From NCBI RefSeq assembly GCF_030680935.1, contig NZ_JAUXUP010000030.1, forward strand, positions 1 to 64,000: a stretch of DNA of 64,000 nucleotides, given 5' to 3'. Source of the stretch: Polaromonas sp. GTDB taxonomy: Bacteria > Pseudomonadota > Gammaproteobacteria > Burkholderiales > Burkholderiaceae_C. A program made the position numbers and the translations under genes. The notes beneath the pieces were generated by a model. That model was not told where the DNA came from. It saw nothing but the letters and a program-made list of their open reading frames with translations, and ran no database searches. The first letter of the stretch is position 1, and each line of letters opens with the position of its first letter. Shown piece after piece: positions 1 to 64,000 of the stretch.

Positions 1-229
1 GGCGAATCGGTGGGGTGTCGGCCCAGGCGGGGAAGGCGGCAACCCCTGCGGCAACTGCAGCATCGACTTCAGCGGCGTTGGCCAGGGCCACGCGGCCTGT
101 CACTGCTCCGCTGGCAGGGTTGAAGACGGGCTGGCTGCGGCTGGACAGGCCAGGGGCGTGTTTGCCCGCTGTCCAGTGTCCCAGGAGGGCGGGCGCAATA
201 TGCGTGAGAACGGGAAGGGTTGCGGTCAT
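1..229 (-). CDS. mmsA: CoA-acylating methylmalonate-semialdehyde dehydrogenase, N-terminal part (cut by window edge)
   Basis: Only the first 76 codons are in the window; the reading frame runs open off base 1. The ATG is at 229-227. Visible sequence has VFNPASG at residues 35-41, then VALANAAEVDAAV and FPAWADTPPIR. This is the typical N-terminus of the MmsA/IolA family, which oxidises methylmalonate or malonate semialdehyde to propionyl- or acetyl-CoA, the last step of valine or myo-inositol breakdown. It lies 71 bp downstream of a Liv-type transporter operon on the same strand and near an IolC-like gene, which favours the inositol/sugar-acid role. The catalytic cysteine region is outside the window, so the exact aldehyde dehydrogenase subfamily is inferred. 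Confidence 0.8.
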   Translation of the reverse strand, partial: MTATLPVLTHIAPALLGHWTAGKHAPGLSSRSQPVFNPASGAVTGRVALANAAEVDAAVAAGVAAFPAWADTPPIR

Positions 230-300
230 GCGGTTTCTTTGTTGAATAGACGTGGCGCGTAGCCAGGCCACAGAGGGCGTGGCGGCACAAGAGCAGAAGA

Positions 301-963
301 TCAGGCAGGCTGAAGCTGTGGGCCGGGCGCTTCCCGGCTTGATTCCAGGGTTGGTGCCAGTGCACCCAGATAGGCGCGCACCCTCGGGTCAGCCGCCAGG
401 CTGTTGAAGTCTGGTGCCTGCGTCACCACACCTTTTTGCACAAAAATAAAGCGCTCACAGCTTTTGCGCAGAATGTCGATGTGATAAGGCTCGTTGGGAT
501 GCAGGCACAGGAACACTATGCGCCCCTGGCTTTTGAGTTTGCTGAAAAAATCCAGCATGAACCCGATATAGCCGTCCTGCGTATTGAACTGGGGTTCGTC
601 AAACAAGTGCACCAGTGGCGAGTTGACCGCAGCATGCTCCAGCATGAAGTCGGGCTTGCTCTTCTGGAAAGAGCGCACCTGGTAGGACTGGTGGTAATGA
701 ACCGCAAGACGGTCGCGCTCCGTGGTGCGCACCGCATGAATATCCTGACCATTGACGAGAACACGTCCCCCTGTCGGCAGGTTGCTTCCGGTGATCAGTT
801 CAAACAGCGTGGTCTTGCCTGAACCGTTGGGCCCCATGACGCCGATCACACAAGGCTTGTTGACCTCGAAATCGGCAGTCAGCGAAAAGGTCGTGGTCTT
901 GCGAAAAATACCGCGCTGATAACGTTTCGCGACGTTTTCAACGCGCAATAGAGGGTGACTCAT
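301..963 (-). CDS. Atypical ABC transporter ATP-binding protein without signature motif
   Basis: This 220-residue protein has a clear Walker A (GPNGSGKT, residues 44-51) and Walker B (LVHLFDEP, 117-124), with a possible switch histidine in FLCLHPNEP. No LSGGQ-like signature is present. The Walker A lysine to Walker B aspartate distance is 72 residues, against 116 in the neighbouring LivF-type protein, so about 44 residues of the helical subdomain are missing. It follows livM-livG-livF on the same strand with a 5-bp gap, so it is probably co-transcribed with this branched-chain-type transporter. It may be a regulatory or structural third ATPase, or a decayed one; the frame is intact over its whole length. 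Function not established. Confidence 0.8.
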   Translation of the reverse strand: MSHPLLRVENVAKRYQRGIFRKTTTFSLTADFEVNKPCVIGVMGPNGSGKTTLFELITGSNLPTGGRVLVNGQDIHAVRTTERDRLAVHYHQSYQVRSFQKSKPDFMLEHAAVNSPLVHLFDEPQFNTQDGYIGFMLDFFSKLKSQGRIVFLCLHPNEPYHIDILRKSCERFIFVQKGVVTQAPDFNSLAADPRVRAYLGALAPTLESSREAPGPQLQPA

Positions 964-968
964 ACGGA

Positions 969-1700
969 CTAAACTCCCAATAAATGTAAGCGCAGGGCCG
1001 CGTCATTGCGCAAATCGGCTGCGGGACCGTCGTGAACAATCTTGCCGTGGTCCATCACATAAACCCGGTCGGCAACCTGCAGCGCGCTTTGTACGTTTTG
1101 CTCGACGACCAGCACCGCAATGCCCTCGGTCTTCAGGCGGGTGATGGTTTTCATCACGTCCTGAACCACCTTGGGTGCCAGACCCTGACTCGGCTCGTCA
1201 AACAGCACCAGCCCGGGCGAACCAAGCAGTGCGCGCGAGATGGCCACCATCTGCATTTCGCCACCGGAGAGGTTTTCGCATTCGCGGTGCATCAGGTACT
1301 CCATCGCACTGAAGATCTCGAAGCACTCTTTCTGACTCCATTTGCGAAAGCGCGTATTCTTGCGCGCAATCGCCAGATTGCGGGCCACCGTCAGCGTCGG
1401 GAAAATACGCCGGTCGTCCGGCACCCAGCCCATACCGGCCTGGGCAATTTCGTGCGTCGGAGCGTGTGTGATGTCCTGCCCATCAAAACGGATGGCCCCC
1501 TTGTTCGCCTGCGTCAGCCCCAAAATAGAGCGCAGGGTGGTGGTTTTTCCAGCGCCATTGGGCCCGAGCAAGGCAACGACCTCGCCAGCACCGACCTGGA
1601 GGGAAACGTCGAACAACACCTGCGTCTCGCCGTAAAAAGTGTCGATGTGATCGACCGAAAGCATTTCGGCTTGCGGAGATGGTTTGAGGACCGCGTTCAT
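969..1700 (-). CDS. Liv-type ABC transporter ATPase (LivF-like)
   Basis: This 243-residue ATPase would energise import of a small polar solute by the Liv (branched-chain amino acid/amide) type transporter encoded around it. Walker A is GPNGAGKT (46-53), the signature LSGGE is at 144-148 and Walker B LVLFDEP follows at 164-170. The ending VEQNVQSALQVADRVYVMDHG is typical of LivF/UrtE proteins. The ATG at 1700 overlaps the stop of the upstream livG-like gene (ATGA), so translation is probably coupled; a longer upstream reading is possible but would overlap livG. The substrate is not shown by the sequence; leucine family, urea/amide or polyol-derived solutes are all possible. Confidence 0.9.
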   Translation of the reverse strand: MNAVLKPSPQAEMLSVDHIDTFYGETQVLFDVSLQVGAGEVVALLGPNGAGKTTTLRSILGLTQANKGAIRFDGQDITHAPTHEIAQAGMGWVPDDRRIFPTLTVARNLAIARKNTRFRKWSQKECFEIFSAMEYLMHRECENLSGGEMQMVAISRALLGSPGLVLFDEPSQGLAPKVVQDVMKTITRLKTEGIAVLVVEQNVQSALQVADRVYVMDHGKIVHDGPAADLRNDAALRLHLLGV

Positions 1701-2440
1701 GCCATGGCTCCCAGGTTGGAGCGGCGCACCCACTCGTTTTGCCGCAGCTCGGCAGGTGTGCCCTGGGTGATGACCTGACCCCAATGAATGACGGAAATCT
1801 GGTCGGCCAGACTGAAAAGAAAATTCATGTCGTGCTCAATAATGACGATGGTCAGCTGCCGTTTCAGTTCCCTCACCAGCCCGGCGAGCCGTGCGGTGCC
1901 CTCTGCACCGAGGCCTGCGGTCGGCTCATCCAGAAACAGCATGCGTGGCTCGGCGGCAAGTGCAACGCCTATTTCGAGTGCGCGGCGTTCACCGTAGGAC
2001 AGGCTGCTGGCCAATATGCGTTCCTTGCCCTTGAGGCCTACCCGCTCCAGCACGGCGGCCGCCAGATCCTGTGCGGTGCTGTCCGCCCCCAGGTCGCGCC
2101 AGGGGTTGAAACCCTGCTTGCGTACATGGGGTGTGGCGACCAGCACGTTGTCGAGCGCGGTGTAGCTGTCAAAAAGATTCATGATCTGAAAAGACCGCGA
2201 GACACCTTTGCGGGCGATCTCGCGCGGCGACAGGCCGGTGATGTCCTGGCCGGCGAAAGTGACCGTTCCACGGTCGGGTTTGTAGCGACCCGTCAGTACG
2301 TTGAAGCAGGTGGTTTTTCCGGCGCCATTGGGTCCCATGATGCCGGCCAGTTGACCTTCCTCAAAGCCCAGTGAAATATCCTGCAGCACTACCTGGGCAC
2401 CGAAACGTTTGGAAAGGCCAGTGGCTTCAAACAGCTTCAC
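1697..2440 (-). CDS. Liv-type ABC transporter ATPase (LivG-like)
   Basis: This 247-residue ATPase starts with GTG at 2440, which overlaps the stop of the livM-like gene; AGGAGG lies just upstream inside livM, which decides this start over longer in-frame readings. Walker A GPNGAGKT is at 36-43; the signature is SLSYGERRALEI, followed by LFLDEPTAGLG. The residues IIEHDMNFLF are typical of the LivG C-terminal part. It is the first of two normal nucleotide-binding subunits of the divergently encoded Liv-type importer, with permeases at 2437-3450 and 10077-11006 and binding proteins at 7340-10035. Confidence 0.9.
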   Translation of the reverse strand: MKLFEATGLSKRFGAQVVLQDISLGFEEGQLAGIMGPNGAGKTTCFNVLTGRYKPDRGTVTFAGQDITGLSPREIARKGVSRSFQIMNLFDSYTALDNVLVATPHVRKQGFNPWRDLGADSTAQDLAAAVLERVGLKGKERILASSLSYGERRALEIGVALAAEPRMLFLDEPTAGLGAEGTARLAGLVRELKRQLTIVIIEHDMNFLFSLADQISVIHWGQVITQGTPAELRQNEWVRRSNLGAMA

Positions 2441-3450
2441 AGCGCACCTCCTGCGGGAACTGCGACAGGCGCGGGCGCTGGCTTTACCCTGGCCCGCCAG
2501 GCCTGCCACGCACCTGCAACACCTTCTGGTTTGTAGAGAACCATGGCCATGAAAATCAGACCGTACCAAAGCAACCAGGTCTCGGTGTAAGCGCCCAGCA
2601 AATCGCGGGCCAGGATGAAAAAGACGGCGCCAATCAGCGGCCCCCAGAAGCTCACCAGGCCGCCGCCTATCAATACCATCATCACGACGAATCCCGAATT
2701 GTGAAGGCTCATGACGTTCGGGTAAGCCGACTGCTGGGCCATGGCAAACAGGGCGCCAGCCAGGCCAGCCACAGCGGTGGAAAGCGTGAAAGCCAGCCAC
2801 TTGTAAAGCCAGACGTTGTAGCCGACAAACGCAGCGCGGGTTTCGTTTTGCTTGATGGCGCTGAAAATGCGCCCGAGCGGCGAGTGGATCAGGCGCCAGA
2901 GGCCGAACAGCACAATCGCGAATACGGCCAGACCAAAGAAAAACAGGGCGTCGTTGCTGGCCAGGCTAAAGGATACAAAACCGAAGTCGGCCGGAAGGCG
3001 CTTGATGTTGAGCAGTCCGTCTTCGCCACCGGTGACGGTATGCCACTTGTTGGCAACAAACCAGAACACCTGGCCAAAAGCGATGGTCAGCAGCGCGTAG
3101 TAAATGCCACGCCGGTGTGAAATAAAAAGCGCGACCAGCGCTCCCACGGCTGTAGCGACCAGCACAGCGCCCAGCAGATCGAACCACAAGTTCGGCCAGA
3201 CCCGTAGTTGCAGCAAACCGAAAGCGTAGGCCCCTACCCCAAAAAAAGCGCCATGTCCGAAGGACGGCAGACCGGTGAAACCGAGCAGCAGGTTGTAGCC
3301 CATCGCAAACAAAATCCAGATCATGATTTCGAGGGCCAGGTATTGATACAGGCCCACATGTGTGACCCAGAGCGGCGTGGACAGCAGGATCGCCAATGTG
3401 ATCAGCATTGGCGGTGGAAAGAGGGGCGCGCGGCCTGAGGCGAGTTGCAT
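2437..3450 (-). CDS. Liv-type ABC transporter permease (LivM-like)
   Basis: This 337-residue inner-membrane permease begins at the ATG at 3450 (MQLASGR). The upstream in-frame extension runs through the promoter and operator region and was rejected. It has many hydrophobic segments and the LivM landmarks GYNLLLGFTGLPSFGHGAFFGVG and GLVSFWGPLIGAVFF. It would form the translocation pore together with the LivH-like protein at 10077-11006, which unusually is encoded on the opposite strand almost 7 kb away. It is first in the minus-strand operon livM-livG-livF-third ATPase-mmsA. Confidence 0.9.
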   Translation of the reverse strand: MQLASGRAPLFPPPMLITLAILLSTPLWVTHVGLYQYLALEIMIWILFAMGYNLLLGFTGLPSFGHGAFFGVGAYAFGLLQLRVWPNLWFDLLGAVLVATAVGALVALFISHRRGIYYALLTIAFGQVFWFVANKWHTVTGGEDGLLNIKRLPADFGFVSFSLASNDALFFFGLAVFAIVLFGLWRLIHSPLGRIFSAIKQNETRAAFVGYNVWLYKWLAFTLSTAVAGLAGALFAMAQQSAYPNVMSLHNSGFVVMMVLIGGGLVSFWGPLIGAVFFILARDLLGAYTETWLLWYGLIFMAMVLYKPEGVAGAWQAWRARVKPAPAPVAVPAGGAL

Positions 3451-3494
3451 GAAGTTGTCTCTGAAGGAATAAATAAAAAAAGCTGGACAAAACA

Positions 3495-3538
3495 GAATAT
3501 ACGTTCTAATATTTGAAAATGCAAGAATATTTGTTCTA
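3495..3538. promoter_or_regulatory. Paired AGAA-N6-TTCT operator candidates in divergent promoter
   Basis: Two near-identical sites, GAATATACGTTCTA (3495-3508) and GAATATTTGTTCTA (3525-3538), lie 30 bp apart, about three helical turns. With the preceding base each forms AGAA-N6-TTCT. Inositol-type RpiR regulators (IolR) of alpha- and gammaproteobacteria are known to use a GGAA-N6-TTCC palindrome, so this is a plausible binding site for the RpiR protein encoded at 3599. The position between the divergent livM and rpiR starts would allow control of both operons. Confidence 0.55.
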
Positions 3539-3598
3539 TTTACGTGTCGCGCCAGAGATCTTTTCCGGCGCACATTTCCAAGGCAGCGCGGAGTATTT

Positions 3599-4471
3599 AT
3601 GGAATCTGTGACAACTTACGATGAGTTGAAAGACGTGATAAGCCGGGCCTACCCGGGTATGTCCAAACAACTGCAACGCATCGCGCGGTTTGCGCTGGAG
3701 CAGCCTCATGATATGGCGCTGGGCACGGTGGCGACCGTGGCCGAGGCCACCGAGGTGCAGCCCTCGGCCATGATCCGTTTTGCCAATGCCTTGGGCTACG
3801 GCGGATTCTCCGAAATGCAGCAGGTCTTTCGTGGGCATCTGCTTGAGCGTTCAGACACCTACCGGGAGCGCATTGAACAAATGCGGCGCAAGCAGGTGCG
3901 GGGCGCGCGTGCCCCATCAAGCGTTTTGCACCAGCTGGTGACCGAATCTGTCGCGGAGCTGGGGCACCTGGAGGAGAAGGTCTCGCAACTGGACATGAAG
4001 GCAGCTGTCAAGCTGATCGCCGTCGCGCCGCGCATTCATGTCCTGGCGCAGCGGCGGGCTTTTCCTGTGGCGGGTTATCTGGCCTATGCGCTGAGCCAGC
4101 TTGAGCTTAAAACCCATCTGCTCGATGGCGCTGGCGGCATGCTGCGGGAGAGTTTGCGTTCGATCGCCCCCGGCGACGTGATGATCGCCGCGAGCTTTCG
4201 AAACTACTCGCCCGAAGTCATAGAGGCCGCCGCCACCGCAAGCCGCTGTGGAGCGTCGGTGATCGCCATCACGGACGGGCCGCTGTCACCGCTGAAGGCA
4301 TCGGCCAGGGTCTGCCTGGAGCTGGCCGATGACTCTTCCAAACCTTTCCGCTCGTTGGTAGCACCGCTTTGTCTTGCGCAGGCTCTTGTGGTCAGTACCG
4401 GGCACCACCTGGCCGAGCAATCGGCGGACAAACCGGTGCGTGCCGCGCCGCGTCGCAAGGAGACCCGATGA
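3599..4471 (+). CDS. RpiR family transcriptional regulator (IolR-like)
   Basis: This 290-residue protein has an N-terminal RpiR helix-turn-helix domain (about residues 1-80; note ALGTVATVAEATEVQPSAMIRFANALGY) and a C-terminal SIS sugar-phosphate-binding domain (about 125-260, ending in VIAITDGPLSPLKASARVCLEL). RpiR proteins sense phosphosugars. It is transcribed divergently from the transporter operon and overlaps the IolC-like gene by ATGA, so it probably controls uptake and breakdown of the same compound. The likely ligand is an inositol- or keto-sugar phosphate made by the next gene, which is inference. Confidence 0.88.
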   Translation: MESVTTYDELKDVISRAYPGMSKQLQRIARFALEQPHDMALGTVATVAEATEVQPSAMIRFANALGYGGFSEMQQVFRGHLLERSDTYRERIEQMRRKQVRGARAPSSVLHQLVTESVAELGHLEEKVSQLDMKAAVKLIAVAPRIHVLAQRRAFPVAGYLAYALSQLELKTHLLDGAGGMLRESLRSIAPGDVMIAASFRNYSPEVIEAAATASRCGASVIAITDGPLSPLKASARVCLELADDSSKPFRSLVAPLCLAQALVVSTGHHLAEQSADKPVRAAPRRKETR

Positions 4472-6390
4472 AACGCGCTTTTGATCTGATTTGCATGGGT
4501 CGGGCCGCTGTAGACCTCTATGGGGAGCAGATTGGCGGGCGGCTGGAGGATATGCTGACCTTTACCAAGTACCTGGGCGGCTCTCCGGCCAATACAGCGG
4601 TCGGCTCGTCGCGGCTGGGTCTGAAGGCGGCCATGCTGACGCGCGTTGGCGACGAACACCATGGGCGTTTCGTACGTGAAACGCTGATGGCCGAGGGTGT
4701 GGATGTGAGCCATGTTGCCACCGACCCGAAACGCCTGACAGCGCTTGTGTTCCTGGGCATCCAGGACCGCGATACATTTCCCCTGATTTTTTACCGCGAC
4801 AACTGCGCCGACATGGCCATCAGTCAGGAGGATTTTGACGCAGACTTCATCGCCTCCAGCACGGCGCTGCTGCTGTCGGGTACCCACCTTTCCCAGCCGC
4901 ATACCTATGCCAGCTGCTGCAAGGCGATGACGCTGGCCCGTGCGGCCGGCACACGCGTGGTACTGGACATCGACTACCGACCCGTGTTGTGGGGCCTTGC
5001 CAGTCCCGGCATGGGTGAGCAGCGATTTGTGCCCTCGCCCGAGGTCAGTGCGCACCTGCAGACAGTCATCGGTCAGTGTGACCTGGTGGTCGGTACGGAA
5101 GAAGAAATCCATATCGCAGGCGGCAGCACGGATACGCTGGCTGCATTGCGCCGCCTCCGTGAATTGACGGTGGCGACGTTGGTGGTCAAGCGTGGCCCCA
5201 TGGGCTGCGTGGTGTTTGACGGGCCCATTCCGGACGATCTTGAAAAAGGGTTGAAGGGTCCCGGTTTTCCCGTCGATGTGTACAACGTGCTTGGCGCCGG
5301 TGATGCTTTCATGGCCGGATTTTTGCGCGGGTGGATCAGGGACGAACCCCTCGCCCGTTGCTGCGCCTATGCCAACGCCTGTGGCGCCCTGGTGGTGTCG
5401 CGCCACGGTTGTGCACCTGCCATGGCCAGCTGGGAGGAGTTGCAGTACTTTCTGCTGCACGGGTCCACGACGCGCCGCCTGCGCGAGGACGCACAGCTGG
5501 AGCACCTGCATCGCGTCAGCACGCGCACACGCCGTTGGGAGGAGCTGGTCATCCTCGCATTTGATCACCGGGTTCAGCTTGAAGACATTGCCGCCCGACA
5601 CGGCGTCGGCAATGAGCGGATCAACCTGTTCAAGGCCCTGATTGCCGAGGGCGCGCGCCAGGGAGCTGGGCGCCGGCCGGGCGTGGGCATCATCGTCGAC
5701 GGGCGCTTCGGGGAAGACGTGTTTCCAGCGATGACCGGCAAAGGCTGGTGGATTGCCCGGCCGGTCGAGCTGCCAGGGTCCCGCCCTCTGCGATTTGAAG
5801 CCGGCGCCCACCTTGGGCTGGCCATGCGCGCCTGGCCCGGGGAACATGTGGCCAAGTGCCTGGTGAGTTACCACCCGCACGACCCCACCGCGTTGCGCGA
5901 GACCCAGCTTTCACGCCTGTCAGAGTTGCAACGGGCCAGCGTGGAGACCTTTCATGAGTTCCTCGTGGAAGTGATTCCACCCAACGACATGCAGAGCGAC
6001 GAAACCACCGTGCCCGAAGCCCTGGCGCAGATCTACGCAGCCGGCATCTTCCCTGACTGGTGGAAGCTGCCACCGGCAGCTTCTGCCGCCGAATGGGCGG
6101 CCATTGCCGAGGTGATTGAGCGCTACGACCCGCATTGCCGTGGCGTGCTGGTTCTGGGACTGGAGGCCAGTGAGGACGAGCTGGAGCAGAGTTTCAGGGT
6201 CGCTGCGCCGCACCCGATATGCCGCGGGTTTGCCGTCGGCCGATCCATCTTCGCAGAGGCTGCGACCGCCTGGTTTGGCGGCCAGATGAGCGACGCCGAT
6301 GTGGTCAGGGATGTGGCGCAACGGTACTTGCGGCTGATCAAGCTGTGGGATGAAGCACGAAGCGGGGCCACTGAGGCGCTGGCCAACTAA
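4468..6390 (+). CDS. iolC: Two-domain 5-dehydro-2-deoxygluconokinase with DUF2090 domain (IolC-like)
   Basis: This 640-residue protein starts at ATG 4468, overlapping the rpiR stop, with AAGGAG at 4458-4463. The N-terminal half is a PfkB/ribokinase-type sugar kinase: GGSPANTA at 37-44, and GAGDAF at 276-281 with the catalytic aspartate D279. From about residue 330 to the end is a DUF2090 domain, known from long IolC proteins and related to class I aldolases. Such proteins phosphorylate 5-dehydro-2-deoxy-D-gluconate in inositol breakdown, and the C-terminal part is proposed to cleave the product. The fusion is normal for proteobacterial IolC. No other iol genes (iolB, D, E, G) are in the window. 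Confidence 0.88.
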   Translation: MKRAFDLICMGRAAVDLYGEQIGGRLEDMLTFTKYLGGSPANTAVGSSRLGLKAAMLTRVGDEHHGRFVRETLMAEGVDVSHVATDPKRLTALVFLGIQDRDTFPLIFYRDNCADMAISQEDFDADFIASSTALLLSGTHLSQPHTYASCCKAMTLARAAGTRVVLDIDYRPVLWGLASPGMGEQRFVPSPEVSAHLQTVIGQCDLVVGTEEEIHIAGGSTDTLAALRRLRELTVATLVVKRGPMGCVVFDGPIPDDLEKGLKGPGFPVDVYNVLGAGDAFMAGFLRGWIRDEPLARCCAYANACGALVVSRHGCAPAMASWEELQYFLLHGSTTRRLREDAQLEHLHRVSTRTRRWEELVILAFDHRVQLEDIAARHGVGNERINLFKALIAEGARQGAGRRPGVGIIVDGRFGEDVFPAMTGKGWWIARPVELPGSRPLRFEAGAHLGLAMRAWPGEHVAKCLVSYHPHDPTALRETQLSRLSELQRASVETFHEFLVEVIPPNDMQSDETTVPEALAQIYAAGIFPDWWKLPPAASAAEWAAIAEVIERYDPHCRGVLVLGLEASEDELEQSFRVAAPHPICRGFAVGRSIFAEAATAWFGGQMSDADVVRDVAQRYLRLIKLWDEARSGATEALAN

Positions 6391-6409
6391 CAACGCAAAG
6401 GTAAAAAGC

Positions 6410-7312
6410 ATGACACCAAAAATCGGATTTATCGGTATCGGCATGATGGGGCACGGCATGGCTAAAAACCTGCTGGCCAAGGGTTATGCGCTGACTTTCA
6501 AGGTCAACCGCAACCGCGACAACCTGGCCGACCTGATTGCAGCCGGCGCACAGGAAGCCAGCACCAACGCGCAATGCGCCCAGTCCTCGGACATTGTTTT
6601 TATCTGCGTCACCGGATCGCCGCAAGTCGAAGAAATTGTCTATGGCAACAATGGTTTGCTCAGTGCCGGTCGTGAGGGACTGATCGTGGTTGACACGTCG
6701 ACTGCAGAGCCTGCTTCCAGTGCAAAAATCCGCGCGGACCTCGCCGCCAGGGGCATTCGGCTGGTCGATGCGCCGTTGGCCCGTACCCCGAAAGAGGCTG
6801 AGGAGGGGCGCCTGAACACCATGGTCGGGGCCAGCCCGGAAGACTTCAAGACCCTGGAGCCTGTGCTCAAGGCCTTTTGCGAAAACATCTTCCATGTGGG
6901 ACCGCCCGGCCATGGCCATGTGCTCAAGCTCGTCAACAACATGATGGCCATGAGTTTTGCCGCGTCCATTGCAGAGGCATTTGCCGTCGCCGCCAAAAGC
7001 GGGCTGAGCCTGAACCGTCTTTATGAAGTCATCTCGGCAGGCGGTGTCAATTGCGGAATTTTCCAGATGATGACGACAAAAACCCTCCAGGAGGGTGATG
7101 TCACTGGATTCAAGTTTGGCATCGCCAACGCTCAGAAAGACCTGCGCTATTACACCCACCTTGCCGAAATGCTGCCGGTCTCCAGCTTCATGGGCGAGGC
7201 GGCACACCAGAGTTTTGTACAGGCAGTCAACGCCGGTTTTGGCGACAAGCTGATTGCATCCCTTTTTGAAGCCCAGGAAAAATTGAACGACGTCAAGATC
7301 ATTCCCCGTTAA
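6410..7312 (+). CDS. 3-hydroxyisobutyrate / tartronate-semialdehyde reductase family dehydrogenase
   Basis: This 300-residue NAD(P)-dependent beta-hydroxyacid dehydrogenase starts at ATG 6410, 19 bp after iolC with AAAGG upstream. The Rossmann motif GFIGIGMMGHGMAKNL is at residues 6-21. The catalytic lysine is K173 in GHGHVLKLVNN, and the substrate-binding segment DAPLARTPKEAEEGRL resembles that of GarR and MmsB. It could reduce tartronate or methylmalonate semialdehyde, or oxidise a hydroxyacid, in the same pathway as MmsA. Sequence alone does not separate these activities. Confidence 0.85.
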   Translation: MTPKIGFIGIGMMGHGMAKNLLAKGYALTFKVNRNRDNLADLIAAGAQEASTNAQCAQSSDIVFICVTGSPQVEEIVYGNNGLLSAGREGLIVVDTSTAEPASSAKIRADLAARGIRLVDAPLARTPKEAEEGRLNTMVGASPEDFKTLEPVLKAFCENIFHVGPPGHGHVLKLVNNMMAMSFAASIAEAFAVAAKSGLSLNRLYEVISAGGVNCGIFQMMTTKTLQEGDVTGFKFGIANAQKDLRYYTHLAEMLPVSSFMGEAAHQSFVQAVNAGFGDKLIASLFEAQEKLNDVKIIPR

Positions 7313-7339
7313 ATCCACCAACCATTGAAGGAGACAAGC

Positions 7340-8689
7340 ATGAGCGATATCAAGAATGAAACACCATCTGGCCCAACCCAGGACGCGGCATCGGCGTCCA
7401 GGCGCAAGATGCTCAAAAATTCAAGCCTGGCGCTGGTCGGCGCGGGGCTGTATGGCGCCGCACCGTTCATGGGCCCCTGGAAGCATAACCATGTGTGGGC
7501 CCAAACCGGTCAGAAAAAGCCGCTGACCATTGGCCTGACCATGGATGCATCCGGGCAGTATGGCGCCTCCGGCACGATGGAGCGTCTTGGCGCCATGATG
7601 GCGATCAAGGAATTCAATGACAAGGGCGGTGTGCTGGGCCGGCGTATTGAGGCGATTCACATCGACACCGAAACCACGCCTGCCACCGGTTCCCGCGCCG
7701 CGGAGCGCATGATCACGCGCAATGAGGCGTCCTTCCTGATCGGGGCGGTCCATTCCGGTGTTTCCAACGCCATCTCGCAGGTTGCCCAGAAGTACGGCAC
7801 CATTTTTCTCAATACCAACTCCAGCTCGCCCACAGAGGCCGGCAAGGACTGCCACCGTACCAAGTTCGTCTGGGACGGCAACGGCACCAACTTTTCCAAC
7901 GCCATTGTCAAAAATGCGATCAAGGCCAACGGCCGCAACTGGGTGTTGCTGACCAACGACTACGTGTGGGGCCACACCACATCCAAGGCCACGCGCGCGA
8001 TCGTCGAGGCCAATGGCGGCCGCATCGTCGAAGAGTTGCTGGTGCCGCAGAACACCCGTGATTTCGCTTCCTACCTGCTCAAGTTGCAGCAGCTCAAACC
8101 ACACGTTGTCGCCACCGCTGTGGGCGGTGATGACATCAAGGCACTGCGCCAGCAGGTGGTACAGCTCAAGATGAACCAGAGCATGGCGTGGATCAACAAC
8201 CAGCAGGACTGGCCTGATGTGTATGGCCTTGGCCCTGAGTCGATCTTTGGCGTGTTTGGGACGACCTGGTACTGGAAACTCAACCTGCCGGGTGTGAAAG
8301 AGTTTGTGGCGGCCTACCAGAAGCAATTTCCGGGCATGGCGATCCGTGTGCCCGGCAACGTCTATCACAACGGCTACATGGCGACGCGCGAGCTGTTGCG
8401 TTGTGCCGAAGAAGCCGGCACCACCAACAACATCGCCGTCATCAAAAAGCTGGAAGGCCGCAAGATGAGCGCGGTGGACCGCCTGCAGCACTTTGACGCA
8501 TGGATGGACCCGGTGACCCACCAGTGCCAGCAGACCATTTACATGGCCACTTACAACGAGGCGCCGGCCGAGAAGGACGACATCTTCAGGATCGTGACCC
8601 AGAGCGATCCCAAGGATGTGCAGGACAAGGACGCCCAGAACGCCTGCAAGCTGGAGAGCTACGAAGCTACTCCGACTTACGACGTGTAG
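7340..8689 (+). CDS. Liv-type ABC transporter substrate-binding protein 1 (Tat-type signal)
   Basis: This 449-residue periplasmic binding protein (type 1 periplasmic fold, Peripla_BP_6-like) starts at ATG 7340 behind GAAGGAG at 7327-7332. A twin-arginine motif SRRKMLK precedes a hydrophobic stretch and an AQT cleavage region, suggesting Tat export. The mature part starts LTIGLTMDASGQYGASG and includes TNSSSPTEAGKDCHR and WINNQQDWPDVYGLG. It is followed by a close paralogue, and both end in a shared CKLESY..TPTY tail. It presumably delivers substrate to the LivH/LivM-like permeases. The ligand is unknown; the neighbouring catabolic genes suggest a polyol or sugar-derived compound rather than leucine. 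Confidence 0.88.
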   Translation: MSDIKNETPSGPTQDAASASRRKMLKNSSLALVGAGLYGAAPFMGPWKHNHVWAQTGQKKPLTIGLTMDASGQYGASGTMERLGAMMAIKEFNDKGGVLGRRIEAIHIDTETTPATGSRAAERMITRNEASFLIGAVHSGVSNAISQVAQKYGTIFLNTNSSSPTEAGKDCHRTKFVWDGNGTNFSNAIVKNAIKANGRNWVLLTNDYVWGHTTSKATRAIVEANGGRIVEELLVPQNTRDFASYLLKLQQLKPHVVATAVGGDDIKALRQQVVQLKMNQSMAWINNQQDWPDVYGLGPESIFGVFGTTWYWKLNLPGVKEFVAAYQKQFPGMAIRVPGNVYHNGYMATRELLRCAEEAGTTNNIAVIKKLEGRKMSAVDRLQHFDAWMDPVTHQCQQTIYMATYNEAPAEKDDIFRIVTQSDPKDVQDKDAQNACKLESYEATPTYDV

Positions 8690-8697
8690 GCACCACC

Positions 8698-10035
8698 ATG
8701 AGCACCGACCACAACAGCGGCGCGGGAGCGCTGCAGGGCGCAGCCATCCCGACGCTCGCCCAGCGGCAGAGACGAAAACTGATTCAGGGTACCGGTGCCG
8801 CCGTCCTGGGCTGTTTTGGCCCATGGTCGGTGCATCGTGCCTGGGCGCAGGCGAATGGCAAGAAGCCCTTGCTGATCGGACTGACCACCGATGACACCGG
8901 TCAATACGGTGCCAGCGGACAGGACGAGCGGCGCGGCATTCTGATGGCGATCGCCGAGGCCAATGAGCGCGGTGGCGTGCTCGGACGCCGCATTGAAACC
9001 GTGCACGCCGACACCGGCGGTGATGCGGTCAAGGCAGCGGCGGTCGCTACCGAGATGTTGAGCGGCAAGGAAGTTGGCTTCCTGATGGGCGGCGTGCACT
9101 CCGGCGCAGCCAATGCCATTTCCAAAGTGGCCCAGAAGTCCGGCTGCATCTATTTCAACACCAATTCCAGTTCACCGACGGAGGCCGGCAAAGACTGTCA
9201 CCGTGTGAAGTTTGTCTGGGACGGCAACGGCACCAACTTTTCAACCTCGGTAGTCAAAGGTGCCATGACGGGTTTTGGCCGCAACTGGTTGTTGCTGACC
9301 AGCGACTACCTGTGGGGCCACAACACGGCCAAGGGCATACGCAGCATTGTCGAAAGCAACGGCGGGCGCATTGTCGAAGAATTGCTGGTACCGCAAAATA
9401 CGCGCGACTTCTCAGCCCAGCTCAAGAAAATCCAGCAACTCAACCCCGGCGTGATTGCTACCGCGGTCGGCGGCGATGATCTCAAGGCGCTGCGTGAGCA
9501 GGTGCGCAAAGCCGGGCTGGACCGCAGCTTTGGCTGGATCAACAACCAGCAGGACTGGCCTGACGTGTACGGCCTGGGCCGGGAGGCCATGTTCGGCATA
9601 TTCGGTACGACCTGGTATTGGGGCCTGACCTTGCCAGGCGTCAAGGAATTTGTTGTCCGGTACCAGCGCGCCAACCCCGGCTACCGCATCAAGGTGCCGG
9701 GCAACGTGTTTTACAACGGGTACGTGGCAACCCACGAACTGTTCAGCGCCATTGAACGGGTTGGATCCACCAACAACCTGAAAATCATCCGCGAACTGGA
9801 AAATCTCAAGGTTCCGGCCATTCGGCGCATGCAGCATGAAGACGCCTACATGAACCCTGTGACGCACCAGTTGCAGCAGAACATTTACATGGCCTCGTAC
9901 AACTCCTTCCCCAAGCAGGAAGACGACATCTTTCGCATCCTCGGGCGGATGCGGCCGGACGAGGTGGAAGACAAGGACGCCATGCAGCAATGCAAGCTGG
10001 AATCGTATGCCCAGACGCCCACTTACGAGCCGTAA
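8698..10035 (+). CDS. Liv-type ABC transporter substrate-binding protein 2 (tandem paralogue)
   Basis: This 445-residue protein starts at ATG 8698, 8 bp after the preceding stop, without a strong Shine-Dalgarno sequence. It closely matches the previous protein over its whole length (shared TNSSSPTEAGKDCHR, VWDGNGTNFS, ELLVPQNTRDF, WINNQQDWPDVYGLG, GTTWYW), so the pair arose by tandem duplication. The signal region has RQRRKLIQ before the hydrophobic core, again Tat-like. The two proteins differ mainly in the signal region and scattered positions, so they may have different but related ligands served by one permease. Confidence 0.88.
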   Translation: MSTDHNSGAGALQGAAIPTLAQRQRRKLIQGTGAAVLGCFGPWSVHRAWAQANGKKPLLIGLTTDDTGQYGASGQDERRGILMAIAEANERGGVLGRRIETVHADTGGDAVKAAAVATEMLSGKEVGFLMGGVHSGAANAISKVAQKSGCIYFNTNSSSPTEAGKDCHRVKFVWDGNGTNFSTSVVKGAMTGFGRNWLLLTSDYLWGHNTAKGIRSIVESNGGRIVEELLVPQNTRDFSAQLKKIQQLNPGVIATAVGGDDLKALREQVRKAGLDRSFGWINNQQDWPDVYGLGREAMFGIFGTTWYWGLTLPGVKEFVVRYQRANPGYRIKVPGNVFYNGYVATHELFSAIERVGSTNNLKIIRELENLKVPAIRRMQHEDAYMNPVTHQLQQNIYMASYNSFPKQEDDIFRILGRMRPDEVEDKDAMQQCKLESYAQTPTYEP

Positions 10036-10076
10036 TCAAGCCCCGCGAAACCAACCCTTCCAACGCAAAGACTTCC

Positions 10077-11006
10077 ATGGATTTCATTTTTCAAATTCTT
10101 CCCCATCTCGTCAACGGCGTTTCGCTGGGTCTGCTGTTCGCGCTCATTGCGCTTGGCTTCATGCTGATTGTGGGGGTCATGGAGACCATCAATCTGGCGC
10201 ATGGTTCGCTCTTTGCGCTCGGCATGTATTTCGCGCTGTTCATGGTGGCGCCGCAGCTTGGCATGTTTCCGGGCCTGCAGGCCTGGTACATGGCCTTTCC
10301 GATCGAAACCCGTTACCTGATTGCGCTGATTCTGGCGCCCATCTTTGTCGGCCTGTTCGGCATGCTGCTGGAGCTGTGCATGCGTCGCACGTATGGCCGT
10401 GACCCGCTTTATGGCTTGCTGCTGACTTTCGGTGCTGCGCTGGTGATTGAAGAGGGCATACGCGTGATCTGGGGCTCGTCCGAGAAGCAACTGGCCTTGC
10501 CGCAGGCCATTTCGGGCGCCTTTCTTCTGGGCGATCTGGTGTACTCAAAGTACCGGTTCTTCGCCAGCGGTTTTGCCATACTGATGATTTTGCTGTTGTG
10601 GCTGTTTCTGCAAAAAACGCCTTACGGTGCCATCATCAAGGCTGGCGCACACGACAGCGAAATGGTGCGCGCACTGGGCATCAATCTGTCGCGCCTGCGC
10701 CTCTTTGTGTTTGGCCTGGGTGTGGCGCTGGCAGCGATTGCCGGTGTGGTGATGGCTCCCATCTGGGGCATCCGGCCGCATGTGGGGGTGGATGCGGTGG
10801 TGCCGGCCTTCCTGATCATTGTGCTCGGCGGGGTGGGTTCGCTCTGGGGGGCGGTGATTGCCGGCTTGATGGTGGGTATGGTGGTTGGCATGACCGGCTC
10901 TTATGCTTCCGAGTGGTCGCTGATGTCCATGTATTTGTTGTTCATCGCGGTGGTGACCTTCCGTTCGCGCGGTTTGTTTGGCAAGAAAAGTGTGCTGGAT
11001 GCCTAG
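10077..11006 (+). CDS. Liv-type ABC transporter permease (LivH-like)
   Basis: This 309-residue inner-membrane permease starts at ATG 10077 (MDFIFQILPHLVNG). Landmarks of LivH are present: SLGLLFALIALGFMLIVGVMETINLAHGS near the start and VPAFLIIVLGGVGSLWGAVIAGL near the end, with multiple hydrophobic helices. It follows the two binding protein genes by 41 bp and would pair with the LivM-like permease encoded divergently at 2437-3450. Splitting the two permeases of one Liv system between divergent operons is uncommon. A GC-rich dispersed repeat follows directly downstream. Confidence 0.9.
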   Translation: MDFIFQILPHLVNGVSLGLLFALIALGFMLIVGVMETINLAHGSLFALGMYFALFMVAPQLGMFPGLQAWYMAFPIETRYLIALILAPIFVGLFGMLLELCMRRTYGRDPLYGLLLTFGAALVIEEGIRVIWGSSEKQLALPQAISGAFLLGDLVYSKYRFFASGFAILMILLLWLFLQKTPYGAIIKAGAHDSEMVRALGINLSRLRLFVFGLGVALAAIAGVVMAPIWGIRPHVGVDAVVPAFLIIVLGGVGSLWGAVIAGLMVGMVVGMTGSYASEWSLMSMYLLFIAVVTFRSRGLFGKKSVLDA

Positions 11007-11060
11007 ATGGGCCCCCCTGGGGGGCAACAGCTGCGGCCCGGCAAAGCCGGTTCCGCGCTG
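11007..11060. repeat. GC-rich dispersed repeat (family 1), copy a
   Basis: The stretch contains inverted CCCCCC/GGGGGG runs and CGGCCCGGCAAAGCCGG. Its reverse complement matches the copies at 52828-52918 and 56255-56428 in order: GCGGAACCGGCTTTGCCGGG, CCGCAG, then CCCCC..GGGGG. It lies between livH and the first dehydrogenase gene and can form hairpins. Confidence 0.75.
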
Positions 11061-11102
11061 TTACTGGACTTGAATATTCGCATGACTGTAGAAAGTTAAT
11101 TG

Positions 11103-11846
11103 ATGAAACCGCTCCAAGATAAAGTCGCGCTGGTCACCGGTGCAGCTGGCACCATGGGTCTGGCGGCGGTACGCGTGTTGCTGGAGGACGGGTGCAAGGT
11201 GGCGATGGTTGATGTGAACCACGAGCGCAACCGTGCGCTGGCTGCGGAGCTGGGCCCGTCTGCCTTGCCCTTTTCCTTCGACATCGGTGATGCCGGCAAC
11301 GTGCTGGAGGGCCATGCGCTGATTGTGGGAGCGCTGGGCCCGGTGGACATCCTGGTGAACAACGCCGGCATTCTCTCCAACAACAAGGTCGAAGCGACCG
11401 ATGCGGGTGAATGGCGACGGGTCATGGGCGCCAACCTTGACGGCGCGTTTTTCCTGGCCCAGCAGGTGGTACCGGCCATGAAGGCCAGGCGCTTTGGCCG
11501 CATCATCAACACCAGCTCGCTCGCGGCCAAAACCGGAGGGTTGACGGCGGGCACCGCTTACTCGGTGTCCAAGGGCGCCATGAGCGCATTGACATTTTCA
11601 CTGGCGCGCGAACTTGCGGCATTTGGTGTGACGGCCAATGCCATCGCGCCTGCCTACGTGCGGACGCCGATGATCACCGAGCAGCTCAACGAAGAGCAGC
11701 GCCAGAAGTTGCTGCGCGATATTCCGGTGGGACGCTTTTGCGAGCCCGAAGAGTTTGCGCATGTGGTGCGTTTTCTGGCCTCTCCGCTGTCGGGGTTCAT
11801 CACCGGTGAGATCATTGACCTGAACGGTGGACTGTTGATGGACTGA
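11103..11846 (+). CDS. Short-chain dehydrogenase/reductase (classical SDR)
   Basis: This 247-residue NAD(P)-dependent oxidoreductase starts at ATG 11103; a TTG directly before it is less likely. Cofactor motif TGAAGTMG is near residue 14, NNAG follows in DILVNNAGIL, the active site has S in NTSSLAAK, Y153 and K157 (YSVSK), and the C-terminal GEIIDLNGGLLMD is typical of the family. It is the first of two SDR genes after the transporter genes on the plus strand. It probably oxidises or reduces a hydroxyl of the imported compound; the substrate cannot be read from the sequence. Confidence 0.88.
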   Translation: MKPLQDKVALVTGAAGTMGLAAVRVLLEDGCKVAMVDVNHERNRALAAELGPSALPFSFDIGDAGNVLEGHALIVGALGPVDILVNNAGILSNNKVEATDAGEWRRVMGANLDGAFFLAQQVVPAMKARRFGRIINTSSLAAKTGGLTAGTAYSVSKGAMSALTFSLARELAAFGVTANAIAPAYVRTPMITEQLNEEQRQKLLRDIPVGRFCEPEEFAHVVRFLASPLSGFITGEIIDLNGGLLMD

Positions 11847-11907
11847 AGGCCTCCAGGCCGCCTTGACTGACTTCCCGCCTTTGCTAGCAACGTTTTACAG
11901 AACACCC

Positions 11908-12717
11908 ATGAGCATCACCCCGCGCATCGATTTCACTTCGGCACTGTCCGGGCTTTTTGACCTGCGCGGTAAAACTGCTTATGTTCCCGGCGGTTATGGC
12001 GGTATCGGCGAGGCGATCGCCTGGGCGCTGGCCCTGGCCGGGGCGCGCGTGGCGGTGTCCGGGCGCGACGAGGGCAAGGCGCAGGCGGTTGCCGCTGCCT
12101 TGCGGGCCGCCGGCCATGATGCGCTGGGCCTGGCCATGGACGCGCACTCGGTGCCACACATCCAGGAATCGGTGGACGCGGTGGCCCGGCACTTCGGTGG
12201 CCTGGACATCCTTGTCAACTGCGTGGGCATGCAGCGCGAGCAGGCCTTGCTGGAGGTCACCGAGGAGGTTTATGACGAGGTGCTTCAGGTCAACCTCAAG
12301 GCGGCGATGTTCCTGGCCCAGGCTGCAGCCAAAAAGCAGATCGAGGGCGGTCGCGGTGGTGCCCAGGTGCATCTGCTGTCGGTGCGTGCCCAGCTTGGCC
12401 TGCGCGGACGCGGCTATTCGGCCTATTGCAGCAGCAAGGGCGGGCTGGTGATGATGATTCGCCAACACGCCAGTGAACTGGCTGTCCATGGCATCACCGT
12501 CAACGGCATTGCGCCTACGGTGGTCCAAACCGACATGGCGCGCCACTGGCTGGAAAACCCGGACACCCGCAAGCAGGTGCTGGACCGCATTCCGCTGGGA
12601 CGCGTTGCGGATCCCCAGGACGTGGCGGGCGCAGCGGTGTTTTTTGCAGCACCGGCAGCGGCTTTTGTCACCGGTCAGGTGTTGTACCTGGATGGCGGCA
12701 TCACCGCTTCGCAATAA
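11908..12717 (+). CDS. Atypical short-chain dehydrogenase/reductase
   Basis: This 269-residue SDR starts at ATG 11908. The active-site pair is intact (Y173, K177 in YCSSK), and it ends GQVLYLDGGITASQ. Two usual motifs deviate: the cofactor glycine motif reads PGGYGGIG where TGxxxGIG is normal, and NNAG is replaced by NCVG. The overall pattern resembles gluconate 5-dehydrogenase-like SDRs, but no specific substrate is assigned. It lies 61 bp after the first SDR and appears to be the last gene of the plus-strand catabolic operon. Confidence 0.85.
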   Translation: MSITPRIDFTSALSGLFDLRGKTAYVPGGYGGIGEAIAWALALAGARVAVSGRDEGKAQAVAAALRAAGHDALGLAMDAHSVPHIQESVDAVARHFGGLDILVNCVGMQREQALLEVTEEVYDEVLQVNLKAAMFLAQAAAKKQIEGGRGGAQVHLLSVRAQLGLRGRGYSAYCSSKGGLVMMIRQHASELAVHGITVNGIAPTVVQTDMARHWLENPDTRKQVLDRIPLGRVADPQDVAGAAVFFAAPAAAFVTGQVLYLDGGITASQ

Positions 12718-12738
12718 GCCACCGCCGCAAGGGGCGAC

Positions 12739-13635
12739 TCAGGTCGCGGGCTTGCGGTTGACCAGCACGATGCCCGCCGCCACCAGCGCCAGCGCCGCCA
12801 GCAGGCTGGGGGTGGCCGCTTCATGGAGCCACAGCGCGCCGAACAGCAGCGCAAACAGCGGCGTCAAAAACACAAAGACAGAAATTTTGGTCGCCGGATA
12901 CCGGCCCAGCATCCACATCCACGCCAGGTAGCTGGCAAATGCGCCCACCACCGTCTGCAACACCAAGGATGTGACGGCAAACGGGCTGAAGGACCCCACC
13001 CACTGTTCGCCGAGTGCCAGCGACAGCAGCGGCAGGGTTACCGTGCTGACGGCCACCTGGTAAAAAAGCAGCTTTTCTGCGGACACTTTGGCCAGCGAGG
13101 ACGCGCGGATGACCACGGTGGTCAGGCCCCACAACATGCCGGCCGTCAACGCCATCACGTCGCCGAGCCAGGTCGATGCCGCGCCAGCGCTGAAGCCTTC
13201 GCGCAGCGCAAAAGCCACCGCCGCAAACGCACAGGCCAGACCCAGCCATTGCACGGGCCTCAGCGTTTCAGACTTCACCCAGATCGGCAACAGGGCCGCC
13301 ACCCAGAACGGTGAGGTGTAGAGAAACACCGTGAGCCGCGAGGCACTGGTGTACTGCAGGCCCACATACAGGCAGGCAAACTCGGCGGCGAACAGGCTGC
13401 CCGCCAGCAGCCCCGCACGCAAAGAGCCGTCGGCGCCAAACAATTTGACGCCGCGCCAGACGCACCACAACAGCAGCAGCACGGTGGCACCGGCAAAACG
13501 GATGGACGCCTGGAAGGCCGGCGGCACTTCCACCAGCGTGGCCTTGACCAGCACCTGCTGAAAGCCCCAGAACAGGCAGCAGGCGAGGAGCAGGGCGATG
13601 GACAGGGTGTCGAGGTGATTTTTGCGTGGGATCAT
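12739..13635 (-). CDS. EamA/DMT family transporter
   Basis: This 298-residue inner-membrane protein has about ten hydrophobic helices in two EamA halves (drug/metabolite transporter superfamily): LLLACCLFWGFQQVLVKATL at the start and GALWLHEAATPSLLAALALVAAG near the end. Family members export or import small metabolites and amino acids. It converges with the preceding dehydrogenase operon and has no obvious functional link to it. The substrate is unknown. Confidence 0.85.
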   Translation of the reverse strand: MIPRKNHLDTLSIALLLACCLFWGFQQVLVKATLVEVPPAFQASIRFAGATVLLLLWCVWRGVKLFGADGSLRAGLLAGSLFAAEFACLYVGLQYTSASRLTVFLYTSPFWVAALLPIWVKSETLRPVQWLGLACAFAAVAFALREGFSAGAASTWLGDVMALTAGMLWGLTTVVIRASSLAKVSAEKLLFYQVAVSTVTLPLLSLALGEQWVGSFSPFAVTSLVLQTVVGAFASYLAWMWMLGRYPATKISVFVFLTPLFALLFGALWLHEAATPSLLAALALVAAGIVLVNRKPAT

Positions 13636-13672
13636 GGTGGGGCGTGCTGGTGCTCAGCTTGCGTGTCCGGCA

Positions 13673-14191
13673 TCACAAGGGGTGCTCGGTGTAAAACCGG
13701 CCGCCGTGAAACAGCAGCGGCGCGGCGCCCGCGCGGTGGCTGCAGCGCTCCACTTCGCCGACAAAAATCACATGGTCGCCTTCTTCATAGCGGCTGCGGT
13801 TGAAACATTCGAAGACGGCAGCAGCGCCCGTCAGCAAGGGGGCGCCGCCCACACCTTCGGTCCAGGCAACGTCGGCCCAACGGCCTTCGCGTCTGGCGGC
13901 AAAACGCTCCGCCAGCTCCTTCTGGTCGGCCGCCAGGATGTTGATCGCGTAGTGCGAACCGGTGCTCAGCGCGGGCAGAGAGCCGGCCGCGCGCGCCAGG
14001 CTCCAGAGCACCAGCGGCGGCTCCAGCGACACGGAGTTGAAGGAGTTGGCGGTCAGCCCGATCAACTCACCGCTGGCGGCGCGCGCCGTCACAATCGTGA
14101 CCCCGGTGGCGAACATGGCCAGCGATGCGCGAAATTCGCGGCCTGAAAAACTCGGGCGGCCAGCCTGGCGGGGGGATACGGGAGGGGACAT
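13673..14191 (-). CDS. Flavin reductase-like domain protein
   Basis: This 172-residue protein belongs to the flavin reductase/FMN-binding family (HpaC-like). FATGVTIVTA, then GLTANSFNSVSLEPPLVLWSL and YAINILAADQKELAERFA are the flavin-binding landmarks, and DHVIFVGEVER and HGGRFYT mark the C-terminal half. Such enzymes supply reduced flavin to two-component monooxygenases or bind flavin as an accessory. No monooxygenase partner is encoded nearby. Start taken at ATG 14191. Confidence 0.85.
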   Translation of the reverse strand: MSPPVSPRQAGRPSFSGREFRASLAMFATGVTIVTARAASGELIGLTANSFNSVSLEPPLVLWSLARAAGSLPALSTGSHYAINILAADQKELAERFAARREGRWADVAWTEGVGGAPLLTGAAAVFECFNRSRYEEGDHVIFVGEVERCSHRAGAAPLLFHGGRFYTEHPL

Positions 14192-14295
14192 GGCTGTAAT
14201 TTACCTGAAGCAGCCCGCACTCCGGGTCTCGCCCGTGCTGGCCGCTGACGGTGCGGTGGCCGCTAAAATTCGGCCATGCGTACTTCCTGTTGTCC

Positions 14296-14458
14296 AGTGT
14301 CCTGTCCCGCAAATAAAGGCGATATGAAATCGCCCATTCAGCCGCCATGCGGCGTTGTTCGTCGTTGCCATAGCTACGGCTATGTCGCCTCCTCCCGCCT
14401 TGCCTGACAGCCGAATGGTCAATTTCATTTCATCACCTTATTTGCGGCACAGGACACT
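14296..14458. mobile_element. MITE-like element 1 with long terminal inverted repeats
   Basis: Left arm 14296-14339 (AGTGTCCTGTCCCGCAAATA onward) and right arm 14413-14458 are imperfect inverted repeats of about 45 bp; the outer ten bases AGTGTCCTGT/ACAGGACACT match exactly. The roughly 73-bp middle contains a CATAGC..GCTATG hairpin and GGCAAGGCGG and CAACGCCGC blocks (read on the minus strand) shared with the element at 35377-35537. It encodes no protein. It overlaps the start of the downstream peptidase gene. Confidence 0.65.
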
Positions 14459-15281
14459 CACGCTGCTGCTGTCTGCCTTGTTTGTTTTGCCAGCCCATGC
14501 GGCAGCGCCTTGCGACGAATTCGTGCGCAAGCTGCCCAACGTCAAACGCAGCCTGTGCGAGGCGGCCAGGCTCGAAGCCACGACCGCCCGCTCCGTCAAG
14601 GGCCAGCCTCTCTGGATGCGCGACATCCAGCCCGACGATGTCCGCTTGCGTGTGCTGGTGCTCGGCGCCATACATGGCGATGAGCTGTCCTCGGCATCGG
14701 TAGCCCTGCACTGGATCCAGCTGGCCGAACAGATGGCGACGCCCTGGTCGCAGGCAGTGCATTGGCGCTTTGTGCCAGCGCTCAACCCTGACGGCCTGCT
14801 GTCCACGCCGCCGCGCCGTGTCAACGCCAACGGGGTCGACCTGAACCGCAATTTTCCAACACCCAACTGGGAGCGCGACGCCAAGGTGTACTGGGAAAAA
14901 CGCACCCGCAAAGACCCGCGCCGCTGGCCCGGGCCGAAACCGCTGTCAGAGCCCGAGTCGGCTTTTTTGCACGGCGAGATGCAGCGCTTCAAGCCGCACC
15001 TGATTGTCAGCATCCACGCGCCGTACGGCGTGCTGGATTTTGACGGACCCTCTGTGCCGCCGTCCAAGCTGGGCCGCCTCTATCTGGACCAGGTCGGCAT
15101 ATTCCCCGGTTCTTTGGGCAACTACGGCGGGGTGCACAAAGGCGTGCCAGTGGTCACCATCGAGCTGCCGAATTCCACGCGCACACCGCTGGATGCGGAG
15201 ATGCGCCAGATGTGGCTGGACTTGCTGCGGTGGATGAGCGAGCGCATGGGCCCCGCTTTGCCCGGCCCGCGGGTGCCCTGA
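14415..15281 (+). CDS. M14 family zinc carboxypeptidase, MpaA-like, exported
   Basis: This 288-residue protein has an N-terminal signal peptide (LTLLLSALFVLPAHAAAP) and the M14 zinc-site motif HGDE (H87, E90), NPDG, and NANGVDLNRNFP. MpaA-type amidases cleave gamma-D-glutamyl-diaminopimelate bonds of murein peptides; a periplasmic role is inferred from the signal peptide. The chosen ATG at 14415 lies in the right arm of a MITE-like element and lacks a clear ribosome site. A second ATG at 14276, before the element, is in another frame and stops at 14408. The element may therefore have replaced the original start region. Confidence 0.75.
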   Translation: MVNFISSPYLRHRTLTLLLSALFVLPAHAAAPCDEFVRKLPNVKRSLCEAARLEATTARSVKGQPLWMRDIQPDDVRLRVLVLGAIHGDELSSASVALHWIQLAEQMATPWSQAVHWRFVPALNPDGLLSTPPRRVNANGVDLNRNFPTPNWERDAKVYWEKRTRKDPRRWPGPKPLSEPESAFLHGEMQRFKPHLIVSIHAPYGVLDFDGPSVPPSKLGRLYLDQVGIFPGSLGNYGGVHKGVPVVTIELPNSTRTPLDAEMRQMWLDLLRWMSERMGPALPGPRVP

Positions 15282-15299
15282 CAGCCGCTGTGGCCCGAG

Positions 15300-15364
15300 T
15301 ATCAAGCGAAATCGGACTGTAGCCCTTATGGGGTGTGCGCAAACAGCTATCAATAGCATAGCAA
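15300..15364. repeat. Dispersed repeat (family 2), copy a
   Basis: Reverse-strand copy of a roughly 60-bp repeat with core GCTATTGA..ATAGCTG, a GCGCA block and an AAGGGCT..GCC block. Other copies lie at 20531-20588, 27780-27838, 39770-39833, 43542-43604, 50371-50437 and 55681-55743. It lies between the peptidase gene and a small convergent gene. Confidence 0.75.
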
Positions 15365-15386
15365 ATTGCAGCCCGATGGGCCAGCG

Positions 15387-15710
15387 TCACGGCCCCTTGA
15401 GCTTCTGGTAGGTCCGGTCCATGGCCGCGTCTTTGCCTGTGTCCTGCAAATTTCGTTTCAGATCGCGTGCTGCTTGCCGCACTTGCGGATCCGGTTGCGC
15501 GTCGGTCATGGCGCTGGTCTGGTCGCGCTCGTGGGGCAAAGCCAGACCGCTTTCATCCGACGCGTCTTGTGGGGTCACGTTTTGCCCCGGTCGCGACCGT
15601 CCTGTGGTCGGCGCCCTGGTTGACATGCCCTCGCTGCTGCCTGGTTCTACAGCCTGCGTGTGGTGAGCCGCTTCACCGCTGGCGGGCCGCGACGGGCTGG
15701 AATTGCTCAT
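15387..15710 (-). CDS. Small hydrophilic hypothetical protein
   Basis: This 107-residue protein starts at ATG 15710 with GGAG eight to eleven bases upstream. It is rich in Ser, Pro, Gln, Asp and Arg, has no membrane segment or cysteine, and looks largely disordered up to a C-terminal helical part with VRQAARDLKRNLQDTGKDAA. I do not recognise a family. It stands alone, converging with the peptidase gene. Confidence 0.6.
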   Translation of the reverse strand: MSNSSPSRPASGEAAHHTQAVEPGSSEGMSTRAPTTGRSRPGQNVTPQDASDESGLALPHERDQTSAMTDAQPDPQVRQAARDLKRNLQDTGKDAAMDRTYQKLKGP

Positions 15711-15975
15711 GTGTTTTCTCCTTTGGGTGACGGTGTTCCTGTCTGCACGATGCCGCATCCCCGTCTTTTGGTCTGTCAGTGCATGAAGTCGCGCCCTGTA
15801 GGAAGGTCTGCTCTCGAAGTCCGAAGGAGGCAGTCACCGCAAGGCCAAGTGCTGCCTGATTCGCCCTGGGCCAGGCAAAAGGCTACGATGTCACCTGCGG
15901 CGTGGGTGTCAGGGACCAGATGGGGCCAGTCGCTGGTGGGCTGACCAAAAAAGGAGAGGCACAGGGGGTTATGAC

Positions 15976-18942
15976 ATGCTGAGTTCTTGGGGGCTTCGTT
16001 CTCGTTTGGTGGCGCTGATCCTGATTGCCATGCTGCCCCTGCTCGGCTTGCTGGCGTGGGCCTTCGTGGACAGGCAGGCACGCGCGGTCACGCCGACCGA
16101 CGCCGCGCTTCAGGTGGCCGTCCTGCTGGCCGCCGCTCTGGCTGGCCTTGTCGTCGCCTGGTTCGTGGGTCAGCGCATGCTTGTCAATCCGGCGGCCGCC
16201 ATATTGCGCGAGGCCCGTGAGCTGGCGCGTGGCAACCTGGCCGCGCGGGTGGCCATCGGCTCGGTGGACCGGGGCGAACTGGGTCATCTTGCCAGCACCT
16301 TCAACGCCATGGCCGAATCCCTTCAGATGCGCCAGCGCGCGCTGGACCATACGCTGCTGGAGGTTGGCAAAGAGCGCTCCATGCTGGATCTGATCATCAA
16401 CAGCATGAGCGAAGGTGTGATTGCGATTGATCTACAGGACCGCTTTCTGCTCTTCAATGCGGCGGCCAGAAAGATGTTTGCGGACCACCAGGCCGGCATG
16501 ACACTGACGCAATGGCGCCAGGGCCACCAGATGCTGGCGCTGGACGAAGGGCAGGAGTGTCAGCCGCAGGACAGGCCGCTGAGCCGCGCCTTGCGCGGCG
16601 AAAGTGTGGACGGTCTCGACATGGTGTTGCGCCTGCCTTACCACGATGACAGGGTGCTTCGGCACAACGTCCGGCCACTGCACGATGAGACCGGCACCCT
16701 GGTAGGGGCCTTGGCCGTATTCACCGACATCACCGAGCGTCAGATGACCAAGGACTTCACCCGCGACCAGGAGCAGGTGCTGGAGCTGATGGCTGGCGGC
16801 GTGCCACTGCACGAATCGCTGGAGGCCATCGTGCGGTTGATAGAAGCGCGGGCCCCGGGCAGCCTGTGCGCCATCATGTTGTCCGAGGGTGGGCAGCTGC
16901 GTCATGGCGCGGCACCCAGCCTGCCCGCAGAATTCAACCGCCATATCGATGGCCTGGAAATCGCCGAGGGAGCAGGCGCCTGCGGCACCGCAGCCGCACG
17001 AAAAAAAGCGGTCATTGTCAGCGATATTGAGCGCGACCCGCTGATGCGCAACTATGTGGCGTTGGCGCGTGATTTTGACCTGCATGCCTGCTGGTCCACA
17101 CCGGTGCTCTCGACCAGCGGCACGGTGCTGGCCACCTTTGCGATTTACCACCACGCGCCGTATGAGCCGCAAGCCCGCGATCACACACTGGTGGAGTCCG
17201 CAGTCAGGCTGGCGCGTATTGCCATCGAAAGTGCCCGTGCCGGGCAGGCCTTGCTGGTCAGCGAGGCGCGGTTTCGCGAGCTTGCCCAGAACGTCGAGAC
17301 GGTGTTTTACAACCGCGACTTCGCCAGTGGCCGGTTTTTGTACGTCAGCCCCGCTTATGAAGAGTTGTGGGGCCGTAGCGTCGACAGCCTGGATGGCCAG
17401 CCCGATTCTTTTGGGCGGGGTATCCACCCGGACGATCAGGCCCAGCAAGCTCAGGGTGCGCAGGCGCACGCCAGGGGCGTCAGCACGCACCTGGAATACC
17501 GCATCATTCGTCCGGACGGCGCCGTGCGCTGGATTCGGGACCATGCCTATCCGGTGACCAACTCTGCTGGCCTGGTGCAGCGTGTGGTGGGCACTGCGCG
17601 TGACATCACCGATCGCAAGCTGGCGGACCTGGAACTGGCGCGCACCCACCGCGCGCTGAAAATGCTCAGCCAATGCAACGAAACCGTTATCCGCATGGAC
17701 GATGAAACGGCATTGCTCAATGAGGTTTGTCGGCTGGCGGTTGAACTGGGCGGCTACCGCATGGCCTGGGTGGGTTTTGCGCTCAACGACGAGGCCGGCA
17801 GCATTGTGCCCATGGCGCGCGCCGGGCATGATGATGGCTACCTCGCAAGTATCAAGCTCAGCTGGCATGACAGTGAAGAAATTGGGCGCGGGCCCGCCGG
17901 TGAAGCCATCCGCAGCGGCCAGCCGCAGCAGCGCAGCGACATCAGTCAGCCTGATGCGCATTTCAGCTGGCACGCCCAGGCGCTGGAGCGCGGCTACCGC
18001 AGCGCATTGATGTTGCCGCTGCGCGATGGCGCGCACACCTTCGGTCTGTTGGGGATGTATGGCTCGGAGGTGGATCGGTTCTCTGCGGAAGAGGTCAAGC
18101 TGTTGCAGGACATGGCCGACAACCTGGCATTTGGCATCGGCAGTGTGCGTGCACGCCTGGAGCGAAAGCGCGCGCAGGAAGAAATACTGCGCCTCAACGC
18201 CAGCCTGGAAGACCGGGTACAGCAGCGCACCGGGCAGCTGGAATTTGCCAACAAGCAGCTGGAGGCCTTTTCGTACTCCGTCTCCCACGATCTGCGCACG
18301 CCGCTCAGTGCGGTCGATGGCTTCAGCAACCTGCTCAGCCGCGACCTCGGCAAAGGCGTTGAAGCTGAGCGCAGCCGACATTACCTGTCGCGCATACGTG
18401 CCGGGGTGGCGCAGATGGGTGAGTTGATTGATGCCCTGCTGTCGCTGGCCCAGGTCTCTCGCACCAGCCTGCGCTGGGACCAGGTGGACTTGAGCGCGAT
18501 GGCAGAGGCCATCTTCGCCGCGCTGCGCGAGCGTGAACCCGCGCGCGAGGTGTTGCTCGATATCCAGCCCGGGCTGCAGGCCCACGGCGATGCGCGCCTG
18601 TTGCAGCAGGTGCTTGCCAATCTGCTCGGCAACGCCTGGAAGTTCAGCGGCAAGCAGCCGCAGACGCTGATTTCGTTCCGGCGCGAAAGTGCCATTGACG
18701 GCGATGACGTGTACGCCGTGCGGGACAACGGCGCCGGGTTCGACATGACCTATGCGGACAAGCTGTTTGGCGCATTCCAGCGCCTGCACACGGTGTCAGA
18801 GTTCAGCGGAACCGGCGTCGGGCTGGCTACGGTCCACCGCATCATCACGCGCCACGGCGGCAAGGTCTGGGCGACCTCCGAGCCAGGCCATGGTGCCATC
18901 TTTTATTTCACGCTCGGTAACGCGCCCAGCGAGGAGGGGTGA
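15976..18942 (+). CDS. Large membrane sensor histidine kinase (HAMP-PAS-GAF-PAS-GAF-HisKA-HATPase)
   Basis: This 988-residue kinase has two N-terminal membrane helices (about 8-32 and 42-65), then HAMP, a PAS domain (from about 135), a GAF domain (from about 275), a second PAS (about 430-555), a second GAF and the transmitter. The phospho-accepting histidine is H771 in SVSHDLRTP. The ATPase has NLLGNAWKF, DNGAGFDM and GTGVGLATV. The transmitter resembles those of phytochrome-type kinases and strongly resembles the kinase at 49487-50356. No response regulator is adjacent, so its partner is encoded elsewhere. Confidence 0.88.
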   Translation: MLSSWGLRSRLVALILIAMLPLLGLLAWAFVDRQARAVTPTDAALQVAVLLAAALAGLVVAWFVGQRMLVNPAAAILREARELARGNLAARVAIGSVDRGELGHLASTFNAMAESLQMRQRALDHTLLEVGKERSMLDLIINSMSEGVIAIDLQDRFLLFNAAARKMFADHQAGMTLTQWRQGHQMLALDEGQECQPQDRPLSRALRGESVDGLDMVLRLPYHDDRVLRHNVRPLHDETGTLVGALAVFTDITERQMTKDFTRDQEQVLELMAGGVPLHESLEAIVRLIEARAPGSLCAIMLSEGGQLRHGAAPSLPAEFNRHIDGLEIAEGAGACGTAAARKKAVIVSDIERDPLMRNYVALARDFDLHACWSTPVLSTSGTVLATFAIYHHAPYEPQARDHTLVESAVRLARIAIESARAGQALLVSEARFRELAQNVETVFYNRDFASGRFLYVSPAYEELWGRSVDSLDGQPDSFGRGIHPDDQAQQAQGAQAHARGVSTHLEYRIIRPDGAVRWIRDHAYPVTNSAGLVQRVVGTARDITDRKLADLELARTHRALKMLSQCNETVIRMDDETALLNEVCRLAVELGGYRMAWVGFALNDEAGSIVPMARAGHDDGYLASIKLSWHDSEEIGRGPAGEAIRSGQPQQRSDISQPDAHFSWHAQALERGYRSALMLPLRDGAHTFGLLGMYGSEVDRFSAEEVKLLQDMADNLAFGIGSVRARLERKRAQEEILRLNASLEDRVQQRTGQLEFANKQLEAFSYSVSHDLRTPLSAVDGFSNLLSRDLGKGVEAERSRHYLSRIRAGVAQMGELIDALLSLAQVSRTSLRWDQVDLSAMAEAIFAALREREPAREVLLDIQPGLQAHGDARLLQQVLANLLGNAWKFSGKQPQTLISFRRESAIDGDDVYAVRDNGAGFDMTYADKLFGAFQRLHTVSEFSGTGVGLATVHRIITRHGGKVWATSEPGHGAIFYFTLGNAPSEEG

Positions 18943-18963
18943 TGGGGCGGTGATCGAAGTGGG

Positions 18964-19518
18964 TCAATAAAACCCGCGTTTTAGCAGCGTCTCGCGAAGG
19001 CTCATGGCCTTGTCCGCATCAAAAGCGCCTGCCGCCCTGGCCAGCACCTCGCCGTCCCGGTTGATGACCACCGCGTACACCTGGTCGGTCCCGTCCAGGC
19101 CAGCCGAGCGGACAAAACGCTGCCGGTCGGTGAACACCGGCAGCAGTCGGTCGCGCTCAGCGCCTTCAGGGTAGTGGCGCAAAAGCCTGGTTTCGATCGC
19201 CCCGCGAGCGTCGGGGTTGCCGGGGTCATGGAGGATGGGCATGCGCATCCAGGCGATCGACGGGTCGGCCCGCAGGTTCAGGCCCTGGATCCAGCCTTCA
19301 ATATGCGCACGCTGGGTGCTGCGAAACGTGATCAGTGCAAGCGTACGTTCTGCGGGCAATCCGCCGGGTACAGTGATGGCTTGGTGGTTCAGGGTTCGCG
19401 CCATGAAAGAGGGTAGCCGGCCCATCACGCTGGTATCGCTGGGCGCCGCTGTCGCAAGCGCCACCGCCGTGGAGACAGCCAGCAGCCATGCCGCGATGGC
19501 GGGCCAGGGTGTGATCAT
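18964..19518 (-). CDS. Exported hypothetical protein, possibly thioredoxin-like without cysteines
   Basis: This 184-residue protein has an N-terminal hydrophobic signal (AIAAWLLAVSTAVALATAAP). The body has LALITFRSTQRAHIEGWI and QVYAVVINRDGEVLARAAG, which recalls the thioredoxin/YtfJ-like fold, but it contains no cysteine, so a redox role is unlikely. It converges with the large histidine kinase gene. The family assignment is uncertain. Confidence 0.55.
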   Translation of the reverse strand: MITPWPAIAAWLLAVSTAVALATAAPSDTSVMGRLPSFMARTLNHQAITVPGGLPAERTLALITFRSTQRAHIEGWIQGLNLRADPSIAWMRMPILHDPGNPDARGAIETRLLRHYPEGAERDRLLPVFTDRQRFVRSAGLDGTDQVYAVVINRDGEVLARAAGAFDADKAMSLRETLLKRGFY

Positions 19519-19620
19519 ACAGAGCTCCTAAAAGCGATACAGAAGCGAAATAGCAGCGAAACCAGAAATCTCTTTGTGCAAGATACCTGCCTGCGAAAAC
19601 AGGACGGCGCTATTTAGGAA

Positions 19621-19641
19621 CAAACTGTTTATTACTGTTTG
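19621..19641. promoter_or_regulatory. CAAAC-N11-GTTTG dyad upstream of tetR-type gene
   Basis: The 21-bp stretch from 19621 to 19641 has 5-bp inverted ends (CAAAC/GTTTG) around an A/T-rich middle, about 75 bp before the TetR family gene. It is a candidate operator for autoregulation; the evidence is only symmetry and position. Confidence 0.3.
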
Positions 19642-19714
19642 GTAATATTCTGACTTTATGGTCAAAAATAACTCAAAGGCTTTGCATTTTGACGTGATTG
19701 GCTAAAATGAGCGC

Positions 19715-20383
19715 ATGAGTACCACCATCACTTCCCGCACAAAGGCGAGCGCCGAGCAGGCGACTGAGCGCCCGGCCAAGGTTTCGTTCAAGGCGCAAAT
19801 GCTTGCGGCGCGGGAGGACGCGATTGTGCGGGCGGTCAATCGGCTGCTCGCAGAAAAGGGCTTTGACCTGATGACCGTGGACGAGGTGGCCGCTGATGTC
19901 GGCATTGCCAAGGCCAGTCTTTACAAACATTTCCCCAGCAAGGAAGACCTGGCCGCCGCGGCCATGGTGCGGGTAGTCGAGCTGGCGCAGGCCTTTCTGG
20001 CCGGGCTGCCCGCAGATGCGGAACCGCTGCAACAACTCAAGGCCATGGTGCGCTGGATGCTGAACCTGCAGCTGGCCGGCGAGATGCCGTCGCTGCCGCA
20101 CCAGAACTCCAGCCTGCGCACCACGCTGGTCAACAACAAAGCGTACCTGGATGGTCTGGTGCGCATCAGCGACCAGATCGGTGCCTGGATAGAGCGCGCG
20201 CAAAAGGCCGGCTCGCTGGACCCCAGCCTGCCGCCCATTGTGGTGCTGTACACCCTGTACGCTAGGGCCTGCGACTCGGTACTCGAGTTTTTGCGGGCCA
20301 GCGGCTTGTACAGCGATGAAGAGATCGTTGAGCTGGTGATACGCACCTGCTTTGATGGCCTGAACGCCAGACAGGACCGGTAG
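19715..20383 (+). CDS. TetR/AcrR family transcriptional regulator
   Basis: This 222-residue regulator has a longer than usual N-terminal tail (about 35 residues) before the DNA-binding domain. The helix-turn-helix is MTVDEVAADVGIAKASLYKHFPSKEDL, typical of TetR. The C-terminal ligand domain is helical and has no recognised specificity. Neighbouring genes do not suggest a target; autoregulation through the dyad at 19621 is possible. Confidence 0.88.
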   Translation: MSTTITSRTKASAEQATERPAKVSFKAQMLAAREDAIVRAVNRLLAEKGFDLMTVDEVAADVGIAKASLYKHFPSKEDLAAAAMVRVVELAQAFLAGLPADAEPLQQLKAMVRWMLNLQLAGEMPSLPHQNSSLRTTLVNNKAYLDGLVRISDQIGAWIERAQKAGSLDPSLPPIVVLYTLYARACDSVLEFLRASGLYSDEEIVELVIRTCFDGLNARQDR

Positions 20384-20530
20384 CGGCCCGCTTGCCTTGC
20401 CTTGGCTGCCTGTGCGCAGGCTTCAATTACAAGGCGTAACCATTTCGGTGGCGCTGCGCTGCGCCCTGATTGTTTGTCTACCACCGGCTTCTGCCCAAGG
20501 TGTCGACCGGGCGGCCAGGGCCGTGACATG

Positions 20531-20588
20531 GGTTGCTACCAATATGATAGCTATTTTCGCATGACCCATAAGGGCTAGGGCCCGATAT
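20531..20588. repeat. Dispersed repeat (family 2), copy b
   Basis: Plus-strand copy: GGTTGCTACC, GATAGCTATTTTCGCATGAC, then CCATAAGGGCTAGGGCCCGA. It overlaps the 3' end of the metallophosphoesterase gene by about 14 bases. Confidence 0.7.
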
Positions 20589-21429
20589 TGATAAGCAATT
20601 CGGGCCGAAAGCCATCCTGCTCTCCCTTGCGCGCATAACCCAGCGGATTGGCCACCACCCGGCAGCCGTTTTGCACATAGTCGCTGGGGCAATGCAGGTG
20701 GCCATGCAGCCAGAGCTGTGCCTGCACCAGCAGGTCATCGAGTGCGTTGCAGAAACCCGCTGTGCCCGGCGCCCGCCCGTAGCGAGGGTCGGCGCTGAGC
20801 AGGCTGGGCGCAAAGTGCGTTACCACCACCGTCGGGCCGGCGAATGGCGTGGCCAGGGCCAGGCGCAGCCAGGCCTGGCTCTTTAGGCCCAGCCTGCGAA
20901 CCGCCTCGGCCAGCATGGGCTCGCCGTTATCCAGTGCATGGTTTTTGCGCAGGTAAAAGTTGGCGGCGCGAAAGGCCTTTTCCCTGGCCTTCAACTGCCC
21001 GGACAGCGCCAGGGCGGGGTCTGCGTCGGGGTCGGGCGCCAGCGCGTCAAAGTCTGTCCACAGCGTGCTGCCGACAAAACGCACACCGGCGATTTCCAGC
21101 ACCTCGCTCTCCAGCCAGATCAGCCCCAGTCGCTGGCAGACCTGGCGCAGGCGCGCATAGGTAGCGGCAAAATCCTGCGCGTCGTATTCATGGTTGCCGG
21201 GCACAAAAAGCACCGGGGTGGGCCAGCCCGCTCCACCTTGCGTGACCGGCAGCGGTGAAAATCGCGCAAGCCCGAAGTCGCTGTCGTGCAGCAGATCGGC
21301 CAGCAAGGAGCCGGACTGGTAGGAGCCGATGTCGCCGGCCAGCACCAGCAGGTCGGCGCCGGGGAGTGGGCGGGCCACAAAATGCGGGTTCGATTCAAGG
21401 TGCAGGTCGGACAGGAGCTGGATGTTCAC
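20575..21429 (-). CDS. Metallophosphoesterase
   Basis: This calcineurin-type phosphoesterase has the metal-binding blocks QLLSDLHLE near the start, LVLAGDIG, VPGNHEYD, VVTHFAPS and LHGHLH, the full set expected for a two-metal site. Start is taken at GTG 21429 (VNIQLLSDLHLE, 284 residues) because the family usually begins right at this strand; an ATG at 21522 would add 31 unconserved residues. No ribosome site favours either. The substrate is unknown; the gene is a singleton divergent from a 58-residue gene. Confidence 0.82.
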   Translation of the reverse strand: MNIQLLSDLHLESNPHFVARPLPGADLLVLAGDIGSYQSGSLLADLLHDSDFGLARFSPLPVTQGGAGWPTPVLFVPGNHEYDAQDFAATYARLRQVCQRLGLIWLESEVLEIAGVRFVGSTLWTDFDALAPDPDADPALALSGQLKAREKAFRAANFYLRKNHALDNGEPMLAEAVRRLGLKSQAWLRLALATPFAGPTVVVTHFAPSLLSADPRYGRAPGTAGFCNALDDLLVQAQLWLHGHLHCPSDYVQNGCRVVANPLGYARKGEQDGFRPELLINIGP

Positions 21430-21548
21430 TGGGCGATTGTGCAGGAAGACTTTATGGCCTTCCGAGGGAGGTATCGTCGCGGGCTCATGCCCGCTGGTCG
21501 CCAAACTATGCGGCTTGCGCATGGCAAAAGAGCTGGATTGGGCTTGTA

Positions 21549-21567
21549 ACCCTAGGGAAAACCCTTA
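21549..21567. promoter_or_regulatory. Palindromic ACCCTAGGGAAAACCCTTA site
   Basis: TAGGG-AAAA-CCCTT forms an inverted repeat, overlapped by a second one (CCCTAGGG). It lies 45 bp upstream of the small gene at 21612 and 120 bp from the divergent phosphoesterase start. Candidate regulator site, by symmetry and position only. Confidence 0.3.
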
Positions 21568-21611
21568 ATCTGGAGGTATTGCAACTTTGGACGCCGGACA
21601 GGCGATCTTCC

Positions 21612-21788
21612 ATGTATCAACTTTTGAGCCAGGTCTTCCGTTTTCTTCCCAGCTTGCGGCGTGTGGCGCCGGTGCACGGCGTGGCGCACAACCTGCTGGA
21701 GCGTGCCGAGTCAATTGCCGGGCGCAACCCGCGGCGTGCCCAGGAATTGCGCCGTGCGGCGCGTGCCTACCTCAAAGTGGTGCGCTGA
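21612..21788 (+). CDS. Small basic hypothetical protein (58 aa)
   Basis: The product (MYQLLSQVFRFLPSLRR start, ending RRAARAYLKVVR) is arginine-rich and predicted helical. It is in frame with a longer open stretch, but the upstream part antiparallels the phosphoesterase gene, so the ATG at 21612 is preferred. A GGAGG lies about 40 bp upstream, too far to act at this ATG. No family recognised; the intergenic location with a palindromic site supports a real gene only moderately. Confidence 0.5.
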   Translation: MYQLLSQVFRFLPSLRRVAPVHGVAHNLLERAESIAGRNPRRAQELRRAARAYLKVVR

Positions 21789-21812
21789 TCTGTCGGCAGA
21801 CGTGGCGGATCG

Positions 21813-22808
21813 CTAAAGTTTCACGCCCGCCCCTTTGACGGCCGGTGCCAGCACTGCGACCTGTTCCTTGACAAACCCGGCAAATGTGGCGGGGCTGGTC
21901 GGGCTGGTCGTGATGCCGAGATCGAGCATGCGTTTCCTGATGTCGCTGCCCGCCAGGATGTCGTTGCAGGCTGCGTTAAGTCGTGCCACCACCTCAGGCG
22001 GCATTTTGGCAGGACCGCTCAGGCCAAAAAAGTTCTCCAGCACCAGCTTGCGGTAGCCAAACTCCAGCACGCTGGGCACCTCGGGCACCAGCGCTGAGCG
22101 GCTGGCCGACGTGACAGCCAGCGGGACCAGCTGCCCGCTTTTGAAGTAGGGCACATACGCCGTCAGGACGTCAATGCCCACAGGGATCACGCCGGCAATC
22201 AGATCCGTCGTCATGGGCGCGCCGCCCCGGTAGGGGATGTGCACCAGGTTCACACCTGTGTTCTTTTTCATGAGTTCGCCGTAAATGTGCCCAATCGACG
22301 CTGGGCCACCCGAGCCAAAGTCGAGCCGCCCCAGTTTGCGCGCCTGTGACTCCAGGTCAGGCATGGTTTTGATGGGTGCGGCCGGGTTGGCCATCACCAC
22401 GCAAGGCGCGTTGCCGATCAGCGCAATGTGGGTGAAGCTTTCGACCGGGTCGTAGGGCTGCTTCTCGAGTGCGAAAGGACCGATGGAAATCGGTGTGGAG
22501 TTGCTCAGCATCAGCGTGTAGCCGTCGGCGGGCGCCTGTGCGACCAGCAGGCCACCCACACTGCCGCCGGCGCCTGGCCGGTTGTCGACCACCACCGCCT
22601 GTCGCAGTTTTTTCCCAAGCTGTTCGGCCATGACCCTGGCCACAATGTCGCTGGCGCCGCCCGCTGGAAAGGTCACCACGATCCGTATCGGTTTGTCCGG
22701 CCAGGCCGCCAGAGCCGGCAAGGCCATGGAGGCAGCGCCAGCGGCCAGCGTTTTCAGTACGCCGCGGCGGCGAACAGGCAGGGGGGAGGTCAGGTGGCGG
22801 ATGGGCAT
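21813..22808 (-). CDS. Bug family tripartite tricarboxylate transporter substrate-binding protein
   Basis: This 331-residue periplasmic protein starts at ATG 22808 and has a basic signal region (PVRRRGVLKTLAAGAASMALPALA). The mature start WPDKPIRIVVTFPAGGASDIVARV and the block VDNRPGAGGSVGG are hallmarks of the Bug (TctC-like) family, very expanded in Comamonadaceae and Bordetella. These proteins bind carboxylates and similar small acids. It is an orphan without TctA/TctB membrane genes nearby and lies downstream of a LysR gene on the same strand, which may control it. Confidence 0.9.
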   Translation of the reverse strand: MPIRHLTSPLPVRRRGVLKTLAAGAASMALPALAAWPDKPIRIVVTFPAGGASDIVARVMAEQLGKKLRQAVVVDNRPGAGGSVGGLLVAQAPADGYTLMLSNSTPISIGPFALEKQPYDPVESFTHIALIGNAPCVVMANPAAPIKTMPDLESQARKLGRLDFGSGGPASIGHIYGELMKKNTGVNLVHIPYRGGAPMTTDLIAGVIPVGIDVLTAYVPYFKSGQLVPLAVTSASRSALVPEVPSVLEFGYRKLVLENFFGLSGPAKMPPEVVARLNAACNDILAGSDIRKRMLDLGITTSPTSPATFAGFVKEQVAVLAPAVKGAGVKL

Positions 22809-22914
22809 GTTGGGCTTTCGTGGTGGGGGTCTGCCGCCAGATGCAAATAGCATGCCTTGGTGCCACCGTAACGGCAATGTGGAAACGCCGCTTCCCCGGT
22901 CGGGTGCGGGATGC

Positions 22915-23871
22915 TCAGCTGGAGAAGGCCTTGTCAGCCGCCCGCACCACCGCCTGGCGCAACCAGGCATGTGCGCTGCGTTGCTGCGAGCGGCGGTGCC
23001 ACAGCGCATCTACATGCACCGGCGACACATCGAAAGGCAGTGGCCGCAGCACCAATTGATCGGCGATACCTGTCACGCGCGCAAAGTGTTGCGGCAGAAC
23101 CGTCAGCAAATTGGAATTGGCCACCACCCGGCCAGCGGTGAAAAACTGGTTCACTGTCAGCACCACCCGGCGTTCGCGCCCCAACGAGGCCAGTGCCTCG
23201 TCGATAAAGCCGTAGGGCCGGCCGGAAAAACTCACCAGCATGTGCCGCGCAGCGCAGAAGCGGTTGAGCGTCAGCGGCCCGCTGGCCAGCGGGTGCCCGG
23301 TGCGCATCACGCAGACGTATTGCCCGTCGTAAAGCCGCTGGTGCTCGAAGGCACCGGGCCCGCCACTTTGTGCCTGCGCGGTGAGGTCGGCCAGCACCGA
23401 GGGGAAATAGCCCACCGCCAGATCGCAGCTTTCTTCATCCAGCAGGCGCCGTGGGTCGCGCGTGGTCAGCGGGATCACGCGGATGGACACGCCGGGCGCT
23501 TCCCGTTCCAGGGTGTCAACCAGGCCCGGCATCAGTTCCGCCGCGGTCGCGTCGGCCATGGCAAGCACAAAGGCGGTATTGGCGGTGGCAGCGACAAACT
23601 CGCTGGGCGACAGCGATGCCTGCAGCTGCGCCAGGGCCTCGCGCACGGACGGCCAGATCGCCAGGGCGCGCGGCGTGGGCGCCATGCCCTGGCCGCTGCG
23701 TTGAACCAGCTCGTCCCCCAGCGTTTCGCGCAGGCGCCGCAGCGCGTTGCTGACAGCAGGTTGGGTCAGCGACAGGTTGCGTGCGGCGCGGGTCAGGCTG
23801 CGTTCGGCCATGACTTCGTCGAACACCCGCAACAGATTGAGGTCCAGGGTACGGAAGTTGGGGGCTCTCAT
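22915..23871 (-). CDS. LysR family transcriptional regulator
   Basis: This 318-residue regulator has the N-terminal LysR helix-turn-helix (LDLNLLRVFDEVMAERSLTRAARNLSLTQPAVSNALRRL) and a C-terminal PBP-like effector domain with GYFPSVLADL. It resembles NodD/PcpR-type LysR proteins. A perfect 12-bp palindrome lies 23 bp upstream. The downstream Bug binding protein gene on the same strand is a likely target. Confidence 0.88.
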   Translation of the reverse strand: MRAPNFRTLDLNLLRVFDEVMAERSLTRAARNLSLTQPAVSNALRRLRETLGDELVQRSGQGMAPTPRALAIWPSVREALAQLQASLSPSEFVAATANTAFVLAMADATAAELMPGLVDTLEREAPGVSIRVIPLTTRDPRRLLDEESCDLAVGYFPSVLADLTAQAQSGGPGAFEHQRLYDGQYVCVMRTGHPLASGPLTLNRFCAARHMLVSFSGRPYGFIDEALASLGRERRVVLTVNQFFTAGRVVANSNLLTVLPQHFARVTGIADQLVLRPLPFDVSPVHVDALWHRRSQQRSAHAWLRQAVVRAADKAFSS

Positions 23872-23894
23872 CGAGTAAAGGTCGTGTTAATACA

Positions 23895-23906
23895 TCACTA
23901 TAGTGA
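23895..23906. promoter_or_regulatory. Perfect 12-bp palindrome TCACTATAGTGA before lysR
   Basis: TCACTATAGTGA is its own reverse complement and lies in the A/T-rich gap between the LysR start (23871) and the divergent membrane protein gene (24011). LysR proteins usually bind such dyads to control their own and divergent genes, so it is a candidate autoregulatory site. Confidence 0.45.
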
Positions 23907-24010
23907 ATAACCATCATCATAAAGATAAAGTAGAGAAACATGAGTATTAACCCTAATATTCCCCTGTGCCCAGCCAATATCGGTGGCGGCACTCAATCAG
24001 GGGAACCACC

Positions 24011-24547
24011 ATGACCAGCTTTGTCAATGTCAAATATCCCGCCGAACATCCTGGCGTTGTGCGCGTCGAGTCAGCACTGGCGGCTGCCGGGCACCTGAAG
24101 AAGCAAGTCTCTGGCGCCCGCGGCCTGGCGACCCTGCTGCTGGCGGCCATGGTGGCCGCAGCCACGGTGGTGGCCTATCAGGTGATGGACAGTGTCGCCG
24201 AAGGCCATTTGCTGGTGATCTGGATTGCGCTTTGGGCGATCGCCTTCGCCGCTTTGGCCCTGTTTGCCGGTGTAGCCCGCCGCCTTGCGGCCCGTGCGGT
24301 GCAAAGCTTGAACGCCTGGTCAAATGCAATCGCTCAGGCCAGGGCCGATGTGCGGCTCTGGGAAGCCGCCAGGGCGGACCCGCGTGTCATGGCCGATCTG
24401 CAAGTGGCCATCGCACGCCGTGAAAACGTCACTGACGCGCTAGAAGCTGCCAGCCCCACTGTGCCGACGTCGTCGCAGAAACCCGCCTCCCGCATCAAAT
24501 GGGACCTGGGGCGTGTGCTGCGCCAATACCCCAGCTACCGCATCTGA
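24011..24547 (+). CDS. Hypothetical membrane protein with two helices
   Basis: This 178-residue protein starts at ATG 24011 (MTSFVNVKYP). Two hydrophobic segments are visible (about 40-62 and 70-95: LATLLLAAMVAAATVVAYQV and VIWIALWAIAFAALALFAGV), followed by a cytoplasmic helical tail. I do not recognise a named family. It is divergent from lysR and followed by a strong terminator. Confidence 0.7.
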   Translation: MTSFVNVKYPAEHPGVVRVESALAAAGHLKKQVSGARGLATLLLAAMVAAATVVAYQVMDSVAEGHLLVIWIALWAIAFAALALFAGVARRLAARAVQSLNAWSNAIAQARADVRLWEAARADPRVMADLQVAIARRENVTDALEAASPTVPTSSQKPASRIKWDLGRVLRQYPSYRI

Positions 24548-24569
24548 ACAGCCGCCTGTCGCATCAAGC

Positions 24570-24599
24570 AAAAAAGCCACCGGGTCAGGTGGCTTTTTT
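24570..24599. terminator. Bidirectional Rho-independent terminator
   Basis: AAAAAAGCCACC (24570-24581) and GGTGGCTTTTTT (24588-24599) form a perfect stem with a 6-base loop. A runs on one side and T runs on the other let it stop transcription from the membrane protein gene and from the convergent pckG gene. Confidence 0.92.
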
Positions 24600-24682
24600 C
24601 ATTCCAGCGGCTTGCCGGGTACGGGTCCGGCGTGGCGCAGATCATGCGCCACAACGAAACTCTTCCTGCTTCTTCTTGCCGG

Positions 24683-26545
24683 TCAGGCAGCCAGGCGGCG
24701 CTCAATCGCGGCTTTTGTCTCCCCCAGCTCTTTAGGCAGGTGGTGTTCGAGTTGTTTGAACAGCTCGGCATGCAACTCCAGCTCTTTGACCCAGGCGGCC
24801 TTGTCGATGCTGGTGACGGTGTTGAACTGTTCGGCACTGAAGTCCAGCCCGGTCCAGTTCAGGTCTTCGTAAGCCGGGCTCACGCCGGTAAGGTGCTCAG
24901 AGCCCTTGCCGGTGCCTTCAATGCGGTCGATCATCCACTTGAGCACGCGCATGTTCTCGCCATAACCGGGCCAGACAAATTTGCCGTCTGCGCCCTTGCG
25001 GAACCAGTTGGTGGTGTAGATTTTGGGCAGGGCAGCGCCTGTGGCGGCGAGCTTTTTGCCCATATTCAGCCAGTGCTGGAAGTAGTCGCTCATGTTGTAG
25101 CCGGCAAAAGGCAGCATGGCGAACGGGTCACGACGCACCACACCAGCCTGGCCGGTGGCGGCGGCCGTGGTCTCGGACCCCATGGTGGCGGCCATGTACA
25201 CACCTTCGACCCAGTTGCGCGCTTCGGTCACCAGCGGCACAGTGGTGGAGCGCCGGCCGCCGAAGATAAAGGCGTCAATCGCCACTCCTTTGGGATCGTC
25301 CCAGGCGCTGTCGAGCGCCGGGTTGTTGATGGCGGCCACCGTGAAGCGGGCGTTCGGGTGGGCCGCTTTGGCGCCGGTATCCTTGGCGATCTGCGGCGTC
25401 CAGTCCTTGCCCTGCCAGTCGATCAGGTGCGCCGGCAGGCTGCCGCTGTCCTTTTCCATGCCCTCCCACCACACATCGCCATCGTCGGTCAGCGCCACGT
25501 TGGTGAAGATGACGTTTTTGTCCAGGCTGGCCATGCAGTTCGGATTGGTGTGGAAGTTGGTGCCAGGGGCCACGCCAAAATAACCGGCTTCGGGGTTGAT
25601 TGCGTAAAGCTTGCCGTCAGAGCCGGGTTTGATCCACGCGATGTCGTCACCAATGGTGGTGACCTTCCAGCCGTCAAAACCGGCCGGCGGGACCAGCATG
25701 GAAAAATTGGTTTTTCCGCAGGCCGAGGGAAAGGCCGCTGCCACATGGTATTTTTTACCCTGTGGGTTGGTGACACCCAGAATGAGCATGTGCTCGGCGA
25801 GCCAGCCTTCGTCCCGCCCCATGTTGGAGGCGATGCGCAGCGCAAAACACTTTTTGCCCAGCAACGCGTTGCCGCCATAACCGGAGCCGTAAGACCAGAT
25901 CTCGCGCGTTTCGGGGTAATGCACGATGTATTTGGTCTTGTTGCAAGGCCACTTCACGTCTTTCTCGCCGGCGGCCAGCGGCGCGCCCACGGTATGCACG
26001 CAGGGCACAAACTCGCCGTTGACGCCAAGCACGTCAAACACCGGCTTGCCCATGCGTGTCATGATTTTCATGTTGACCGCCACATAGGGGCTGTCCGACA
26101 ACTCGATGCCGATGTGGGCGATGGGCGACCCCAGCGGGCCCATGCTGAAAGGCACCACATACATGGTGCGGCCCTGCATGCAACCATCAAACAGCGGCGC
26201 CAGCGTGGCGCGCATCTGTGCGGGGTCCATCCAGTTGTTGGTCGGGCCTGCATCTTCCTTATTGGCCGAGCAGATATAGGTACGGTCTTCGACGCGCGCC
26301 ACATCGGTTGGGTCGCTCTGTGCCAGAAAACTGTTGGGCCGTTTGGCCTCATTGAGTTTGGTGAAGGTACCTGCATCGACGAGTTGCTGGCACAGGCGCT
26401 GGTATTCGGCTTCGCTGCCATCGCACCAGTAGACGGTGTCGGGTTTGCACAGGGCGGCCATGTCGGCCACCCAGGCAATCAGCCGGGCATTCCTGACGTA
26501 GCTCGGTGCATTGAGGTTCAATCCTTGCATCGCGGGGTGGTTCAT
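24683..26545 (-). CDS. pckG: Phosphoenolpyruvate carboxykinase (GTP)
   Basis: This 620-residue enzyme converts oxaloacetate and GTP to PEP and CO2, the entry step of gluconeogenesis. Length and sequence fit the GTP-dependent class: the nucleotide-binding FPSACGKTN at about 272-280, preceded by [16 protein letters not shown]-type sequence, and [14 protein letters not shown] and the WFRKG block further on. It starts at ATG 26545 and ends close to a bidirectional terminator. A 415-bp gap separates it from the divergent modA. Confidence 0.96.
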
Positions 26546-26960
26546 CGAAAGGCTCCAAAGTTAAAAAGCGTGATTTCGATAAATGTCGGATGGCAGGCAG
26601 CGCAGTGCGGCAATGGCTGTGGCATCGAGACATCTGTCGAAATGGCGCTGCTTGCGGCCCGGCGTCCAGCCGCAACGGCTCGAAAGCGGGGCACCAACTG
26701 ACATCAGACAAACCCCGGGCGGCGGGCGGGGCCACAGCCGGGATATGCTGCGGCGCTGCGCCAGAAAAAACAGTGGATGGATTGTTTTTTCGGCTTCCAC
26801 GGGTCGGCCAGTAGGTCCATTTTATGAAGATCGCTGTCGGTTACCGGCTGGTTACAGGCAAAGTCCATGCATAACCTGCATAAGGTTATGCATAGCCCAT
26901 TTCGCGGTTCAGGCAGTCGTGACGTGCATAGGTCGAATGCCGCAATAATGAAGTTTTCAG
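26546..26960. other. Divergent intergenic region pckG-modA
   Basis: The 415 bp hold no convincing gene; the short reading frames lack ribosome sites or similarity. The region contains an A/T inverted repeat (AAAAAACA at 26765-26772, TGTTTTTT at 26783-26790), and the 27-bp palindrome at 26867-26893. It presumably contains both promoters. Confidence 0.6.
26867..26893. promoter_or_regulatory. 27-bp perfect palindrome upstream of modA
   Basis: ATGCATAACCT (26867-26877), centre GCATA, and AGGTTATGCAT (26883-26893) form perfect 11-bp inverted arms. It lies 67 bp before the modA start. Molybdate operons are commonly repressed by ModE, whose sites are long A/T-containing palindromes with TAT/TAAC elements; this one is similar in layout but not the E. 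coli consensus. No modE gene is in the window. Confidence 0.6.
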
Positions 26961-27767
26961 ATGGCGGGTTGGATCATGGGTATGCAGATGATGGGCGCAA
27001 AACGCCGCTTCAGGCTGGTTGCTGTCTCGCTGCTTCTGGCGCTGGCTGGCCCGGTTCTGGCCCAGGCCTATACCTCGCCGAAACCCGTGCTGGTCGCGGC
27101 GGCCGCCAATATGCAGTCGGCACTCACCGAGCTGGTGCCGCTGTTCGAGCGTGGGCACAGAGCCCGCGTCAGCCTGACACTGGGCTCGTCGGCGACGCTG
27201 GTCCGGCAGATCCAGCAAGGGCTGCCGGCAGAGCTGTTTTTATCGGCCGATGAAGACTTTGTTTTTCGCCTGGCCGATGCCGGGCTGACGCAGGACCGGG
27301 GCGTGGTCTACGCCACGGGCCGCCTGGTGCTGCTGGTGCCGAGTGGTTCGCGTCTGGTGCTGGACCCCGGGCTGAGCGGGCTCAAGGCCGGGTTGTCCGA
27401 GGTGCGTAAATTTGCCATTGCCAACCCTGAGCTCGCGCCTTACGGCAAGGCGGCGGTGCAGGTCTTGCAGATGCAGGCCCTCTGGCCCGGGCTGCAAGGA
27501 CGGCTGGTGCTGGGCGACAACATTGCGCAGACCACGCAGTTTGTCAGCACCGGCGCGGCAGAGGCGGGCATCACCGCGCTGTCGCTGGCGCTGGCGCCAG
27601 AGGTGGCGGCGCGCACGCGTTTTGTGCTGATCTCCGATGCGCTACACGGGCCTGTCCGGCAGCGCATGGTGCTGCTCAAAAATGCCGGCCCTGGCGCGAG
27701 GGCCTTCCATGATTTTCTGCAATCGCCGGATGCCAAGGCTGTGCTGGCGCGGTACGGATTTCGCTGA
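26961..27767 (+). CDS. modA: Molybdate ABC transporter substrate-binding protein
   Basis: This periplasmic binding protein (268 residues from ATG 26961) has a signal peptide (KRRFRLVAVSLLLALAGPVLAQA) and ModA landmarks: VLVAAAANMQSALTEL, SLTLGSSATLVRQIQQGLPAELFLSAD, and NPELAPYGKAAVQVL. It captures molybdate for molybdenum enzymes. Methionines at 26976 and 26988 are also possible starts. It is followed by modB and modC after a 300-bp gap that includes a dispersed repeat, so the operon may have been interrupted by the repeat. Confidence 0.9.
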   Translation: MAGWIMGMQMMGAKRRFRLVAVSLLLALAGPVLAQAYTSPKPVLVAAAANMQSALTELVPLFERGHRARVSLTLGSSATLVRQIQQGLPAELFLSADEDFVFRLADAGLTQDRGVVYATGRLVLLVPSGSRLVLDPGLSGLKAGLSEVRKFAIANPELAPYGKAAVQVLQMQALWPGLQGRLVLGDNIAQTTQFVSTGAAEAGITALSLALAPEVAARTRFVLISDALHGPVRQRMVLLKNAGPGARAFHDFLQSPDAKAVLARYGFR

Positions 27768-28067
27768 AGCGATAAAACGCTCCTGAATCAATAGCTGCTT
27801 GTGCAGGCTGCATAAAGGCTAAAGGCCGAATTGGCTCCATAAAATGGCTTCTGCCATCCAGTCCGCGTCGCAGTGCGCCCCGGCGCGGGGCTTCGCGGTA
27901 CAGTCTGAGCCGTCCCCCTGGCTTTTGTTGCCCAGTTTCCGGGCCGAAGAAAACCCCATGAAGAAGATGACCGCTGAAAGTCCACTTGCCCTACCGACCG
28001 TTGAGCGCCTCGCCTCCGGGCTGGGGCGGGCGTGTGCGCGCCCTGCCGCCCGGTGGGTGCGCTGAAC
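27768..28067. other. Gap between modA and modB with dispersed repeat
   Basis: The 300 bp carry a family 2 repeat (27780-27838). From 27958 to 28065 an ATG-started frame of 35 codons (MKKMTAESPLALPTVERL..) ends 2 bp before the modB ATG. It has no strong ribosome site and no recognised relatives, so I do not call it a gene, though a coupling leader is conceivable. Confidence 0.5.
27780..27838. repeat. Dispersed repeat (family 2), copy c
   Basis: Plus-strand copy with CTGAATCAATAGCTGCTTGT, a GCA block and AAAGGCTAAAGGCCGA. It lies just after the modA stop. Confidence 0.75.
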
Positions 28068-28736
28068 ATGGACTGGCAGGCGGCCCGCGTTTCCTTTGTG
28101 CTGGCGCTGTGCACGGCGGCCTTGTTGCTGCCCCTTGGCCTGTGGCTGGCGCGTTGGCTGGCCACCACGGCCTGGCGCGGGCGGCCGGTGGTGGAGGCGC
28201 TGCTGATGCTTCCCTTGCTGCTGCCACCCACTGTGGTCGGCTTCTACCTGCTGTCCACGCTGGGACAAGGCTCACCCGTGGGTGCCTGGCTGGCCCGCAG
28301 TTTCAATCTCCGCCTGGTGTTCAGTTTTGAGGGCTTGCTGTTGGCCAGCCTGCTGGTGAACCTGCCTTTCATGGTGCAACCCTTGCAGCGCGCCTTTGCT
28401 GCCATTCCTGTCAGCCTGCGGGAAGCCGCCTGGGTCTGTGGTCTGAGCCCCTGGCGGGCTTTCTGGAAGATAGAGCTGCCCCTGGTCTGGCCAGGGCTTC
28501 TGGCCGGGGTCGCGCTGACCATGGCCCACACCCTGGGTGAGTTTGGCGTGGTGTTGATGGTAGGCGGCAGCATCGCGGGCGAAACCCGGACCCTGTCGAT
28601 TGCCATTTATGACCGGGTGCAGGCCTTTGATCTGGCCGGGGCGCATGTGATGGCGCTGGTGCTGGTGCTGTGTTCGCTGGCGGCGCTGGTGCTGGTGTTT
28701 GCAGCCGGCAGGGCGCGGCCCTTGCAGGAGCGCTAA
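28068..28736 (+). CDS. modB: Molybdate ABC transporter permease
   Basis: This 222-residue inner-membrane permease starts at ATG 28068 (MDWQAARVSF). It has about five hydrophobic segments and the ABC permease EAA loop region (LREAAWVCGLSPWRAFWKIELPLVWPGLLAG), which contacts ModC. LLPPTVVGFYLL and HTLGEFGVVLMVGG are typical ModB motifs. modC follows after 12 bp. Confidence 0.93.
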   Translation: MDWQAARVSFVLALCTAALLLPLGLWLARWLATTAWRGRPVVEALLMLPLLLPPTVVGFYLLSTLGQGSPVGAWLARSFNLRLVFSFEGLLLASLLVNLPFMVQPLQRAFAAIPVSLREAAWVCGLSPWRAFWKIELPLVWPGLLAGVALTMAHTLGEFGVVLMVGGSIAGETRTLSIAIYDRVQAFDLAGAHVMALVLVLCSLAALVLVFAAGRARPLQER

Positions 28737-28748
28737 GGCGCTGAACCC

Positions 28749-29903
28749 ATGTTGCGTGTGTCTCTTCACAGCGATGGCCCGATCCGGCTGAACGCCGAGT
28801 TTGATTGTCAGCCCGGCGAGTTGCTGTGCCTGGTAGGTCCGTCGGGCAGCGGCAAGACCAGCGTGCTGCGTGCGCTGGCCGGGCTGCTCAAAAGCCCGGG
28901 CCTGCGTGGGCGGGTCAGCATCAGCGACGCGGGGGGCGATGCGCTCTGGTTTGACAGCGCGCAGGGCCGCTGGCTGCCACCGCAGCGCCGCCGTGTCGGC
29001 CTGGTGTTTCAGAATTACGCCTTGTTTCCGCACCTGACCGCTATCGAAAACGTAGCTATTGCCGCAAGCTCCGAAAGGGCGACAGGCGCATTGGATGCCT
29101 TGTTTGAACGCATGGGGCTGACCGGGCTGCAACAACGCCGGCCAGCGCAGCTCTCGGGTGGACAGCAGCAACGTGTGGCCCTGGCCCGCGCGTTGGCTCG
29201 TGAGCCGCAGGTGCTGCTGCTGGACGAGCCGTTTTCTGCGGTGGATGCGCCCACGCGCCAGACCCTGTACCACGAGCTGGCGGCGCTGCGCCAGCGGGTG
29301 GCCATCCCGATGGTGCTGGTGACACATGACCTGAACGAGGCGCGGCGCCTGGCCGACCGGGTCGTGATTCTGGACGCTGGCGAGTCACTGCAGGTAGGCA
29401 GCCCGGCGCGCGTCTTTGCAAGTCCGCGCAATGCACGCGTGGCCGAACTGGTGGGTATCCAGAATCATTTCAGTGGACAGTTTTTCAAGAACCAGCCGCA
29501 GGACCCTGCCGGTTTTGGCCGACTGGTCTGGCACGACGCGGTTGCTGCTCCCCAGGCTGCTCAGCGCGCGCCGGTGCAGCTACAGGTGCCCGACAAGGGG
29601 CGCCTGGACGATGGCGTCGCGGTCTCGTGGGTGGTGAACGGTGAGCTGGTGGATATCGCCATGGCGGCAGGTGATGGCCTTGCGGGCAACACCCTGCGCT
29701 GCACCCTCTCGGAGGTGTTGCCATTGGGTGAAATCAGCCTTTGCACGCTGGTACCGCTGGCCTTGCCCGGCCAGCGCGTGACGCTGAACCTGTCCAGCGC
29801 TGCGCTGCGCCAGCTGGGGGCTGCGGCGGGGGCAGTGCTGGATCTGCATATACCGCCGCAGGCGGTGCATGTCATGCCAGTCCGGCAGAACCAGAGCCTT
29901 TAA
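28749..29903 (+). CDS. modC: Molybdate ABC transporter ATP-binding protein
   Basis: This 384-residue ATPase has Walker A GPSGSGKTS (30-38), signature LSGGQQQRVALARAL, Walker B LLLDEPFSAVD and switch VTHD. A C-terminal extension after about residue 240 contains the molybdate-binding Mop/TOBE-like part. The helical segment around nucleotides 29039-29085 (ENVAIAASSERATGA) shows weak similarity to the family 2 repeat. It converges with the FecR gene with only 11 bp between the stops. Confidence 0.92.
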   Translation: MLRVSLHSDGPIRLNAEFDCQPGELLCLVGPSGSGKTSVLRALAGLLKSPGLRGRVSISDAGGDALWFDSAQGRWLPPQRRRVGLVFQNYALFPHLTAIENVAIAASSERATGALDALFERMGLTGLQQRRPAQLSGGQQQRVALARALAREPQVLLLDEPFSAVDAPTRQTLYHELAALRQRVAIPMVLVTHDLNEARRLADRVVILDAGESLQVGSPARVFASPRNARVAELVGIQNHFSGQFFKNQPQDPAGFGRLVWHDAVAAPQAAQRAPVQLQVPDKGRLDDGVAVSWVVNGELVDIAMAAGDGLAGNTLRCTLSEVLPLGEISLCTLVPLALPGQRVTLNLSSAALRQLGAAAGAVLDLHIPPQAVHVMPVRQNQSL

Positions 29904-29914
29904 GGTACCGGCGA

Positions 29915-31447
29915 TTACTGTTTGGCAAACGCCGCCACGTTACCGGCCACATTCGGCTTGGAAGTCGTCAGCTGGGTGTTGCCGACCGTGATGGCTGCGG
30001 TATAGCCCTGCAATGCCGCGCCCACAAATCGGCCATTGATGGAGCCAGTGGTAGTGCCGGTGCAACCGGTGGTGCAGGTGGTGCCGGCCAGCGTGTGCGG
30101 ACCGCCGCCGACTTGCCAGGTGGTATTGGCCGGAATCACGTAGACGGTGGCGGTGCTCTGCAGCGCGTTGGTGCCAAAACTCATGGTCATCGCGCTGGCG
30201 GTTTTGATTTGCCGGGCGCCGAAGTCCATCAGCAGGTTGCTGCCGCTGAAGCTGCCAACCCGGCCATAGTTGTCGGTAGGGGAGGTACCGCCCACGTAGT
30301 TGTATTGCGCGGTGCCTGCGCCCGGCAACTGGATCCGGGGTGTGTCGCCCCAGGCGTGGTGCGAGCCCAGGCGGGTGTTGGAGCCGGCGCTTGGCGCCTC
30401 GTACATCCAGTAAGCCCCAGCGGCCACACTGGCGCCTACGGGTCGGCCAATCGACCGGAAAGCGGCGGCCAGAGAGGCTGAATCATTGAAGAGGATGCCG
30501 CTGACCTCGGAGACCTCGCTGCGAAGTTCCAGCACGCGGTAATTTCTGGCGTTGGCTTCGATCTTGTTCACGTCGCCCATTCGTGTTTCGACGACGGTGA
30601 TCTGGTTGTTGTTGCCCCCGCTGGAGACACTGGGCTGCTCATTGGCCGCAACGCTGGTCAGTGGTGCCAGCAATTGCGTGACCGGCGCCGTTTGCACCGT
30701 CAGCTGGGGCGATGTGGAGGTCTGGGTGCTTGAGTTGCTTTCGGCCACGGTTTCCCCGCCTGCCGCCGTGCTGCCAGATCCGGGAGCCGGGGCCGCCGCC
30801 GCGCTGCGCCCGCGTGCGCCTGAGCTGCGGTCACTCAGAATCGCGGGCGGCGCAAGAAGCCGCACCGGCACCGCATCGGCGCTCGGCACATGAAAATAAT
30901 CCTGTTGCCCGAACTCGTGCTGGCCGCTGCTGTTGGAGACGGTGATGCGACCATCGGTCACGCCGCCAAAGGTGCCGTTCGGACCTGGCGTGCCATCGGT
31001 ATTGCGGCAATCGTTGCTGCAGGACACCACGGTGAAATGGGTGCCGCGTATGCCTATGGTCGAGGTGGCGGTGCGAACCAGGTAGTTTTTCTGGTTAGCC
31101 TTGCCTATCAGTCCGGTGATGGTGCGCATGCCGCCTTTGAGCAAACCCATGACGGAGCGGTCTTGCTCAGCGTTCTTGTCAAAACGGTAGTCTTCTATCC
31201 GGAACTGGCTGTTGGCCCGCAGGGCAACCACCGACTCGTCGGTAAACCGCACCTGCAAGGCGCTGCGCTCCCCAACCGCAAGCACGTCGCCACTTTCCAC
31301 CAGGACACCCGCCCGCAGCGGCAACTGCTGTCCGGCGCGCGACAAGCTGGCCTCTCCGGCCAGCGCCAGGACCCGGCCCGCAGGCTGGGCCCGGGCGGCG
31401 CCCTGTCCAAGCAGCAACAGAAAAGCAACCATCAGGGCGGTTTTCAT
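29915..31447 (-). CDS. Secreted FecR-domain protein with TbpB-like C-terminal barrel
   Basis: This 510-residue protein has a cleavable signal (MKTALMVAFLLLLGQGAARA) without a lipobox cysteine. Residues about 25-150 form a FecR domain (VLVESGDVLAVGERSALQVRF; TSTIGIRGTHFTVV). A low-complexity Ser/Thr/Ala/Gly linker follows (about 205-270). The C-terminal part ends in SINGRFVGAALQG and a VAGNVAAFAKQ tail, like the small TbpB-type beta-barrel domain of surface proteins. It lies 11 bp downstream of a TPR/beta-barrel gene, and together they look like a Slam-type exporter and its surface or secreted client. FecR domains of this type are exported rather than anti-sigma factors here, since no sigma factor gene is present. 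Confidence 0.75.
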   Translation of the reverse strand: MKTALMVAFLLLLGQGAARAQPAGRVLALAGEASLSRAGQQLPLRAGVLVESGDVLAVGERSALQVRFTDESVVALRANSQFRIEDYRFDKNAEQDRSVMGLLKGGMRTITGLIGKANQKNYLVRTATSTIGIRGTHFTVVSCSNDCRNTDGTPGPNGTFGGVTDGRITVSNSSGQHEFGQQDYFHVPSADAVPVRLLAPPAILSDRSSGARGRSAAAAPAPGSGSTAAGGETVAESNSSTQTSTSPQLTVQTAPVTQLLAPLTSVAANEQPSVSSGGNNNQITVVETRMGDVNKIEANARNYRVLELRSEVSEVSGILFNDSASLAAAFRSIGRPVGASVAAGAYWMYEAPSAGSNTRLGSHHAWGDTPRIQLPGAGTAQYNYVGGTSPTDNYGRVGSFSGSNLLMDFGARQIKTASAMTMSFGTNALQSTATVYVIPANTTWQVGGGPHTLAGTTCTTGCTGTTTGSINGRFVGAALQGYTAAITVGNTQLTTSKPNVAGNVAAFAKQ

Positions 31448-31458
31448 GGGGGCTCCAG

Positions 31459-32814
31459 TTATTTGAAGTCGTAACGCAGCTTCAGTGCCAATGATCGGCG
31501 TGTGTAGTCAAAAAATCCGATGTTGGCCTGCTGCTCGACATGTTGGTACTCGCCGCGTAAAGACCAGTTTCGGTCAAAGACATAAGCAGCCGAAAGATCA
31601 AGCGCGTAGTACTGGTCGTGCCGGGCCGGGATGCCGACGGCAAAGTCGCTCGCATAACGGCTGCCCTGGTAACTCAGGCCACTGCCCAGCGTCCATTTTG
31701 GCAATGGTTGCGCAGTGACCGCGAGCCGGACACCCCAAAGATCGCGGGACAGATCTGGCCGGTTTTTGCGGTTTCTTTCACTGCCTGCATTCACACTGGT
31801 CGTAAAAACCGGGTTCCAGCGGTGCGCCAGCGTGTGTGTCCAGGCGCCGGTGATACTGGTCAGGCTGCTGTCCCGGATATCGGCGCCGGAGCTGACGGCC
31901 AGTGTTTTATTGATGTCAAGAAAGCTGTTGATGTTCTGATAGCTCTGCCGGGAATGTTGCATCGACAGCGCAAAGCGGTTGTACTGGTCGTTCTGGTATT
32001 GCCACTCACCCACCAGGGTATTGAGCGACAGGTACTTCTGCCCGTCCACACCCAGCTTGAGCAAATCGACACCCAGTCTGTACAGGTTGCGGCCTTCGAG
32101 CACGGAAACGCCACCTTGTAGCGCCAGCAGCTGCTGATCGAACACGTCGCTTTGGTTGCGACCATGGGAGCGCGCCATCAGCATGGCGCCGCCATACAGC
32201 GACATACCCGGTGCAAACGGGTAGGCCCCCTGCACCCCCGCCAGTACGCTGTTGAACGCGTCGGCCTGGCGCTCGGAGGACTGGCCCGGCGCGACGATAA
32301 AACCCGGTGGCAGGCCAGCCACTTGGCCGCTGCGGATGCCGCTGTTGATGTTGCTGTCGTAACCGACGCCGAGTTCCACAAAGGCGCTGGAGGTGGGCTT
32401 GTAACGCGACTCGCGGGCGCGGATCGCATCGAGAAACTGGGTGATATTGTCCAGCTCGGCACCGGTGGCCCCTGGTGCCAGGGCAGAGAACTCCTCGCGC
32501 GCGCGCTGGTCTTCACCCAGAATGAAATAGCCGCGCGCCAGCTGGAACTGCGCGGACCGGTTCTCGGGAAACTGGAGCAGATAACGCTCCAGCGCCAGCA
32601 CCCCTTCGCCGGGGACGCCGCCATTGAGTGCGGCAATTCCGAAGTAAAAATCAAACAATGGCGTGCCCAGCGCCTCGGTCGCCGCCTTGCCGAGCTCGTA
32701 AGCTTGCCGATCCTTGCCTTGTTCCAGCAAGGCCTTGACCTCATCGGCGGGCGCGGCCGCAGCCAGTGTGCAGGCCATGCACAGCAGTGAACCCCATCCG
32801 CCAGCTTTGCGCAT
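31459..32814 (-). CDS. TPR plus outer-membrane beta-barrel protein, Slam-like (DUF560)
   Basis: This 451-residue protein has a signal peptide (SLLCMACTLAAAAPADE), a TPR region (about 25-135: LFDFYFGIAALNGGVPGEGVLALERYL) and a C-terminal barrel of about 310 residues beginning VELGVGYDSNINSG and ending RRSLALKLRYDFK, with a terminal aromatic-rich strand. This order is that of Slam proteins, which move surface lipoproteins or secreted proteins such as TbpB and hemophilin across the outer membrane. The gene directly upstream of a FecR/TbpB-like gene supports this. The exact subfamily is inferred from pattern, not alignment. Confidence 0.7.
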   Translation of the reverse strand: MRKAGGWGSLLCMACTLAAAAPADEVKALLEQGKDRQAYELGKAATEALGTPLFDFYFGIAALNGGVPGEGVLALERYLLQFPENRSAQFQLARGYFILGEDQRAREEFSALAPGATGAELDNITQFLDAIRARESRYKPTSSAFVELGVGYDSNINSGIRSGQVAGLPPGFIVAPGQSSERQADAFNSVLAGVQGAYPFAPGMSLYGGAMLMARSHGRNQSDVFDQQLLALQGGVSVLEGRNLYRLGVDLLKLGVDGQKYLSLNTLVGEWQYQNDQYNRFALSMQHSRQSYQNINSFLDINKTLAVSSGADIRDSSLTSITGAWTHTLAHRWNPVFTTSVNAGSERNRKNRPDLSRDLWGVRLAVTAQPLPKWTLGSGLSYQGSRYASDFAVGIPARHDQYYALDLSAAYVFDRNWSLRGEYQHVEQQANIGFFDYTRRSLALKLRYDFK

Positions 32815-33035
32815 CGTGAACCCTTGCTTGTCTGCAGACTTGTAGGCAAAAGGTTAGCATGGGCCTCGATTTATGTAACGAAAAGAATCCGCCTTTGACG
32901 TGACGGGGCGGCAATTGTTGTTTGGCCGCTGCCATCCAGGCCGGAGCGGGCCCAGGCGCGTGTCGGCGTGTCATCTAGAATTCAGAGTCGCAGGTCCTGT
33001 CGCACCTGCCAGCCCTGCCCACTTCCAGAGTTCCC

Positions 33036-33785
33036 ATGCCCCTTGAATCGTCAGCCGCGCCGCTTCCCAGCCAGGCTTTGCCACCGGGGCTGGATGCGAT
33101 TTTTGTCATCCACGCCACCCCGTATGTCGAAAGGCGGGCGTTTATTGAGGCACAGATGCAGGCGCTGGGCCTGCCCTTTGAATTTGTGCTCGACTTCGAC
33201 ATTCCTGCCATCCCGGAAGCCCTGCGCCAGCGGCTGTTCCGCGGCGATGGTCTTTCACCGGCGCAGCAGTCGTGTGCCCTGAAACACTGGCAGGCGCATC
33301 AACTGATGGTGCAAAGAAACATCGCCCGCGCGCTGATTCTGGAAGATGACGTGATTCTTTCAAAGGCGTTTTTGCCGGCGCTCCAGGGCCTGATGCGTGA
33401 GGAGCTGGCGCTGGGCGACCCGCACGTGACCTTTCTGGGCTGCGGCGGGCATTACTACGTACCGCATCAGCAGATTCGCGCTGGCCAATGGCTTTACCCG
33501 CGCAATCAGGGCAAGTTTGCCGACTCCTACATTGTTTCACTGGCCACTGCCAAAAGGCGGCTGGACTGGATTGATACCAATGGCATCACGCTGCCGATCG
33601 ACCATACGTTTGAGCATATTGACCGGACACTGGCCACGCCGATGTTCTGGCTGGAACCTCCCGTGGTGGAGCAAGGTAGCCACAACGGAATGTTTTCCTC
33701 CACGCTGGACAAGTCGCATCCGCTGTGGTTCCAGGCCCTGCAATTTCGCTGGAAAAAGCTCTGGCGGCGGCGGTTGCATGAGTAG
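33036..33785 (+). CDS. Glycosyltransferase family 25 protein
   Basis: This 249-residue cytoplasmic glycosyltransferase has the GT25 (LOS/LPS biosynthesis) pattern: FVIHATPYVERRAFIEAQM near the start, LSPAQQSCALKHWQAHQLM, then the metal-binding LILEDDVILS, and later NQGKFADSYIVSLATAKRRL. Such enzymes add galactose or similar residues to lipooligosaccharide. It precedes an O-antigen ligase gene by 42 bp, so both act on the cell-surface glycan. Confidence 0.85.
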   Translation: MPLESSAAPLPSQALPPGLDAIFVIHATPYVERRAFIEAQMQALGLPFEFVLDFDIPAIPEALRQRLFRGDGLSPAQQSCALKHWQAHQLMVQRNIARALILEDDVILSKAFLPALQGLMREELALGDPHVTFLGCGGHYYVPHQQIRAGQWLYPRNQGKFADSYIVSLATAKRRLDWIDTNGITLPIDHTFEHIDRTLATPMFWLEPPVVEQGSHNGMFSSTLDKSHPLWFQALQFRWKKLWRRRLHE

Positions 33786-33827
33786 GCGCGGGAGCCGGTC
33801 CACAGGTTTGCGGAAAAGCCGCCGGTG

Positions 33828-35120
33828 ATGCTCGCCGCCCACGAGCCTCTGGTGGCGCCATCCCGATTGCTCCGGTGGACGCAGAATGCCGCCATCTTTG
33901 CGGTCTGTGCCAACCTGTTCTCCACCGCGCTGGGGAACTTGGGATTTCTGGCGTTTGTCGTGTTGTTTCTTTGTCTTCTGGCGCCTGGGCAGCGGCGTCA
34001 CCTGGACACCGGCAACTTTCCGCTGGCGGTCGCTGTGACGATGGGCCTGTATATCGCCTGGCAAGTTGTCGGTTTGAGCTACACCGATGCGCCCATGCGG
34101 TACGCCCTGAAGAACATTTTCAGTGAGCGAAAGATGGTCTACATCCTGCCGCTTGTCCTGATCTTTTCAGACGCCGCGCCAAAACGGCGGTTCTTGATCG
34201 CGTTTCTGGCGGTGTCAACCCTGGCGCTGGTCGCTTCATCCGCGCTCGGAATGATTCCGCTTCAAGCCTGGCTGAAGCTGTTTTCGCAACAAGACCCCCG
34301 CTGGGTAAGCCGCGTGATTTCCGAGAACCAGTTTCTCCTGCGGTCCAATGTCACGCAGGGCATGGTGTTTGCCCTTTGCGCATTTCTCGCGCTCTGGTTT
34401 TCTTTACTGCAGCAAAAACCTGCGGCTGTCTGGGCCTTGCGTGTACTGGCTGCGGCTTTTGCCATCAACATCGCCACCTTGACGAACGGAAGAAGCGGCT
34501 ATGTGGTGTTCCTGGTCCTGACGGTTTGTGCCTTTGCAATGCGACGGGGATTTCGGGGTGTGGTGGTTGGGCTAATTTCGGCAGCTTGCCTGGCTGTATT
34601 TTCGTTTTATACCTTGCCCACCGTGCACCGGCATGTGATGCAGGGCGTGACCGAGGCGCGCGAGTTCGCCACTGCCGGCCGGGAAACGTCGCTCGGAAAG
34701 AGAGTGCTGCTGTACGGGGTGACGCTGGAACTGATCCGGGAAAATCCGGTGCTGGGCCTGGGCACGGGAGGATTCAAGCAGCGCTACAGTGCCATAGCGG
34801 CGGAAAAATACAGCGGATGGCAAAGCAGACCGGCCGATGACCCGCACAGTCAATACCTTTTTATCCTCGCGGAAAACGGTGTGATTGGCTTGCTGACATT
34901 CCTCGCGCTGATTTTTGCCATCCTGCGGTCGTGCCTTCAGAGTGGCAGCATCTACGGAAAAATGGCGGCTGGGTGCGTGCTTGCTTGGTGTGCCACCAGC
35001 CTGTTCAGCGGCCATTTCCGGACGTTTCCGGAGGGTCACCTGATAGCCTTTATTGTGGGCATCCTCATGGTCAGCCGCCCCGCTGGCGCACCGGAGGTTA
35101 CCGGAACTAAGGCGTCGTGA
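33828..35120 (+). CDS. O-antigen ligase family protein (WaaL-like)
   Basis: This 430-residue membrane protein starts at ATG 33828 (a GTG directly before it is also possible). It has about eleven hydrophobic segments and a large periplasmic loop (about 275-345) with the Wzy_C-type features TNGRSGYVVFLV, NPVLGLGTGGF and DPHSQYLFILAENGVIGL, in which the H of HSQY is a conserved catalytic-loop position of the family. It would join O-antigen or oligosaccharide to lipid A core. Paired with the GT25 gene upstream. Confidence 0.87.
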   Translation: MLAAHEPLVAPSRLLRWTQNAAIFAVCANLFSTALGNLGFLAFVVLFLCLLAPGQRRHLDTGNFPLAVAVTMGLYIAWQVVGLSYTDAPMRYALKNIFSERKMVYILPLVLIFSDAAPKRRFLIAFLAVSTLALVASSALGMIPLQAWLKLFSQQDPRWVSRVISENQFLLRSNVTQGMVFALCAFLALWFSLLQQKPAAVWALRVLAAAFAINIATLTNGRSGYVVFLVLTVCAFAMRRGFRGVVVGLISAACLAVFSFYTLPTVHRHVMQGVTEAREFATAGRETSLGKRVLLYGVTLELIRENPVLGLGTGGFKQRYSAIAAEKYSGWQSRPADDPHSQYLFILAENGVIGLLTFLALIFAILRSCLQSGSIYGKMAAGCVLAWCATSLFSGHFRTFPEGHLIAFIVGILMVSRPAGAPEVTGTKAS

Positions 35121-35159
35121 GTGCCACTATGGCTGCCAGGCCATGCGAATCGAATCGCC

Positions 35160-35327
35160 TCAAGCCATGTAGATGGCAATAAAAGCCAGCAAAAACATCA
35201 ACACACCGCCAGCGGCCGGCAGCACCAGCGGCATCAGCGGAACAATCGCTTCGACGATGTCCTGTTCCTGGGCGGGCGTGGGGCTGCTGTGTGCGGCATT
35301 TGTGGTGTGATCGGCTGGGCTAGACAT
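35160..35327 (-). CDS. Small single-pass membrane protein (55 aa)
   Basis: The ATG at 35327 has AGGAA upstream. The product has a polar N-terminal half (MSSPADHTTNAAHSSPTPAQ) and one hydrophobic helix at the C-terminus (LVLPAAGGVLMFLLAFIAIY). No family recognised. It lies between the O-antigen ligase gene and a MITE-like element. Confidence 0.6.
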   Translation of the reverse strand: MSSPADHTTNAAHSSPTPAQEQDIVEAIVPLMPLVLPAAGGVLMFLLAFIAIYMA

Positions 35328-35376
35328 GGCGGTTCCTGCAAACGGGGAGTAAGCCGCGATTTTACCTTCTTGACTA

Positions 35377-35537
35377 GTACTGCAACCCGAAAGTAGCGGA
35401 ACTAAATGAAAGTGAAGGGTTCGTGCCCAGGGCAAGGCGCAAGCCGCAGCGAAGGCTGTGCGCCTTCGCAAGGGTTGCAACGCCGCCAAGGGTGCGAAGA
35501 CTCGCTTTCATGTTTCGATATTTTCGGGTTGCAGTAC
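35377..35537. mobile_element. MITE-like element 2 with terminal inverted repeats
   Basis: The ends are GTACTGCAACCCGAAA at the left and its exact complement TTTCGGGTTGCAGTAC at the right; imperfect similarity continues inward to about 45 bp (ATGAAAG blocks). The middle has a perfect hairpin GCGAAGGC-TGTGC-GCCTTCGC flanked by GGCAAGGCGC and CAACGCCGCC, the same order as in the element at 14296-14458. It has no coding capacity. It lies between the 55-residue gene and the thioesterase gene. Confidence 0.75.
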
Positions 35538-35553
35538 CGGTCCCCGGCAAACC

Positions 35554-35961
35554 TCACAGCAGCGCGTAGGTGGTCGTGAAGCGGCTGACACTTTTGCCGT
35601 CGTCGGCGCCCAGCATGTCGATCTCGCCAAAGGCCAGCGACTTGCCGGCGCGGATCACGTGGGCCTTGAGCAGCGCACCCTGACCCGACAGGGGTTTGAG
35701 GAAGCTGCTGCTCATCTGCACCGTGGTGCAAGGCCTGAATTCGCCAAAATGATTGATCAGTGCCAACACCATCGCGGTGTCGGCCGCCGCCATCATGGCC
35801 TGGCCGCAGAGCATGCCGCCGGTGCGAGAGAGGTCGGCATTTTGCGGCAGGCGCAGGGTCACGCTCTGGCTGTCAAAGGCGTCCACCTGCAGGCCAAGTG
35901 CCTGTACCCACGGCGCAAAATATTCCGGCAGGGCCGCCTGCAAGGCTTGAATTGTCATCAT
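35554..35961 (-). CDS. Hotdog-fold thioesterase (PaaI/YdiI-like)
   Basis: This 135-residue protein has the hotdog thioesterase pattern: MLCGQAMMAAADTAMVLAL for the hot-dog helix and VQMSSSFLKPLSGQGALLKAHVIRAGKSLAFGEIDML for the sheet. Such enzymes hydrolyse acyl-CoA thioesters. Its ATG (35961) overlaps the stop of the threonine deaminase gene by one base (TGATG), so they are co-translated; the metabolic link is unclear. Confidence 0.82.
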   Translation of the reverse strand: MMTIQALQAALPEYFAPWVQALGLQVDAFDSQSVTLRLPQNADLSRTGGMLCGQAMMAAADTAMVLALINHFGEFRPCTTVQMSSSFLKPLSGQGALLKAHVIRAGKSLAFGEIDMLGADDGKSVSRFTTTYALL

Positions 35962-37163
35962 CAGTGTTGCTCCATCGCTTCAAAACCGGCGGCCTGCAGC
36001 ACGGCCAGCACCTGTCCAATGTGCTCGCGGCCCCGGGTCTGGATGACCAGCTCGATGTCCACATTCTGCGCAGCCAGCATGGTGAAGGCGCGCTGGTGAT
36101 GGACTTCGTCGATGTTGGCGCCGGCATCGGCCACGGTGGCCGTGATTCTGGCCAGCGAGCCCGGCACGTCGCGTGCGCTGACGCGGATGCGTGCCAGCCG
36201 GCCGGCGCGCACCATGCCGCGCTCGATGATGGCCGCCAGCAGCAGCGGATCGATGTTGCCACCACACAGCACCAGACCGACTTTTTTGCCTTTGAAGCGC
36301 TCCGGGTATTTCAGCAGTGCGGCCAGGCCAGCAGCGCCCGCGCCCTCGACCAGGGTTTTTTCGATTTCCAGCAGCATGACCATGGCCTGCTCGATGTCGC
36401 CTTCATCCACCAGCACCAGGTCATCGACCAGACGTTTGATGATGGCCAGCGGGATCAGCCCCGGTGTGCCGACCGCAATGCCTTCGGCAATTGTGCTGCT
36501 GCCCTGCGGGTGGTGTGTACCCTTGATGGCGTTGACCATGGCCGGAAAGCGCGAGGTCTGCACGCCAATGATTTCAATGCCAGGCTTGATCGCCTTGGCC
36601 GCAGTAGCCATGCCGGCGATCAGGCCGCCGCCGCCAATCGCAACGATCAGCGTGTCCAACTCGGGCACGGCTCGCAGCATTTCAAGCCCGACCGTACCCT
36701 GGCCGGCCACAATGGCTTCGTCGTCATAAGGGTGGATAAACACCAGGCCTTCTCGTTCGACCAGCTCAAGCGCGTGGCTGCGCGACTCGTCCAGGGTGTC
36801 ACCGTGCAGAACCACCTCGGCGCCAAAGCCGCGTGTGCGTTCGATTTTCACGCCGGGCGTAAAACGCGGCATCACAATCACCGCGCGCAGGCCCAGACGC
36901 TGCGCATGGTAGGCCACGCCCTGGGCATGGTTGCCGGCGCTCATGGCGACCACGCCGCGCCGGCCCTCCTCGGCAGACAACCGCGCCAGCTTGTTGCACG
37001 CGCCGCGCTCCTTGAAGGAGGCGGTGTACTGCAGGTTTTCAAACTTCAGAAAAACCTCTGCCCCGGTGATTTGCGACAGGGTTTTGGAGGCCACGCAAGG
37101 TGTATCCAGCAACTGCCCTTGCAGCCTCTGGGCGGCGGCCTGAATATCAGTCAACGCAAGCAT
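35961..37163 (-). CDS. ilvA: Threonine ammonia-lyase (biosynthetic/catabolic, ACT domain)
   Basis: This 400-residue PLP enzyme converts threonine to 2-oxobutyrate and ammonia, the first step of isoleucine synthesis. The PLP lysine is in TASFKERGA, the phosphate-binding loop is IGGGGLIAGM, and a single C-terminal ACT-like regulatory domain is visible (ARIRVSARDVPGSLARITATVADAGANI). The length with one ACT domain fits the short type also called TdcB; the biosynthetic role is assumed. Confidence 0.9.
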   Translation of the reverse strand: MLALTDIQAAAQRLQGQLLDTPCVASKTLSQITGAEVFLKFENLQYTASFKERGACNKLARLSAEEGRRGVVAMSAGNHAQGVAYHAQRLGLRAVIVMPRFTPGVKIERTRGFGAEVVLHGDTLDESRSHALELVEREGLVFIHPYDDEAIVAGQGTVGLEMLRAVPELDTLIVAIGGGGLIAGMATAAKAIKPGIEIIGVQTSRFPAMVNAIKGTHHPQGSSTIAEGIAVGTPGLIPLAIIKRLVDDLVLVDEGDIEQAMVMLLEIEKTLVEGAGAAGLAALLKYPERFKGKKVGLVLCGGNIDPLLLAAIIERGMVRAGRLARIRVSARDVPGSLARITATVADAGANIDEVHHQRAFTMLAAQNVDIELVIQTRGREHIGQVLAVLQAAGFEAMEQH

Positions 37164-37396
37164 GGGGCCTCCTGGCGGGAGGCGGGCAGTTGTGGGGTGT
37201 GCGCGTTCATGGGTTCCTCTCGGCGAAGTGGCGATTGTGGCGCGGATTTGTGGCGCAATTCACACGGGTACTCAGGATTAGCGTCTTCCATCAAGCATAA
37301 ACCTGCGTTATGGTGAGGTGTGTGCACACCAGAAGTCCAACAGGGTTTCAGGGGCACGTGCAAAGGGTTGTTGTCTTCCAGACCGGAGGTCCTTCA

Positions 37397-39754
37397 ATGA
37401 GCAAGCGTTCGGGTGCGGATAAGCAGGGGCAGTTGCTGCTGTCGCCGGGCCTTGAAGAGGCGCCGGTGCTGGACCTGATGTGTTCGCATTTTGTGCTGAC
37501 CCTGGCTGCCCGGCAAGGCGCCAAATTCAATGTGCGGCGTGACCTCAACAGCCTGCTGTCGCTGTCGGGCCGGCACCTGGTGTGGCCCTTGCCCGCGCTG
37601 CAGCGCCTGCGGGAATTTCTTGGCCGGCGCTGCCGTGACAACGAATTCTGGCGCGGCCACGAGGCGCTGAGTGATACCGAGTTCATGAACCGCCATGGCG
37701 CCTGGCGCGGCCCTTACGAAGAGGGCACCCTGTTTTTTTACCTCGACGAACACGCCAAGGATCAGCCCAAAGACCTGCTGTCGGTCTTGGGCGCCACCGG
37801 CGACTGGTTGACCCAGGCGCTGAAAAAGCAGTCCACGCTGGTTGAAAAGAATATTGCCGCGCTGGCCAATTTGCTGCAGCTCAATCAGGCCGAACGCGCG
37901 CTGCTGCTTTACGGCACGCTGGCGCGCTACCAGCGCGACTTGCGCTCCTTGCTGGTCGAGTTCAAGGTCAGCAACGCGCCCGAGGCCTACGCCGCGATTG
38001 CCGAGGTCGCTGGCGTCAAGGCCAGCGAGGTGGCCGAAGCCTTGCGCGCCGGCTCTCGGCTGGAACGTATCGGCATGGTTGAAAACCTCATTTCCGAGCA
38101 CAACATCACCGACCTGGCCGACCTGATGAAGGTCAGTGAAAAACTGCCGCCGGTCCTGATGCGCGAGTACCGCGACCAGAACGAGTTGATGGCGGTGTTC
38201 ACCCGTCCGGTGGACCGCAGCAGCCTGGGGCTGACCGATTTTGCCTTTGCCTGTGACGATGTGCAGGTGCTGGTGGCCCTGCTGCGCAACGCGGTGCAGG
38301 GCAAGGAGCTCGGTGTCAATGTGCTGCTGTACGGGCCGCCCGGCACCGGCAAGACCGAACTGGCCAAGGTGGTGGCCCAGGCCGCGGGGCTTGATCTGTT
38401 CGAGGTCGAGTACGCTGACCGCGACGGCAACTCCCTGAGCGGGCGCGACCGCTACCGCTCGCTGCAGATTGCCCAGGTATTTCTGAAAGGCAGCGCCCAT
38501 GCCGCCCTGCTGTTTGACGAGGTTGAAGACGTGTTTCCGGCGATTTCCAGCGAGGCCGCGCAACTGCTGGCGCGTTCGGACCAGATGGCGGCGCCGGCCA
38601 CCGGTTCCGTCAACGGCAAAGCCTGGGTCAACCAGATTCTCGAGTCCAACACCGTGCCCACCCTGTGGGTCACCAACCGCATCGAGCAGATTGATCCGGC
38701 CTTCCGGCGCCGCTTTGCCTACCACCTGGAACTCAAATCCCCGCCGCCTGGCGCGCGTGAAGCGCTGGTGCGCAAGACACTGGAGGGCGTACCCGTCAGC
38801 GAGGCTTTTGTGGCCAAACTCACCGGGCGCAAGGGTCTGACACCGGCGCAGATTCGCACGGCGGTACGTTTTGCCAAACTCGCCAGCACCCCGGGCTTTG
38901 AGGCCGATGGCTTGGGCATGGCTCCCATCCTGTCGGGTGGCCAGGCCGCGTTGACCGAATCTCTGATCGAGCGGCAACTTAAAAACGCCGATCTGGCGCT
39001 GGGCAACAAGGCCGACGCCGCCGGGCGCCGCAGCGTCACCACTTACGACCTGGCCATGCTCAACGTCGAGTCGCGCTTCGAGGTGCCGCGCATCGTTGCT
39101 GCGCTCAAGGCCCGTGGCCATGGCACCCTGTGTTTTTACGGTGCGCCGGGCACCGGCAAGACGGCGCTGGCCGAGCACCTGGCCAAGGCGCTGGAGCGCC
39201 CGCTGCTGATCAAGCAGGCGAGCGACCTGATGAGCAAATACGTGGGCGAGACCGAGCAGAACATGGCGGCGATGTTTGCCGAAGCCGAAGCTGAGAAAGC
39301 CGTGTTGCTGCTCGACGAAGCCGACAGTTTTTTGCAGGACAGGCGCGGCGCACAACGTACCTACGAGGTGACCGAGGTCAATGAAATGCTGCAGGGCATG
39401 GAGCGTTTCAACGGCATTTTTGTCTGCACCACGAATCTGCTGGAAAGTCTGGACCAGGCGGCCTTGCGGCGCTTTACCTTCAAGATCAAATTCATGCCCC
39501 TGACCGGCGCGCAGCGGGAAAAGATGTTTGTCACCGAAGCGCTGTCTGGCAACGCCGGCCTGCTGGATGCCGGCCTCAGCCTGCGTCTGGCCAAACTGGC
39601 GCAGTTGTGCCCCGGTGACTTTGCCGCAGTCAGGCGGCAGGCCGATATCCTGGCGGCGGAATTCACGGCGGAAGAATTTTTGAGCCAGCTCGAGGCCGAG
39701 CACCGTATCAAGCCCGAAGTGCGGGAGGCACGGGGCATGGGGTTTATTCAGTAG
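37397..39754 (+). CDS. Tandem AAA+ ATPase of unknown role
   Basis: This 785-residue protein starts at ATG 37397 with GGAGGT at 37385-37390. After an N-terminal region of about 290 residues with no recognised domain, it has two AAA+ modules. Module 1 has Walker A GPPGTGKT (312-319), LLFDEVEDVF and an arginine-finger stretch FRRRF. Module 2 has Walker A GAPGTGKT (about 581-588), LLLDEADSFLQDRRGAQ and TTNLLESLDQAALRRF. Both modules look catalytically intact. It resembles classic AAA unfoldase-type proteins (FtsH/p97 type cores) without a protease. It is monocistronic and divergent from ilvA. Confidence 0.85.
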   Translation: MSKRSGADKQGQLLLSPGLEEAPVLDLMCSHFVLTLAARQGAKFNVRRDLNSLLSLSGRHLVWPLPALQRLREFLGRRCRDNEFWRGHEALSDTEFMNRHGAWRGPYEEGTLFFYLDEHAKDQPKDLLSVLGATGDWLTQALKKQSTLVEKNIAALANLLQLNQAERALLLYGTLARYQRDLRSLLVEFKVSNAPEAYAAIAEVAGVKASEVAEALRAGSRLERIGMVENLISEHNITDLADLMKVSEKLPPVLMREYRDQNELMAVFTRPVDRSSLGLTDFAFACDDVQVLVALLRNAVQGKELGVNVLLYGPPGTGKTELAKVVAQAAGLDLFEVEYADRDGNSLSGRDRYRSLQIAQVFLKGSAHAALLFDEVEDVFPAISSEAAQLLARSDQMAAPATGSVNGKAWVNQILESNTVPTLWVTNRIEQIDPAFRRRFAYHLELKSPPPGAREALVRKTLEGVPVSEAFVAKLTGRKGLTPAQIRTAVRFAKLASTPGFEADGLGMAPILSGGQAALTESLIERQLKNADLALGNKADAAGRRSVTTYDLAMLNVESRFEVPRIVAALKARGHGTLCFYGAPGTGKTALAEHLAKALERPLLIKQASDLMSKYVGETEQNMAAMFAEAEAEKAVLLLDEADSFLQDRRGAQRTYEVTEVNEMLQGMERFNGIFVCTTNLLESLDQAALRRFTFKIKFMPLTGAQREKMFVTEALSGNAGLLDAGLSLRLAKLAQLCPGDFAAVRRQADILAAEFTAEEFLSQLEAEHRIKPEVREARGMGFIQ

Positions 39755-39769
39755 GAACGGGCTATTCCG

Positions 39770-39833
39770 AATCGCTGTCTATTGAATAGCTGTTTACGCA
39801 ATGCACACAAGGGCCAGAGGCCATTTTGATGCT
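39770..39833. repeat. Dispersed repeat (family 2), copy d
   Basis: Plus-strand copy: CTATTGAATAGCTGTTTACG, CAA, AAGGGCCAGAGGCCATTTTG. It fills the 84-bp convergent gap between the AAA+ gene and the DISM/GGDEF gene. Confidence 0.75.
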
Positions 39834-39838
39834 GCAAG

Positions 39839-41602
39839 TCAGAGCTGGATCAGGCGTATCGCCTTGCGCGAACCATCGTTCATCTCCTTGACCGCCTGCA
39901 TCATGCTGTCCAGACAGGCCTGCGCCCGCTCGGGCGCCAGGCGTACCGGCCCGGCGAGGTAACCGATGGCGATGTGGAACAGCAGCGGATCTGCATCAGG
40001 CAATTCAGTCGTGGTTCGCAGGCCGCTCGCCAGGATTTTGGTGGCCAGCCGGTTCACCGAGTCACTGGTCATGGGGCCTTCCAGCAACAAGGCAAAGTGG
40101 CTGTCGCCGATGCGTGCCACCGTGTCGGTCTGCTTGGCCACCGCCTGAATGCGCGCGGCGGCCAGCACCATGGCCCGGTCGCCGGTTTCGCGCCCATGTT
40201 TGAGTTGCAGGCTGGCCTGGTTGCTCAGGTCGATGACCATCAGCGCGCAGGGCTGCTGGTAACGCTCGGCAGTGCTCAGCGCCTGGCGCAGCTTGCCCAG
40301 CAGCGGCCGGGTGGTGAGCAGACCGGTCAGCGGATCGGTGGTGCGCAAGCTGCTGGCCCGGGCAGAGGGTTCTACGCGCCGGGTGACGCGGCGCAGCAGG
40401 CCATAAAAAAGAATCGGAGCTTCGACGGCCGAGCCCAGAATCAACGCGTTCTGGGTCAGAAAGCCTGAGGCCATCAGGCCGAAATTGCGCAGCAGAGGGA
40501 ACAGGGTGGCGACAATGATGGGCAAAAATCCCAGCGCTATCCAGCGTGCGTGGCGGTCGCCTTCCACCAGCGAGACCCCCACCACCATCAGGAGCGTCAC
40601 CAAGCCGGCGCTGACCAGAATGTTGATGAGCGCAAAACTTTCGGGCGTCGGGAAGGAGGCATCGAGCAGGCCGACCACCGGTATCAGCCCCATCAAGGCC
40701 AGGATCAGCCAGTCCAGTGCCCGGAAGAAACGCCCGGGCGTGGTCACGGTACGCACAAACCACAGCGCGGCTGCGGCGGCGAGCAGCGGCAGCAGGACAA
40801 TCGCGATGTTGTTGAACTGTGGCAGCTCGGGCCACAGGTACAGGCCGCCCAGGCCTTTGAAGGCGGCCTGGGAGCCGGCAAAGGTGCCGAGGTAAGCCGC
40901 GTAAGTTGCAAAACCACGGTCGCGGTAGGCCACTGCGTTGATCAGTGCCAGGACGGTCACCAGCAGTGCCAGTCCGAAATAGGCGCCCAGGAACAGGTGC
41001 TCCAGCTGGCGCGAGCTGGTCACCCGCTCGGCGCTCAGCACCCGGGGCAGGGCCGAAAAAGGAATGCGCGCGTGCTCGACCCGCAGGTAGTAACGCACGC
41101 TGGGCCCGACTTCATGGCTCAGGGAGAAAATCGGATAACGGGCAGGCTGTGGCCATGCGCTGATGGGCAGGCTGTCGCCGGCTTGCTGCACCACCCAGCG
41201 GCCCAGACTGTCGCGGTGATACAGCGCGATTTTGTCCACGCCGGACATCGGCAGCTCCAGTTTCCAGTGCACTCGGGGGTCCTGCACCGTGGCGTCAAAG
41301 CGCAGCCAGAGTGCCGCGTCGTCCAGCTGGTATTTTGTATCGGCGACGATGGCGGCAAAAGGCAACTGCCTGGCGTCGGCTTCGACTTTTCCCACCGGGG
41401 TTTTGCCGCCAGCATCCACCCAGAATTCCAGCGCCTGTGTCAGGGCCACCGGGCCGTTGTCGCGGCCCAGGGTCAGGGCGTCGACGCCCCAGGCGGGGCC
41501 GGCCAACAGCAGCGTCTGCAAAACAAGGGCGCCAGCAAACGCCCGTGCACCGCGCGCCAGGGCGGTATGCCGGAGGGTGAGGGCTTGGACAACTGACGAC
41601 AC
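39839..41602 (-). CDS. 7TM-DISM sensor protein with degenerate GGDEF domain
   Basis: This protein (587 residues from GTG 41602; the longer frame to 41704 overlaps recQ) has a signal-like start, a periplasmic 7TMR-DISMED2 domain (about 60-175: LWLRFDATVQDPRVHWKLELP), seven membrane helices (about 205-425) and a C-terminal GGDEF-type domain starting TDPLTGLLTTRPLL. The active-site GG(D/E)EF is replaced by RIGDSHF, so diguanylate cyclase activity is unlikely; it may act as a receptor by protein contacts. It follows recQ on the same strand. Confidence 0.82.
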   Translation of the reverse strand: MSSVVQALTLRHTALARGARAFAGALVLQTLLLAGPAWGVDALTLGRDNGPVALTQALEFWVDAGGKTPVGKVEADARQLPFAAIVADTKYQLDDAALWLRFDATVQDPRVHWKLELPMSGVDKIALYHRDSLGRWVVQQAGDSLPISAWPQPARYPIFSLSHEVGPSVRYYLRVEHARIPFSALPRVLSAERVTSSRQLEHLFLGAYFGLALLVTVLALINAVAYRDRGFATYAAYLGTFAGSQAAFKGLGGLYLWPELPQFNNIAIVLLPLLAAAAALWFVRTVTTPGRFFRALDWLILALMGLIPVVGLLDASFPTPESFALINILVSAGLVTLLMVVGVSLVEGDRHARWIALGFLPIIVATLFPLLRNFGLMASGFLTQNALILGSAVEAPILFYGLLRRVTRRVEPSARASSLRTTDPLTGLLTTRPLLGKLRQALSTAERYQQPCALMVIDLSNQASLQLKHGRETGDRAMVLAAARIQAVAKQTDTVARIGDSHFALLLEGPMTSDSVNRLATKILASGLRTTTELPDADPLLFHIAIGYLAGPVRLAPERAQACLDSMMQAVKEMNDGSRKAIRLIQL

Positions 41603-41642
41603 GCGCGTATTGTGCAGCAGTGGCCCGGGGTACCCGTTTCGC

Positions 41643-43514
<1,872 letters not shown>

Positions 43515-43541
43515 AGTGGAATGGGGTCAGGGCGAGAACGT

Positions 43542-43604
43542 GTTGCTATTGAATCAATAGCTGCTTGCGCAAGCTGGGTATGGGCTGGAGCCCGATTTTG
43601 CTTG
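43542..43604. repeat. Dispersed repeat (family 2), copy e
   Basis: Plus-strand copy that best shows the pattern: GCTATTGAATCAATAGCTGC, TTGCGCAAGC, GGGCTGGAGCCCGATTTTGC. It lies between recQ and the rhodanese gene, upstream of recQ's start. Confidence 0.8.
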
Positions 43605-43613
43605 GGAAGCCGG

Positions 43614-44006
43614 CTACATCTGTTCCCAGGGCAGGCCGTCAAAACGCCAGCCACTCAGGGTGGAGCGCTGGAACTGCTCGTCAAGATCACCTTCAAAACC
43701 GTGCACCACGTTGATCACCTCGGAAAAACCTGCCGCTTCCAGCGCCTGGCCGGCATCCAGCGTTCGCTTGCCCGAGCGGCAGATCAGCAGCACCGGCTGG
43801 TCCTTGCCGCTGGCCTCGCGGGTGACCGCCTCGGCAAACTTTTGCGCATCGGGCATCAGGTCCGGGTATTCATACCAGGGAACATTGACCACGCCGGGCG
43901 GGCGCCCCACGTACAGCGACTCGATTTCCATGCGCACGTCGACAAACAGCGCGTCGGGGTGCTGCTGCAGGTAGTCCCAGGCTGCTTTGGGTTGAAGGTG
44001 TTTCAT
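43614..44006 (-). CDS. Rhodanese-like domain protein
   Basis: This 130-residue single-domain rhodanese has the active-site loop CRSGKRT with C76, and the N-terminal ALFVDVRMEIESLYVGRPPGVVNVPWYEY strand-helix pattern. It would transfer sulfane sulfur; the natural acceptor is unknown. It is divergent from the methionine synthase gene with 71 bp between, which may share a promoter region. Confidence 0.88.
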   Translation of the reverse strand: MKHLQPKAAWDYLQQHPDALFVDVRMEIESLYVGRPPGVVNVPWYEYPDLMPDAQKFAEAVTREASGKDQPVLLICRSGKRTLDAGQALEAAGFSEVINVVHGFEGDLDEQFQRSTLSGWRFDGLPWEQM

Positions 44007-44077
44007 GGCTAGGGCTATTGTCGAGGGAAATCAGCAGGATTTTGGCAGGCAAAAGCCGGCCCCCCTAAAATGCATGC

Positions 44078-45124
44078 ATGAAGCAAGCCATCTACACCCG
44101 CGGAGCGGCGCTCCCAGCCGTACTTGAACAGCGCATCGCCATTCTTGACGGCGCGATGGGCACCATGATCCAGCGTTTCAAACTGAACGAGGTGCAGTAC
44201 CGCGGCGAGCGTTTCAAGGATTTCCACAAGGACGTCAAGGGCAACAACGAGCTTCTGAGCCTGACGCGCCCCGATGTGATTCAGGACATCCACGAGGGGT
44301 ATCTGGCCGCCGGCGCCGACATGATTGAGACCAACACCTTCGGCGCGACCACCGTGGCCCAGGCCGACTACGACATGGCCGAGCTGGCCATCGAGATGAA
44401 TTACGAATCCGCCCGTATCGCGCGCGCCGCGTGCGACAAATTTTCGACGCCCGACAAACCGAGGTTTGTTGTGGGCGCCCTGGGCCCCACGCCCAAAACC
44501 GCCAGCATCAGCCCCGATGTCAACGACCCCGGCGCGCGCAACACGAGTTTTGAGGAGCTGCGCAAGGCCTATTACGAGCAGACCGAAGCCCTGGTCAGGG
44601 GCGGCGCCGACGTGCTGCTGGTCGAGACGATTTTTGACACGCTCAACGCCAAGGCCGCGCTGTTTGCGATTGACGAGTATTTCGACAACAGTGGCGAGCG
44701 GCTGCCGCTGATCATCAGCGGCACCGTGACCGACGCCTCGGGCCGCATCCTGAGCGGCCAGACCGTCACCGCCTTCTGGCACAGCATTCGCCACGCGCAG
44801 CCGCTGGCCGTGGGGCTGAACTGCGCGCTCGGCGCGGCGCTGATGCGCCCCTACATCCAGGAGCTGGCGCGCGTGGCGGGCGACACCTTCATCAGCTGCT
44901 ACCCCAACGCCGGCCTGCCCAACCCGATGAGCGACACCGGCTTTGACGAAACGCCGGACGTGACCTCCCGGCTTGTGCGCGAGTTTGCGGCTGAAGGGCT
45001 GGTCAACATCGTGGGTGGCTGCTGCGGCACGACGCCGGAGCACATTGGCGCGATTCATGACGCCGTCAAGCCTTTGGCGCCGCGCGGGATTCAGCGCGGA
45101 TTCTTTTACAAGGAAGCTGCCTGA
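44078..45124 (+). CDS. metH: Methionine synthase, homocysteine-binding domain (split MetH, N-terminal protein)
   Basis: This 348-residue protein is the N-terminal homocysteine S-methyltransferase domain of cobalamin-dependent methionine synthase. It starts [17 protein letters not shown] and has zinc ligands C249 (GLNCALGA) and C315, C316 ([10 protein letters not shown]). Full MetH has about 1200 residues with folate, cobalamin and reactivation domains; these are absent here. Split MetH pairs are known in Burkholderiales. The partner is not in the flanking gene: a nested palindrome and a convergent gene follow. Confidence 0.88.
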
Positions 45125-45129
45125 GGGGC

Positions 45130-45575
45130 TGTCATCCGGGGCTTGAGCCCCCATGGCACCAGGTTAAGCCTCGACGGCATGATGCCGCCGACGAGACGCG
45201 CTGGCGGGATCGGGCCGGCAGGGCACTCTGCGCAGCGAATGTCCCCCGGCCCGGGAAGGGCCTCCTCCTTTATTTCGCTGCGCAGAGTGCCCAACCGCCC
45301 CGATCAGTCACTGCCGTGGCTGCCGAGGTGTCGAAAACCACGGCCCGTCCCCGGGACAGGGATGCCGGATGGCCGCAGTGGCGAAATAAAGGAGGAGGCG
45401 CCCTCCCGGCGCCGGGGGACATTCGCTGCTGCGGTCATCCGGCGTCCATACCCCGCGCGAAACCTTCCGCCCGCGACGCGAGCAAAGCGACCTGAAATGA
45501 TCCGCCGCTCCGGGGCACAACATGCGCCGTCTAGGCTTAACCATCGTGCCATGGGGGATCAGGCCCGAGATGACA
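45130..45575. repeat. 446-bp nested palindromic element
   Basis: Outer arms 45130-45178 and 45526-45575 are about 50-bp imperfect inverted repeats. Inside are two hairpin modules in opposite orientation: module A (45221-45292) with perfect 19-bp arms GGGCACTCTGCGCAGCGAA and its complement; module B (45361-45446) with 25-bp arms. The loops of A and B are nearly complementary (TGTCCCCCGGC / GCCGGGGGACA; CCTCCTCCTTTAT / ATAAAGGAGGAGG). No protein gene is evident. It exactly fills the convergent gap between metH and the co-chaperone gene. It may be a MITE-like repeat, a structured RNA, or both. Confidence 0.8.
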
Positions 45576-45585
45576 AAGCAGGTCG

Positions 45586-46485
45586 TCAGCTCAATACAAC
45601 ACTGCTCAACCGCCGCCGGTAAGTAGCCACGACAGGATCATTCGGCGGAATCTGCCCGTCAGCGACCTTGACTTTGGGTGGCTCGATGATTTCGAGGATG
45701 GACACAAAGGTCTTGCGCGCCAGCTCCTCGTTCCACGACTTGTCGCGCATCAATATCTCCAGCAACTCGTCCATCGCTGCCACCCACTGTAGTTGGCTCA
45801 TGTGCAACTGCGCCAGGGCGTAACGCGTTTCGAAATCACGCTTGTTGGTCAGAAGTTTGGCATCAAATCCGGCTTTAGCCGCCGCTACATCTGCGTGACC
45901 AGCTCCTGATTCAATAGCATTGAACCAGTGTTGCAAGGCTTCGAACTTGCGTACCAGAGGCACTTTCGGCAACGCGGGCGCAAACGCCGCCTTCGCATGG
46001 TCGAGCTGGCCGTGTTGCAGCAGCCGCCGCACATAGTCGAACAGCGCGCCGTCGTTGGACGGGTCGTTGGCGACGGCAGCCTTGAGTTTTTCCAGCACGG
46101 CGGCGGGGCTGGTGTCTTCGGGCTCCGGCTTGGCCTCTTCAGGCGGCGGCAGTTCTTCGGCTGGCGGCAGGTGTTTGTCGAGGAATTCCTTGACCTTGCC
46201 TTCGGGCAGCGCACCCTGGAAACCATCGACCGGCTGGCCGTTGACCATCAGGATGCAGGTCGGAATGCTCTTGATGCCAAAAGCGGCGCCCAGTTGCTGC
46301 TCCTGGTCTGAATCGATCTTGACCAGTTTGAAGCGCCCGCCGTAAGCCACTTCAACTTTCTCGAGGATGGGCCCGAGTGATTTACAGGGTCCACACCAGG
46401 GCGCCCAGAAATCAATCAGCACGGGGATGGTCATGGAAGCCGTTATGACTTCCTCTTCAAAATTGGCAATGGTGACGTCGATCAT
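45586..46485 (-). CDS. Thioredoxin/TPR co-chaperone (CnoX/YbbN-like)
   Basis: This 299-residue protein starts at ATG 46485. It has an N-terminal thioredoxin domain with the WCGPC-type active site (C31, C34), a Pro/Glu-rich linker (about 107-128) and C-terminal TPR-like helices (about 130-290). CnoX/YbbN binds GroEL and protects substrates from oxidation. Unlike E. coli CnoX (active site SQHC), both cysteines are present, as in other CnoX homologues. A segment at 45860-45920 (FNAIESGAGHADVAAAKAGF) is formed from a family 2 repeat. Confidence 0.85.
   Translation of the reverse strand: MIDVTIANFEEEVITASMTIPVLIDFWAPWCGPCKSLGPILEKVEVAYGGRFKLVKIDSDQEQQLGAAFGIKSIPTCILMVNGQPVDGFQGALPEGKVKEFLDKHLPPAEELPPPEEAKPEPEDTSPAAVLEKLKAAVANDPSNDGALFDYVRRLLQHGQLDHAKAAFAPALPKVPLVRKFEALQHWFNAIESGAGHADVAAAKAGFDAKLLTNKRDFETRYALAQLHMSQLQWVAAMDELLEILMRDKSWNEELARKTFVSILEIIEPPKVKVADGQIPPNDPVVATYRRRLSSVVLS
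45860..45920. repeat. Dispersed repeat (family 2) inside coding sequence, copy f
   Basis: Read on the minus strand, this part of the CnoX-like gene has GCTATTGAATCAGGAGCTGG, CACGCA, and GGCTAAAGCCGGATTTGATG. Aligned without gaps against copy e it agrees at about 37 of 58 positions. The open frame continues through it. Confidence 0.65.
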
Positions 46486-46655
46486 GGTGCTGGACAAATA
46501 GGGGTGGGTGAGGCAATTTTCAACAGGCGCAGAGCGCGCTGCGCTGGCACGATAGCACGCGGCGGCCGGGGCGGGCAGCGTCACCGCCTTGAGCAGCCCG
46601 TAAAATCACCGCTGACACCGAACGATTGACGGCACAGCCGGCCCGGAAGGCAAAC

Positions 46656-47165
46656 ATGACAACAACCCAAGATCAGAAGGCGCCGCTTGTGGGCGTGGTG
46701 ATGGGCTCCAGCAGCGACTGGACCACCATGCAGCATGCCGTGCAGATTCTCCAGCAGTTCGGCGTGGCGCATGAGGCGCGGGTGGTCTCGGCCCACCGCA
46801 TGCCCGACGAGCTGTTTGCCTATGCTGAACAGGCTGCGGGGCGCGGATTGCGGGCCATCATTGCCGGCGCCGGCGGCGCTGCCCACCTGCCGGGCATGCT
46901 GGCCGCCAAAACCGCCGTGCCCATTCTGGGCGTGCCGGTGGCCAGCAACCACCTGCAGGGTGTTGATTCGCTGCACAGCATTGTGCAAATGCCCAAGGGC
47001 GTGCCGGTGGCCACCTTTGCCATTGGCAACGCCGGGGCCGCCAATGCCGCGTTGTTTGCCGTGGCCATGCTGGCCACCCATGACAAAACCCTGGCCGACA
47101 AACTGCAGGCCTTCCGCGCCGAACAAACCGCAGCGGCGCGCGCCATGACGCTGCCGCCGGCATGA
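46656..47165 (+). CDS. purE: N5-carboxyaminoimidazole ribonucleotide mutase
   Basis: This 169-residue enzyme shifts the carboxyl of N5-CAIR to give CAIR in purine synthesis. It starts at ATG 46656 with GGAAGG upstream. PurE motifs: [25 protein letters not shown] with the conserved histidine, and [15 protein letters not shown]. It overlaps purK by ATGA, and tsaC follows, a common beta-proteobacterial order. Confidence 0.95.
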
Positions 47166-48385
47166 ATTTTTCGCCGATTTTCCCTGGCGGTGTTGACGCC
47201 TCGGGCCAGCCCGCCACCCTGGGTGTGATGGGCGGCGGCCAGCTGGGCCGCATGTTTGTGCATGCTGCGCAGCGCCTCGGTTATTTCACGGCGGTGCTGG
47301 ATCCCGACGCAGACAGCCCGGCTGGCCGCGTCAGCCACCACCATATCCAGACCGGTTACAGCGACGCAGCAGGTCTGGCGCAACTGGCGTCCATCTGCGC
47401 CGCCGTCACCACCGAATTTGAAAACGTCCCGGCGGACGCGTTACAGGCGCTGGCAGCGCAGCGGCCGGTGGCGCCTGGCGCAGCGGCGGTGGCCATTGCG
47501 CAAAACCGCATCGAGGAAAAAGCCCACTTCAGCGCCAGCGCCGGTGTGGCGGGCGTGAGCTGCGCGCCCTATGCGGTCATCACCACGGCAGAACAGCTGC
47601 GCGCCGTGCCGACCGATCTGCTGCCCGGCATTTTGAAAACCGCACGTATGGGTTACGACGGCAAGGGCCAGGTGCGTATTGCCAACATGGCCGAGCTGGC
47701 GGTGGCGTGGGCTGATTTGAAGGGCGTGCCCTGCGTGCTGGAAAAACTGCTGCCGCTGAAGGCCGAGTGTTCGGTCATCGTCGCGCGCGGCTGGGGCGGT
47801 GAGGTGGTGGGTTTTGCGCCGCAGTACAACGTGCATGTGGACGGCATTCTTGCATTCACCGCGGCTTATGCGTCAAATATGCCTCCAGCCCTTGCGCAAC
47901 GGGCGCGGGCAGCTACTGAATCAATAGCAAATCACATCCGCTATGTGGGTGTGCTGTGTGTCGAGTTTTTTGTGATAGACGACGGCAGTGCCGACGGCGC
48001 ACTGGTCGTCAACGAAATGGCGCCACGCCCCCACAACAGCGGCCACTACACGATGGACGCCTGCGACGTCTCGCAGTTTGACCTGCAGGTGCACGCCATG
48101 GCGGGATTGCCGCTGCCGGTGCCGCGCCAGCATTCGCCGGCCATCATGCTCAACCTGCTGGGCGATGTGTGGCTGGACGCCGCGGGCCAGGCGCGCACGC
48201 CCGACTGGCAAACCGTGCTGGCCCTGCCCGGCACCCATTTGCACCTGTACGGCAAGCTCGAAGCGCGCCCCGGCCGCAAGATGGGCCATCTCACCATCAC
48301 AGGGGCCGATGTGGCGTCTGTGCAGGCGGTGGCGCGCCAGGCTGCACAGGTTCTGGGACTGCCGGGGCTGGACGCGCTGCGATGA
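47162..48385 (+). CDS. purK: N5-carboxyaminoimidazole ribonucleotide synthase
   Basis: This 407-residue ATP-grasp enzyme makes N5-CAIR from AIR, bicarbonate and ATP. Motifs: [21 protein letters not shown] at the start, [18 protein letters not shown] and [19 protein letters not shown]. The start overlaps the purE stop and the stop overlaps the tsaC start, so the three are translationally coupled. The region 47869-47932 ([20 protein letters not shown]) is built from a dispersed family 2 repeat yet the usual length is kept. Confidence 0.95.
47869..47932. repeat. Dispersed repeat (family 2) inside purK, copy g
   Basis: Minus-strand copy: TTTGCTATTGATTCAGTAGC, TGCGCAAGGGCTGGAGGC, ATATTTGACGC. It matches the intergenic copy at 55681-55743 (GCATCAAAT, GCCTCCAGCCCTTG) closely. 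The purK frame stays open through it. Confidence 0.7.
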
Positions 48386-49362
48386 TTCGCGATGGCAGCG
48401 ATCCGGCGGCGATTGCCGAGGCCGCGCGGGTGATCCGCTCTGGCGGCCTGGTCGGCTTTGCCACCGAAACCGTGTACGGCCTGGGCGCCGATGCGTCCAG
48501 TGACAGCGCGGTTGCCGGTATCTTTGTGGCCAAAGGCCGGCCCAGCGACCACCCGCTGATCGTGCATGTCGCCGAGCCGGCACAGGTCAGCGATTACGCT
48601 GTCGACGTTCCGCCGTTTGCCGAGCGGCTGATGAAAACGCTGTGGCCCGGGCCTCTGACCGTGATCCTGCCGCGCAAGCCTGGCGTCGCAGCTGCGGCCG
48701 CTGGCGGCCAGAACTCGATTGGCCTGCGCTGCCCCGCGCACCCGCTGGCGCACGCCTTGCTGGCGGCCTGCGCCACAGGTGTAGCAGCGCCCAGCGCCAA
48801 CCGCTTTGGTCGCGTCAGTCCGACGACTGCACAACATGTGGCCCAGGAGTTTGGCGACGGCCTGCTGGTGCTGGACGGCGGGCCTTGCGAGGTCGGTATC
48901 GAGTCCAGCATCGTGGACTGCACCCGCAGCCGCCCGGTGCTGCTGCGACCTGGCGTGCTGACCCGCGCGCAGCTCGAAGCGGCCTGCGGCGAGGCGGTGC
49001 TGAGCAACGAGGAGTTCACCGGCGCCGGGGCCCCGCGTGCCTCCGGTACCCTGGAATCACACTACGCACCCGATGCCAGGGTGCGGCTGATGGACGCCAC
49101 TGCGATACAGACTGCACTTGACCTGCTGGGCCCTGAGGCCGCACACATTGCGGTGTATGCGCGCACCATCGTGCGCATCAAATCCACGCAGGTGTTGTAC
49201 CGGCGCATGCCCGCCGACGCGCCAGCCACCGCGCAGCAGCTGTTTGCGGTGCTGCGCGGCTTTGATGCGCAAGGCGTCAAGCTGATCTGGGTGGAACACC
49301 CGCCGGCCGATACCGCATGGGACGGTGTGCGGGACCGGCTGGTCCGGGCGGCGGCGGGTTGA
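48382..49362 (+). CDS. tsaC: L-threonylcarbamoyladenylate synthase (YrdC/Sua5 type)
   Basis: This 326-residue protein starts at ATG 48382, overlapping the purK stop. The N-terminal YrdC domain has FATETVYGLGADA, KGRPSDHPLIVHV, and PSANRFGRVSPT; the C-terminal about 110 residues form a Sua5 domain (GTLESHYAPDARVRL). It makes threonylcarbamoyl-AMP for t6A37 modification of tRNAs reading ANN codons. The length identifies the long Sua5 form. Confidence 0.92.
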   Translation: MIRDGSDPAAIAEAARVIRSGGLVGFATETVYGLGADASSDSAVAGIFVAKGRPSDHPLIVHVAEPAQVSDYAVDVPPFAERLMKTLWPGPLTVILPRKPGVAAAAAGGQNSIGLRCPAHPLAHALLAACATGVAAPSANRFGRVSPTTAQHVAQEFGDGLLVLDGGPCEVGIESSIVDCTRSRPVLLRPGVLTRAQLEAACGEAVLSNEEFTGAGAPRASGTLESHYAPDARVRLMDATAIQTALDLLGPEAAHIAVYARTIVRIKSTQVLYRRMPADAPATAQQLFAVLRGFDAQGVKLIWVEHPPADTAWDGVRDRLVRAAAG

Positions 49363-49421
49363 CGGGCCCGCATGGTGCAGTGCATAGTGATGCATAGACT
49401 CTTTGCGAGGAAAGCACAACG

Positions 49422-49490
49422 ATGACATCGAGACTCATGGCAGCCCGCCATACCTTCAGGCGGGGTTTGCAGACGCCCACTCCCACATGA
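49422..49490 (+). CDS. 22-codon leader peptide coupled to histidine kinase
   Basis: ATG 49422 follows GAGGAAAG at 49407-49414, a good ribosome site. The short frame (MTSRLMAARHTFRRGLQ start, then Pro/Thr-rich TPTPT) ends in a TGA that overlaps the kinase ATG at 49487 (ATGA). The kinase itself has no ribosome site of its own, so translation is probably coupled to this peptide. No similarity known. Confidence 0.5.
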   Translation: MTSRLMAARHTFRRGLQTPTPT

Positions 49491-50356
49491 CCGCCTCTGC
49501 CGACTCTCCAAAAATCAGCGCCGTACCCGCCATGGCGGCGTTGCTGGAGCAAATACGTGAGGGCATTGACCCCGCCGGCGCCGAGCAGGAAATCCTGCGC
49601 ATCACCAGTTTGCTGGAGGACGAGCTGAACCAGCGCAGTGCCGAGGTGGTGGCGGCCAACAAAGAGCTGGAAAACTTTTCGTACTCGGTCTCACACGACC
49701 TGCGCGCACCGCTGAGCACCATCGACGGCTTCAGCCGCCTGCTGGAAGGCGCGGTGACCAAGGGTAATGCGGAACGCAGCACGCACTACCTGCAGCGCAT
49801 ACGCTTGGGCGTGGGCAATATCAATGAACTGATCGCTGCCCTGCTGGCGGTGTCGCGCCTGTTGCGTGCGCCCATGGCGCCGCAGGCGGTGGATCTGGGG
49901 GCGCTGGCCGCAGAGGTATTTGCAACGCTGCAGCAGGCCGAGCCTGAGCGCCAGGTGCAGCTCAGCATCCAGCCGGCGTTGCGGGTGCGCGGTGATCCGG
50001 CCCTGCTCAGGCAACTGGTCGAACATCTGGCCGGCAACGCCTGGAAGTTCAGCTCCAAAACCGCCGATGCGCAGATCGCCGTTGGCAGCCAGCCCGGGCC
50101 TGATGGCGAGACGGTCTACTTTTTTCGCGACAACGGCGCAGGCTTTGACATGGCGCACGCCGACAAGCTGTTTGGCATTTTTCAGCGCATGCATGTGTCC
50201 TCGGACTTTCCGGGCATTGGCGCGGGCCTGAGCACGGTGCAGCGCATTGTCATGCGCCATGGCGGGCGGGTCTGGGCGCAGGCGCTGCCCGGGCAGGGAA
50301 CTACGATTTACTTCACGCTGGCCATGCCAGCTACTGGCGCAGCCGATAAGGGCTGA
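49487..50356 (+). CDS. Soluble sensor histidine kinase (transmitter only)
   Basis: This 289-residue protein has no membrane segment or sensor domain: a helical lead (about 1-60), HisKA with phospho-accepting H70 in SVSHDLRAP, and HATPase_c (HLAGNAWKF, DNGAGFDM, ADKLFGIFQRMH, GIGAGLSTV). In the last, G2-box lysine/glycine pattern is degenerate (GAGLS). It is a close relative of the transmitter of the kinase at 15976-18942. No response regulator is adjacent. The upstream leader at 49422 is likely coupled. Confidence 0.85.
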   Translation: MTASADSPKISAVPAMAALLEQIREGIDPAGAEQEILRITSLLEDELNQRSAEVVAANKELENFSYSVSHDLRAPLSTIDGFSRLLEGAVTKGNAERSTHYLQRIRLGVGNINELIAALLAVSRLLRAPMAPQAVDLGALAAEVFATLQQAEPERQVQLSIQPALRVRGDPALLRQLVEHLAGNAWKFSSKTADAQIAVGSQPGPDGETVYFFRDNGAGFDMAHADKLFGIFQRMHVSSDFPGIGAGLSTVQRIVMRHGGRVWAQALPGQGTTIYFTLAMPATGAADKG

Positions 50357-50370
50357 CCGTGGGGTTGATG

Positions 50371-50437
50371 CAGATTGCTACGGTTTTTATAGCTGTTTGC
50401 GCAAGCCCGGTATGGGCAAAACACCGTTTTTTTTATA
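50371..50437. repeat. Dispersed repeat (family 2), copy h
   Basis: Plus-strand copy with TATAGCTGTTTGCGCAAGCC, GGTATGGGC, then CACCG and a T run. It separates the histidine kinase and the convergent PuuD-like gene; the T run could also end transcription. Confidence 0.7.
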
Positions 50438-50449
50438 GCCGACGACAGT

Positions 50450-51280
50450 TCAGGCTGACAGCCGTTTTTTTGTGGCCGCCACCGCCGCCAGAAAGTCTTC
50501 CAGCACCGCCGCGTCGTCAATCGTGTCCGAGCCTGGCTTGTGAAATTCGGGGTGCCATTGCAGTGCCGCGATATAACTTTTGGCCGGGTCTTTGCGGCGT
50601 ATCGCTTCCACAATGCCGTCCGGCACACTGAAGGCCTCGGCCTCGAACTCGGGCGCCAGGGCCTTGATACCCTGATGGTGGATGCTGTTGACACGCACCC
50701 GCTCCACGCCGGGATACAGCCGCGACAACTGTGAGCCCTGCACGATCTCCACGCTGTGAAAGTTCTGGTCGTAGCTCACCGCGTCGCGGTGAACAAAAGA
50801 GTCAGGCACCTGGGTGGAGATATCCTGGTACAGGGTGCCGCCATAGGCCACATTGAGCAGTTGCAGCCCCCGGCAGATGCCGAAGACCGGCTTGCCGGCT
50901 TTTTCGAAAGAGGCGACCAGCGCCTTGTCGTAGTCGTCGCGGACACGGTCGCCTGACCAGCGTTCCTCCAGCGGGTCTTCGCCGTAACTGCCGGGCCAGA
51001 CATCGGCGCCGCCGTGCAACACCAGGCCGTCCAGCCACTCGGCGTAGTCGTCGAAGTTCACGTCGCCGCGCTGCGTTTCGCCGGTCGGGCAGGGCACCAT
51101 GACCACCATGGCACCGGAGGACATGATCCAGTGCGCTACCGTCTGCTCAACATACTGCAGGGTTTTGCCCGTGAACAGCGAACGTGCCGGGTCGGCGTGG
51201 GAAAAGCAGGCCGACAGGCCAATTTTCAGACGGGTGCGCATGTGGCGCCGGCTGCTGTTCATGTCTGTGGTTTTGCGCAT
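50450..51280 (-). CDS. Gamma-glutamyl-gamma-aminobutyrate hydrolase family protein (PuuD-like)
   Basis: This 276-residue class I glutamine amidotransferase-like hydrolase has the nucleophile C136 (FGICRGLQLLNV) and the catalytic His-Glu in LQWHPEF. The preceding LHGGADVWP is typical of PuuD, which releases GABA from gamma-glutamyl-GABA in putrescine breakdown. The start may be ATG 51280 or the in-frame ATG at 51262. No other puu genes are nearby. Confidence 0.82.
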   Translation of the reverse strand: MRKTTDMNSSRRHMRTRLKIGLSACFSHADPARSLFTGKTLQYVEQTVAHWIMSSGAMVVMVPCPTGETQRGDVNFDDYAEWLDGLVLHGGADVWPGSYGEDPLEERWSGDRVRDDYDKALVASFEKAGKPVFGICRGLQLLNVAYGGTLYQDISTQVPDSFVHRDAVSYDQNFHSVEIVQGSQLSRLYPGVERVRVNSIHHQGIKALAPEFEAEAFSVPDGIVEAIRRKDPAKSYIAALQWHPEFHKPGSDTIDDAAVLEDFLAAVAATKKRLSA

Positions 51281-51349
51281 CGCGGGTTCAGTGGCGGGTT
51301 ATCGGTTCGTCGGGAGGGGCAGGGTTTCAGTGTAGTGATACGGCCGCAA

Positions 51350-52792
51350 TTATTCCTGAGCCAGCTCGGCAAACCCCATGAAGCGAACGGCCACACGGGT
51401 TCCAGGCGGCGTGTGTCCGGGCAGCGCGTCGTCGACCGAGACCGTAGCGCCATGCTGGCGCGCAATTTCGTGCACGATGGCCAGCCCCAGACCGGAGCCA
51501 TCGACATTGGTACCGAGGGCGCGGTAAAAAGGCTGAAACACCAGTTCGCGTTCAGCCGCGGCAATACCCGGTCCCGAGTCTTCGACCAGCAACACAATCA
51601 CCCCGCTGAAGCGATCGGTCAGCAGCCGCACGGTCACCTGCCCGCTGTCCGGCGTGTAGTTCAGCGCGTTGTCCAGCAGGTTGCGCACCAGTTCCTTGAG
51701 CAGGGTCGGATTGGCCTCCAGCATGCTGGCGGGCTCGCCGGGGGGTGGGCCGTCGTAGCCCAGGTCGATGTGTTTTTCCAGTGCACGCGGCACCGAATCC
51801 TGAATCGCCTCGGACAGGACCTGCACCAGGTCCAGTCGCTGCTTGGCCAGGCTGCGGCCAGTGGCCTCGGCCCGCGCCAGTGCCAGCAGCTGGTTGACAG
51901 TGTGGGTAGCACGAATGCTGGCGCGGCCTATGTGTTTGAGCGATTTTTTCAGCTCGTCGGCATCGGTTTCGCGCTGCGCCAGGTCGGCCTGCATGCGCAG
52001 CCCGGCCAGCGGCGTTTTGAGCTGGTGTGCGGCGTCGGCCAGAAAGCGTTTCTGGGTGGTCAGCAAGACCTTGAGCCGTCCCAGCAGGTCGTTGATGGAG
52101 GACACCAGCGGCGCGACTTCCTCAGGCACGATGGTTTCGTCCAGCGGGCTCATGTCGTCGGACTTGCGCGCGCGAATGCGTTTTTCCAGCTGGTCCAGCG
52201 GCTTGATCCCGCGCACCAGCGCCAGCCAGACCAGCAGCACCGCCAGCGGCAGCGTGACAAACTGCGGCACCATCACGCCCTTGACGATTTCAGTGGCCAG
52301 CGTTTTGCGTTTTTCCAGTGTTTCGGCCACCTGCACAAGCACTGGTTGACCGTTTGGGACATCCACATTGATCCAGGTGTGGGCTATGCGCACGTCCTGG
52401 CCCTGCACGACGTCCTCGCGCAGCTGGACCTCGCCATGGGGGGAGCGGTCCTCATTAGGCGGCAGTGGCAGGTCATGCTCGCCGCTGATGAGTTCGCCGC
52501 GTGTGCCCAGCACCTGGTAGAACACCAGGTCGGTGTCGTCGGCACGCAGGATCTCGCGCGCTGGCGCGGTCAGGTTGAACTGCACCTGCTTGTTTTTGAC
52601 CACGATCAGCTTGCTGAGCGCCTGCACGTTGTATTCAAGCGCGCGGTCAAAGGGTTTGCCGGCAATGTTCTGCGCCACCAGCCAGGTCAGCGCCAGGCTG
52701 ATCGGCCACAGCAGCAGCAGCGGCGTGAGCATCCAGTCGAGGATTTCCCCGAAGAGGCTGCGGCGCTCGCGCTGGAAGAGTCTTAATGCCAC
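51350..52792 (-). CDS. Sensor histidine kinase (TctE/QseC type)
   Basis: This 480-residue membrane kinase has helices at about 22-42 and 175-193 enclosing a periplasmic sensor (PF08521-type region, about 45-170), then HAMP, HisKA with H256 in ADAAHQLKTPL, and HATPase_c (NLLDNALNYTP, DSGPGI, GSGLGLAIV). It is downstream of a response regulator on the same strand, separated by a family 1 repeat. The layout is that of TctDE/QseBC systems, which in this lineage often sense carboxylates; the signal is unknown. Confidence 0.9.
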   Translation of the reverse strand: MALRLFQRERRSLFGEILDWMLTPLLLLWPISLALTWLVAQNIAGKPFDRALEYNVQALSKLIVVKNKQVQFNLTAPAREILRADDTDLVFYQVLGTRGELISGEHDLPLPPNEDRSPHGEVQLREDVVQGQDVRIAHTWINVDVPNGQPVLVQVAETLEKRKTLATEIVKGVMVPQFVTLPLAVLLVWLALVRGIKPLDQLEKRIRARKSDDMSPLDETIVPEEVAPLVSSINDLLGRLKVLLTTQKRFLADAAHQLKTPLAGLRMQADLAQRETDADELKKSLKHIGRASIRATHTVNQLLALARAEATGRSLAKQRLDLVQVLSEAIQDSVPRALEKHIDLGYDGPPPGEPASMLEANPTLLKELVRNLLDNALNYTPDSGQVTVRLLTDRFSGVIVLLVEDSGPGIAAAERELVFQPFYRALGTNVDGSGLGLAIVHEIARQHGATVSVDDALPGHTPPGTRVAVRFMGFAELAQE

Positions 52793-52827
52793 AGCTCGAA
52801 AAGCGCAGGCGCCTTGTTTTCATTCAA

Positions 52828-52918
52828 GCAGGGGCCGCGGAACCGGCTTTGCCGGGCCGCAGGCGCAGTGGCCCCCTTGGGGGGCAGGGAGCTACACGAA
52901 GTGAGCGACCGTGGGGGC
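52828..52918. repeat. GC-rich dispersed repeat (family 1), copy b
   Basis: GCGGAACCGGCTTTGCCGGG, CCGCAGGCGCAGTGGCCCCC, TTGGGGGG and a terminal GAGCTACACGAAGTGAGCGA. Each block can fold into a short hairpin. It sits between the response regulator and histidine kinase genes. Confidence 0.78.
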
Positions 52919-52922
52919 AACA

Positions 52923-53597
52923 TCACCCAGGGATTTTTTCAAGGCAGTAACCCAGACCCCGTACCGTCGCAATCCGCACCGGGCCTTTTTCGATTTTTTT
53001 GCGCAGCCGGTGGATATAGACTTCGATGGCGTTATTGCTGACCTCTTCGCCCCACTCACACAGGCGCTCGACCAGCTGGTCCTTGCTGACCAGGCGGCCG
53101 GCGCGCTGCAGCAATACTTCGAGCAAACCGAGTTCCCGTGCAGACAGCTCAACCATCAGGCCGTCTATCGTCGCCACACGTCCGGCCTGGTCGTAGACCA
53201 GGGGGCCGTGTTTGATGGTGCTGCTGGCGCCGCCCATGCCGCGGCGGATCAGGGCCCGCACGCGCGCTTCGAGCTCCTGCAACGAAAATGGTTTGGCCAT
53301 GTAGTCGTCGGCGCCGTAATCCAGGCCCTTGACGCGTTCTTCCACGCTGTCCGCAGCCGTGAGGATCAGCACCGGCATGGCCGAGCCGCGGGCGCGCAAA
53401 CGCTTGAGCACCTCCAGACCATGCATGCGCGGCAGGCCCAGGTCCAGGATCAGCAGGTCGAACTCGGTGTTGGTCATCAGTGCGGCATCGGCCTCGGTGC
53501 CGCTGGCCACGTGGTCGGCCGCCGCCCCGGAAGCACGCAGTGTGCGCAGCAGGCCGTCAGCCAGAACCTGGTCATCTTCGGCGATCAAAATACGCAT
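52923..53597 (-). CDS. Two-component response regulator (OmpR/TctD type)
   Basis: This 224-residue regulator starts at ATG 53597 with AGGAGA upstream. The receiver has D8, D9, the phosphorylation site D52 and K102 (DYMAKPF); a winged-helix OmpR/PhoB DNA-binding domain follows (LVERLCEWGEEVSNNAIEVYIHRLRKKI). It is the partner of the sensor kinase downstream. The upstream in-frame extension to 53870 runs over the intergenic region and was not used. Confidence 0.93.
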   Translation of the reverse strand: MRILIAEDDQVLADGLLRTLRASGAAADHVASGTEADAALMTNTEFDLLILDLGLPRMHGLEVLKRLRARGSAMPVLILTAADSVEERVKGLDYGADDYMAKPFSLQELEARVRALIRRGMGGASSTIKHGPLVYDQAGRVATIDGLMVELSARELGLLEVLLQRAGRLVSKDQLVERLCEWGEEVSNNAIEVYIHRLRKKIEKGPVRIATVRGLGYCLEKIPG

Positions 53598-53799
53598 GCT
53601 TGTCTCCTGATGAGAGTCCTTGGTCGGTCCGGCGGAGCGTGCAAGGTGAAACGGCTCTGCGGCCTGTTTTCCAAATTCTAGGCTTTTATCCCTCCTGGAT
53701 TGCTTACTAGCCCGGCGCCCCCCGCTTTTCGCTGCGTGTGACGCGCGAGGCCCATGTCTTTCTTCAGCCTTACCAGGCAGTGCCTGCGACGTCGACCCT

Positions 53800-53892
53800 G
53801 TTTGAGCGAGTTTGGCCAAGCACCAGGAGCAAAACCTGTGGCGGCGGCCTGCAAGGTGCGGGAGCTCCACGCAGTGAGCGAGCGTGGGGCAT
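53800..53892. repeat. GC-rich dispersed repeat (family 1), copy c (partial)
   Basis: GAGCGAGTTTGGCC, GGCGGCCTGCAAGGTGCGGG and AGCTCCACGCAGTGAGCG match the last two thirds of copy d (56330-56428). The GGAACCGG hairpin part is missing. It separates the response regulator gene from the marR gene. Confidence 0.6.
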
Positions 53893-53894
53893 GT

Positions 53895-54395
53895 TTACCC
53901 TGCATACGCCTCCAGCCCAAGTGCCACCACGGTCGCCACCTCGGTGCCGACGGCCTGGCGGAACTCGGCTTCGGCCTGGCTGACCGCGGTGCGAAAGGCC
54001 TGCAGCCAGTGCAGGCCGGAAGCGGTGAACATCACGACCCGCGCGCGTTTGTCGTACGGATCGGGCTCGCGTGTGACCAGGCCCCAGGCTTCGCATTGGT
54101 CCACCAGGTCGGCCATGGCCTGTTTGCTCATGCCGGCGCTCTGCGCCAGGTCGGTCAGGCGCGAGCCGCTGACGGCCAGGTGGCGTGTGATGTGAATGTG
54201 CGCTGCGCCTACCTGCCCACGCGCGGCCAGATTCGACAGCGTCAGCGGCACGTCCACATTGCGGGCCATCAGTACCAGCACGCGTTCGTCAAAACGTCGC
54301 AAAGCGTGGCCCAGCAGACGACCCAGGTGTGTCAGGCGCCAGTTTTCTTCGTCGGCAAGTGGAGCGCCGGGGGCTGTAGCAGGGCTGGAATCCAT
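53895..54395 (-). CDS. MarR family transcriptional regulator
   Basis: This 166-residue regulator has a winged helix-turn-helix (SGSRLTDLAQSAGMSKQAMADLVDQCEAWGLVTREPDPYDKRARVVM) with the conserved wing DxRxR-like stretch, flanked by dimerisation helices. The upstream 7-bp-armed dyad at 54417-54435 is a likely operator. It is divergent from recA; the ligand is unknown. Confidence 0.85.
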   Translation of the reverse strand: MDSSPATAPGAPLADEENWRLTHLGRLLGHALRRFDERVLVLMARNVDVPLTLSNLAARGQVGAAHIHITRHLAVSGSRLTDLAQSAGMSKQAMADLVDQCEAWGLVTREPDPYDKRARVVMFTASGLHWLQAFRTAVSQAEAEFRQAVGTEVATVVALGLEAYAG

Positions 54396-54416
54396 GCCAA
54401 AAATGATACAGCTAAT

Positions 54417-54435
54417 TGGTCAGGCAAACTGACCA
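54417..54435. promoter_or_regulatory. TGGTCAG-GCAAA-CTGACCA dyad, candidate MarR operator
   Basis: Perfect 7-bp inverted arms with a 5-base centre, 22 bp before the marR start and just upstream of the recA -35 candidate. MarR dimers usually bind such sites in their own promoters; here it might also affect recA. Confidence 0.5.
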
Positions 54436-54444
54436 TAAATAGGG

Positions 54445-54473
54445 TTTACTTATTTCAATGGCGCCCATAAAGT
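54445..54473 (+). promoter_or_regulatory. Candidate recA promoter
   Basis: TTTACT (54445-54450) and TAAAGT (54468-54473) with a 17-base spacer fit a sigma-70 promoter. A LexA-type box lies directly after the -10 element, over the probable start point, as at other recA genes. Confidence 0.5.
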
Positions 54474-54474
54474 A

Positions 54475-54490
54475 CTGGTCATGCATCCAG
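54475..54490. promoter_or_regulatory. Candidate LexA box of recA
   Basis: CTGGTCATGCATCCAG has CTGG-N8-CCAG symmetry. The known box in gamma- and betaproteobacteria is CTGT-N8-ACAG; this is a one-base-per-arm variant. Position over the predicted start of recA transcription supports it. lexA is not in the window. Confidence 0.5.
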
Positions 54491-54550
54491 CGCTGTGGTT
54501 AAAAGCAGAGCCGGAACAAGCAAAAAACTTCCAACCTCAAGGAGCTTTCC

Positions 54551-55672
54551 ATGGACATGCCCAACAAGACCAATCCCGCCCTCAACACCGAAAAAGCCAA
54601 AGCCCTGCAGGCCGCGCTGGCCCAGATTGAAAAGCAGTTCGGCAAAGGCACCATCATGAAACTGGGGGCCGGCGAGGTGATCGAGGACATCCAGGTTGTC
54701 TCCACCGGCTCACTGGGCCTGGACATCGCGCTCGGTGTCGGTGGCTTGCCGCGCGGCCGGGTGGTTGAAATTTACGGCCCGGAGTCGTCCGGCAAAACCA
54801 CGCTGACCCTGCAGGTGATTGCCGAAATGCAGAAACTCGGCGGCACCTGCGCTTTTGTCGATGCCGAACACGCGCTGGACATCCAGTACGCGCAAAAGCT
54901 CGGCGTGAATCTGCAAGACCTCTTGATCAGCCAGCCCGACACCGGCGAGCAGGCGCTGGAGATTGTGGATTCCCTGACCCGCTCCGGTGCGGTCGATTTG
55001 ATCGTCATCGACTCTGTGGCGGCACTGACACCCAAGGCCGAGCTCGAAGGTGAAATGGGCGACTCGTTGCCCGGCCTGCAGGCCCGCCTGATGAGCCAGG
55101 CACTGCGCAAGCTGACCGCCCACATCAAGAAGGCCAACTGCATGGTGATTTTCATCAACCAGATCCGCATGAAGATCGGCGTGATGTTCGGCAGCCCCGA
55201 AACCACCACCGGCGGCAATGCGCTGAAGTTTTACGCCTCGGTGCGGCTGGATATTCGACGCATCGGCTCGATCAAGAAGGGCGAAGAGGTGGTCGGCAAC
55301 GAAACCCGGGTCAAGGTGGTCAAGAACAAGGTCGCCTCACCGTTCAAGATGGCGGAGTTCGACATTCTTTACGGCGAGGGCATCAGCCGCCTGGGTGAGG
55401 TTCTGGACCTCGGTGTGGCCGGCCACATCGTCGAGAAAGCCGGTGCCTGGTACGCCTTCAACGGCGAAAAGATTGGCCAGGGCCGCGACAACTCGCGTGA
55501 ATTCCTGAAGGAAAACCCGGAACTCGCCATTGAGATCGAAAACAAGGTGCGCGAGTCGCTGGGCATCCCGCTGATCCAGGATGCGGTGGGCGGCAAGCCG
55601 GAGAAAGCTGAAAAGGCTGAAAAGGCTGAAAAGGCAGAGAAAGCTGAAAAAGCCCCCAAAGCCCTGGCTTGA
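54551..55672 (+). CDS. recA: Recombinase RecA
   Basis: This 373-residue DNA strand-exchange ATPase is central to recombination and SOS. It starts at ATG 54551 with AAGGAG upstream. Walker A GPESSGKT is at 76-83, Walker [13 protein letters not shown] follows, and the L2 loop region [22 protein letters not shown] is intact. The C-terminus is extended by a repeat of Glu-Lys-Ala units (codons 352-369), longer than in E. coli (353 residues). recX follows after 90 bp. Confidence 0.98.
55605..55658 (+). repeat. 9-bp tandem repeat in recA 3' end
   Basis: Six units of GAAAAGGCT or close variants (GAGAAAGCT, GAAAAAGCC) encode six Glu-Lys-Ala triplets near the RecA C-terminus. It is in frame, so copy number changes alter the length of the charged tail without a frameshift. 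Confidence 0.85.
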
Positions 55673-55680
55673 AGCAGGCT

Positions 55681-55743
55681 TGGCATCAAATCAGCCTCCA
55701 GCCCTTGGCGGACAAGCGTAAACAGCTATCAAAGCGATAGCTA
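55681..55743. repeat. Dispersed repeat (family 2), copy i
   Basis: Minus-strand copy: GCATCAAATCAGCCTCCAGC (55684 onward), CCTTGGCGGACAAGCG and AACAGCTATCAAAGCGATAG. It lies in the recA-recX gap. Confidence 0.78.
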
Positions 55744-55762
55744 CCAAGCGCAAAGTTCCAGC

Positions 55763-56233
55763 ATGAACCCAGCCAAACCAGCCGCCCCAGGCTTCGGCCT
55801 GTCCCTGAAAGGACGGGCTTTGCGCTACCTCGCTCAGCGCGAACATTCGCGCGCAGAGCTGGAGCGCAAGCTTGCCGCCCATGCCGAATCGCCCGAGCAA
55901 CTGGGGCAAGTGCTGGACGAGCTACAGGCCAAAGACTTCATCAGCGAAGCGCGGGTGATTGAGTCCGTGGTCAATCGCCGGCAAGCCAAGCTGGGCGCGT
56001 CGCGCATCCGCCACGAACTGCAGGGCAAGGGCCTGGCGCCCGAAGCGGTGTTGGAGGCGATCAACAGCCTGAAAGCCAGCGAGGTCGAGCGCGCGCGCGA
56101 AGTCTGGCGCAAAAAATTCGGCGCGTCGGCAGCGGACGCGGCAGCGCGCAGCAAGCAGATGCGTTTCCTGGCGGCGCGGGGTTTCGGGGCGGACGCGATC
56201 CGCCGTGTGGTGTCGCAGGCCGACGAGGACTGA
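55763..56233 (+). CDS. recX: Regulatory protein RecX
   Basis: This 156-residue protein has the RecX three-helix repeats (LRYLAQREHSRAELERKLAAH; VLDELQAKDFISEARVIESVVNRRQAKLGASRIRHELQGKGL; RFLAARGFGADAIRRVV). RecX caps RecA filaments and inhibits RecA activity. Placement next to recA is the usual one; co-transcription is likely although a family 2 repeat lies between them. Confidence 0.92.
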   Translation: MNPAKPAAPGFGLSLKGRALRYLAQREHSRAELERKLAAHAESPEQLGQVLDELQAKDFISEARVIESVVNRRQAKLGASRIRHELQGKGLAPEAVLEAINSLKASEVERAREVWRKKFGASAADAAARSKQMRFLAARGFGADAIRRVVSQADED

Positions 56234-56254
56234 GGGGGCGGCCCTTTTCCTTTC

Positions 56255-56428
56255 AGCAGGGGCCGCGGGTCCGGCTTCGCCGGCCCGCAGGCGCAGCGCC
56301 CCGAGGGGCTGGAGCCTGCGGCTCCAAAGCTGCTTGAGCAGCTTTGGACAGGCGACAGAGGCGAAGCGTCTCGCGAGCCGCGGCCTGCAAGGCCTCGGGA
56401 GCTACACGCAGTGAGCGCCCGTGGGGGC
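56255..56428. repeat. GC-rich dispersed repeat (family 1), copy d (long)
   Basis: GGGGCCGCGGGTCCGGCTTC with CCGGC, then CCCCGAGGGGCTGGAG and a final GGAGCTACACGCAGTGAGCG block. Includes extra sequence (CTGCTTGAGCAGCTTTGGAC) not in copy b. It lies in the convergent gap between recX and argC. Confidence 0.75.
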
Positions 56429-56431
56429 CAT

Positions 56432-57355
56432 TTATAGCCCCAGCATCAACTCGAGGTTCTGTACCGCTGCACCAGACGCGCCCTTGCCGAGGTTGTCCAG
56501 CCGGGCAATCAGCACGGCGTGGCGGAACTCTTCGTTGCCAAACACCCGCAGTTCCATTTTGTTGGTGTCGTTCAGGCCCAAGGCATCGATAGAGGTGCTC
56601 TCGCCGACCGCCTCCACCGTGACCCAGGGGCTGCCAGCGTAGTGACGACTCAAAACTTCCTCCAACTGCGCCGCCGTCGGCCGCCCCGGCAACAGGTCCA
56701 GGTGCAGCGGCAATTGAACCAGCATGCCCTGCTTGAAGTTGCCCACCGAAGGCGTGAACACCGGTCGGCGTGTCAGGCCGGTGTATTTCATGATCTCCGG
56801 CAGGTGTTTGTGGGTGAGATTCAGGCCATAGATCTGGAACAGCGGCGCTTTGCCGGCTTCATAGTCCTCGATCATGCTGCGCCCGCCACCGGAGTAACCG
56901 CTAACTGCCGGAATCGCCAGTGGATAGTCCTTGGGCAACAGGCCGGCATCGACCAGCGGGTGGATCAGCGCAATCGCACCAGTGGAATAACAACCCGGGT
57001 TGGCGACTCGATCGGCACCCGCGACAGCGTCACGCTGGCTGGGGGTCAGCTCAGGGAAACCGAACACCCAGCCTGGCGCCGTGCGGTGGGCTGTCGAGGC
57101 GTCGATGATTTTCGGACCCTTGTTGCCGCTGACGCGGGCCAAGTCATCAATCATGGCGACCGATTCGCGTGCCGCGTCATCGTGCAGGCAGAGCACCACC
57201 AGGTCGACCGTGCCCATCAAGGCGCGCTTGGCGGCAGCATCCTTGCGCAGCTCGGGCGCGATGCTGACCAGCTCAATGGCGGGCATGGCTTGCAGGCGTT
57301 CCCGGATCTGCAGACCCGTGGTTCCCGCTTCGCCGTCGATAAAAACCTTGACCAT
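56432..57355 (-). CDS. argC: N-acetyl-gamma-glutamyl-phosphate reductase, type 2
   Basis: This 307-residue enzyme reduces N-acetylglutamyl phosphate to the semialdehyde in arginine synthesis. The nucleotide-binding start is [20 protein letters not shown], the catalytic cysteine is C122 in ANPGCYSTG, and [17 protein letters not shown] follows. The short length and [11 protein letters not shown] start mark the type-2 (ArgC2) subfamily. A 15-bp palindrome lies 48 bp upstream. Confidence 0.93.
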
Positions 57356-57402
57356 GGAGGCTTCTTCCTGTGGAAATTGCTAATTACGAAGGTGTCGGGC
57401 GC

Positions 57403-57417
57403 GCACAATAATTGTGC
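57403..57417. promoter_or_regulatory. GCACAAT-A-ATTGTGC palindrome between argC and sucC
   Basis: Perfect 7-bp inverted arms with a single central base, in the 200-bp divergent region. Candidate operator for argC or sucCD; no regulator can be named. Confidence 0.4.
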
Positions 57418-57555
57418 ATCGCAACATGATACAGTTCTGCGCTGCTGCCTGCAGTGATCGAAGGCGTTACATTTTGGTGAATTCTGCGAAATGTGGCAGA
57501 TAGACATCACGTCCCGGTGAACGCCCCTTTTTACCGACTCCTGGAAGTAATTTTC

Positions 57556-58716
<1,161 letters not shown>

Positions 58717-58732
58717 GCCCGGAGCCAAGAAC

Positions 58733-59626
58733 ATGTCCATCTACATCAACAAAAACACCAAAGTCATCACGCAGGGCATCACCGGCAAGACCGGCCAGTT
58801 CCATACCCGCATGTGCCGCGACTATGCCAATGGCAAGGAATGTTTCGTCGCCGGGGTGAACCCGAAAAAAGCCGGTGAAGACTTTGAAGGCATTCCGATT
58901 TTTGCCAACGTGACCGAGGCTGCCAAGGCCACCGGCGCCACGGTGTCGGTGATCTACGTGCCGCCCGCAGGCGCTGCGGCCGCTATTTGGGAAGCCGTGG
59001 AAGCCAACCTCGATCTGGCGATTTGCATCACCGAAGGCATCCCGGTGCGCGACATGCTGGAAGTGCGCAACCGCATGAAGGCCAAGGAAGCCGCGGGCGG
59101 CAAACGCACCCTGCTGCTGGGCCCCAACTGCCCCGGTCTGATCACGCCGGAAGAAATCAAGATCGGCATCATGCCCGGTCACATCCATCGCAAGGGTCGC
59201 ATTGGCGTGGTCAGCCGCTCCGGCACGCTGACCTACGAAGCCGTGGCGCAGCTGACAGAAATTGGCCTCGGCCAATCCAGCGCCGTGGGTATTGGCGGCG
59301 ACCCGATCAACGGCCTGAAGCATATCGACGTGATGCGCGCCTTCAATGACGACCCGGACACAGACGCCGTCATCATGATTGGCGAAATCGGCGGTCCGGA
59401 TGAAGCCGAAGCAGCCATCTGGTGCAAGGCCAACATGAAAAAACCGATTGTTGGCTTCATCGCCGGCGTGACCGCCCCGGCCGGCAAACGCATGGGCCAT
59501 GCCGGTGCGCTGATCTCCGGTGGCGCCGACACGGCCGATGCCAAACTCGCCATCATGGAAGAATGCGGCTTTACGGTGACGCGCAATCCCTCTGAAATGG
59601 CCAAATTGCTGAAAGCACTGCTTTGA
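58733..59626 (+). CDS. sucD: Succinyl-CoA ligase (ADP-forming) subunit alpha
   Basis: This 297-residue CoA-binding subunit has the Rossmann start [20 protein letters not shown], the [12 protein letters not shown] block, and the phosphorylated histidine H256 in [11 protein letters not shown]. It forms the complex with SucC in the TCA cycle. A good terminator follows the gene at 59661-59693. Confidence 0.97.
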
Positions 59627-59660
59627 AATAGAGGCGTATTGCGGTTAGCCACAACAGACA

Positions 59661-59693
59661 GGCCGATTGCCATCGCTGACAATCGGTCTTTTT
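59661..59693 (+). terminator. Rho-independent terminator after sucD
   Basis: GGCCGATTG (59661-59669) pairs with CAATCGGTC (59680-59688, one G-T pair) around a 10-base loop and is followed by TTTTT. It separates sucCD from terC. Confidence 0.85.
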
Positions 59694-59714
59694 CATTTCT
59701 CTCGAGAGGTTTCC

Positions 59715-60416
59715 ATGGAAGAGTTCATGACGGCGAGCTTCTGGCTTGCGGTGGGTCAGATCATCATGATCGACATCCTGCTGGGTGGCGACAACGCGGT
59801 AGTGATTGCCCTGGCCTGCCGAAACCTGCCTCCCAAGCAGCGAACCCAGGGCATTATTTACGGCACCATGGGCGCGATCGTGCTGCGCGTGATCCTGATT
59901 GCTTTTGCACTTGCCCTGCTGGCCGTGCCTTACCTCAAGATCGTGGGCGCCGTTTTGCTGCTGTGGATCGGTATCAAGCTGTTGCAGCCTGAAGGCGAAG
60001 ATGCGCACAACATCAGCTCCAGCGACAAGCTCTGGGGCGCCGTCAAAACGGTCATCATCGCCGATCTGGTGATGAGCGTGGACAACGTGTTGGCGATTGC
60101 CGGCGCGGCGCAGGGCGCCCACCAGGATCACCAGTTGGCGCTGGTTATTTTCGGTCTTCTGGTCAGTATTCCCATCATCGTCTGGGGCAGTACGATGGTT
60201 CTCAAGCTGATGGGGCGTTTTCCAGTCATCATCACCCTGGGCGCCATGTTATTGGGCTGGATTGCTGGTCAGATGGCTTACACCGACCCTGCGATCAAGG
60301 CCTATGTGCCGGCATCGGCGTTTTGGGGGTATGCGGCGGCCGCGGTCGGCGCGTTGCTGGTATTGGCGGCGGGCAAATTGATGCAGGCGCGCCAAAAACC
60401 GGCTGACCCGGTCTGA
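59715..60416 (+). CDS. TerC family integral membrane protein
   Basis: This 233-residue membrane protein starts at ATG 59715 behind GAGAGG. It has seven or so hydrophobic segments and the two TerC metal-site repeats DILLGGDNAVVIALA and DLVMSVDNVLAIAGA. TerC/Alx proteins export manganese or support metallation of secreted proteins; the family was named for tellurite resistance. No yybP-ykoY type riboswitch was recognised in the short leader. Confidence 0.9.
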   Translation: MEEFMTASFWLAVGQIIMIDILLGGDNAVVIALACRNLPPKQRTQGIIYGTMGAIVLRVILIAFALALLAVPYLKIVGAVLLLWIGIKLLQPEGEDAHNISSSDKLWGAVKTVIIADLVMSVDNVLAIAGAAQGAHQDHQLALVIFGLLVSIPIIVWGSTMVLKLMGRFPVIITLGAMLLGWIAGQMAYTDPAIKAYVPASAFWGYAAAAVGALLVLAAGKLMQARQKPADPV

Positions 60417-60582
60417 GTGGCCGGGCTTTGTGCAAAAGTCCCTTGTCCGCCTTGAAGCTGTCTGTTAATGTCCACAATCGAGGATTTGTAACTGGCCGGT
60501 GACGTCGGTGGGTGCCAATTGAGTACAAAAGAAGAGTCGGCATGCAGACGGACAGCTAGCAAACCAGGACAAAGGGCGGGAC

Positions 60583-63252
60583 GTGGCCACATCATCAAGT
60601 AAGCGCAGGCAATTCTGGCGGGCCGACTGGTTTGTTGGCGTTCTTGTGGTGCTGGCGGTGCTGGTCTTGCACAGTGCCAGCGATTTTTTTGCCACCCTGG
60701 AGCGCCGTTATTACGACTTTGCCAGCACCAGCACCTCCCGTCAGCCCTCTGACCGCATTGCGATTATTGCGATTGACGACCAAAGCATTGCCAACATAGG
60801 TCGCTGGCCCTGGCCCCGCGACGTGCACGCCCAGCTGATCGACAAGCTGGCTACCGCCAAAGCCAAAACGATTGCGCACACCGCTTTCTTTTTTGAGCCG
60901 CAAACCGACCGCGGACTGGTGTTCATTCGCAAGATCAAGGAAACTCTGGGCCAGACAGTTGACCCCGCGGTTTCCCCGGGCGGGCTCAATGAGCAACTCG
61001 GCAAGGTGATTGAAGACGCCGAGGTAGCCCTGGATACTGACGCCAAGCTGGCGACCAGCATGACCAAGGCCGGCAATGTGCTGGTTCCGTCGGTGTTTGT
61101 GCTGGGTGAGCCGCAGGGCAAGGCAGACAACCCCCTGCCGGCATTCGCCCTTAAAAGCGCGGTTGATGAGCCTCGCGGCTTTTCCCTGCCAGCCGTTCGC
61201 GGGCAACAGCCCATCGAGATCATTGGCAGCAGCGCCGCGGGCGTCGGACATCTGAACCAACTGACCGATGTCGATGGCGCGGTACGCCAGGAGCCCCTGC
61301 TGATCAATTACTACGGCAAGGCAGTGCCCTCCATGGGGCTGCTGGCGGCGATCAAAAGCCTGAACCTGTCGGTCGCTGATGTCCGGCTTAACGGCGGTGA
61401 GTCGGTCCAGATCGGCAAGCTGCGTATCGCCACCGACGAGGCCGCGCTGATGCTGCCGCAGTTCTACAAGGGCCGCGATGGCAAGCCCGCCTTCGCGGTG
61501 GACTCTTTTTACGACGTGTTGACCGGAAAGATCCCGGCCAGCAAGTACACCGACAAGATTGTGATCATCGGCGCGACAGCTGCCGGTGTTGGTACCCAGT
61601 TCCCGACGCCGGCCGGTGCCGGACTTTCGCCGGCTGAGACTATTGCCCACATTACATCAAGCATTCTGAGCGAGCACTTCATCGTTCAGCCCGCCTGGGG
61701 TATCTGGGCCATGCTGCTTGTTTTGCTGGTGGTGGCCGCGTATCTGATCGTCGGCCTGCCGCGCCTGTCTGCCGGCAAGGCGGCGGGTGTGACGCTGATG
61801 CTGTTCGTGTTGCTGCTGGTGCTTGAGTTCGGCTTGTTGTCGGCAGCGGCGACCTGGCTCAAGCTGGTATTTCCGGCGGCGCTGCTGGTGATCGGGCATC
61901 TGGCGCTGACCACCAAGCGTTTCCTGATGACCGAGGCCGGCAAACTCAAATCTGATGAAGAGTCGGCTGAAACAAACCGCATGATGGGCTTGGCCTTACA
62001 GGGCCAGGGCCAGCTGGACATGGCCTTTGACCGGTTCCGCCGCGTACCGTTTACCGATGCGTTGATGGACAACATGAACAACCTGGCACTCGATTTCGAG
62101 CGCAAGCGGCAGTTCAACAAGGCCCAGGCCGTGTATGAATACATGGCCACATACAACAAGAACCACAAAGACCTTCAATCCAGACTCAACCGCGCCAAAA
62201 ACCTGTCTGAAACCGTCATTTTGGGCGGTGGCGGCGCGCATCCTGGCGGGACCATGCTGCTCGATGGCGGCGGGGTTGAAAAGCCGATGCTCGGTCGTTA
62301 TCAGGTTGAAAAGGAGCTTGGCAAGGGTGCGATGGGCGTGGTGTATCTGGGCAAAGACCCGAAGATTGGACGGGTGGTGGCGATCAAGACCATGGCCCTC
62401 AGTCAGGAGTTTGAGGGCGATGAGCTGACGGATGCCCGTGAGCGATTCTTCCGGGAAGCCGAAACGGCGGGGCGCCTGCAGCACCAGAACATCGTGACGA
62501 TTTTTGATGCCGGCGAGGAGCACGACCTGGCCTACATCGCCATGGAGTTTCTCAAGGGCAAGGACCTGGCCGATGTGACCAAAGACGGCCACTTGCTGCC
62601 CATTCCCAAGGTGCTGTCGATCGTGGCGCGGGTGGCCGAAGCACTGGCGTACGCCCACAAGCAAAACGTAGTGCATCGGGACATCAAACCCGCCAATATC
62701 ATGTACGACCCTGACAGTGACACGGTCAAGGTCACCGATTTCGGCATCGCGCGCATCACCGATTCGAGTAAAACCAAAACGGGTCTGGTACTGGGTACGC
62801 CGAGTTTCATGTCGCCCGAGCAGATTGCCGGCAAAAAAGTGGATGGGCGCTCGGATCTGTATTCGCTGGGTGTAATGCTGTTCCAGATGCTGGCGGGCGT
62901 ACTGCCTTTCCGGGGCGATTCCATGGCCGAGTTGATGTACAAGATTGCCAACGAAACCGGGCCGGATATCCGTGTCATCCGGTCCGAGCTGCCGGTCCGG
63001 CTGGCTGAAATCGTGGCCTTGTCCATTGGCAAAAAACCCGAGACGCGGTATCAGGATGGTGACCAGTTCGCGAAGGACCTGCGCGATATGGTTGCAGCAT
63101 TGGCCGCAAGCCCGGTGGCTGCCAATGTAAGCACTCCGGCGCCTGGTGCGCCGGTTGCAGACACTGAAAAGACGGTGGCATTTTCCACGACCGGGCAGGC
63201 TTCATTTGAAAAAACAATAGCCGCCCAGGCCCCAACAGATTCGAAGGCATAA
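60583..63252 (+). CDS. CHASE2-domain membrane Ser/Thr protein kinase
   Basis: This 889-residue protein starts at GTG 60583. It has a membrane helix (about 12-30), a large periplasmic CHASE2 domain (about 35-350; YYDFASTSTSRQPSDRIAIIAIDDQSI), a cluster of three helices (about 365-450), a helical TPR-like linker (about 465-545) and a C-terminal kinase (about 568-835). The kinase is complete: ELGKGAMGVVYLG loop, AIKTM lysine, VHRDIKPANIMYD (D about 698), VTDFGIARIT and MSPEQIAGKKVDGRSDLYSLG. It is followed 10 bp later by a PP2C gene, forming a signalling pair; the stimulus is unknown. Confidence 0.9.
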   Translation: MATSSSKRRQFWRADWFVGVLVVLAVLVLHSASDFFATLERRYYDFASTSTSRQPSDRIAIIAIDDQSIANIGRWPWPRDVHAQLIDKLATAKAKTIAHTAFFFEPQTDRGLVFIRKIKETLGQTVDPAVSPGGLNEQLGKVIEDAEVALDTDAKLATSMTKAGNVLVPSVFVLGEPQGKADNPLPAFALKSAVDEPRGFSLPAVRGQQPIEIIGSSAAGVGHLNQLTDVDGAVRQEPLLINYYGKAVPSMGLLAAIKSLNLSVADVRLNGGESVQIGKLRIATDEAALMLPQFYKGRDGKPAFAVDSFYDVLTGKIPASKYTDKIVIIGATAAGVGTQFPTPAGAGLSPAETIAHITSSILSEHFIVQPAWGIWAMLLVLLVVAAYLIVGLPRLSAGKAAGVTLMLFVLLLVLEFGLLSAAATWLKLVFPAALLVIGHLALTTKRFLMTEAGKLKSDEESAETNRMMGLALQGQGQLDMAFDRFRRVPFTDALMDNMNNLALDFERKRQFNKAQAVYEYMATYNKNHKDLQSRLNRAKNLSETVILGGGGAHPGGTMLLDGGGVEKPMLGRYQVEKELGKGAMGVVYLGKDPKIGRVVAIKTMALSQEFEGDELTDARERFFREAETAGRLQHQNIVTIFDAGEEHDLAYIAMEFLKGKDLADVTKDGHLLPIPKVLSIVARVAEALAYAHKQNVVHRDIKPANIMYDPDSDTVKVTDFGIARITDSSKTKTGLVLGTPSFMSPEQIAGKKVDGRSDLYSLGVMLFQMLAGVLPFRGDSMAELMYKIANETGPDIRVIRSELPVRLAEIVALSIGKKPETRYQDGDQFAKDLRDMVAALAASPVAANVSTPAPGAPVADTEKTVAFSTTGQASFEKTIAAQAPTDSKA

Positions 63253-63262
63253 GAACAATACG

Positions 63263-64000
63263 ATGATTTACGAGATTTGCACCCAGACTGATCCTGGATT
63301 GGCGCGCGACAACAATGAAGACTCGGTGACGTTTGATGCCGCCACGCGGCTTTGCATACTGGCCGACGGAATGGGCGGCTACAACGCAGGCGAGATCGCC
63401 AGCGGCATGGCCACAGCCTTCATCAAATCGGAGCTTGGGCGCTGGCTGTCGCAGGCGGGTAGAAATGCCAACAGCAAGGAGGTCCGGCGTGCCATGGAGA
63501 TCTGCGTGGAAAACGCCAACCATTCCATTTTTAACGCTGCCAACTCCAACCCTCAGTATTCAGGCATGGGAACAACGCTGGTGGTCGGTGTCTTCCAGAA
63601 TACGCGCCTGATGCTGGGCCATATCGGGGATTCGCGCTGTTACCGCTGGCGGGCAGGACAGCTACAGCAGATCACGAAGGACCACTCCCTGTTGCAAGAG
63701 CAGCTTGACGCGGGGCTGATTACGCCGGAGCAGGCCCTGACCTCACTGAACAAAAACCTGGTGACGCGGGCCCTGGGTGTGGAGGATGCAGTGTTGCTGG
63801 AAGTCAACGAACACCGCGTGGAGCTGGGCGATATTTACCTGATGTGCTCCGACGGCTTGTCGGACATGATCAGCGACGAGGCGATTGCGGCTATTCTATT
63901 GGGCGCAAGATCACTCGATCAGACCGCCAGGGAGCTCGTGATTGCCGCCAACGAGGGCGGCGGCCGGGACAATATTTCGGTGTTGCTGGCCCAAGCCGGT
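63263..64000 (+). CDS. PP2C family Ser/Thr protein phosphatase (cut by window edge)
   Basis: ATG 63263 opens a frame that runs off the end of the window (246 codons). Motifs of PPM phosphatases are all present: DNNEDSV, LADGMGGYNAGEIASG (metal aspartates), MGTTLVVG, HIGDSRCYRW, TKDHSLLQEQLDAG, RALGV, CSDGLSDMI and GRDNISVLL. It is nearly full length. The neighbouring CHASE2 kinase is its likely partner, either as substrate or in opposing phosphorylation. Confidence 0.9.
   Translation, partial: MIYEICTQTDPGLARDNNEDSVTFDAATRLCILADGMGGYNAGEIASGMATAFIKSELGRWLSQAGRNANSKEVRRAMEICVENANHSIFNAANSNPQYSGMGTTLVVGVFQNTRLMLGHIGDSRCYRWRAGQLQQITKDHSLLQEQLDAGLITPEQALTSLNKNLVTRALGVEDAVLLEVNEHRVELGDIYLMCSDGLSDMISDEAIAAILLGARSLDQTARELVIAANEGGGRDNISVLLAQAG

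Follow-up and report, generated by a model that had tools for sequence, protein, structure and literature searches.

What is the nested palindromic sequence that fills the spacer between two convergent genes of Polaromonas sp., and in which form does it work? The window, that is the whole 64,000-nucleotide stretch of DNA analysed here, has on the left of this spacer a metH-like gene on the plus strand (44078–45124) that encodes a 348-aa homocysteine S-methyltransferase domain protein (PF02574, E 5.2e-95). On the right, a minus-strand gene at 45586–46491, with its stop end at 45586, encodes a protein with a thioredoxin domain and TPR (PF00085, 2.4e-25; PF14561, 2.9e-18). The region between them folds much better than its dinucleotide shuffles, with z-scores of −12.4 for plus-strand RNA, −10.8 for minus-strand RNA and −11.0 for plus-strand DNA. 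A 159-aa ORF with a TTG start spans the element (45143–45622, plus strand) and is probably spurious, because it passes through the palindromes. The initial annotation of this sequence offered a structured RNA, a terminator downstream of metH or a repeat mobilised by a Rep-like transposase.

The locus probably consists of two unrelated nested repeat types and not of one element. The core of the inner element is formed by two hairpin modules of about 98 nt in divergent orientation, both found where they had been annotated. Module A (45208–45305) has its sense on the minus strand; its 32-bp stem is built from the arms 45274–45305 and 45208–45239, which are 91% complementary, and encloses a core at 45240–45270 with the order AAGGAGGAG, hairpin, CGGGGGACA. 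The 3′ tag CGGGGGACA of this module lies at 45240–45248 and reads TGTCCCCCG on the plus strand. Module B (45354–45453) has its sense on the plus strand, with 32-bp stem arms at 45354–45385 and 45422–45453 around a core of the same order at 45389–45421, where the 5′ tag AAGGAGGAG occupies 45389–45397 and the 3′ tag CGGGGGACA 45413–45421. The sequence AAAGGAGGAGG, earlier pointed out in loop B, is located at 45388–45398. A spacer of 48 bp (45306–45353) separates the modules and the core-to-core gap is 118 bp. Since the two modules are inverted relatives, their loops are complementary to each other. The long-range loop–loop pairing that had been proposed as an alternative fold is not conserved: only 2 of 78 module pairs have identical inner hairpins, which rules out a conserved switch between A and B.

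The wobble pairs of module B were the starting point for the idea of RNA pairing. The 25-bp stem 45361–45385/45422–45446 has exactly four non-Watson–Crick positions (pairs 6, 7, 14 and 23 from the core) and all of them are G–T or T–G on the plus strand, just as annotated. The rule holds within these 25 bp but not in the 7 bp beyond them, by which the stem common to the family reaches 32 bp: here pairs 27, 29 and 30 are G–A, C–A and A–C, and thus two mismatches of the A–C type run counter to it. The plus strand is the correct reading for module B but not for module A, whose sense lies on the minus strand. Read in this sense, the mismatches of module A within 32 bp are T–T, T–G and G–G at pairs 20, 21 and 25, the T–G being the sole one of transition type. 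The sense strand is fixed by each module and not by the plus strand of the window.

A nucleotide search with the element gave weak relatives on two other contigs of its own genome; the same query had matches in 26 of 87 genomes of the genus and in 118 of 399 genomes of the family, own genome included. These loci share a unit that, read in sense, starts with one stem arm and three bases, continues with AAGGAGGAG, a small variable hairpin and CGGGGGACA, and closes with the second arm. When the tag pair itself was used as a pattern, AAGGAGGAG-N(5–35)-GGGGACA was present in 169 of the 399 host-family genomes sampled, and a single genome had up to 91 matches (46 forward and 45 reverse in genome G368), while the same pattern read backwards gave 4 matches in all in the same 399 genomes. 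The genome-wide copy search suggested in the initial annotation has thus revealed a dispersed family. The own genome contains 8 tag-pair matches at 5 places. Among the matches listed (80 of at least 120 matching stretches in a contig scan for named records) there are records of Variovorax, Rhodoferax, Hydrogenophaga, Ramlibacter, Acidovorax, Curvibacter and Rubrivivax. Three Variovorax plasmid records carry tag matches, and no copies were found in the phage sequences searched. In addition, stems were checked in 12 records from other groups. There are 23–30 Watson–Crick pairs out of 32 in the records of Thermomonas (two), Luteimonas, Sulfurisoma, a Lysobacteraceae bin and an Oxalobacteraceae strain. 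The records of Stenotrophomonas and Bacillus subtilis, with 15–16, are ambiguous, and the matches from Bacteroidales, Actinomycetospora and Verrucomicrobia, which look like chance, have 6–9. A Longimicrobiales match was not recovered with a stricter pattern. In the open-access literature, to which our search was confined, no account of the tag-pair repeat family was among the matches listed.

The doublet seen in the window is the usual arrangement. Neighbouring modules are divergent in 103 of 115 pairs, with 73 modules solo, and the core-to-core gap is 103–135 bp in 85 of the 103 divergent pairs; the pair counts are drawn from overlapping loci and some sites may be counted twice. Genome G368 is more uniform: it has 39 intact pairs, every one with a gap of exactly 119 bp, besides another pair that an insertion sequence has split and 11 modules without a partner. 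The unit dispersed in this genome is about 260–270 bp long and most copies are bounded by GTTCAGGGC and GCCCTGAAC. The flanks of the G368 elements (L286–L335) often have further GTTC..GGCGC-like stretches, and GTTC/GAAC ends like those of these elements recall the targets of rolling-circle IS91-type elements.

How far the stem extends was determined on 184 nonredundant modules, obtained by k-mer filtering from exact-tag modules with at least 20 of 32 Watson–Crick pairs (251 of 276). Watson–Crick pairing is 71–95% at stem positions 10–31 and then drops sharply, to 62, 48 and 32% at positions 32–34 and to 26–39% over positions 34–39; the filter inflates the paired percentage and has no effect on the choice between G–T and A–C. 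Below the threshold of 20 pairs are 25 of the 276 tag-found modules, and in 10 of the 40 loci L214–L253 a tag-bearing module has fewer than 15 of 32 stem pairs; with the stem offset fixed at 3 nt, modules with an indel are scored as weak. Close to the core the stem occurs in variants that keep Watson–Crick pairing (GCGAA/TTCGC, GCGGC/GCCGC, GCGAC/GTCGC) and in variants with G–A mismatches between Watson–Crick pairs (GCGAA/TGAGC, GTGAG/CGAAC), all read from overlapping loci with possible double counting of sites.

Covariation analysis, also suggested in the initial annotation, demonstrates that the letters of the stem vary and the pairing is kept. A MAFFT alignment of 36 modules with 27-nt cores, from which 7 gap-shifted rows were dropped, left 29 modules with a covariation score of 0.668, compared to 0.202 for shuffled and 0.070–0.115 for slid alignments, and with changes on both sides in 28 of 36 pairs. 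The larger set of 184 modules has 1815 double-change Watson–Crick cells (shuffled mean 471, maximum 525). It had been expected that stems of other copies would show G–U rather than A–C changes. This is what we see: sense-strand stem mismatches of the 184 modules are G–T in 343 and A–C in 51 cases, and the bias is reversed at the flanking positions 35–42 (116 G–T versus 224 A–C). The sense strand is the more stable one in 178 of 184 modules with RNA parameters and in 180 of 184 with DNA parameters. Selection for the fold of one strand is the simplest reading of the covariation and the G–T bias; strand-biased mutation in exposed single strands could add to the G–T excess.

The tags are invariant in the 184-module set by construction, because this set was gathered by exact tags. 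Tag conservation was re-measured, allowing up to 2 substitutions, in similarity-found loci that had been fetched with a tag-bearing query: of 65 nonredundant modules, 55 have AAGGAGGAG exactly and the other 10 with 1–2 substitutions, and 57 of the 65 have GGGGGACA exactly. Over all loci (203 nonredundant modules) the combination of base 5 in AAGGAGGAG with base 3 in GGGGGACA is A/G in 183, G/A in 12 and another one in 8 modules. The joint change has a Fisher value of 2e-14, with kinship not corrected for, and no other pair of tag positions in the 203 modules has four or more joint changes. Since one base in each tag changes together with one in the other, it is probable that the two tags touch each other. 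A swap from A–G to G–A is expected of two bases in purine–purine contact, and it thus hints at such a contact.

Between the tags lies the inner hairpin. After 7 weak hairpins of the 184 were set aside, the loops of the 177 clear ones are C(GNA)G in 94 cases, C(GNNA)G in 16, GNRA in 4 (a class that overlaps GNNA) and UNCG in none. PMC4686876 describes GNA and GNNA loops closed by G–C pairs as extraordinarily stable DNA minihairpins. Similar modules of G368 alternate between GGGGCGCAGCCCC, GGGCGAAGCCC, CCCGAAGGG, GGCGAAGCC and CCGAAGG as inner hairpin, with a constant GNA loop strand. The majority of C(GNA)G and the small number of RNA-type GNRA loops lead us to favour single-stranded DNA, rather than RNA or a terminator, as the working form. 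Against the DNA reading counts that G–T and G–A pairs occur in RNA too and that RNA parameters also favour the sense strand. The original argument from wobble to RNA is therefore only half retained: strand-specific wobble holds for the whole family, but it does not single out RNA, and the loop types point to DNA.

Dispersal is seen most clearly in G368, where 27 distinct elements are alike, most of them up to the same ends, beyond which the flanks diverge. For two G368 sites, relatives among the matches listed have orthologous spacers without the element, G299 at both sites and G207 at site 2. At site 1 the aligned flanks are 53 bp apart in G299 and 370 bp in G368; at site 2 the distance is 92 bp in G299 against 314 bp in G368, and 26 bp in G207 against 321 bp in G368. 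At site 1, G207 has 604 bp of other sequence without tags. Neither a target duplication nor an exact junction was definable at these two orthologous sites in G299 and G207, because the orthologous spacers are too diverged. A dispersed family with sites filled in one genome and empty in relatives supports, in kind, the option of a mobilised repeat. As for the site of the window, four relatives among the matches listed have adjacent metH and thioredoxin genes (G001, G010, G057 and G060) and none of the four has the module; the spacer is 22 bp in G057 and about 155 bp in G060. In G001 (L257:2015–2552) and G010 (L265:2014–2663) the spacer is occupied by different, repeat-like sequence that includes a single GTCATCC-type repeat; in G010 this sequence forms one long palindrome. 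The metH–thioredoxin site may be a hot spot for palindromes.

One module of G368 (contig C55; L316, about 693–2194) is interrupted just before AAGGAGGAG by an IS110-family insertion sequence (PF02371, 1.4e-25) with the ends GGGACTTCTCGC/GCGAGAAGTCCC. This suggests that an IS110-type element targets the modules; specific insertion of IS elements into REPs has been reported (PMC1525189). Placement was assessed for 114 elements, 28 of them from one genome, with gene orientation taken from a home-made codon score; 17 elements could not be placed and 4 were inside gene calls. The 93 placed elements are found between tandem (61), convergent (28) and divergent (4) genes, whereas 105 background spacers are divided into 74, 10 and 21 (Fisher 0.0003 and 0.001, kinship not corrected for). 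The same spacer preference is described for REPs in PMC3733652.

The outer inverted arms of about 50 bp are present as annotated, at 45130–45178 (plus strand) and, as the inverted partner, at 45526–45575 (minus strand), and are 86% complementary. They are not a family feature. With an outer-arm score of 35.5 the element of the window is the only far outlier among the 86 elements outside G368; the next scores are 22, which stems from a neighbouring module, and 16.5. Scores above the 95th percentile of mismatched controls were obtained for 9 of the 86, where about 4 are expected, and among the 28 G368 elements none exceeded the control at 40 or 150 nt and one did at 80 nt. The arms start with TGTCATC and hold TTGA-like loops, their stems are decayed, and the left arm resembles a decayed CGTC/TGTC-type REP (TGTCATCC..TTGA..ATGG). 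According to section 6 of PMC3733652, CGTC REPs have a TGTC/CGTC tag, an AT-initial stem of 8–9 bp, a TTGA-like loop of 4–5 nt and a CCA tail; the hosts reported for them are mainly alphaproteobacterial (Di Nocera 2013). The own genome contains 12 copies of a CGTC-type REP within 3 mismatches (reversed control 0), and the outer arms of the window are not among them. The REP GTCATCCCGGACTTGATCCGGGATCCA and its near variants are dispersed over these 12 places. The outer arms are likely to represent a pair of CGTC-type REPs that has decayed, with an origin separate from that of the inner modules.

The inner modules belong to a family with a common architecture and a conserved sense-strand fold, dispersed and present or absent at orthologous sites. 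We think it likely that the inner element (about 45208–45453) is a non-autonomous REPIN-like mobile repeat, the folded sense single strand of which is recognised by an enzyme as DNA, the outer arms being probably a separate CGTC-type REP pair. Such a repeat could move in the following way. A DNA strand turns single-stranded, for example on the lagging-strand template, and exactly one module would then be in sense form; this would be true for either strand because the two modules are inverted. The fold of the sense module would be a 32-bp stem that encloses a very stable small hairpin with a conserved purine tag on either side, AAGGAGGAG and CGGGGGACA. A DNA-processing enzyme, HuH-type or a similar single-strand nuclease, would recognise the tags and the shape, not the stem sequence, and would move the doublet into spacers behind genes. 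Single-stranded DNA as the active form, a nuclease of this kind and replication as the process exposing the strand are what we infer.

Sites recognised as a folded single strand, with the stem sequence free and the structure kept, are known from integrons (attC). The modules share the free stem sequence and the kept structure with attC sites; the conserved letters of attC are at the stem base, whereas those of the modules adjoin the loop. Closer is the likeness to REPINs and GTAG REP doublets (RAYT/TnpA-REP). A REPIN is an inverted REP doublet with a predicted hairpin in single-stranded DNA or mRNA (PMC3116915), and GTAG REPs are defined, in PMC6006769 and PMC3686654, by a GT[AG]G tetranucleotide 5′ of the hairpin. 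The inverted hairpin doublet, a tag at the foot (GGAG in the modules), intergenic dispersal with few copies in divergent promoter spacers, and one copy hit by an IS110-type insertion sequence are common to both. Unlike them, the modules are without the GT[AG]G tag and carry two tags, are about 98 nt long with a 32-bp stem whose sequence is free, where the REP is short and its sequence fixed, and have no flanking RAYT gene at the 31 Y1 loci seen. CGTC REPs are likewise dispersed palindromes for which section 16 of PMC3733652 gives no known dedicated transposase, and the outer arms resemble them, but the inner modules have neither the CGTC/TGTC tag nor the short 8–9 bp stem. We tentatively entertain a more far-reaching reading, namely a separate class of mobile single-stranded DNA element that would be defined by its shape and by two purine tags in contact, AAGGAGGAG and CGGGGGACA flanking a GNA minihairpin within a 32-bp stem of free sequence. 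It would be moved by a non-RAYT enzyme, with stems and inner hairpins being rewritten and pairing and loop kept.

It is rather doubtful that the repeat derives, in the manner of a MITE, from an IS200/IS605-type or RAYT-linked element and that a RAYT or TIRYT of the genome moves it in trans via GGGGACA. The only Y1 match of the own genome (PF01797, RAYT-like; L065:1138–1870, contig C20) has GGGGACA on both sides, in favour of this reading, and is otherwise unlike the modules. Section 16 of PMC3733652 gives GGGGWSAS as shared by the terminal inverted repeats of some RAYT genes, which is similar to the GGGGACA-type motif of the modules; however, 115 of 184 modules continue after GGGGACA with a T, which GGGGWSAS does not allow, and the 69 that fit have C or G. 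Where terminal inverted repeats were visible at the 22 Y1 loci inspected for them, they are GGGGTCAGATC-like or others, and several of the Y1 loci scanned have GGGGACA. These TIRYT repeats adjoin the Y1 gene, and the terminal repeats and motifs found beside RAYT genes (GGGGTCAGATC, AATTGGGGACATAT and others) have neither AAGGAGGAG nor the conserved long stem of 32 bp. Scanning about 1.5 kb around 31 Y1 loci (some overlapping; 19 genomes) revealed none flanked by a module, and the two matches obtained, at the overlapping loci L106 and L123, do not represent the motif. Y1 genes occur in 18 of 20 higher-copy and in 41 of 55 zero-copy genomes, hand-picked from the tag-pattern counts (Fisher 0.21), and G106 and G426, with 17 and 19 tag matches, are without one. 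With no flanking modules and no significant presence/absence association, a RAYT as linked mobiliser was rejected, and no link between the element and the Rep-like (Y1) transposase of the initial annotation could be established. When ORFs in the vicinity of modules were clustered, the 25 largest clusters looked by eye like ordinary or spurious genes, with no obvious transposase among them, and the one gene-bearing element examined was the IS110 insertion; we therefore rejected the idea that the elements carry a gene or have one as a regular neighbour.

That the modules act as a structured RNA is unlikely. Folded in read-through transcripts of the convergent genes, they would act as a 3′ stabiliser of mRNA, as a regulator or as a processing site, and the inversion of the pair would let this work in either direction, a scheme consistent with the sense-strand G–U preference, the stability with RNA parameters, the location behind genes and the enrichment between convergent genes. 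The inner loops, mainly C(GNA)G, nevertheless argue against it, and the two modules, with opposite sense strands, cannot both be sense in one transcript. In addition, a dispersed repeat absent at orthologous sites is not a conserved part of a host gene. Rfam had no match above the gathering score in the window, and the 14 matches of a permissive search were all under it, 12 of them to microRNA families, which rules out a known RNA family as the identity of the element. A bidirectional transcription terminator between the convergent genes is highly improbable: the convergent location and four consensus terminator-like sites in 45050–45650, against 0.3 in shuffles (one at 45080–45099 on the plus strand inside the metH-like ORF and three on the minus strand at 45344–45360 and 45390–45407), are in its favour, but TTTT follows within 14 nt of the stem in 1 of 184 modules, so that the proposed terminator downstream of metH is poorly supported, 61 of the 93 placed elements are between tandem genes, and an intrinsic terminator has no need of conserved purine tags inside a 32-bp stem.

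The mobile repeat folding as single-stranded DNA is therefore the reading that we prefer. Our results add a large palindrome family to environmental bacteria such as Variovorax, Rhodoferax, Hydrogenophaga and their relatives, with tags that differ from those of the GTAG and CGTC superfamilies described earlier. The covariation is direct evidence that a particular strand retains its ability to fold, and the type of loop speaks for this strand being DNA. What maintains palindromic repeats in bacteria is an old question, and the foldability of the sense strand makes it testable.
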